Shown: positions 1 through 32,552 of the stretch, piece after piece | How positions within the stretch are numbered: position 1 is the first letter of the stretch | Layout of the letters: each line of letters opens with the position of its first letter | Translations under genes and position numbers: made by a program | Source of the DNA: Fusobacterium sp. DD2 | Lineage (GTDB): Bacteria > Fusobacteriota > Fusobacteriia > Fusobacteriales > Fusobacteriaceae | Direction: 5' to 3' | NCBI RefSeq assembly: GCF_018205345.1 | Contig: NZ_JADRHM010000023.1 | Coordinates: 1-32,552 of the forward strand | Length of the DNA stretch: 32,552 nucleotides | Notes under the pieces: generated by a model | Database searches by the model: none | The model's input: only the letters and a program-made list of their open reading frames with translations | What the model was told of the DNA's origin: nothing

Positions 1-34
1 GTTTATTCACATAAAGTGAAATAGTTAAAAAAAA

Positions 35-64
35 TTAACAAGAATTAAAAAAATTTGATATAAT
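35..64 (+). promoter_or_regulatory. Extended -10 promoter for the PBP-priA cluster
   Basis: A -35 box TTAACA (35-40) and a perfect -10 box TATAAT (59-64) are separated by 18 nt. TG sits one base before the -10 (56-57), giving an extended -10 element. The PBP start codon lies 35 nt downstream of the -10. Upstream DNA is A-tract rich. Confidence 0.7.
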
Positions 65-99
65 TATATGGAAGGATAAAATTACTTGGAGGAAATGCA

Positions 100-2226
100 G
101 TGAAATATCGTAAAATTCTCAAGTTGCTAATACTTCTTTCAGATTTAGGGGGAGTTGTAGCAGCGTTAATATATAAACGTTATGTTTTAGTTTCTTTTTT
201 TGTTTTACTCTTTTTTTATTTTATGTATATTTTTTGGAAAAGAGAAGAGTATAGAAGGACAACTGAATTTAATAGAAGAACATTATATGGAACAAATGTC
301 CTGCTTTTTATTTTTTTATTAGTTGTTGTAAGATTGATTCAAATTCAAATAGTGGATTCTGAAAATTATAAGATAAGAGTTTTAGAACAGATTAAGAAGA
401 CTGATATTCTTTCAGGTAATAGAGGAACTATATATGATAGTACGGGGAAAAGCCTGGCTTTTAACAAAAATATTTATACTGTTGGAGTTAATCCCAGCGC
501 AATATATGATAGACCTGAAGTTATAGATGGATTAAAAGAAATTTTGAATAAAAATTTTATAACAAAAGATAAAAATAAACTTATGGCTGAAATAAAGCAG
601 GGGTATGAGAATAACAGAAAATATAAAGTTGTGGCTAAGGACATAAGTGAAAAGGAAAAGGGAGAATTAGAAGAGATAATAAGTAAGTATAAACTTATAA
701 GAAATGAAATTCAGTTTGATAGAAATATTGAAAGAACTTATTATAAAAATGATATTTATAACGATTTAGTAGGATTTATTGGATATAACAGTGCATCAAA
801 AGCTGATAAAATTGGACTTTTTGGAATTGAAAAGCAGTATGAAAGTTATCTAAAGGAAAAGGTATTAGAAAGACAGAATTTTTATACAAGAAATAGAAGT
901 ATCAAAATTCCAACTTCCAGGGATTTTGTAAGAACAGATTTGAATGGACACAATGTCTATATAACTATAGATAATGAGATACAGTTTATTTTAAGTGAGG
1001 AGTTAAAGAAAAAATTTATCTCATCAATGTCTGATGAAGCTTATGGAATAGTGATGGATCCAAATAATGGAAAAATTCTTGGAGTTGCTTCTTTTACTAC
1101 TAATAAGAAAAGAGCTTTAAGAAACCCAGTTTTCCAGAACCAATTTGAGCCTGGTTCTACATTTAAACCAATAGTTGTAGCTGGTGCTATGGATAGAGGG
1201 CTCATTAATAGAAATACAACTTTTGATGTTGGAGAGGGAAGAATCACAAAGTATGGGCATACAATTAGAGAGAGTAGCAGAAGCACCAGAGGCGTTATAA
1301 ATACTGAAGAGGTATTAAAAAAATCAAGTAACGTTGGTATGGTTTTGATTGGTGATAAATTCACTGATAAAGAGTTTGAAGATAACTTGAGAGAGTTTGG
1401 ATTTTATGATAGAACAGGAGTTGACTTCCCTGGAGAAATAAAACCTTTTACTGTATCATATAAAAAATGGCATGGGCTTAAAAAGAGTACGATGTCATTT
1501 GGTCAGGGAATTGTTGTAACACCTATACAGTTGGCTACTGCATTTTCAGCAGTAATTAATGGTGGAGTATTATATAAACCTTATATTGTAGAGAAGATAA
1601 CTGATGATTCAGGTGTAATTATCAGAAGAAATATTCCTACTCCAGTTAGAAGAGTTATAAGTGAAAAAACTTCTGAACAGTTGAGAGAGATTCTTGAAGA
1701 TGTTGTTGCAGATGGAACAGCAAGACGTGGACAGGTAGAGGGGTATAGAATAGGTGGAAAGACTGGAACAGCACAATTAAGTACAAAAGGTGGATATTTA
1801 AAAAATAACTATCTTGCTTCATTTATAGGTTTTTTTCCAGCTGATAAACCCAAATATGTAGTTCTTGTTATGTTTTTAAAACCTAAAGGGGAAACCATAT
1901 ATGAAAAATATGGTGGAGCTACTGCAGCACCTGTATTTGCTGATATTGTAAGAAGAATTACAAAAACGAAAAATATATTATCTCAGAACGTTTCAAGTAT
2001 TTCTGCAGTAACAGAGGTTAAGAATGGAGAAAGTCAGGGAAATAATGAATTTGTTGATGTGGTTATGCCAGATTTAACAGGTTTTAGCCCTAAGGATGTA
2101 GTTTATATATTTAAAAATACAGATATAGAGATTAGTGTAGAAGGAGTTGGATTAGTTGACAAACAGATTCCAGCTGCTGGAACATCTCTTGAGAATGTTA
2201 AAGAGATAAAAATTATATTAAAATAG
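100..2226 (+). CDS. Class B penicillin-binding protein (FtsI/SpoVD-like) with PASTA domain
   Basis: Peptidoglycan transpeptidase that cross-links peptide stems outside the cytoplasmic membrane; this family serves septal or lateral wall synthesis. The GTG start follows GGAGG by 7 nt. The transpeptidase triad is complete: SxxK at S353-K356, SxN at S409-N411 and KTG at K554-G556. The PBP dimerisation domain (about 85-290) precedes it, and one C-terminal PASTA-like repeat (about 650-708) follows. The N-terminus is odd: two hydrophobic helices (about 8-45), a charged stretch, then the usual membrane anchor (about 66-84), so three membrane segments where FtsI has one. It heads a cluster with priA and def rather than lying among dcw genes. 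The class is certain; which PBP2 subtype it is (divisome or elongasome) is inferred from the PASTA tail, which is typical of SpoVD/FtsI. Confidence 0.93.
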   Translation: MKYRKILKLLILLSDLGGVVAALIYKRYVLVSFFVLLFFYFMYIFWKREEYRRTTEFNRRTLYGTNVLLFIFLLVVVRLIQIQIVDSENYKIRVLEQIKKTDILSGNRGTIYDSTGKSLAFNKNIYTVGVNPSAIYDRPEVIDGLKEILNKNFITKDKNKLMAEIKQGYENNRKYKVVAKDISEKEKGELEEIISKYKLIRNEIQFDRNIERTYYKNDIYNDLVGFIGYNSASKADKIGLFGIEKQYESYLKEKVLERQNFYTRNRSIKIPTSRDFVRTDLNGHNVYITIDNEIQFILSEELKKKFISSMSDEAYGIVMDPNNGKILGVASFTTNKKRALRNPVFQNQFEPGSTFKPIVVAGAMDRGLINRNTTFDVGEGRITKYGHTIRESSRSTRGVINTEEVLKKSSNVGMVLIGDKFTDKEFEDNLREFGFYDRTGVDFPGEIKPFTVSYKKWHGLKKSTMSFGQGIVVTPIQLATAFSAVINGGVLYKPYIVEKITDDSGVIIRRNIPTPVRRVISEKTSEQLREILEDVVADGTARRGQVEGYRIGGKTGTAQLSTKGGYLKNNYLASFIGFFPADKPKYVVLVMFLKPKGETIYEKYGGATAAPVFADIVRRITKTKNILSQNVSSISAVTEVKNGESQGNNEFVDVVMPDLTGFSPKDVVYIFKNTDIEISVEGVGLVDKQIPAAGTSLENVKEIKIILK

Positions 2227-2235
2227 GAGAGGGTA

Positions 2236-4539
2236 ATGAGGTATTACAAAATTTATGTGGATAATACTAAAGGCTTATATACCTATTGTGATAAAAATGA
2301 TGAGTTTGAAATAGGAGAGAGAGTTCTGGTTTCTTTTAGAAATCGTAGAAGATCTGGAATTATAATTGTTAGAGATAGTGATGATCCAAAAGAATTTAAA
2401 GTTCTTCCAATAGAGAAGAGAATGGAAAACTCGTTAAAATTATCACAAGAATATATCAAACTTCTTATATGGATAAAAAAGTATTATATGAGTAGTTATG
2501 ATCAGGTCATTACTGCTGCAATACCTAGTGGACTTTCTATTAAGTATGATAATTTTTATACTCTGTGTTCATTTGACAAAGTTTTTGAAGATAGGGAAAT
2601 GAACATGGAATTACAGGATTTTTTATATTCCAGATTAAAAGTAACCAAGGGAACATTAAATAAAAATTTTGGAAAAGAAATTATAAATGAGATGATTTCC
2701 AATGGAACTTTATTTAAAGATAGAAGTAATATTTTTTTAAACAGAGAACTAGATAGTTATCCAGATAAATATAAAAAAATAGTTAATTATTTTAATGAAA
2801 GATTAAAAATTGGAGAAAAAACATTAAATGAAAAATTTAATGAAGAGGATATAAAATATATAGTAAAAAATGGCTATGTAACTTATGGAAAAGAGCTTGT
2901 TAAAAGAAATGAAATTCAAGTTGATGAAACAGACGAGAATATAAGAGAGCGGAATACCAAGTTAAATGAAGAGCAGGAAAAAGCAAAAGATGATATTTTA
3001 AATGGTAGTCATGGCTTTTATTTGATAAAGGGAGTAACAGGTTCTGGGAAAACTGAGGTATATATAAGCATAATTAAAGATGCTTTTCAAAAGGGAAAAG
3101 GAAGTATTTTTTTGGTTCCTGAGATATCTCTGACTCCTCAGATGATAGGAAGGTTTAAAGGCGAATTTAAGGAGAATATAGCAATACTTCACAGTAAATT
3201 GACTCAGAAAGAAAGAGCTGAGGAATGGTATAGTATATATAATGGAAATAAAAAGATTGTTTTAGGAGTAAGATCTGCTATATTTGCCCCTGTAAAGGAC
3301 TTAGGGTATATAATTCTGGATGAAGAGCATGAAAATACTTACAAACAGGATAGTAACCCCAGATATAATGCTAAACAGGTAGCTATAATGAGAGGACTAT
3401 ATGAAAATGCAAAAGTGATACTAGGGTCTGCTACCCCATCTATTGAGACATATTTTTATGCACAGAATGATATGCTTAAATTAGTTGAGTTAAAAAACAG
3501 ATATAATGATGCTAAAATGCCAAGTATTGAGCTAATAGATATGAAAGAGGAAGAGGATCTTTATTTCAGTAAAAAACTTTTAGATGAAATAAGAGCTGCA
3601 CTTCTTCGAAAAGAGCAGATACTACTTCTTTTAAATAGGAAGGGATATTCTACCTATATTCAATGTGCTGATTGTGGGCATGTTGAAGAGTGTCCACATT
3701 GCTCGATAAAGTATAGTTATTATGCAAGCCAAGGGGTATTAAAGTGTAATTATTGTGGAAAAGTAATCAAATATACTGGGCACTGCAGTAAATGTGGAAG
3801 TAAAAACTTGGTCCACAGCGGTAAAGGTGTGGAAAGAGTCGAAGAGGAGATAAAAAAATATTTTGACGTAAATATTATCAGAGTGGATTCAGAAGTTTCA
3901 AAAGATAGAGATTTTTTTAACAAAGTATATTATGACTTTTTGAATAAAAAATATGATATAATGATAGGGACACAGCTTATATCAAAGGGACTCCATTTTC
4001 CAGATGTAACTTTAGTTGGAGTAATAAATGCAGATACAATATTAAATTTTCCAGATTTTAGAGCTGGAGAAAAGACCTTTCAACTTATGCTACAGGTGGC
4101 AGGCCGTGCAGGACGTGAAGAAAAACAGGGGAAAGTTTTGATTCAAACCTATCAACCTGAAAGTGTGATTTTTCAAAAAATAGCAGCAAATAATTATGAA
4201 GAGTTTTATAAATATGAAATTGAAAATAGGGATCTTTTGGAGTATCCACCATTTGGAAAGGTTATAAATATAGGTCTTTCTTCTAAGTATGAAAAGTATT
4301 TAGAGAAATTTGCTGTGGATTTTTTTAATGATATTAAATATGATAAAGTTGAAATGTATGGGCCTATGAAGAGCCTTGTATATAAAGTAAAAGATAGATT
4401 TAGATATAATATATTTGTAAAAGGAAAGAAAAAAGATATAAATAACTTTAAAAAAATATTAAAAAACAAACTTAGAAAATATGAGAGAGAAACTAAGATA
4501 AGGGTAGTTGTAGATATCGACCCGATAAATTTAATATAG
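2236..4539 (+). CDS. priA: Primosomal protein N' (PriA), replication restart helicase
   Basis: 3'-to-5' superfamily 2 DNA helicase that recognises stalled forks and reloads the replisome. The 767 aa sequence shows an N-terminal 3'BD-like region, Walker A GSGKT (269-273), the DEEH box (362-365) and SATPSIETY downstream of it. A cluster of eight zinc-binding cysteines follows (CADC, CPHC, CNYC and CSKC pairs), then the GTQLISKGLHFPDVTLVG helicase motif and the QVAGRAGR motif VI. The gene starts 9 nt after the PBP stop with a GAGAGGG ribosome site, so the two are probably cotranscribed. Length and motif order are those of the family, with no sign of damage. Confidence 0.97.
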   Translation: MRYYKIYVDNTKGLYTYCDKNDEFEIGERVLVSFRNRRRSGIIIVRDSDDPKEFKVLPIEKRMENSLKLSQEYIKLLIWIKKYYMSSYDQVITAAIPSGLSIKYDNFYTLCSFDKVFEDREMNMELQDFLYSRLKVTKGTLNKNFGKEIINEMISNGTLFKDRSNIFLNRELDSYPDKYKKIVNYFNERLKIGEKTLNEKFNEEDIKYIVKNGYVTYGKELVKRNEIQVDETDENIRERNTKLNEEQEKAKDDILNGSHGFYLIKGVTGSGKTEVYISIIKDAFQKGKGSIFLVPEISLTPQMIGRFKGEFKENIAILHSKLTQKERAEEWYSIYNGNKKIVLGVRSAIFAPVKDLGYIILDEEHENTYKQDSNPRYNAKQVAIMRGLYENAKVILGSATPSIETYFYAQNDMLKLVELKNRYNDAKMPSIELIDMKEEEDLYFSKKLLDEIRAALLRKEQILLLLNRKGYSTYIQCADCGHVEECPHCSIKYSYYASQGVLKCNYCGKVIKYTGHCSKCGSKNLVHSGKGVERVEEEIKKYFDVNIIRVDSEVSKDRDFFNKVYYDFLNKKYDIMIGTQLISKGLHFPDVTLVGVINADTILNFPDFRAGEKTFQLMLQVAGRAGREEKQGKVLIQTYQPESVIFQKIAANNYEEFYKYEIENRDLLEYPPFGKVINIGLSSKYEKYLEKFAVDFFNDIKYDKVEMYGPMKSLVYKVKDRFRYNIFVKGKKKDINNFKKILKNKLRKYERETKIRVVVDIDPINLI

Positions 4540-4562
4540 CAAAAAAATATAGAGGTGAATAA

Positions 4563-5081
4563 ATGATATACGAAATTAAAAAATACGGAAGTACAGTTTT
4601 GAGAGATGAGGCTCAAAATGTAGAAAAAATAGATGAGGAAATCAAAGAAATACTTGAAAACATGGTAGGAACAATGTATGCTACAAAGGGAGTTGGACTT
4701 GCAGCTCCACAGATAGGTGTAAGCAAAAGAATGTTTGTTTGTGATAAAGGGGATGGGAATGTAAGAAAAATAATAAACCCAGTGATTACTCCACTTACTG
4801 ATGAACTTGCTGAATGTGAAGAAGGTTGCTTAAGTGTTCCAGGTATTTATAAAAAGGTTAGAAGACCATCTAAAATTAAGATTGAATATACAAATGTTGA
4901 TGGTGAAAAAGTAGAAGAAATTTTAGATGATTTTTTAGCAATAATTATGCAACATGAATATGACCATTTAGATGGTGTTTTATTTGTTGATAAAGTGTCA
5001 CCAATTGCTAAAAGAATGATTTTTAAGAAATTACAAAACTTGAAAAAAGAAACAAAAAAAGCTGAACAGGCGGAGGAATAG
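4563..5081 (+). CDS. def: Peptide deformylase
   Basis: Metalloenzyme that removes the N-formyl group from nascent proteins. All three family motifs are visible: GxGLAAPQ (G43-Q50), EGCLS (E87-S91, Cys89 a metal ligand) and HExxH (H131-H135, Glu132 catalytic). At 172 aa it has the normal length for a type 1 enzyme, with a lysine/glutamate-rich tail. The AGAGGTG ribosome site is close to the ATG. The partner enzyme Fmt is also in this window (12750-13682) but in another transcription unit, whereas def-fmt is a common neighbouring pair elsewhere. Confidence 0.97.
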   Translation: MIYEIKKYGSTVLRDEAQNVEKIDEEIKEILENMVGTMYATKGVGLAAPQIGVSKRMFVCDKGDGNVRKIINPVITPLTDELAECEEGCLSVPGIYKKVRRPSKIKIEYTNVDGEKVEEILDDFLAIIMQHEYDHLDGVLFVDKVSPIAKRMIFKKLQNLKKETKKAEQAEE

Positions 5082-5088
5082 TTATTAG

Positions 5089-5367
5089 ATGAAAATAATC
5101 AGGAGTATTTTTTGGACTGGATTGTTGGTGGCATGGGTGGCTTTCTTTGGACCATATATATGTAGAAGCTATGTTAAGTTGGGAAAATTGAAAAATGAAG
5201 AGAAGCAACTTAAAGAACGAATTACAGCATTGAAGGAAGAGATAAATGATTACAACAGCAAGATAGGACTAATGGGTGATGATTTTCAAAAAGAAAAAAT
5301 AGCCAGAGACAGACTTCTAATGATAAAAGAACAGGAAGAGATTTACAGATTTATTAATAAAAAATAG
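5089..5367 (+). CDS. DivIC/FtsB-like septum formation initiator protein
   Basis: Small bitopic protein of the FtsB/DivIC type, which links early and late division proteins. The 92 aa start with one membrane helix (about 5-22), followed by a predicted coiled coil rich in K/E/L heptads (about 28-60). A C-terminal segment (EKIARDRLLMIKEQEEIYRF) matches the conserved end of DivIC proteins. It starts 7 nt after def. The pairing with a class B PBP in the same cluster fits a division role. The exact name (FtsB, FtsL or DivIC) cannot be settled from such a short sequence. Confidence 0.8.
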   Translation: MKIIRSIFWTGLLVAWVAFFGPYICRSYVKLGKLKNEEKQLKERITALKEEINDYNSKIGLMGDDFQKEKIARDRLLMIKEQEEIYRFINKK

Positions 5368-5375
5368 GAGGAATT

Positions 5376-6428
5376 ATGAAAAGAGAATTAGCACTTGAAT
5401 TTGCTAGGGTAACAGAAGCAGCAGCTTTAGCAGCTCACAAATGGGTAGGTAGAGGAGACAAAGAGGCAGCTGACCAGGCAGCTGTAGACGCAATGAGAAC
5501 TATGTTAAATAGAATCTCTATTGATGGTGAGATTGTTATAGGAGAGGGAGAAATTGATGAAGCTCCTATGTTATACATTGGTGAAAAAGTTGGAAGAGCT
5601 AATCAAGAAAATCCAGAAATAGAAGTTGGAGAGACTCCTGATGAGTGTTCACCAGTTGATATTGCAGTGGATCCAGTAGAAGGAACTAGAATGACAGCAC
5701 AAGGACAAGCAAATGCTATTACAGTACTTGCTGTTGCAGATAAAGGAAGTTTTTTAAAAGCTCCAGATATGTACATGGAAAAGCTTATAGTTGGCCCAGA
5801 AGCAAAAGGGGTAATTGATTTAAATAAACCTTTAATGGAAAATATCAACAATGTTGCAAAAGCTTTAAATAAAAAATTAAATGAGTTAATGATAGTAATA
5901 CTTGATAAACCAAGACATACTCAAATCATAAAAGATTTACAAAAATTAGGAATAAAAGTTTATGCACTTCCTGATGGAGACGTTGCAGGATCAATTTTAA
6001 CATGTCTTGTTGACTCAGACGTAGATATGTTATATGGAATAGGAGGAGCACCAGAAGGAGTTATCTCAGCAGCTGTAATAAGAGCTCTAGGTGGGGATAT
6101 GCAAGCTAGATTAAAACTTAGAAATGAAGTTAAAGGTGTAACATTAGAAAATGACAAAATCTCTAACTATGAAAAGAGCAGATGTGAAAAAATGGGATTA
6201 AAAGTTGGAGAAGTATTAAAAATGGATGATCTTGTAAAAGATGATGAAGTAATATTTTCAGCAACTGGAATTACAAATGGAGATGTTCTTGAAGGAATAA
6301 AAAGAAAAGGAAACATTGCAAGAACTCAGACTCTAGTAGTAAGAGGAAGAACTAAAACAGTAAGATATATTAATTCTATTCATAATTTAGATTACAAAGA
6401 TCCAAAGATAACACACTTAGTAAAATAA
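5376..6428 (+). CDS. glpX: Class II fructose-1,6-bisphosphatase
   Basis: Gluconeogenic phosphatase converting fructose 1,6-bisphosphate to fructose 6-phosphate, metal dependent. The 350 aa carry the GlpX signatures: VIGEGEIDEAPMLYIGE near residues 55-75, the DPVEGTR acidic motif, LPDGDVAGSIL and YGIGGAPEGVISAA. The ATG follows TAGGAGGA with good spacing and lies 8 nt after the DivIC-like gene. A strong terminator follows directly (6439-6465), so this ends the main transcript. Codon use is more regular and GC slightly higher than in neighbours, as expected for a central-metabolism gene. Confidence 0.96.
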   Translation: MKRELALEFARVTEAAALAAHKWVGRGDKEAADQAAVDAMRTMLNRISIDGEIVIGEGEIDEAPMLYIGEKVGRANQENPEIEVGETPDECSPVDIAVDPVEGTRMTAQGQANAITVLAVADKGSFLKAPDMYMEKLIVGPEAKGVIDLNKPLMENINNVAKALNKKLNELMIVILDKPRHTQIIKDLQKLGIKVYALPDGDVAGSILTCLVDSDVDMLYGIGGAPEGVISAAVIRALGGDMQARLKLRNEVKGVTLENDKISNYEKSRCEKMGLKVGEVLKMDDLVKDDEVIFSATGITNGDVLEGIKRKGNIARTQTLVVRGRTKTVRYINSIHNLDYKDPKITHLVK

Positions 6429-6438
6429 TTAATATTAG

Positions 6439-6465
6439 GGGAGGGAGCAATCCCTCCTGATTTTT
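6439..6465 (+). terminator. Rho-independent terminator after glpX
   Basis: An 8-bp GC-rich stem (6439-6446 with 6451-6458) is capped by a GCAA tetraloop of the stable GNRA class. It is followed by GA and five T. It ends only 3 nt before the ribosome site of the next gene, so that gene must rely on read-through or is attenuated here. Confidence 0.85.
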
Positions 6466-6479
6466 AATAGGAGATGCAT

Positions 6480-6971
6480 ATGATATTTTTTGAAGATTTT
6501 ATAAAAAAATTATCTGAAACAGAGTTTGTTTTGAAAAAAAATGAAAAGTTTTCCATAGAGATTAAGAAAATGGTATCAGTAATGGGAGTAGGAATAGCTT
6601 TGACTATTATTGCTATTTATCAAGGTTATCTTGCTTATTTAAAAGTAGGGAATGTAGCTGTAAGGGGTATTTTTGCTCTAGTATTATTATTCTTAGCATT
6701 TAAACAGATGAAGGTAGTTTTTGGCTATAAATTATCTGTTGACACAGAGGAGAAACTATTGAATTTTAATAAAACAGTTATAAAACTTGATGAAATTGAA
6801 AGTTGTACCTTAGAAGAAAGAAAAGTTGGAAAGCGTCTTGAAGCAGTTATGAATATTATAACAAAAGAAAAAAAACAATTTATAATTCCTTTTTATATGA
6901 GTAAAAAATTAAGATTTGCATTTGTATTAAAAGAATTGTTAGGAAGTAAATTTAAGGTAAAAGCTAAGTAA
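6480..6971 (+). CDS. Small two-helix membrane protein of unknown function
   Basis: Not recognised as a named family. The protein has a short amphipathic N-terminus, two hydrophobic segments (about 33-52 and 62-80, counted from this start) and a C-terminal soluble part of about 80 residues with alternating beta-like pattern. That layout resembles small membrane proteins with a PH-like C-terminal domain, but this is only a resemblance. I chose the ATG at 6480 rather than the in-frame ATG at 6474: AGGAG (6469-6473) touches the first ATG and is 6 nt from the second. The gene begins just after the glpX terminator and has no clear promoter of its own. Confidence 0.75.
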   Translation: MIFFEDFIKKLSETEFVLKKNEKFSIEIKKMVSVMGVGIALTIIAIYQGYLAYLKVGNVAVRGIFALVLLFLAFKQMKVVFGYKLSVDTEEKLLNFNKTVIKLDEIESCTLEERKVGKRLEAVMNIITKEKKQFIIPFYMSKKLRFAFVLKELLGSKFKVKAK

Positions 6972-7035
6972 ATCAAAAGCTCGTAGCAATGTGATTTTCA
7001 ATGAAAAATAATCTTTAAAAAAAATAAAAAAATGT

Positions 7036-7064
7036 TTGACAAAAAATATAAATCATGATATTAT
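7036..7064 (+). promoter_or_regulatory. Promoter of the tRNA array
   Basis: A perfect -35 box TTGACA (7036-7041) is followed after exactly 17 nt by TATTAT (7059-7064). TG at 7056-7057 makes it an extended -10. The first tRNA begins 12 nt after the -10 box, so the primary transcript has almost no leader. This is the best consensus promoter in the window, as expected for stable RNA. Confidence 0.85.
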
Positions 7065-7074
7065 TATTGATGTC

Positions 7075-7151
<77 letters not shown>

Positions 7152-7156
7152 GACAT

Positions 7157-7232
7157 GCGTCATTAGCTCAGTTGGTAGAGCACCTGACTCTTAATCAGGT
7201 GGCCACAGGTTCGAATCCTGTATGACGCACCA
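7157..7232 (+). tRNA. tRNA-Lys (anticodon CTT)
   Basis: 76 nt, acceptor 7157-7163 pairs with 7222-7228, discriminator A, CCA encoded. The anticodon stem CCTGA/TCAGG encloses CTCTTAA, giving CTT (reads AAG). In an AT-rich genome that prefers AAA, a tRNA-Lys with TTT is expected elsewhere as well. Confidence 0.96.
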
Positions 7233-7248
7233 TCGAGAGGTTTTAAAT

Positions 7249-7323
7249 GCCCCGTTCGTTCAGTGGTAAGGACATCAGATTTTCACTCTGGAAACAGGGG
7301 TTCGATTCCCCTACGGGGTACCA
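7249..7323 (+). tRNA. tRNA-Glu (anticodon TTC)
   Basis: 75 nt. The acceptor stem 7249-7255 pairs with 7313-7319 with one G-U pair at the end; discriminator A, CCA encoded. The anticodon loop gives TTC. The T-arm stem AGGGG/CCCCT is perfect. Confidence 0.95.
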
Positions 7324-7326
7324 CTT

Positions 7327-7402
7327 GGTCGCATAGCTCAGTTGGGAGAGCACCTGCCTTACAAGCAGGGGGTCATAGGTTCAAGTCCTATTGCGACCAC
7401 CA
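7327..7402 (+). tRNA. tRNA-Val (anticodon TAC)
   Basis: 76 nt. The acceptor GGTCGCA pairs with TGCGACC; discriminator A, CCA encoded. The anticodon stem CCTGC/GCAGG encloses CTTACAA, giving TAC. It is separated from tRNA-Glu by only 3 nt. Confidence 0.97.
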
Positions 7403-7407
7403 TATAT

Positions 7408-7485
7408 GGGGGTGTAGCTCAGTTTGGTTAGAGCGCATGCCTGTCACGCATGAGGTCGCGAGTTCGATCCTCGTCACTCCCGCCA
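7408..7485 (+). tRNA. tRNA-Asp (anticodon GTC)
   Basis: 78 nt because of a longer D-loop. Acceptor 7408-7414 pairs with its 3' partner with one G-U; discriminator G, CCA encoded. The anticodon stem CATGC/GCATG encloses CTGTCAC, giving GTC. Confidence 0.96.
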
Positions 7486-7494
7486 TATAATGAT

Positions 7495-7570
<76 letters not shown>

Positions 7571-7589
7571 TAACAAAAATAGAATAGAT

Positions 7590-7673
7590 GCGAGGATGGC
7601 GGAATTGGCAGACGCGCTAGACTTAGGATCTAGTGTCCCAGACGTGAGAGTTCAAGTCTCTCTCTTCGCACCA
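7590..7673 (+). tRNA. tRNA-Leu (anticodon TAG)
   Basis: 84 nt with the long variable arm of class II tRNAs. The acceptor GCGAGGA pairs with TCTTCGC with one G-U; discriminator A, CCA encoded. The anticodon stem CTAGA/TCTAG encloses CTTAGGA, giving TAG. It is the last tRNA before the array terminator. Confidence 0.96.
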
Positions 7674-7701
7674 TTTTAAAAATAATATTCATTTATCATA
7701 G

Positions 7702-7738
7702 AATCTTAAAACAAATCGTTTTAGGATTTTTTTATTTT
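7702..7738 (+). terminator. Terminator of the tRNA array
   Basis: An 11-bp stem (7702-7712 with 7718-7728, one G-U pair) has a 5-nt loop AAATC and is followed by a T-rich tract. It lies 29 nt after tRNA-Leu. Confidence 0.8.
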
Positions 7739-7757
7739 AATTAACCTTTTATTTTGT

Positions 7758-7877
7758 CATAATAAAAAGTACGAGCAATATGTTGAAAGTTGTTATGATA
7801 GAAATGATTATAAAGAGATAGTGAACAATAGATTTGAGCCTTTAAAAAGATATGTAGAGAGTCTATTTAAAGCATAA
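7758..7877 (+). pseudogene. C-terminal remnant of an unidentified gene
   Basis: One frame reads about 38 protein-like codons (..YEQYVESCYDRNDYKEI..) ending in SLFKA and a TAA at 7875-7877. No ATG and no ribosome site precede it in frame. The frame stays open back into the tRNA terminator, where its translation stops looking like a protein. A good terminator stem begins right after the stop, as expected at a real gene end. I read it as the tail of a gene whose 5' part was deleted. The parent family is not recognisable. Confidence 0.45.
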
Positions 7878-7904
7878 AAAGAGAGCAGCAAAACTGCTCT
7901 CTTT
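7878..7904. terminator. Bidirectional rho-independent terminator
   Basis: A perfect 11-bp stem (7878-7888 with 7894-7904) surrounds loop CAAAA. A-tracts on the left and T-tracts on the right make it work in both directions. It ends the gene remnant on the + strand and the 74-aa gene on the - strand, whose stop lies about 12 nt away. Confidence 0.85.
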
Positions 7905-7916
7905 CTAAGTGAAATC

Positions 7917-8141
7917 TTACGTAAAACTGAAAAGAGGTACCTCTCCATTGATGTGTGGAGTGATTTTTACAATGTGATTTATAGCTACAATATGAGCTAC
8001 TTCATCTTGAGCGATAATGATAAATCCTTCAGATTCATCATTTGGAAACTTCAAAACTGATTTTTTTAAAATCTTTCCTGTAGATAGTTCAACGTCATAA
8101 AAGTGATCTTTAAATTGATCTTTAAATTCAATTAGTTTCAT
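7917..8141 (-). CDS. Small soluble protein of unknown function (74 aa)
   Basis: The only minus-strand gene in the window. It is well supported as real: the ATG is preceded by AAAGGAGGG, a consensus promoter lies 41-69 nt upstream and a strong terminator follows. No membrane segment or signal peptide. The sequence alternates charged and beta-branched residues (SEGFIIIAQDEVAHIVAINHI), as in a small beta-barrel or PH/SH3-like fold. No catalytic motif is seen. Function unknown. Confidence 0.8.
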   Translation of the reverse strand: MKLIEFKDQFKDHFYDVELSTGKILKKSVLKFPNDESEGFIIIAQDEVAHIVAINHIVKITPHINGEVPLFSFT

Positions 8142-8181
8142 AAACTGCCCTCCTTTTTATGTAAAATCTTCCTATAATGAT

Positions 8182-8210
8182 ATTATAACCTTTTATAAGA
8201 GGTAAATCAA
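8182..8210 (-). promoter_or_regulatory. Promoter for the minus-strand 74-aa gene
   Basis: Read on the minus strand: -35 TTGATT (8210-8205), a 17-nt spacer, and -10 TATAAT (8187-8182). The coding start is about 40 nt downstream. No TG extension. Confidence 0.75.
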
Positions 8211-8472
8211 TTTCTATAAAAAATTTATTCTTTTATTAATGAAATAAACCCTTAAAAATTGCTTTTTTACAGTAAGTGAGGTAATATTGTAAAAAGAGTA
8301 ATGGAATATTTTTTTTAAAATGAGAAAAAAGAAAAATAATTTTAATGTTTCAATTTTTTAGTATATAAAGTTAAATAAATTGGTATGGCGAATATAGCTG
8401 AAAATCCTAGGGTTTAGGTGAAAAATACTATTTAGGAGAGATTATACTGTTAAATTGTCTATTTTTTTGTAC
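8211..8472. other. Non-coding AT-rich intergenic DNA
   Basis: No ORF with a ribosome site is seen on either strand. It contains a hairpin at 8262-8296 (9 bp with one bulged T) that lacks an adjoining T-tract, so it is not an obvious terminator, and several homopolymeric A/T runs. An RNA gene cannot be excluded. Confidence 0.5.
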
Positions 8473-8511
8473 TAGTGGTACTTTACAAAACCACTATAAA
8501 TATATTATAAT
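8473..8511 (+). promoter_or_regulatory. Promoter of the peptidase-mreC operon, with overlapping inverted repeat
   Basis: The -35 TTTACA (8482-8487) and -10 TATAAT (8506-8511) are 18 nt apart. A 7-bp inverted repeat, TAGTGGT (8473-8479) and ACCACTA (8490-8496), flanks the -35 box symmetrically and would fit a repressor or activator site. The start codon is 40 nt downstream of the -10. Confidence 0.65.
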
Positions 8512-8550
8512 TGTTAGAAGAATAGTACTTGGGAAAAATAAGGAGGCATC

Positions 8551-9660
8551 ATGGTTAATCAGGAAAGAATTGTTGAAAATTTTATTAATATGGTAAAAAT
8601 TGCATCTCCATCTTTAAAAGAGAGAGAGGTTGCAGATTATATAAAAAAAGAACTAAAAGAACTTGGACTTGAAGTTATTGAAGACAATGCAGGCAAGAAT
8701 TTAGGAGGTACAACAGGGAATATCATTGGAATTCTTCGTGCACCAGGGAAATCAAAGCTAATGTTAAGTGCACATATGGATACTGTTCTTCCTTGTGAAA
8801 ATATAAAACCTATTATAGAAAATGGAATAATTAAAAGTGATGGAACTACAATTTTAGGTGGAGATGATAAAGCTGGAATTGCAGCTATTATAGAGGGACT
8901 GAGAATAATTAAAGAAGAAGGAATAGATCATCCTGAAGTTATAGTTCTATGTTCAATAGCAGAAGAGATAGGACTTAAAGGAGCAAAGGAATTTGAAATA
9001 GATAGTTATAAACCTGATTACTCTTTTATCCTAGATTCAGGTGGTAAGCCAGGAGTTGCTATTATTCAGACACCTTATAATGCAAGAGGAGAAATTAAAA
9101 TAATTGGCAAATCGGCTCATGCTGGAATTGCACCTGAAACAGGAGTAAATGCATTGACAGTAGCTGCTCATGCAATTACTAAATTAAAACTTGGAAGAGT
9201 GGATGCTGATACTACCTCTAATATAGGTATGGTTAGAGGGGGAGAGGCTTTAAATATAGTTATGCCTGAAGTTACACTGAAATATGAAGCAAGAAGTTTT
9301 TCAAAGGAAAAGCTTGATAATTTATTATCTGAAACAAAAGAGATATTTAAAAGCACTACTGAAAGATTTGGTGCTGGTTATGAGTATAATATAAACATTG
9401 AATATCCAGGATATCATCTAAAAGAAGATGAAGAGATAGTTCAATGTTTTAGAAAAGCTTGTAATAATGCAGGATTTGATTGTGTAACTAAATCAACTGG
9501 TGGTGGAAGCGATTCAAATATATATAGTGGACATGGATATAAAGCAATGACAATTGGAGTTGGAATGTCTAAAGTTCATACAAAAGAAGAGTTTTTAAAA
9601 ATAGAAGATTTAGTTGGAACAGCAAAGTTAGTAGTTGAGTTAGTAAAGGAATTTGCATGA
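8551..9660 (+). CDS. M20 family metallopeptidase (PepT/YqjE-like tripeptidase)
   Basis: Cytosolic di-zinc aminopeptidase of the M20 family, probably cleaving short peptides. The 369 aa show the metal and catalytic residues in order: H75-M-D77 (HMD), G104-D-D106, the E138-E139 pair with catalytic Glu138, D162 in LDSGG, and H343 near the C-terminus. The dimerisation (lid) domain lies between about 175 and 290. The ATG follows AAGGAGG. The gene heads a long operon and its last four bases overlap the mreC start (ATGA). It is shorter than classical PepT (about 410 aa) and closer to the YqjE branch. Substrate is inferred. Confidence 0.9.
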   Translation: MVNQERIVENFINMVKIASPSLKEREVADYIKKELKELGLEVIEDNAGKNLGGTTGNIIGILRAPGKSKLMLSAHMDTVLPCENIKPIIENGIIKSDGTTILGGDDKAGIAAIIEGLRIIKEEGIDHPEVIVLCSIAEEIGLKGAKEFEIDSYKPDYSFILDSGGKPGVAIIQTPYNARGEIKIIGKSAHAGIAPETGVNALTVAAHAITKLKLGRVDADTTSNIGMVRGGEALNIVMPEVTLKYEARSFSKEKLDNLLSETKEIFKSTTERFGAGYEYNINIEYPGYHLKEDEEIVQCFRKACNNAGFDCVTKSTGGGSDSNIYSGHGYKAMTIGVGMSKVHTKEEFLKIEDLVGTAKLVVELVKEFA

Positions 9661-10502
9661 TGATGCTTAGAAAAAATAATAATTCAAATGATTCTTTTAA
9701 TAAAAAAATTATAATATTTCTTGTTGGAGTTGTACTGATTTTTGGACTATTCCAAAGTGCAGTTAACTATGGAGTAGATTTGGTTAGTTTTATAGTTTTT
9801 CCAGTACAAAAAAAGATTTATGAAGTAGGGACATATATAAAAGAAACAACAGATGCAGTTACAAAATATAAAGAGGTTTTAGAGGAAAATAGAGTTCTAA
9901 AAGCTGACAACATAAAATACGAAAGAGTTGTAGCTGTTAATAGAGAACTGATAGATGAAAATATTCGACTTAAAAATATACTTGATATGAAAGAAGAAAA
10001 ACAACTTGACATAAAAGTTGCAAAAGTTAATTTTAAAAATCAGAACAACCTTTATGAGAGATTTTTTATAAATCTTGGAAAAAATGATGGAATGAAAAAG
10101 AATATGATAGTTCTCACAGAAGATAATAAACTTATTGGAAAAATTGGGAAAGTCTATGGAGATTATTCAGTGGTAGATATGATAACAGGAGAAAATTCCA
10201 ATGTAAGTGGACTAAGTGAGAGTAATATGCTTGGAGTAGTTAAAGGAAGTAATGAAGATGATGGAACATTATACTTTGAACCAAATACGTTTCAAAATAT
10301 TTTACAGGTAGGAGAAAAGGTATATACATCTGGTGTAAGTGATATCTATTCAAAAGGTCTTTATATAGGAGATATTTCACAAATAGATGATGTACAGGGA
10401 GATGTATTTAGAAGTATAAGGCTTAAAAATAATGTAGATATATTAAATATGACTGAAGTGCTGATTTTAATGCCGAAAGATAAAAAAGGGGAGAAAAAAT
10501 GA
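9657..10502 (+). CDS. mreC: Rod shape-determining protein MreC
   Basis: Bitopic periplasmic scaffold of the elongasome. It has a charged start, one membrane helix (about 18-40), a coiled coil (about 70-115) and a beta-rich C-terminal domain with the MreC hallmarks: YERFFINLGKNDGM, IGKIGKVY, SNVSGLSES and VYTSGVSDIYSKGLYIGDI. The start codon lies inside the stop of the peptidase gene (ATGA), implying translational coupling; three ATGs in a row leave the first residue uncertain. Usual partners mreB and mreD are not adjacent. At 281 aa the length is normal. Confidence 0.93.
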   Translation: MMMLRKNNNSNDSFNKKIIIFLVGVVLIFGLFQSAVNYGVDLVSFIVFPVQKKIYEVGTYIKETTDAVTKYKEVLEENRVLKADNIKYERVVAVNRELIDENIRLKNILDMKEEKQLDIKVAKVNFKNQNNLYERFFINLGKNDGMKKNMIVLTEDNKLIGKIGKVYGDYSVVDMITGENSNVSGLSESNMLGVVKGSNEDDGTLYFEPNTFQNILQVGEKVYTSGVSDIYSKGLYIGDISQIDDVQGDVFRSIRLKNNVDILNMTEVLILMPKDKKGEKK

Positions 10503-11065
10503 TTAGAATTTTAAGAATAATGATTTTTATCCTGTGTAGTTGTGCAAGTTTTGCAGGAGTACAAAGCTTAACAAATATAAAGAGTTTAAAAGTAGAGATT
10601 CAAGAGACTACATATGTAAATAATAAAACTAAAAAAAGCGAGTATAATTTAGAATTTGTTAAACCAGATAAATTTAGAAAAGATGTTATCAGTCCTGAAA
10701 TGAATAAAGGTGAGATATATATATACGTTGGAAATGAAAAGACAGTATACCTTCCTTTTTTTGATCAAGTGACAAAAGAGACTACTGACTCTGAAGAAAA
10801 TGATATTATCAGTGCTATTAATTATATTTTGAATATAGAAAATAGAGATCCTGAATTTTCACAGAAGTACTATACGAAAAAACTTAAATATCTTAACTTA
10901 GATAATGGTAGTAAGATAGAGATTTCCAATTTAAAAACTGTAGATAATTATTTGTTGCCTTTTACTTTTGATATATATGAAGGAGATAGTAAGATGGCAA
11001 CACTTAAGATAAAAAAATACAGTATAAATCCTTCAATATCTGATGAGGAGTTTAAAATGAAATGA
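10499..11065 (+). CDS. LolA-like outer-membrane lipoprotein carrier protein
   Basis: Secreted protein of 188 aa with a signal peptide (about 1-19, MIRILRIMIFILCSCASFAG). The mature part reads like the LolA/LolB-type half barrel that carries lipoproteins across the periplasm: LKSLKVEIQET, a FVKPDKFRKDV strand-turn-strand, and a C-terminal TLKIKKYSINPSISDEEFKM ending like LolA. The start overlaps the mreC stop (ATGA) and the 3' end overlaps recO. It supports a diderm host. Similarity to E. coli LolA is weak, so the carrier role is inferred from fold-like pattern and context. Confidence 0.75.
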   Translation: MIRILRIMIFILCSCASFAGVQSLTNIKSLKVEIQETTYVNNKTKKSEYNLEFVKPDKFRKDVISPEMNKGEIYIYVGNEKTVYLPFFDQVTKETTDSEENDIISAINYILNIENRDPEFSQKYYTKKLKYLNLDNGSKIEISNLKTVDNYLLPFTFDIYEGDSKMATLKIKKYSINPSISDEEFKMK

Positions 11066-11778
11066 TCAATTTTATAAATGATGAGGGTATAGTTATTAAT
11101 AAACAGGATTATGGCGAGGCAGATAGGTATGTAACTGTCTTTACCAAGAATATGGGAAAGATAGTTTTTTTTATAAAAGGAATAAGGAAAAGCAAAAAAA
11201 GAGAGGTAAGTGCAGTAGATGTTCTGACTCTATCTAAGTTTACCTTTTATAGAAAAAAAGAGAACTATATTGTATCAAATCTTCAATGTTGTGATTCTTA
11301 TTCAGAGATAAAGCAGGATTTGGATAATTTAGGACTTTCTCTTTATGTAATGAGTGTTTTAAATTCAGTTTTAGTAGAAAATAACAGGAAGAGAAAGCTT
11401 TTTAATATTACAAAAAAAACTTTAGATTATCTAAAGACAAGTAAAGATGAAAAGAATAATTATACACTTATAGCTTATTATCTTCATTATATAATAAAGG
11501 ATGAGGGATTAAGAATTAATAAAGGAGAGGGAAATAACTTCTCTTTTAGGGAATCCAGGTTTATACAACAAAATGAGGAATTTACATATAAAGTCACCAA
11601 TGAACAAAGAGAAATACTTGTTAAAATTATCGAGGGAAAAGTAAGAGAGATTATAAAGGGAAACTATTTTATAAGTGATTTAGTGAGAGTGATATCTTTA
11701 TTGGAAAAATATCTTAATTTTCAATTTGGAATATCATTAAAATTAAAAAATTATTTTATGGGGGTAGGGAATGATTAA
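11062..11778 (+). CDS. recO: DNA repair protein RecO
   Basis: RecFOR-pathway mediator that helps RecA load on SSB-coated DNA. The 238 aa begin with the typical OB-fold opening (EGIVINKQDYGEADRYVTVFTKNMGKI) and the FIKGIRKSKKR segment, followed by an all-helical C-terminal part. The zinc-finger cysteines seen in some RecO proteins are not evident. The start overlaps the LolA-like stop and the end overlaps the next gene by 8 nt, so it sits in the tightest part of the operon. Confidence 0.9.
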   Translation: MINFINDEGIVINKQDYGEADRYVTVFTKNMGKIVFFIKGIRKSKKREVSAVDVLTLSKFTFYRKKENYIVSNLQCCDSYSEIKQDLDNLGLSLYVMSVLNSVLVENNRKRKLFNITKKTLDYLKTSKDEKNNYTLIAYYLHYIIKDEGLRINKGEGNNFSFRESRFIQQNEEFTYKVTNEQREILVKIIEGKVREIIKGNYFISDLVRVISLLEKYLNFQFGISLKLKNYFMGVGND

Positions 11779-12244
11779 CATGGTAAAAATTACTGACTAT
11801 ATGTCAGAAGATTTGATTTCTCTAAATTTAAAATCGAAAACCAAGGCAGAGGTATTAATAGAACTTTCTAAACTGATGGAGAAATCTCCAAATATTGAAG
11901 AGGGAGATGATGTTGTTTACACGGCATTGGTAGATAGAGAAAAAATAGGAAGTACAGGAATAGGAAAAGGAGTAGCTATTCCCCACGCTAAAACAGAAGG
12001 AGCAAAAGGACTTACAATAGCATTTGGAATAAGCAGAGATAAAATTGACTTTAATTCAATGGATGAAGAGGATGTAAATATATTCTTTGTATTTGCTTCA
12101 CCAAATAAAGATAGTCAAGTATATCTAAAAGTCCTTGCTAGAATCTCAAGACTTATAAGAGAGGAAAGTTTTAGACAGGGGCTTCTAAATTGCAAAAGTG
12201 CAAGAGAAGTAATAGATTATATCGATAAAAAAGAATCTGAGTAA
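11771..12244 (+). CDS. PTS EIIA domain protein (fructose/nitrogen-type, PtsN-like)
   Basis: Single-domain EIIA of the mannitol/fructose family. The phosphoryl-accepting histidine is H72 in GVAIPHAKT, preceded by the REKIGSTGIG motif typical of EIIA-Ntr/Fru. No EIIB or EIIC gene is near, so it is more likely a regulatory EIIA than part of a sugar permease. Two starts are possible: ATG at 11771 (overlaps recO by 8 nt) or ATG at 11780, with the same GGGTAGGGA ribosome site; the second has better spacing. 157 aa from the first start. Confidence 0.88.
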   Translation: MINMVKITDYMSEDLISLNLKSKTKAEVLIELSKLMEKSPNIEEGDDVVYTALVDREKIGSTGIGKGVAIPHAKTEGAKGLTIAFGISRDKIDFNSMDEEDVNIFFVFASPNKDSQVYLKVLARISRLIREESFRQGLLNCKSAREVIDYIDKKESE

Positions 12245-12270
12245 TATTAAAGAGGTATAGGTGAGTAATA

Positions 12271-12753
12271 ATGAAATGCCCGTTTTGTAATTCTGAAGAT
12301 ACAAAAGTAGTAGATAGCCGTTCATTTATGGATGGATATTCTATTAAAAGAAGACGTGAATGCATAAATTGTCAAAAAAGATTTACAACATATGAAAAAG
12401 TGGAAGAGATTCCTTTATACATAGTTAAAAAAGATAAAAGAAGAGAAAAATTTGACAGGAATAAACTTTTAAGAGGGTTAACAGCTGCTACAATTAAAAG
12501 AAATATAAGCAGAGAGGAACTTGAAACTTTTGTATTGGAAATAGAAAAATCAATACAGAATTCACTTAGAAATGAGATAAGCACTAAGGAACTTGGAGAG
12601 ATTGTAATGGAAAAATTATTGCATACTGACCAGGTTGCATATGTAAGATTTGTTTCAGTTTATAAGGAATTCAATGATATAAAATCTTTTATAGAGATAG
12701 TTGAAAAAATAAGTGATAACAAAGATAAAGAAATGGAGGAAAAACAGGAATGA
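12271..12753 (+). CDS. nrdR: Transcriptional repressor NrdR
   Basis: Nucleotide-sensing repressor of ribonucleotide reductase genes. The N-terminal zinc ribbon uses C3, C6, C31 and C34, followed by RRRECINCQKRFTTYE; the ATP-cone domain (about 47-137) has VVKKDKRREKFDRNKL-like opening and the AYVRFVSVYKEF ending. The 160 aa match the family length. No NrdR box or nrd gene is seen in this window, so its targets lie elsewhere. The stop overlaps the fmt start (ATGA). Confidence 0.97.
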   Translation: MKCPFCNSEDTKVVDSRSFMDGYSIKRRRECINCQKRFTTYEKVEEIPLYIVKKDKRREKFDRNKLLRGLTAATIKRNISREELETFVLEIEKSIQNSLRNEISTKELGEIVMEKLLHTDQVAYVRFVSVYKEFNDIKSFIEIVEKISDNKDKEMEEKQE

Positions 12754-13682
12754 GAATACTTTTTATGGGAACTCCTGAATTTGCAGTACCATGTTTTGAT
12801 GTATTAAATAAAGAATATGGAATAATTGGGGCATTTACAAAAATTGACAAACCAAATATGAGAGGGAAGAAGATTAAATATACTCCAGTAAAGGAGTATG
12901 CATTGGGAAATAATATTCCAATTTATCAGCCAAATACTTTAAAAAGTAAGGAAACACAGGATTTGATAAAAGAATTAAATCCTGATCTTATAGTGGTTGT
13001 AGCTTATGGTAAGATTTTACCTAAGGAGATAATTGATATTCCTAAATATGGAGTAATCAATGTACACTCATCTCTTTTACCAAAATATAGAGGTGCAGCA
13101 CCAATAAATGCAGCACTTATCCATGGAGAAGAGGAAACAGGAGTAAGTATTATGTATATAGCTGAAGAGCTTGATGCTGGAGATGTAATTCTTACTAAGA
13201 AAACTAAAATAACAGATGAGGATAATTTTGAATCTCTTCATGATAGATTACAGGCTTTAGGAGCAGAAGGACTTTTAGAAGCAGTAAAGCTAATTGAAAA
13301 AGGAGAAGCTCCAAGAGAGGTCCAAGATCATAGTAAAGCAACATTTGTTAAACCTTTTTCAAAGGAAGATTGCAGAATTGATTGGAATAAAACTGAAAGA
13401 GAGATATTCAACTTTGTAAGAGGAATGGATCCATTACCAACAGCATTTAGTATGTCAAATGATAAACTGTTTAAAATATATGCAGTAAAAGAAAATCATA
13501 AGGTATATGAAAATGGTGTTCCTGGAGAAGTAGTAGACAGAATAAAAAAACAGGGAGTAGTAGTTAAAACTGGAGATGGAAGTGTAATTCTAACTCAGGT
13601 AAAACCTGAAAATAAAAAAATTCTTACAGGTGTGGATATTATGAATGGAAATGTAATTAAAGTTGGAGATAAATTTAACTAG
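12750..13682 (+). CDS. fmt: Methionyl-tRNA formyltransferase
   Basis: Formylates Met-tRNA(fMet) using 10-formyl-tetrahydrofolate, for initiation. The 310 aa show the start MGTPEFAVPCFD, the formyltransferase core GVINVHSSLLPKYRGAAPIN with the catalytic Asn-His region, and a C-terminal OB-like domain (about 205-310). The start lies in the nrdR stop (ATGA), after GGAGG. The next gene, folD, makes its cofactor, so the pair links one-carbon supply to initiation. Confidence 0.97.
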   Translation: MRILFMGTPEFAVPCFDVLNKEYGIIGAFTKIDKPNMRGKKIKYTPVKEYALGNNIPIYQPNTLKSKETQDLIKELNPDLIVVVAYGKILPKEIIDIPKYGVINVHSSLLPKYRGAAPINAALIHGEEETGVSIMYIAEELDAGDVILTKKTKITDEDNFESLHDRLQALGAEGLLEAVKLIEKGEAPREVQDHSKATFVKPFSKEDCRIDWNKTEREIFNFVRGMDPLPTAFSMSNDKLFKIYAVKENHKVYENGVPGEVVDRIKKQGVVVKTGDGSVILTQVKPENKKILTGVDIMNGNVIKVGDKFN

Positions 13683-13694
13683 AAAGGTAATACA

Positions 13695-14549
13695 ATGACA
13701 ATATTAGATGGTAAAAATTTAGCAAAGAAAATTAGAAATGAAGTAAAGGAAGAAACAGCTCTTTTAATGGAGAAGACAGGGAAAAAACCAGGTCTTGCTA
13801 TTGTGCTTGTAGGAGATGACCCAGCTTCTAAAATTTATGTAAACTCTAAAATAAAAGGTTGTAAAGAGATAGGTTTTGAAAGTTTTGCTCATTTTCTACC
13901 TGGAAATACTTCAGAAGAGGAGCTTTTAGATACGATAGATAAGCTTAACAGAGATGATAATGTAAATGGAATTTTAGTACAACTTCCATTACCTGATCAT
14001 ATAAATGAAAAAAAAGTAATTGCAAAAATAGCATTGGAAAAAGATGTAGATGGATTTAAACCTGAAAATCTAGGAATGCTTTTCTTAAATGATAAAGCAA
14101 GCATACATTCATGTACACCAGCAGGAATACTTAGACTTTTAGATGAATACAATATAGATCTTAAGGGAAAAGATGCAGTTATAGTTGGAAGAAGTAACAT
14201 AGTTGGGAAACCTCTTGCAGGGCTTTTCATCAATAGGAGCGCAACTGTAACAGTATGTAACAGTAAGACTAAAGATTTAAAAGAAAAAACTAAAAATGCA
14301 GATGTAGTAGTTATGGCTGTAGGTAAAGCAAAACTTTTAACTGAAGATATGGTAAAAGATGGAGCTGTAATAGTTGATGTTGGAATCAATAGAACTGAAA
14401 ATGGAATAGTAGGAGATGTTGATTTTGAAAATGTAGCACCAAAATGTAGTTTCATCACTCCAGTACCTGGTGGAGTAGGACCAATGACAGTGGCAATGCT
14501 TTTCCATAATACTTTAAAAGCTTTTAAAAATATTAATAATATAGAATAA
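13695..14549 (+). CDS. folD: Methylenetetrahydrofolate dehydrogenase/cyclohydrolase
   Basis: Bifunctional enzyme producing 10-formyl-THF from 5,10-methylene-THF. The 284 aa contain the catalytic YVNSKIKGC (Tyr/Lys pair), the GILVQLPLPDHI and KDVDGF signatures, the NADP-binding GRSNIVGKPLAGLF loop and the C-terminal TPVPGGVGPMTVAML motif. It starts 12 nt after fmt, whose substrate it supplies. Confidence 0.97.
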   Translation: MTILDGKNLAKKIRNEVKEETALLMEKTGKKPGLAIVLVGDDPASKIYVNSKIKGCKEIGFESFAHFLPGNTSEEELLDTIDKLNRDDNVNGILVQLPLPDHINEKKVIAKIALEKDVDGFKPENLGMLFLNDKASIHSCTPAGILRLLDEYNIDLKGKDAVIVGRSNIVGKPLAGLFINRSATVTVCNSKTKDLKEKTKNADVVVMAVGKAKLLTEDMVKDGAVIVDVGINRTENGIVGDVDFENVAPKCSFITPVPGGVGPMTVAMLFHNTLKAFKNINNIE

Positions 14550-14565
14550 TCAAGGGAGATATAGT

Positions 14566-15015
14566 ATGAAAAAAGAAGAAAAAAGAGAGTATTATATAGT
14601 TGATAAAAGAATACTTCCAAATTCTATCCAAAGTGTAATCAAGGTAAATGATTTGGTACAACACACTAATATTTCAAAATATGAAGCAATAAAAAAGGTA
14701 GGAATTAGTAGAAGTACATATTACAAATATAAAGATTATATAAAACCATTTTTCGAAAGTGGAAAGGAAAAAGTTTTTAACATCCATATGTCTTTAATTG
14801 ATAAACCTGGAATTTTAGCAAAAATTCTTAATATAATTGCTGGAGAAGATATGAATATACTTACAATACTTCAAAATATTGCAATAGATGGAATTGCTAA
14901 ATCAACAATTTCTATTCAAACAACAGAAAATATGCTTAGAAAAATAGAAGGAATGCTTGAAAAAATATCTGAAGTTGATGGAGTAAAAGATATTAGAATA
15001 ATTGGAAGCAATTAA
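14566..15015 (+). CDS. ACT domain protein of the UPF0735 (PheB-like) family
   Basis: The 149 aa combine an N-terminal helical segment (about 1-65) that looks like a helix-turn-helix (SKYEAIKKVGISRSTYYKY) with a C-terminal ACT domain (about 70-147, HMSLIDKPGILAKILNIIA). The layout is that of UPF0735/PheB proteins, found next to amino-acid genes in Firmicutes. ACT domains usually bind amino acids and the first part could bind DNA, so it may be an amino-acid-responsive regulator, but the function is not established. It lies between folD and accB. Confidence 0.85.
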   Translation: MKKEEKREYYIVDKRILPNSIQSVIKVNDLVQHTNISKYEAIKKVGISRSTYYKYKDYIKPFFESGKEKVFNIHMSLIDKPGILAKILNIIAGEDMNILTILQNIAIDGIAKSTISIQTTENMLRKIEGMLEKISEVDGVKDIRIIGSN

Positions 15016-15039
15016 AAGAAAATTTTTGGAGGAGTAAAG

Positions 15040-15492
15040 ATGAAAATCGATGTAAAAACTATAAAAGAATTAGCTGAAAATTTAGATAAATATAAGCTAA
15101 ATGAAATTGCAGTTGAAAGTGAAGGTGTAAAACTTACACTAAAAAAAGAAAAACCAATGAAAAATATTGAGGTAATTCAACCCCAACAGATTATTCCTCA
15201 AGTATTGGTAGAGGGAGATGCACCTGCTGCAGAAGAACAAGAAGAGGAGAGTTTAAACTGTGAATATATTACAGCTCCTATGGTAGGAACTTTCTATACT
15301 TCTTCAGCACCTGGAAATCCAGCTTTTGTAAGAGTTGGAACTGAAGTAGCTCCAGGAGAAACACTTTGCATAATCGAAGCTATGAAACTTTTAAATGAGG
15401 TTAAAGCTCATAAAGCATGTAAAATAGTTAAGATTTTAGTTGAAGATGGTCAAGTTGTTAAAAAAGGTGATAAACTATTTGCTATTGAGTAA
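15040..15492 (+). CDS. accB: Biotin carboxyl carrier protein (AccB-like)
   Basis: Carries carboxybiotin between carboxylase subunits. The biotinyl domain (about 75-150) has the EAMKL motif with Lys116 as the biotinylation site, and the AccB-style TAPMVGTFYTSSAPGNPAFV 'thumb' region. The N-terminal region (DVKTIKELAENLDKYKLNEI) and acidic linker match acetyl-CoA carboxylase BCCP. accC, accA and accD are not adjacent, so a role with another biotin enzyme is possible, although the N-terminus argues for AccB. Last gene of the operon; a weak terminator overlaps its end. Confidence 0.9.
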   Translation: MKIDVKTIKELAENLDKYKLNEIAVESEGVKLTLKKEKPMKNIEVIQPQQIIPQVLVEGDAPAAEEQEEESLNCEYITAPMVGTFYTSSAPGNPAFVRVGTEVAPGETLCIIEAMKLLNEVKAHKACKIVKILVEDGQVVKKGDKLFAIE

Positions 15493-15509
15493 TAGCAATA
15501 TTGTTTTTT
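15479..15509 (+). terminator. Probable weak terminator after accB
   Basis: An 8-bp AT-rich stem (15479-15486 with 15491-15498) overlaps the accB stop codon and has a GAGT loop. Six T follow after five bases (15504-15509). The low GC content of the stem makes it a leaky candidate. Confidence 0.4.
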
Positions 15510-15574
15510 GAAAAGCTATATGATAACATTTAAATATAAATTTGTGTAAAAATAAGGAAGGTGTATGATTAAAA

Positions 15575-16873
15575 TTGGACACGTACCAAAATATTGTACT
15601 GTTAATTATTTTAATTTTAATTTCTGGCTTTTTTTCCGCATCGGAAACTGCTCTTACATCATTTAGAAGTATTCATTTGGAAAAGCTAGAAGAGGAAAAA
15701 GAATTCAAAAAAGCAGAATTATTAAAAAAATGGTTGAAAAATCCTAATGAGATGTTAACTGGACTTCTTGTGGGAAACAATGTAGTAAATATACTTGCTT
15801 CTTCTATAGCAACAGTTGTAACAATGAAGGTTATAGGAGGAAATTCTACTTCTTCTATTGCGATTGCTACTGCAGGAATGACAGTAATTATTCTTATATT
15901 TGGAGAGATTACTCCAAAGATAATTGCGAAAAATCAAACTATAAAAGTTGCTGAGATAGTTATTACAGTTATTTATTATCTGACAGTAGTATTGAAACCT
16001 CTAATAATAATACTTATGTTTATTTCAAGATTTATAGGTAGAATCTTAGGGATAGATTTGAAGGACAACGAGGCTTTAATGATAACAGAAGATGATATAA
16101 TATCATTTGTCAATGTTGGGGAAGCTGAAGGAGTTATAGAAGAGGAAGAAAAAGAGATGATTCATTCTATAGTGGCCTTTGGTGAAACAACAGCTAAGGA
16201 GGTAATGACTCCTAGAACTTCAATGTTGGCCTTTGAAGGAAATAGAACAATTGACGACGTATGGGATGAATTAATGGAAAATGGATTTTCCAGAATGCCT
16301 GTGTATGAAGAAACAATAGATAATATAGTTGGAGTACTATACGTAAAAGATATATTAGGAGCGTTGAAAGATAAGAAAACTGATGTTCCTATTAAAAATT
16401 TTGTAAGACCTGGATATTTCGTTCCAGAGACAAAATCCATAACTGAAATTTTACAGGATTTCAGAAGTATGAAAGTTCATATAGCACTGGTTCTTGATGA
16501 ATATGGTGGGATTGTTGGACTTGTAACAATTGAAGACCTAATTGAAGAGATTACTGGTGAGATAAGGGACGAATTTGATACTGAAGAGGAAGAATTTATT
16601 CATAAAATAGATGACAATACCTTTGAAGTTGATGGAATGATAGATATAGAAACATTAGATAAAGAACTTGAAATCAAGCTTCCAGTTTCAGAAGGCTATG
16701 AAAGCTTAGGGGGACTTATTATAACAGTGCTAAGAAGGGTAGCAGAACCTGGAGATGAGATTGTTCTAGAGGAAGTTAGATTGAAAGTACTAGAAGTTGA
16801 TAAGAAAAGAGTTGCAAAAGTATTAGTTGAAAAAAATTATAAAACAGAGGAGTTAAAATCTGAAGAGGAGTAG
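15575..16873 (+). CDS. CBS-domain membrane protein of the HlyC/CorC (CNNM) family
   Basis: Integral membrane protein linked to cation (Mg2+/Co2+) homeostasis in related families. Domains: a DUF21/CNNM membrane part (about 1-190) with the SGFFSASETALTSFR signature, a tandem CBS pair (about 205-325, VMTPRTSMLAFE and VHIALVLDEYGGIVGLVT), and a CorC_HlyC domain (about 345-425). The start is odd: TTG at 15575 is the only start codon near the expected N-terminus and is 14 nt from the AAGGAAGG site, while an ATG at 15565 with better spacing is out of frame by one base. The downstream DUF502 gene is 2 nt away. Confidence 0.92.
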   Translation: MDTYQNIVLLIILILISGFFSASETALTSFRSIHLEKLEEEKEFKKAELLKKWLKNPNEMLTGLLVGNNVVNILASSIATVVTMKVIGGNSTSSIAIATAGMTVIILIFGEITPKIIAKNQTIKVAEIVITVIYYLTVVLKPLIIILMFISRFIGRILGIDLKDNEALMITEDDIISFVNVGEAEGVIEEEEKEMIHSIVAFGETTAKEVMTPRTSMLAFEGNRTIDDVWDELMENGFSRMPVYEETIDNIVGVLYVKDILGALKDKKTDVPIKNFVRPGYFVPETKSITEILQDFRSMKVHIALVLDEYGGIVGLVTIEDLIEEITGEIRDEFDTEEEEFIHKIDDNTFEVDGMIDIETLDKELEIKLPVSEGYESLGGLIITVLRRVAEPGDEIVLEEVRLKVLEVDKKRVAKVLVEKNYKTEELKSEEE

Positions 16874-16875
16874 GT

Positions 16876-17544
16876 ATGAAAAATTTTAAGAGATATTTTT
16901 ATACAGGGTTGATTGCCTTGCTTCCGATAGTTATAACTGTATATATATTCAACTGGATTGTAAGTATAATGATGTCACTTATAAATCATTCGTTTATTAC
17001 AATTGTAATCCATGGAATACTTGTAAAATTTGTAGAAGAACAACAGATGGATTTTTATTTTCAGATACTTGTGTATGCAATATCACTGATAACTATGATA
17101 GGTGGTACCTGCTTAGTTGGATTAACATTGCAAATTGTGTTTTTTGCCAAGATTATGAAAAAAATTAAACAGCTATTGAGAAGGATACCTCTTATTAAGC
17201 AGGTATATTCAACTATAAGCCAGATTATAGATATTACAGTATCAGGAAGTCAAAAATCATTTCAAAAAGCAGTTCTTGTTGAGTATCCAAGAAGAGGAAT
17301 TTACAGTATTGGATTTTTAACTTCAACAGATAACTTTTTATTGTCAAAATATATAGATACTAAAGAAAAACTTTGCAATATCTTTATTCCAACATCACCT
17401 AATCCAACATCTGGTATGTTTATAATAATACCAGCAAGTGATGTAAAGGTTTTGGATATTAAAATAGATGATGCAATAAAACTTATTATTTCTGGTGGAG
17501 TTATACTTCCAGAAAAAGAGGAGGATAAAGATATTGAGGAATAG
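16876..17544 (+). CDS. DUF502 family membrane protein
   Basis: The 222 aa open with a membrane helix (YFYTGLIALLPIVITVYIFNWI, about 8-30), have a second one (about 58-86), then a soluble domain with the family motifs RRIPLIKQVYSTISQI and FIPTSPNPTSGMFIIIPASDV. DUF502 proteins are found in many bacteria and plants; their molecular function is unknown to me. It follows the CorC-family gene at once, so the two membrane proteins are probably cotranscribed. The 3' end overlaps the lipoprotein gene. Confidence 0.9.
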   Translation: MKNFKRYFYTGLIALLPIVITVYIFNWIVSIMMSLINHSFITIVIHGILVKFVEEQQMDFYFQILVYAISLITMIGGTCLVGLTLQIVFFAKIMKKIKQLLRRIPLIKQVYSTISQIIDITVSGSQKSFQKAVLVEYPRRGIYSIGFLTSTDNFLLSKYIDTKEKLCNIFIPTSPNPTSGMFIIIPASDVKVLDIKIDDAIKLIISGGVILPEKEEDKDIEE

Positions 17545-18328
17545 GTTTGGAATTTTTATAGTTTTAGGATGGATTTTAATTTGTTGTGGATGTACTACAT
17601 TAAAGGAAAATAAGAGAGCTGATTACTCTCTTTTAAAAGGAGTAAATCTTTCTGAACAGGGAGATTTAGAGGGAGCTTTAAGAGAATATGAGAATTCATA
17701 CAAATTGAATCCTGATAATGCAGTTCTTTTAAAGGAAATGGCATTTATTTACTATAAATTTGCAGACCAGAACAAAGCTGAAGAGCTATGGTTGAAGGCT
17801 TTAGCAATATCGCCAAAAGACGATAATGTGATTAAGAATCTCTCATTTTTATACTATGAAAGAGGAGAATATAGCAAGGCTAAAGAGATAATAAAAGAAA
17901 GTTATAATCCCAATGCAGATTATTATTTAAAAATAAAAGGTTTAATGGCTCTTAAAGAGAATAATAAAAAAGAAGCTTTGGAGTTATTTGAAAAAATAAG
18001 ACCTGAAGCTTTTGATACAGGAACATATTTAGAGTATTTAACTCTTGGAGAAGAGTACTATACAACAAGAGATTTGTATAATATGCTAAAAAAAGGAGAG
18101 CTTCTTTTTGGTAGCAACAAAGAGTATGTTCTTGCTAATGCTAAAATATTAACTGAAAGATTAAAAGGGTATGATGAAGCTGAAAAAATACTGCTTAAAT
18201 ACATAATGGAAAAAGGAAACGATAGAGATATTTTAATGATGCTTTCTGATATTTATATGGAAAGTGGTAATGAAGAAAAAGCCAAGGATACTCTTTTATT
18301 AATAACAGATAAAGATAACTTACTTTAA
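17534..18328 (+). CDS. TPR-repeat lipoprotein
   Basis: Probable lipoprotein of 264 aa. I place the start at TTG 17534, 9 nt after GAGGAGG (17518-17524). An in-frame GTG at 17495 has no ribosome site and would put about 13 extra, mostly basic residues before the signal peptide. From TTG the protein has an N-terminal basic residue pair, a hydrophobic core and a Gly-Cys lipobox-like end (ILICCGC), so Cys20-22 would be lipidated. At least five TPR-like repeats follow (for example LSEQGDLEGALREYENSYKLNPD). It may scaffold an envelope complex; specific partners are unknown. The start overlaps the DUF502 gene by 11 nt. Confidence 0.82.
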   Translation: MRNRFGIFIVLGWILICCGCTTLKENKRADYSLLKGVNLSEQGDLEGALREYENSYKLNPDNAVLLKEMAFIYYKFADQNKAEELWLKALAISPKDDNVIKNLSFLYYERGEYSKAKEIIKESYNPNADYYLKIKGLMALKENNKKEALELFEKIRPEAFDTGTYLEYLTLGEEYYTTRDLYNMLKKGELLFGSNKEYVLANAKILTERLKGYDEAEKILLKYIMEKGNDRDILMMLSDIYMESGNEEKAKDTLLLITDKDNLL

Positions 18329-18366
18329 AAGTATAATATAAAACTAAGGGAATGGAGTGAAGTATT

Positions 18367-18879
18367 ATGGATTTGAAAAAATATGTAACTAGTATAAAAG
18401 ACTTTCCAAAAGAAGGAATTATATTCAGAGATATAACAACTCTTATGAATGATGGAGACGCATACAAATATGCAACTGAACAGATAGTTAAGTTTGCAAA
18501 AGATAAAAATGTTGATTTGGTAGTTGGCCCAGAGGCTAGAGGATTTATTTTTGGATGTCCAGTTTCTTATGCACTTGGAATTGGATTTGTACCAGTAAGA
18601 AAACCTCATAAATTACCAAGAGAAGTAATTGAATACTCATATGATTTAGAATATGGTTCTAACACATTATGCATGCACAAAGATGCAATTAAACCAGGGC
18701 AAAGAGTACTTATTGTAGATGATTTATTAGCAACTGGTGGAACAATGGAAGCTACAATAAAATTGGTTGAAGAATTGGGTGGAATCGTAGAAGGACTTGC
18801 ATTTTTAATAGAACTGGAAGAACTTAAAGGAAGAGAAAAATTAAAGGATTATCCAGTTTTAACATTGATGAAATATTAA
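18367..18879 (+). CDS. apt: Adenine phosphoribosyltransferase
   Basis: Purine salvage: adenine plus PRPP gives AMP. The 170 aa match the family closely: [15 protein letters not shown] at the start, [24 protein letters not shown] and the PRPP loop [14 protein letters not shown]. It lies 38 nt after the TPR gene. A possible -10 (TATAAT at 18332) occurs in the gap but no convincing -35. A terminator follows. apt next to rel is a common bacterial arrangement and fits their link through purine nucleotides. Confidence 0.97.
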
Positions 18880-18885
18880 GAATAA

Positions 18886-18930
18886 AAGCTGACTAAGATT
18901 TGACTGCCCTTGGATTTTAGTCGGTTTTTT
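18886..18930 (+). terminator. Terminator after apt
   Basis: An 11-bp stem with two G-U pairs (18886-18896 with 18917-18927) encloses a 20-nt loop, and six T run from 18925 to 18930. The large loop is less usual; a part of it may form extra pairs. Confidence 0.6.
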
Positions 18931-18958
18931 AAAATATGAAGACAGGAAGAGGAGTTTT

Positions 18959-21139
18959 ATGAATTATTGGGAAGAGATAGTAAAAGAGATTGAAAAAAAC
19001 AACTTGAAAGTGGACATGGAAAAAATAAAACTTGCCTTTTATTTCGCTGAGGAATGTCATGAAGGGCAGTATAGAAAATCTGGTGAAGACTATATCATGC
19101 ACCCTGTTGAAGTTGTTAAGATATTAATTGATATGAAAATGGATACAGATACCATTGTAGCAGGGATTTTACACGATATAGTTGAAGATACTCTTATAAC
19201 CCTTGCAGATATCAAATATAACTTTGGAGAAACTGTTGCAACCCTTGTAGATGGTGTTACAAAGCTTAAAACACTTCCAAATGGAACAAAGAAGCAGGAT
19301 GAAAATATAAGAAAAATGATTCTTGCTATGGCACAGAACTTAAGAGTTATAATAATAAAATTAGCAGATAGACTACATAATATGAGAACTATGAAGTATA
19401 TGAAGCCTGAAAAGCAGATATCAATATCTCAAGAAACATTGGATATATATGCTCCATTAGCTCATAGACTTGGTATTGCAAAAATAAAGTGGGAACTTGA
19501 AGATTTGGCTTTAAGATATCTTAAACCAAAGGAATATGCGTATATTAAATCTCTTATTGATGAGAAAAAAGATGAGAGAAGAGAATATATTGAGAGTTTT
19601 ATAAAAACTATTGTAGCACTTTTACATGAAACTGGAATAAAAGGAAATGTAAAGGGAAGATTTAAACATTTCTACAGCATTTATAAAAAGATGTATGAAA
19701 AAGGAAAAGAGTTTGACGATATCTATGACCTTATGGGAGTTAGAATAATTGTTGATACTGAAGGAGAATGTTATAACACTTTAGGAGTTATTCACAGTCA
19801 CTTCAGACCTGTTCCAGGACGTTTTAAAGACTATATAGCTGTACCTAAATCAAATAACTATCAATCAATTCATACTACAATTGTAGGGCCTCAAGGTAAA
19901 TTTATAGAGATTCAGATAAGAACTGAAGAGATGGATAAGGTAGCTGAGGAAGGGGTAGCAGCTCACTGGAGTTATAAAGAAAATACTAAAGTGACTAAAA
20001 GTGACCAGGTATATGGGTGGCTTAGAAATATACTTGAACTTCAAAATGAAGCTGAAACAGCTCAAGAATTTATTGACAGTGTAACAAAAGATATTATGAA
20101 TGAGACAGTTTTTGTATTTTCACCTAAGGGAGATATAAAAGAATTACCTCATGGATCTACACCTCTTGATTTTGCTTTTGCAATTCATACACAGATAGGA
20201 TGTAAATGTGTAGGAGCAAAGGTAAATGGAAAGATAGTTACATTGGATTATAAACTTCAAAATGGTGACAGAGTTGAGATAATAACATCTAAAAACTCTA
20301 AAGGACCTAATAAAGATTGGCTTGATATAGTTGTAACTCATGGTGCTAAGAGTAAGATTAAAAAACTTCTGAAAGATCAAATAAAAGATGAAATTATAAA
20401 ACTTGGAAGAGAAAATCTTGAAAAAGAAGTTATGAAGATGGGAATAACTCTTAAAGAGATTGAAGAAGATCCAATTATTAAAAAGCACATGGAAAAGAAT
20501 AATATTGCTTCTTTAGATGATTTTTATTATCATGTTGGAGAAAAGAGAAGCAAAATTGATGTAATTATAGATAAACTTAGAACTAAAATTGAAAATGAAA
20601 GAGCAAATTCCAATATAACACTTGAAGATTTGATGGAAAAGAAGAAAGAGCAGACAAAGAGCTCTGGAAAGAATGACTATGGTGTTATTATAGATGGAGT
20701 TAATAATACTCTTGTAAGATTCGCAAGATGCTGTACACCACTTCCAGGAGATGATATTGGAGGATATGTAACAAAACTTACAGGAATTGCAATACATAGA
20801 CGTGATTGTAAAAACTTCCAAAATATGGTGGCTCGTGATCCATCAAAAGAGATTGCTGTATGTTGGGATAGAAATATTGCTGAAAAGAAAGAGAATAAAT
20901 ATAAGTTTACTTTTAATGTCTTAGTATATGACAGACCTAATCTTTTGATTGAACTTCTAAATATGATAGCAAATCATAAGATAAATCTGGTCACTGTAAA
21001 TACTAATGAGATAAATAAAGATGGAAAGAAACTTATGAATTATCAAATAACAATTGAAATTGCAGATAAGAGTGAGTATAAATATCTGTTAAATAATATG
21101 CTTAAAATGAAAGATGTAATTTCAGTTGATAGAACATAG
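18959..21139 (+). CDS. rel: Bifunctional (p)ppGpp synthetase/hydrolase, Rel/SpoT family
   Basis: Long-form alarmone enzyme of the stringent response, 726 aa. Domains in order: HD hydrolase (about 25-180) with the intact ILHDIVEDT motif (H72-D73), synthetase (about 230-345) with GRFKHFYSIYKKM and PGRFKDYIAVPK, TGS (about 390-450), a conserved Cys/zinc-like region (RFARCCTPLPGDDIGG), and ACT (about 650-726). R288-F-K-D291 is the RxKD motif that marks bifunctional Rel/SpoT rather than RelA, and the intact HD residues agree that it both makes and degrades (p)ppGpp. It begins after the apt terminator with an AGGAAGAGGAG ribosome site. Confidence 0.96.
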   Translation: MNYWEEIVKEIEKNNLKVDMEKIKLAFYFAEECHEGQYRKSGEDYIMHPVEVVKILIDMKMDTDTIVAGILHDIVEDTLITLADIKYNFGETVATLVDGVTKLKTLPNGTKKQDENIRKMILAMAQNLRVIIIKLADRLHNMRTMKYMKPEKQISISQETLDIYAPLAHRLGIAKIKWELEDLALRYLKPKEYAYIKSLIDEKKDERREYIESFIKTIVALLHETGIKGNVKGRFKHFYSIYKKMYEKGKEFDDIYDLMGVRIIVDTEGECYNTLGVIHSHFRPVPGRFKDYIAVPKSNNYQSIHTTIVGPQGKFIEIQIRTEEMDKVAEEGVAAHWSYKENTKVTKSDQVYGWLRNILELQNEAETAQEFIDSVTKDIMNETVFVFSPKGDIKELPHGSTPLDFAFAIHTQIGCKCVGAKVNGKIVTLDYKLQNGDRVEIITSKNSKGPNKDWLDIVVTHGAKSKIKKLLKDQIKDEIIKLGRENLEKEVMKMGITLKEIEEDPIIKKHMEKNNIASLDDFYYHVGEKRSKIDVIIDKLRTKIENERANSNITLEDLMEKKKEQTKSSGKNDYGVIIDGVNNTLVRFARCCTPLPGDDIGGYVTKLTGIAIHRRDCKNFQNMVARDPSKEIAVCWDRNIAEKKENKYKFTFNVLVYDRPNLLIELLNMIANHKINLVTVNTNEINKDGKKLMNYQITIEIADKSEYKYLLNNMLKMKDVISVDRT

Positions 21140-22318
<1,179 letters not shown>

Positions 22319-22322
22319 AAGG

Positions 22323-22352
22323 AAAGTCCTGGATTTTATTCAGGGCTTTTTT
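22323..22352 (+). terminator. Terminator after tgt
   Basis: An 11-bp stem (22323-22333 with 22339-22349, two G-U pairs) has a 5-nt loop TTTTA and a T-tract to 22352. It begins 5 nt after the tgt stop. Confidence 0.85.
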
Positions 22353-22435
22353 ATTTACAAAAATTTAATTGTATTAAATAAATGAAAAATGTTCAAAAAA
22401 AATAGAAACTAAACCAATAAAATATAAATATAAGC

Positions 22436-22464
22436 TTGACTATTTGAGGTCTTAGTGGTATCAT
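22436..22464 (+). promoter_or_regulatory. Promoter of the acyl-CoA dehydrogenase-rubredoxin / flavodiiron operon
   Basis: -35 TTGACT (22436-22441), 17-nt spacer, -10 TATCAT (22459-22464), with TG at 22456-22457 (extended -10). The predicted RNA start near 22471 leaves a leader of about 75 nt containing a hairpin. Confidence 0.75.
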
Positions 22465-22485
22465 CTAATTATAAAGAGGATTAAT

Positions 22486-22513
22486 TATATCCACATTGAA
22501 ATTTGTGGATATA
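22486..22513 (+). promoter_or_regulatory. Perfect 10-bp hairpin in the 5' leader of the fusion gene
   Basis: TATATCCACA (22486-22495) pairs fully with TGTGGATATA (22504-22513) around an 8-nt loop. No T-tract follows, and the ribosome site (AGAGGGGG) is about 20 nt further on. It could be an RNA stabiliser, an RNA-protein site, or a DNA palindrome bound by a regulator just downstream of the promoter. Confidence 0.6.
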
Positions 22514-22547
22514 GAACATAAAAAAATTAAAAGAGGGGGTTAGTTTT

Positions 22548-24470
22548 ATGCTTTTTAAAACAACAGATGTACATGAAGAATTACGTAAAAAAGTCAGAGA
22601 GTTTGCGGAAACAGAGGTAAAACCTATAGCGTTCATGTTAGACAAAAACAATGAATTCCCTACAGAAGCTATTAAAAAATTTGGGGAAATGGGAATGATG
22701 GGACTTCCATATCCAAAAGAATATGGAGGAGCAGGAATGGACATATTAAGTTATGCTATTGCTGTTGAGGAACTATCAAGAGTTGATGGAGGAACTGGAG
22801 TTATTCTATCTGCTCACGTATCACTTGGAACTTACCCTATATTTGCTTATGGAACAGAAGAGCAAAAACAAAAATATTTAGTACCTTTAGCTAAAGGAGA
22901 AAAACTTGGAGCTTTTGGACTTACAGAACCAAATGCAGGAAGTGACGCTGGAGGAACTGAAACTACAGCTGAACTACAAGGAGATTACTACATATTAAAT
23001 GGTGGAAAGATATTTATAACAAATGCTGATAAAGCTGATACATATGTTGTATTTGCTTCAACAGCACCAGAATTAGGAACAAAAGGAATCAGTGCATTTA
23101 TAGTTGAAAAAGGATGGGAAGGATTTACATTTGGAGATCACTATGACAAATTAGGAATTCGTTCATCATCAACTGCTGAACTTATTTTTAACAATGTTAA
23201 AGTTCCTAAAGAAAACCTACTTGGAAAAGAGGGAGAAGGATTTAAAATAGCTATGTCTACTCTTGATGGAGGAAGAATAGGAATTGCTTCTCAAGCTCTA
23301 GGAATTGCGCAAGGTGCTTATGAACATGCACTTGAATATGCAAAAGAAAGAGTTCAATTTGGAAAGCCAATAGCATATCAACAAGCTATTTCATTTAAAT
23401 TAGCTGATATGGCTACTAAAATAAGAGCAGCAAGATTTATGGTTTACAGTGCTGCAGAATTGAAAGAAGAACACGAACCATATGGAATGGAATCTGCAAT
23501 GGCAAAACAATATGCTTCAGATATCTGTTTGGAAGTAGTAAATGATGCACTTCAAATATTCGGAGGAAACGGATACTTGAAAGGAATGGAAGTAGAACGT
23601 TCTTATAGAGATGCTAAGATTTGTACTATTTATGAAGGAACAAATGAAATTCAAAGAGTAGTTATTGCAGCTCATATTATTGGGAAGATGCCCAGGGAAA
23701 GTTCTAATAAAAGAAAGTCAACAAAAGGTCACGCTACTGGACTTCGTAAGAACATTATTTTTAAAGATGGAACAATGGAGGAAAAAGTAGCAGCATTAGT
23801 AGAAGATCTTAAGAAAGATGGATATGATTTTACAGTTGGTATTCCTCTAGATACTCCTATTGCACTTGCTGATCGTGTAGTCAGTGCTGGTAAAGGAATT
23901 GGAGAAAAAGCTAACATGAAATTAATAGAAGATCTTGCTGTACAAGCAGGAGCTGCTATTGGATCATCTAGACCAGTTGCAGAAACTTTAAGATATGTAC
24001 CTCTAAATCGTTATGTTGGAATGTCAGGACAAAAATTCAATGGTAACTTATATATAGCATGTGGTATTTCTGGAGCAGGACAACACTTGAAAGGAATAAA
24101 AGATGCTACAACAATAGTTGCTATTAACAACAACCCTAATGCTCCAATATTTAAGAATGCTGACTATGGAATTGTAGGAGACTTAAAAGAAGTATTGCCT
24201 ATACTAACTAAAGCACTTGATAATGGAGAAGCTAAACAACCTGCACCACCTATGAAGAAAATGAAGAGAGTTGTACCAAAACCTTCAAGACCTTCAGCTT
24301 GGAAACGTTACGTATGTAGCGGATGTGGATATGAATATGATCCAGAATTTGGAGATGAAGAAAATGATATTCCAGAAGGAACACTATTTGAAAAACTTCC
24401 TGATGAATGGATTTGTCCAGATTGTGGAGAAGAAAAGAGCGCATTTATAGAAGTTGTTGAAGAAGATTAA
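22548..24470 (+). CDS. Acyl-CoA dehydrogenase / ETF-alpha FAD domain / rubredoxin fusion
   Basis: A three-part redox enzyme of 640 aa. (1) Residues 1-381: complete short-chain acyl-CoA dehydrogenase, with [22 protein letters not shown] and the catalytic base Glu363 in YEGTNE. (2) About 400-565: the C-terminal FAD domain of ETF-alpha, with [12 protein letters not shown] (Arg475 equals the flavin-site arginine), [15 protein letters not shown] and [14 protein letters not shown]. (3) About 584-640: rubredoxin with Fe ligands C590, C593, C623 and C626. A Lys-rich linker (383-402) joins parts 1 and 2. ETF-alpha domain I and EtfB are missing, so NADH-driven bifurcation is not expected. The gene is followed by a flavodiiron protein, the usual rubredoxin oxidase. 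Acyl-CoA chain length is not readable; butyryl-CoA-like substrates are inferred. Confidence 0.95.
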
Positions 24471-24516
24471 TTATAACGATTGATTATTGATGGAATAGAT
24501 TGAAGGAGGACATTAT

Positions 24517-25722
24517 ATGCATAATGTAAGAAAAGTAACAGATGATTTATACTGGATAGGTGGAGACGACCATCGTTTACATCTATTTGAAAATATACAC
24601 CCAATCCCAAGAGGAGTTTCTTATAACTCATACCTATTGTTAGATAAGAAAACTGTTTTATTTGATACTGTTGACTGGGCAATAGGACGTCAATTTATTG
24701 AAAACCTTGAGTATCTATTAGATGGAAAAAAACTTGACTATATGGTAATTAACCACATGGAACCTGACCATGCTGCAATGATAGAAGAAGTATTACTTCG
24801 TTATCCAGATGTAAGAATTATAAGTACAGAAAAAGCATTCTATTTTATGAACCAATTTGGATTCCATATTCATCCTGAAAAATGTGAAACTGTTATAGAA
24901 GGAGATACAAAATCATTTGGTAAACATAAAGTAGTATTTGTTGGAGCACCTATGGTTCACTGGCCAGAAGCTATGGTAACATTTGATACTACAAATGGAG
25001 TACTATTCAGTGCTGACGCATTTGGAAGCTTTGGTTCACTAGATGGAAGACTGTTCAATGATGAAGTTAATTTTGATAGAGATTGGCTTGATGATGCAAG
25101 AAGATATTACACTAATATAGTTGGAAAATATGGACCACATGTTCAATTCCTACTAAAGAAAGCACCAGTTGCAGATATTAAATATATTTGTCCATTACAT
25201 GGTCCAGTTTGGAGAAATGACTTTGGATATCTATTAGACAAATATGATAAATGGAGCAGATATATTCCTGAGGAAAAAGGAGTAATGATAGTATATGCAT
25301 CAATGTATGGAAATACAGAAAACGCTGCATCAGTTTTAGCTAAAAAATTAGTTGAAAAAGGAATGACTAATGTACATATGTATGACGTATCAAAATTTGA
25401 TGTATCTTATTTAATCTCTGACACTTTTAAATACAGTCATATAGTACTTGCATCAGTTACATATAACTTAGGAATTTATCCAAAGATGCACAATTACTTG
25501 ATGGATATGAAAGCTTTAAATCTTCAAAAGAGAACTATTGCTATTCTTGAAAATGGTTCTTGGGCATGTAAATCTGGAGATTTAATGTCTCAATGCATGG
25601 ATGAATTAAAAGATATGAATGTGTTAAATGAAAGAGTTACATTAACTTCATCACTAAATGAGAGTGGAGAAGTTGAAATGGACAATGTTGTTGACGCAAT
25701 TCTTGAATCAATGAAAAAATAA
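24517..25722 (+). CDS. fprA: FprA-type flavodiiron protein (O2/NO reductase)
   Basis: Soluble class A flavodiiron protein that reduces O2 to water, or NO to N2O, with electrons from rubredoxin. The 401 aa have a beta-lactamase-like diiron domain (1-250) with all ligands: H80, E82, D84, H85 (HMEPDH), H148, D167 and H228. A flavodoxin domain for FMN (about 255-400) opens with VMIVYASMYGNTENAA. It starts 46 nt after the fusion gene, with AAGGAGGA and no separate promoter, so the rubredoxin domain upstream is its natural electron donor. Terminator downstream at 25754. O2 versus NO preference cannot be told from sequence. Confidence 0.96.
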   Translation: MHNVRKVTDDLYWIGGDDHRLHLFENIHPIPRGVSYNSYLLLDKKTVLFDTVDWAIGRQFIENLEYLLDGKKLDYMVINHMEPDHAAMIEEVLLRYPDVRIISTEKAFYFMNQFGFHIHPEKCETVIEGDTKSFGKHKVVFVGAPMVHWPEAMVTFDTTNGVLFSADAFGSFGSLDGRLFNDEVNFDRDWLDDARRYYTNIVGKYGPHVQFLLKKAPVADIKYICPLHGPVWRNDFGYLLDKYDKWSRYIPEEKGVMIVYASMYGNTENAASVLAKKLVEKGMTNVHMYDVSKFDVSYLISDTFKYSHIVLASVTYNLGIYPKMHNYLMDMKALNLQKRTIAILENGSWACKSGDLMSQCMDELKDMNVLNERVTLTSSLNESGEVEMDNVVDAILESMKK

Positions 25723-25753
25723 TTTGCTAACCACCTAATTTAATAAGTATAGT

Positions 25754-25808
25754 GAGGGCAGAAAGTTTGCTTTATTAGAGGCAGATTTTCTGTCCTCTAT
25801 TTTTTTTG
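25754..25808 (+). terminator. Terminator after fprA
   Basis: An 11-bp stem (25754-25764 with 25787-25797, one G-U) with a 22-nt loop is followed by TAT and a run of T. It closes the fusion/fprA operon. The T-tract overlaps the -35 box of the next promoter. Confidence 0.75.
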
Positions 25809-25834
25809 CAATAGTTTAAAAAAATTAGTATAAT
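25806..25834 (+). promoter_or_regulatory. Promoter for mltG and the radical SAM gene
   Basis: -35 TTGCAA (25806-25811), 17-nt spacer, -10 TATAAT (25829-25834). The mltG start is 33 nt downstream. Confidence 0.65.
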
Positions 25835-25867
25835 AATGAAAGAGACAAAAAATAGGAGTGAAATTAT

Positions 25868-26821
25868 ATGAAAAAGAGACTATATGTAATACTTCTCATT
25901 ATAATAGGAATAGTAGCGATATTTGCCTATTATATTTATTCACAGATATTTAATAGATTTGATTATGATACAGTTTTAGAGATAGAAAAAAATGTTCCAG
26001 TGATGAAATCTTTATCTCAACTTCCTAAGAGTAATTCTCTTCCATTTAAAATATATCTTAAATATAGGAACTCTGGTAGGGGTATAAAGGCTGGAGAGTA
26101 TGAAATTAAGGGAGAATACAATTTAGAGGAGATAATGGACATCTTAGAGTCTGGAAAGGGTAAAATGGTCAAAATAACAATTCCAGAGGGATATAGTGTA
26201 AAACAAATAGCAGAACTTTTAGAAGCAACAGGAAATATAGATAAAGATAAATTTTATTCTGCATTAAATGATGCTGCTAAAAAGTTTCCTTATAAGATAC
26301 CTGATGGAAATTTTGAAGGATTTTTATATCCAGAAACATATTTTTTACCTGAAAAATATGATGAAAAGATTGTTGTTAATGCAATGCTTGGACAATTTTT
26401 AAAGAAATTTCCATATGAGAAATATGGAAATAGAGAGGATTTCTATGAAAAACTTATAATGGCATCAATTCTTGAAAGAGAGGCCAAGCTAAAAGAGGAA
26501 AAACCTGTTATGGCATCAGTTTTCTATAATAGAATTAAAAAGGGGATGACTCTTTCTTCTGATGCAACAGTTAATTTTGTATATGATTATAAGAAAAAAA
26601 GAATGTACTATAAAGATTTAAAGATAGATTCACCATATAACACATATAAGTATAAAGGTTTACCACCTGGTCCTATATGTAATCCAACAGTTGATTCAGT
26701 TGATGCTGCATATAATCCATCAAATACTGATTATCTATTTTTTGTAGCAAAAGGAGATGGGGGACACTACTTTAGTAAAACTTATAGAGAACATTTAAAA
26801 TTTCAGAATGAAAATAAATAA
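25868..26821 (+). CDS. mltG: Endolytic murein transglycosylase MltG
   Basis: Membrane-anchored lytic transglycosylase that cuts nascent glycan strands and sets their length. The 317 aa have an N-terminal membrane helix (about 5-24), a LysM-like region (EGYSVKQIAELLE, about 105-120) and the YceG-type catalytic domain. The catalytic glutamate is E203 in ASILEREAK, followed by VFYNRIKKGMTLSSDATVNF, PYNTYKYKGLPPGPICNP and DYLFFVAKGDGGHYFS. Starts with an AGGAG site. Length is family-like. Confidence 0.95.
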   Translation: MKKRLYVILLIIIGIVAIFAYYIYSQIFNRFDYDTVLEIEKNVPVMKSLSQLPKSNSLPFKIYLKYRNSGRGIKAGEYEIKGEYNLEEIMDILESGKGKMVKITIPEGYSVKQIAELLEATGNIDKDKFYSALNDAAKKFPYKIPDGNFEGFLYPETYFLPEKYDEKIVVNAMLGQFLKKFPYEKYGNREDFYEKLIMASILEREAKLKEEKPVMASVFYNRIKKGMTLSSDATVNFVYDYKKKRMYYKDLKIDSPYNTYKYKGLPPGPICNPTVDSVDAAYNPSNTDYLFFVAKGDGGHYFSKTYREHLKFQNENK

Positions 26822-26832
26822 GGAGAACCATA

Positions 26833-28494
26833 GTGAACAAAATATTATTAGTAGGTATAAACAGTCAATATGTTCATACTAATATTTCAGTAAGATATTT
26901 AAAAAAATTTATTGAGGAAAATAGCGATTTAAAAGCTGAAATTTATGAGACAAATATAAACAATCAGCTTATGAATATCATTAAAGATATCTTTGAAGCA
27001 AAACCAGATACACTGATTTTTTCAACATATATCTGGAATAAGGAGTATGTATTTGACCTTACAAGAGAGATAAAAAAAGTACTTCCAGAGGTAAAAATTG
27101 CCTTAGGTGGACCAGAGGTTTCATTTGAATGGGATAAGATAATGGATGAAAATCCAGAGATAGATTATATATTTGTAGGAGAGGGAGAAAAGGTAGTATT
27201 TAATTTTTTAACCAGAAATATACATGAAGTAAAGGGAGTTGTATATAGAGAAAATGGAATTAAATACAATGGCAATGAACCTTTAATTGAAAATCTTGAT
27301 ATTGTTCCTTTTCCCTATGACGACAGTGAACTTTTAGATGCAACAAAAATCTTTTATTATGAGAGTTCAAGAGGATGTCCTTTTAACTGTTCATATTGTA
27401 TGTCATCAATTGATAAAACTGTAAGATACTATTCTATAGAGAGAACCAAAAAAGACTTAAAAAGATTTTTAGATTCTCCAATTAAGCTTTTGAAATTTGT
27501 AGATAGAACTTTTAATTTGAAAAAAGAGAGATATTTGGAAATATGGAGATTTTTACTTGAAAACTACAGAGAGGGAATAACTTTTCACTTTGAGATAAAT
27601 GCAAATATCTTTGACGATGAAACTCTTGATTTCCTTGAAACAGTGCCAAAAGGGTATTTCCAGTTTGAAATAGGAGTTCAGACTATTGACCCTGACGCAA
27701 TGAGAAGTATAGGAAGAGTAAATATATTGGATAAATTGGCTCACAACGTGAGAAGAATCAGTAGAAATATTCACCTGCATCTCGACTTAATAGCAGGTCT
27801 TCCTTATGATACCTATGAAAAATTTGAAAAGTCTTTTAATTATGTATATGATTTAAAGCCTGAGATGATTCAGTTGGGATTCTTGAAGCTTTTAAAAGGT
27901 ACTAAGATGTATAGTGAGATTGAAAAATATGGATATAAATATTTTTCTAAACCTCCTTATGAGGTCTTTTCAAATAATTTTGTATCTTTTGCAGATATAA
28001 TAAAATTGAAAAATTTGGAAAAATTATTAGATTATTATTATAACTCAGAGCAGTTTGAAAAAAGTGTTGATTGGGTAATAGATAATTTCTATAATTCAAA
28101 TCCATTTTTATTCTACAATGAAATTTCTCAATATTATGAAGAGAAAGGATATCTTAAAGTTAGCCACAAAGATGTAGCTATTTTTAATTTTTTAAATAAC
28201 TTTTATCTAGAAAAAGGATTTTCAAAGAAAGAAATTTTTACAGAGTATTTGAAATATGATTTTCTAAAGGTTAAAAAATCTGGAGTTCACCCTCATTGGC
28301 TAAAGGATGAAAAGGATGGAGAACTTTATGATAAACTTATAAAAGAAAAAAATTATAGAACAGTTAGAGAAGGACATAAAAATAGCGAATTTGCAAGATT
28401 TAGTTGGAATGTTATTGAAAATAGAGAAGAAGATGTATACATATTCTTTGATTATCGTGATAATTCTTGTCAAGTGGTAAAAATTCTTGATTAG
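26833..28494 (+). CDS. B12-binding domain radical SAM protein (DUF4080-like)
   Basis: The 553 aa have an N-terminal cobalamin-binding-like Rossmann domain (about 1-130, LGGPEVSFEWD and FVGEGE), then a radical SAM TIM barrel with the 4Fe-4S ligands C182, C186 and C189 (SSRGCPFNCSYC), and a C-terminal domain (about 370-553) as in DUF4080 proteins. Many class B radical SAM enzymes with this layout are methyltransferases, but the canonical cobalamin-ligating motif is not obvious and the substrate is unknown. The GTG start follows AAGGAG, 11 nt after mltG. Confidence 0.85.
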   Translation: MNKILLVGINSQYVHTNISVRYLKKFIEENSDLKAEIYETNINNQLMNIIKDIFEAKPDTLIFSTYIWNKEYVFDLTREIKKVLPEVKIALGGPEVSFEWDKIMDENPEIDYIFVGEGEKVVFNFLTRNIHEVKGVVYRENGIKYNGNEPLIENLDIVPFPYDDSELLDATKIFYYESSRGCPFNCSYCMSSIDKTVRYYSIERTKKDLKRFLDSPIKLLKFVDRTFNLKKERYLEIWRFLLENYREGITFHFEINANIFDDETLDFLETVPKGYFQFEIGVQTIDPDAMRSIGRVNILDKLAHNVRRISRNIHLHLDLIAGLPYDTYEKFEKSFNYVYDLKPEMIQLGFLKLLKGTKMYSEIEKYGYKYFSKPPYEVFSNNFVSFADIIKLKNLEKLLDYYYNSEQFEKSVDWVIDNFYNSNPFLFYNEISQYYEEKGYLKVSHKDVAIFNFLNNFYLEKGFSKKEIFTEYLKYDFLKVKKSGVHPHWLKDEKDGELYDKLIKEKNYRTVREGHKNSEFARFSWNVIENREEDVYIFFDYRDNSCQVVKILD

Positions 28495-28509
28495 ATTTAT
28501 AAAAATCTT

Positions 28510-28539
28510 TTGGAAAAAACTGCCGATATATGCTATAAT
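28510..28539 (+). promoter_or_regulatory. Extended -10 promoter for tilS-ftsH
   Basis: -35 TTGGAA (28510-28515), 18-nt spacer, -10 TATAAT (28534-28539) preceded by TGC, an extended -10. The tilS ATG is 33 nt downstream. It lies immediately after the radical SAM gene, where I see no strong terminator, so read-through may add to it. Confidence 0.7.
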
Positions 28540-28572
28540 TTTATGAAACGATATGATTAAAAGAGTGATTTT

Positions 28573-29898
28573 ATGAGATTATTTGAGGAAGTAGTAAAGA
28601 AAAACAAACAAGAGAAATTAATTGTAAATGGAGATAAAATAATAGTCGGTTTTTCTGGAGGACCGGATTCTGTTTTTATGACAGAGATGCTTTTAAAACT
28701 GAAAAAAGAGATAGATTTTGAAATTGTACTAGTACATATAAACCATCTTCTTAGAGGAGAAGATGCAAATTGTGATGAGGCTTTTTGTAAAGAGTACGCC
28801 CAAAAAAATAATCTTGAAATATATAGTCGTAGAATAAATGTAAAAGGACTTGAAAAAGAGCGTGGAATAACTCTTGAAGAAGCAGGTCGTGAAGCAAGAT
28901 ATGATATGTATAATGAGATTTTAAAAAAGGTAAATGGAAATAAGATAGCTCTTGCTCATAATAAAGATGACCAGCTTGAAACTTTTATGTTCAGGCTTGT
29001 AAGAGGTGCTGGTCTTAGTGGCCTTGAAGGGATTATTTCTAAAAGAGGGAAATATATTAGACCAATTTCAGAAATTTATAAAAAAGATATTGTTAATTAT
29101 TTAAAGGAAAATAACATTCCTTTTAGAATAGATAAAACGAACTTTGAAAATGAATTTACTAGAAACAGTATTAGACTTGATTTGATACCTTTTATTGAAA
29201 AAAGATATAATCCAAAGTTTAAGGATAAACTTTTTGCTTTAATTGAGGAAATCAGAGATATAAATCAGGTAATTGATGAAGAGGTTGAAAGATTTTCAAA
29301 AAAAGATTATCTAAATATAGATGAAATTAATCATTTCACTAAACATGTGAGAGGTAAAATTTTTGGAAATTTTATGTATAAACATGGAGTTTCTGTAACA
29401 AGGGAAAAAATATTCTCAATTGAAAATATCATAGAAAAAGGGGGAAGTTGTTCTTTAGATTTAGGGGATAATTATCTTCTAAAGAAAGAATATAATATTT
29501 TAAAAATAGAAAAAGAGAATATCAGTAAATATGATTTATTACCTAAAACTCTTGAAATACCAGGAGTTTTACAATTTGGAGATTATGTTGTAGAAGCTTT
29601 CTTCAGTGAAGAGAAACAAACTGGAAAAGATATATTTGCAACAAATTTAAAAGTTGGAGAAAAAGTTGTTGTAAGAACTAGAAAAGATGGGGATAGAATA
29701 GTTCCAACAGGTATGAGAAGTGAAAAGAAACTTAAAGAGATATTCATAAATGAAAAAGTACCTAAAGAAATAAGAGATAGAGTACCATTAATAACTTACA
29801 ATGATGAAATAGTATGGATTGCAGGTGTTAGAGGTAATGAAAAATATAAAAGCACAGAAAATAGATGTGTGAAATTTAGAGTGAGGAGGACAAAATAA
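28573..29898 (+). CDS. tilS: tRNA(Ile)-lysidine synthetase
   Basis: Modifies C34 of the CAU-anticodon tRNA-Ile to lysidine, so that it reads AUA and not AUG. This matters here because AUA codons are very common in the window. The 441 aa carry the PP-loop SGGPDS (28-33), the ALAHNKDDQLETFMFRLVRGAG segment with catalytic residues, and C-terminal substrate-binding domains (TilS and TilS_C, about 215-441). The stop is directly followed by the ftsH TTG start. Confidence 0.96.
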   Translation: MRLFEEVVKKNKQEKLIVNGDKIIVGFSGGPDSVFMTEMLLKLKKEIDFEIVLVHINHLLRGEDANCDEAFCKEYAQKNNLEIYSRRINVKGLEKERGITLEEAGREARYDMYNEILKKVNGNKIALAHNKDDQLETFMFRLVRGAGLSGLEGIISKRGKYIRPISEIYKKDIVNYLKENNIPFRIDKTNFENEFTRNSIRLDLIPFIEKRYNPKFKDKLFALIEEIRDINQVIDEEVERFSKKDYLNIDEINHFTKHVRGKIFGNFMYKHGVSVTREKIFSIENIIEKGGSCSLDLGDNYLLKKEYNILKIEKENISKYDLLPKTLEIPGVLQFGDYVVEAFFSEEKQTGKDIFATNLKVGEKVVVRTRKDGDRIVPTGMRSEKKLKEIFINEKVPKEIRDRVPLITYNDEIVWIAGVRGNEKYKSTENRCVKFRVRRTK

Positions 29899-32127
29899 TT
29901 GAACGATAACAACAGATTTGATGAGAATCAAAAGCAAAATAAGGATATAGATGAAAAAAACGAACAACAGGAACAAAAAGACAATGATTTACTAAAAGAT
30001 GAAGGTGTTATCCAAGAACAAGAGGAAGAACCTGCTTTAAATGAATGGAAAAAACCTAAAGAAGAGGAAAAAGAAAAAACTGAATCTAAAAAAGAGGATG
30101 AATCTTCTGAAGATGAAAAAAGAGAAGCTGAGTTTGATGATGAAATTCAGAAAAGAAAAGAAGAGTTAAGAAGTAAATTAAGAGAGGGATTAAATCAGAG
30201 AGGAAATCAGAATACAAAAAATCAGGAACCAAATAATAGAAAATTTAGAGAGTTAGGTGGAAGATTCAATTTTAAAGGATTTATAATGCTTTTATTTATT
30301 GTGACTTTAATTATGTCACTTCCATCATTACTTGCAGATAAGGACAAAGGTTCCGTTGAAGACATTGGTTATAGTCATTTTATAACTATGCTTCAAGAGA
30401 AGAAAATAGTAAAAGTACATGAAAAAGAAGGTTATGTATATGGATATGGACATAACCCGGAAGAGTATTTTAAAGCAAGAATGATTACTGATAGATTGGG
30501 GAATGACGCACACTTAGTTCAATTAATTGATAATAGTGGTGCAGAGATAAAATCATTACCACCTCAACAAATGCCATTCTTATTGAATATTCTTATGTCA
30601 TGGTTCCCAATGTTACTTCTTATTGGTGTATGGGTATTTATGCTTAATAAGATGAATAAGGGAAATGGTGGAGGACCACAAATTTTCAACATGGGTAAAT
30701 CAAAGGCTAAAGATAATGGAGAAGAACTTTCAAAAGTTACATTTGATGATGTAGCTGGAATAACTGAGGCAAAAGAAGAGTTACAGGAAGTAGTTCAATT
30801 CCTTAAAGAACCAGAGAAATTTAAAAATATTGGTGCTAAGATTCCTAAAGGGGTATTACTTTTAGGTGCACCAGGAACAGGTAAAACTTTACTTGCTAAG
30901 GCAGTTGCTGGAGAAGCAAAGGTACCTTTTTTCAGTATGTCTGGATCTGAATTCGTAGAGATGTTTGTTGGAGTTGGAGCTTCAAGAGTTAGAGATTTAT
31001 TTAATAAAGCTAGAAAATCAGCACCTTGTATAATATTTATAGACGAGATTGACGCTGTAGGTAGAAAAAGAGGTTCTGGTCAAGGTGGCGGAAATGATGA
31101 GAGAGAACAAACACTGAACCAACTTCTTGTTGAGATGGATGGATTTGGTACTGATGAAACTATCATTGTTTTAGCAGCTACAAATAGACCTGAAATTTTA
31201 GATAAAGCACTTATGAGACCAGGAAGATTTGACAGACAGGTAGTAGTAGATAGTCCTGATATTGATGGAAGAGAAGCAATTTTAAAAGTTCATGCCAGAG
31301 GTAAAAAACTTGCAAAAGATGTCGATTTAAGAGTTATTGCTAAGAAAACTCCTGGATTTGTTGGAGCGGATCTTGCAAACTTATTAAATGAGGCAGCAAT
31401 ACTTGCAGCAAGAGCAGGTAGAGTAGAGATATCTATGGATGATCTTGAAGAAGCATCTGAAAAAGTAAGTATAGGACCAGAAAGAAAATCTAAAAAAGTT
31501 ATAGAAAAAGAGAGAAAAATTACAGCTTACCATGAAGCTGGACATGCTTTAATGCACTATTTATTACCAAATGCAGACCCAGTACATAAAATAACAATTG
31601 TACCTAGAGGTATGGCAGGAGGTTATACTATGGCTTTACCAGAAGAGGATAGAAGTTATAAATCAAAGAATGAATTTCTTGATGATATGAGAATTCTTTA
31701 TGGTGGAAGAGCTGCTGAAAAAATTGTTTTTGATGATATAACAACTGGAGCAAGTAATGATATAGAAAGAGCTACAGCAATAGCACATGCAATTGTTACA
31801 AGATTTGGAATGAATGATAAATTTGGACCAATACTATTAGATAATACTAAAGAGGGAGATTATTTCCAACAAAAGTATTATAGTAATGTAACTGGAAAAG
31901 AAGTGGATCAGGAGATATTTAGATTAGTTAATGATATGTATAATGAGACATTAAAAGCTTTAACTGACAACTATGATAAGCTTGATAAGGTTGCTAAATA
32001 TCTGTTGGAAAACGAACGTATGAGCAGAGAAGAGTTTGAAGCAGTAATGGAAGATAGACCTTTATCTGGAGAAAAAATCAAAGAGGAATCTGACTTAGAT
32101 TCTGGAGCAGTAGTAGAAGAAAATTAA
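29899..32127 (+). CDS. ftsH: ATP-dependent zinc metalloprotease FtsH with long charged N-terminus
   Basis: Membrane AAA+ protease for quality control. The TTG start directly follows the tilS stop and is 8 nt from GAGGAGGA. From about 260 on it is standard FtsH: Walker A GAPGTGKT (323-330), Walker B with D382-E383, the [23 protein letters not shown], and HEAGH zinc site (545-549). Membrane helices lie at about 127-146 and 228-250 around a short extracytoplasmic domain. Odd: some 120 mainly Glu/Lys/Gln/Asn/Asp residues precede the first helix, where most FtsH have only a few. This makes it 742 aa against about 600-650. The charged stretch appears disordered or helical and has no domain I recognise. 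The tilS-ftsH order is common in Gram-positive bacteria. Confidence 0.96.
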
Positions 32128-32138
32128 TCAAAAAAACG

Positions 32139-32167
32139 TTTACAAGATTTTATAGATGTGATATAAT
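32139..32167 (+). promoter_or_regulatory. Extended -10 promoter of rpsO
   Basis: -35 TTTACA (32139-32144), 17-nt spacer, -10 TATAAT (32162-32167) preceded by TGA, an extended -10. The RNA would start near 32174, giving a leader of about 75 nt. Confidence 0.75.
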
Positions 32168-32180
32168 ACATGAAGAATTT

Positions 32181-32208
32181 AGGCTCAGTTTTGCGGTTAG
32201 CCTCGCAA
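32181..32208 (+). promoter_or_regulatory. Candidate S15 autoregulatory leader (pseudoknot)
   Basis: Helix 1, AGGCT (32181-32185) with AGCCT (32199-32203), and helix 2, TTGCG (32191-32195) with CGCAA (32204-32208), interleave and abut, the layout of an H-type pseudoknot. It lies 40 nt before the rpsO start. S15 is known to control its own mRNA through structured leaders in several bacteria, so the same is inferred here. The helices are short and a plain hairpin on helix 2 is the alternative. Confidence 0.45.
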
Positions 32209-32248
32209 TACTTAGCTTAGATAATATATAATATAGGAGGAATACAAA

Positions 32249-32512
32249 ATGGCTATGAGATCAAAAGCAGAAATAATTAAAGAATTTGGAAGATTTGAAG
32301 GAGATACAGGATCAACTGAAGTACAAGTTGCTTTATTAACTGAAAAAATCAACCACTTAACAAATCACTTAAGAGTTCACCAAAAAGATTTCCACTCAAG
32401 ATTAGGATTACTAAGAATGGTTGGACAAAGAAAAAGATTATTAGGATATTTAGCTAAAAAAGATTTAGAAGGATACAGAAACTTAATTGCTAGATTAGGA
32501 ATAAGAAAATAG
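32249..32512 (+). CDS. rpsO: 30S ribosomal protein S15
   Basis: Primary binder of 16S rRNA helices 20-22 at the central domain. The 87 aa match S15 throughout ([47 protein letters not shown]), with an extra Met-Ala before the usual MRSKAEI start. Ribosome site AGGAGG, 8 nt spacing. Own promoter and a structured leader precede it, and a terminator hairpin begins at 32537. Confidence 0.98.
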
Positions 32513-32536
32513 TTTAAGATAACTAAGCGTTAAAAG

Positions 32537-32552
32537 ACGAGAGAATTCTCGT
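32537..32552 (+). terminator. Start of the probable rpsO terminator (cut by window end)
   Basis: ACGAGA (32537-32542) pairs with TCTCGT (32547-32552) around GAAT, at the end of the window. A T-tract would be expected just beyond, which cannot be seen. Confidence 0.5.

What the first reader, a model, noticed from the sequence alone, without database searches (positions are those of the whole stretch)
22548..25722. One-polypeptide electron chain from acyl-CoA to rubredoxin, paired with a flavodiiron oxidase
Seen: a gene joining acyl-CoA dehydrogenase, the ETF-alpha FAD domain and rubredoxin, with all catalytic and metal residues intact, 46 nt before a complete FprA flavodiiron protein, with one promoter before and one terminator after. 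Known: ETF-alpha's FAD domain takes electrons from acyl-CoA dehydrogenases; flavodiiron proteins take them from rubredoxin and reduce O2 or NO. Inference: the operon is a complete, soluble acyl-CoA:O2 (or NO) reductase system. As EtfB and ETF-alpha domain I are absent, it should not bifurcate with NADH and could burn acyl-CoA electrons to remove O2, in an anaerobe that makes butyrate. I recall related fusions being annotated in databases but know of no established role for this pair.
Basis: partly seen in the sequence, partly recalled or inferred. Interest (0 to 1): 0.78.

Follow-up and report, generated by a model that had tools for sequence, protein, structure and literature searches.

The report
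Known butyryl-CoA:oxygen oxidoreductase operon (BOOR)
These two genes encode an enzyme pair, already described from a related bacterium in 2024, that lets oxygen-sensitive butyrate-making bacteria turn oxygen into water using electrons from butyryl-CoA.

Summary
The gene at 22548-24470 (640 aa) joins an acyl-CoA dehydrogenase, the ETF-alpha FAD domain and a rubredoxin. It lies 46 nt before a complete class-A flavodiiron protein at 24517-25722 (401 aa). Every catalytic, FAD-site and metal residue tested is present. The pair has the anatomy of butyryl-CoA oxygen oxidoreductase (BOOR; BCR plus FDP; FN1423-FN1424 of Fusobacterium nucleatum), described by Bystrom & Wolthers (Biochemistry 2024). I did not read that paper; I know it through passages of three later papers. 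[quoted passage not shown] The fusion is followed by the flavodiiron gene on the same strand in 101 of 101 loci examined. Of 61 family genomes, all 22 with the fusion hold a flavodiiron gene at least 69% identical, and none of the 39 without it has one above 59%. Novelty: already known; interest low. Minor leads: a BCR-free BOOR-like flavodiiron gene beside two thiol-redox genes in four relatives, and a decayed second operon in one.

The parts
22436..22464 (+). candidate promoter TTGACT-17-TATCAT
   Evidence: consensus scan, 10 of 12 matches with TG before the -10, site count in the region not above shuffles; TTGACT-17-TATAAT upstream of the gene in L093, L094 and L095 (by eye)
22548..24470 (+). 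BCR: butyryl-CoA dehydrogenase / ETF-alpha FAD domain / rubredoxin fusion, 640 aa
   Evidence: ORF, Pfam, NCBIfam, residues
22563..23687 (+). acyl-CoA dehydrogenase part, about residues 6-380; catalytic base Glu363 in YEGT (role recalled)
   Evidence: Pfam; 5ol2 chain C over residues 10-377, E 3.9e-143; E363 in 102 of 102 rows
23859..24218 (+). ETF-alpha C-terminal FAD domain, about residues 438-557; SSRP, GISGA.QH, IN motifs
   Evidence: PF00766 at 438-518, E 1.3e-24; NCBIfam EtfA models to residue 557; motif columns
24306..24446 (+). rubredoxin domain, residues 587-633; Cys590, 593, 623, 626
   Evidence: PF00301 E 1.3e-18; four Cys in 102 of 102 rows
24517..25722 (+). FDP: class-A flavodiiron protein, 401 aa; His80, Glu82, Asp84, His85, His148, Asp167, His228 (ligand roles recalled)
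   Evidence: Pfam; PDB relatives 6etb, 1ycf, 1e5d and others; columns
25754..25797 (+). intrinsic terminator-like hairpin, 20 pairs, followed by a T run

Best explanation
The operon encodes butyryl-CoA oxygen oxidoreductase (BOOR). The dehydrogenase FAD of BCR takes two electrons from butyryl-CoA. They pass to the FAD of the fused ETF-alpha domain, then one at a time through the fused rubredoxin iron to the FMN of the flavodiiron protein, and on to its diiron site, where O2 is reduced to water. The crotonyl-CoA made can be reduced again by a separate Bcd-Etf, so O2 removal can also feed Rnf-dependent energy conservation. Shown here by sequence: domains, residues, gene pairing, and separate dehydrogenase, ETF and rnfC genes elsewhere in the genome. 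Reported in print for F. nucleatum: the activity, the complex, the lack of NO reduction, and the link to Bcd-Etf and Rnf. Inferred here: that this pair does the same, and the order of the electron steps.
For: Same domain order and neighbour as described for F. nucleatum FN1423-FN1424. The Pfam set equals the BCR and FDP architectures listed in PMC13404960. The host is placed in the Fusobacteriaceae by inference: best named relative Fusobacterium sp. at 88%, and genomes of its own genus and family carry BCR proteins identical to those of named Fusobacterium records. BCR is followed on the same strand by the FDP in 101 of 101 loci. Co-occurrence is 22 of 22 against 0 of 39 family genomes. Catalytic Glu, tested ETF FAD-site residues, rubredoxin Cys and FDP ligands conserved. 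A separate dehydrogenase gene and two ETF genes on contig C110 and rnfC on C16.
Against: No direct comparison with FN1423 or FN1424 was made: none of the 80 named loci kept in the one scan is titled F. nucleatum. The primary paper is not held. Activity, flavin content and complex cannot be tested by sequence. Whether the ETF genes of this genome bifurcate was not tested. Two of 12 genus genomes (G003, G004) lack the fusion, and 39 of 61 in the family do, so it is dispensable.
Confidence: 0.95

Rival explanations
1. The pair works as an acyl-CoA:NO reductase (nitrosative defence) rather than an O2 reductase.
For: The FDP's best-scoring solved and curated relatives are called anaerobic nitric oxide reductase flavorubredoxins, below the curated cut-offs.
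Against: The review reports no NO reductase activity for the F. nucleatum complex. Family names do not decide the substrate.
Confidence: 0.03
2. BCR acts mainly in another direction, for example as a crotonyl-CoA reductase fed by reduced rubredoxin, or as a donor to other rubredoxin-linked partners such as rubrerythrin, the FDP being only one of them.
For: The best NCBIfam model is acryloyl-CoA reductase AcrC, 483.7 bits, below its cut-off of 640.
Against: Pairing with the close FDP in every locus and genome with a full fusion that was examined; O2 coupling reported for the F. nucleatum pair.
Confidence: 0.03
3. The substrate is an acyl-CoA other than butyryl-CoA (for example isovaleryl- or glutaryl-CoA).
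For: Substrate cannot be read from these searches; several dehydrogenase families match.
Against: The best solved relatives include 5ol2 (recalled as a Bcd-Etf complex), 1buc butyryl-CoA dehydrogenase and short-chain enzymes; butyryl-CoA is reported for F. nucleatum.
Confidence: 0.06

Closest known systems
Butyryl-CoA oxygen oxidoreductase (BOOR), BCR + FDP, FN1423-FN1424 of Fusobacterium nucleatum (Bystrom & Wolthers 2024, not read; known from passages of PMC12288474, PMC12630350 and PMC13404960, which cite it)
   Same: Three-domain fusion in the same order, gene pair with a flavodiiron protein of two domains, same bacterial family (inferred)
   Different: Nothing found in the anatomy; identity to FN1423 or FN1424 was not measured here
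BOOR gene pair of gut Firmicutes (Roseburia inulinivorans, Eisenbergiella tayi, Faecalibacterium prausnitzii; PMC13404960, passages)
   Same: Same two genes; the E. tayi locus L043 is 79% (BCR) and 69% (FDP) identical to the window
   Different: There an Rrf2-type regulator gene is reported nearby. None of the ten proteins scanned around the window operon is Rrf2; of six Rrf2 matches in this genome the two over the family's cut-off lie on contigs C50 and C52, and none on this contig
Bcd-Etf complexes (PDB 5ol2; its bifurcating nature is recalled)
   Same: Dehydrogenase domain homologous to 5ol2 chain C; ETF-alpha FAD domain homologous to EtfA families
   Different: Lacks EtfB and ETF-alpha domain I; carries a rubredoxin instead
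Class-A flavodiiron proteins (PDB 1ycf, 1e5d rubredoxin:oxygen oxidoreductase)
   Same: Domains and diiron ligands
   Different: The presumed donor is the acyl-CoA-fed fusion; for most studied FDPs a reduced pyridine nucleotide is the primary source

Membership tests
BOOR (BCR + FDP) | single protein: acyl-CoA dehydrogenase, ETF-alpha C-terminus, rubredoxin, in that order | tested here: met
BOOR (BCR + FDP) | flavodiiron gene directly downstream on the same strand | tested here: met
   46 nt gap; same order in 101 of 101 related loci
BOOR (BCR + FDP) | catalytic Glu, ETF FAD-site residues, four rubredoxin Cys, FDP iron ligands | tested here: met
   residue roles recalled from family knowledge
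BOOR (BCR + FDP) | Fusobacterium or anaerobic butyrogenic host with Bcd-Etf and Rnf | tested here: met
   by homology only, rnfC alone of the Rnf genes; bifurcation and the butyrate-releasing enzyme were not tested
BOOR (BCR + FDP) | sequence orthology to FN1423 and FN1424 themselves | not tested
   no record titled F. nucleatum fetched; Fusobacterium gastrosuis (L079) is 79% (BCR) and 76% (FDP) identical
BOOR (BCR + FDP) | complex of the two proteins; butyryl-CoA:O2 activity to water; no NO reduction | not testable with these tools
   reported for F. nucleatum
Electron-bifurcating Bcd-EtfAB | EtfB and ETF-alpha domain I (PF01012) present with the dehydrogenase | tested here: not met
   no PF01012 in the fusion or on this contig
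Class-A flavodiiron protein | metallo-beta-lactamase diiron domain followed by a flavodoxin domain, without further domains | tested here: met

The most novel reading that the evidence does not exclude
The BOOR-type flavodiiron lineage may have split. In four genomes of one related genus (G029, G031, G032, G035) a flavodiiron protein 58-63% identical to this one stands apart from any BCR. In all four loci a DsbD/CcdA-like membrane protein and a TlpA/thioredoxin-like protein follow it on the same strand. It may have taken a thiol-redox or other donor in place of butyryl-CoA. In addition BCR might also feed other rubredoxin-linked acceptors.
Probability: 0.12. Interest if true: 0.35.

Novelty: already known. 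Interest (0 to 1): 0.12.

Why it matters
It confirms that the published BOOR gene pair is present in this genome and shows how strictly its two genes travel together. It raises no new kind of system. Its biological weight is the already published point that obligate anaerobes can remove O2 with a weak reductant and still conserve energy (PMC12288474, passages).

Tried and rejected
A perfect inverted repeat in the leader (arms of 10, spacer of 8, 22486-22513) was considered as a regulator site. A script reported the best exact inverted repeat in the last 160 nt upstream of the gene in 85 other loci (family loci L126-L137 not included); in none was it this one. Imperfect repeats were not tested. 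In the own genome the pattern has one exact place; with up to 3 mismatches there are 74 places per strand against 43 for the reversed control, an excess that I did not follow up. It was dropped as a shared operator of BCR genes.

Transfer between phyla was considered because the window is closer to some Bacillota (83%, L011) than to F. gastrosuis (79%, L079). On the tree the Fusobacteriaceae rows need 4 changes of label, but the deep forks are weak and one origin is not ruled out (quick method), so nothing is claimed.

Rrf2 control as proposed for gut Clostridia (PMC13404960): none of the ten scanned neighbours is Rrf2 and none of six genome matches is on this contig.

A search of the held library up to 2023 for flavodiiron, butyryl-CoA, rubredoxin and acyl-CoA dehydrogenase together gave 0 papers, in line with first publication in 2024.

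Structure prediction was not run; it would not have decided the question.

Full report
What is there. The fusion gene spans 22548-24470 (640 aa, ATG) and the flavodiiron gene 24517-25722 (401 aa, ATG), 46 nt apart. Pfam finds the three acyl-CoA dehydrogenase domains, the ETF-alpha FAD domain and a rubredoxin in the first, and the lactamase-like diiron domain plus flavodoxin in the second. NCBIfam gives the same picture; no model shown reaches its curated cut-off (25 of 31 shown for the fusion, 12 of 12 for the FDP). The dehydrogenase part is closest to 5ol2 and other butyryl/short-chain enzymes in the PDB; the second protein is closest to flavorubredoxins and FprA-type proteins. A terminator-like hairpin follows at 25754-25797 and a promoter-like site precedes at 22436-22464. 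Such sites are not more numerous in the region than in shuffles, but three genus relatives share the promoter form (by eye).

Pairing. One genome scan matched 579 stretches that encode some relative of the query; the best 80 were kept (L009-L088), and all 80 were examined. In all 101 the flavodiiron gene lies downstream on the same strand; the median distance between the tblastn match ends is 43 nt and the largest 424 nt. The 424 nt belongs to L031, whose flavodiiron match begins only at residue 128; that row was left out of the flavodiiron alignment. The window's own copy (L092) and the broken second copy of G008 (L104) were not counted; L104 also has a flavodiiron piece downstream. The sample is not independent: four BCR proteins repeat others exactly.

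Residues. Of 102 BCR rows (window included; 98 distinct), the catalytic Glu363, the four rubredoxin Cys and the ETF residues S474, R475, P476, R488, G491, G494, G506, I507, S508, G509, Q512, H513 and N527 are in 102 of 102; S473 is in 92 and I526 in 100. Of 101 FDP rows, four of them short (97, 212, 246 and 246 residues), His80, Glu82, Asp84 and His85 are in 101, His148 and Asp167 in 100 (one gap) and His228 in 99 (two gaps). In the flavodoxin domain G265 is in 97 (four gaps), S262 is S in 83 and T in 14, N266 is in 93 and T267 in 93 (all). The roles of these residues are recalled family knowledge.

Distribution. In the genus 10 of 12 genomes have the full fusion; G003 and G004 lack it. In the family 22 of 61 have it at E at most 1e-150. 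All 22 also have a flavodiiron protein 69-100% identical to the window's, G048's being a 245-residue partial match. None of the 39 others has one above 59% (matches at E at most 1e-60). Some of the 61 genomes are incomplete.

Genome context. The own genome also holds a separate acyl-CoA dehydrogenase gene (57% identical to the fusion's first part) and two ETF genes side by side on contig C110, further ETF pairs on C36, C3 and C30, rnfC on C16, and a second flavodiiron gene 42% identical on C61. This resembles the setting described for F. nucleatum, which has BOOR, Bcd-Etf, Rnf and a second, monocistronic flavodiiron gene. Around the operon lie ordinary genes: relA/spoT-like, tgt, then yceG-like, a radical SAM protein, tilS-like and ftsH-like (domains, gene names recalled). 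The tree puts the window in a six-row group of Fusobacteriaceae (98% SH-aLRT).

Comparison with the literature. The review PMC12288474 (passages read) states that F. nucleatum FN1423 is bicistronic with a gene for butyryl-CoA dehydrogenase, the C-terminus of EtfA and rubredoxin (BCR). [quoted passage not shown] PMC12630350 (passages) gives the gene numbers FN1423-FN1424. PMC13404960 (passages) lists the same Pfam architectures in gut Clostridia near an Rrf2 gene. All three cite Bystrom & Wolthers 2024, which is not held and which I did not read. The term 'butyryl-CoA oxygen oxidoreductase' is in 3 papers of the held library.

A side lead. In four genomes of a related genus a flavodiiron protein 58-63% identical to the window's has no BCR beside it. 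In all four loci two genes follow on the same strand. In the two loci scanned with Pfam (L139, L141) they are a DsbD transmembrane protein and a thioredoxin-like AhpC/TSA protein; in the other two (L140, L142) the translations look the same by eye. G029 and G031 have no BCR at all at E at most 1e-150; G032 and G035 have one on another contig.

Verdict. What remains unproven is that this pair has the same activity; I see no reason in the sequence to doubt it.

Noticed in passing
L139 2975-4174 (G029), L140 2909-4108 (G031), L141 3435-4634 (G032), L142 1459-2658 (G035): A BOOR-like flavodiiron protein (58-63% identical to the window's) without a BCR beside it; a DsbD/CcdA-like membrane protein and a TlpA/thioredoxin-like protein follow on the same strand in all four loci (Pfam on two of the four).
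   Followed up: partly
G008:C1:3203733-3206890 (start held as L104): A second copy of the operon that looks decayed: dehydrogenase part 88% identical, then ETF, rubredoxin and FDP pieces with stops and breaks, besides a full-length copy elsewhere in the same genome.
   Followed up: no
window 22486-22513: Perfect 10-bp inverted repeat with an 8-nt spacer in the leader between promoter-like site and start codon; not the best repeat upstream of the gene in any of 85 other loci. The loose pattern has 74 places per strand in the genome against 43 for the reversed control.
   Followed up: partly
G002:C3:1464643-1465764: In this genus relative a second, distant flavodiiron gene (39% identical) lies right after the BOOR operon on the opposite strand.
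   Followed up: no
window 7076-7673: Cluster of seven tRNA genes (Gly, Lys, Glu, Val, Asp, Thr, Leu).
   Followed up: no
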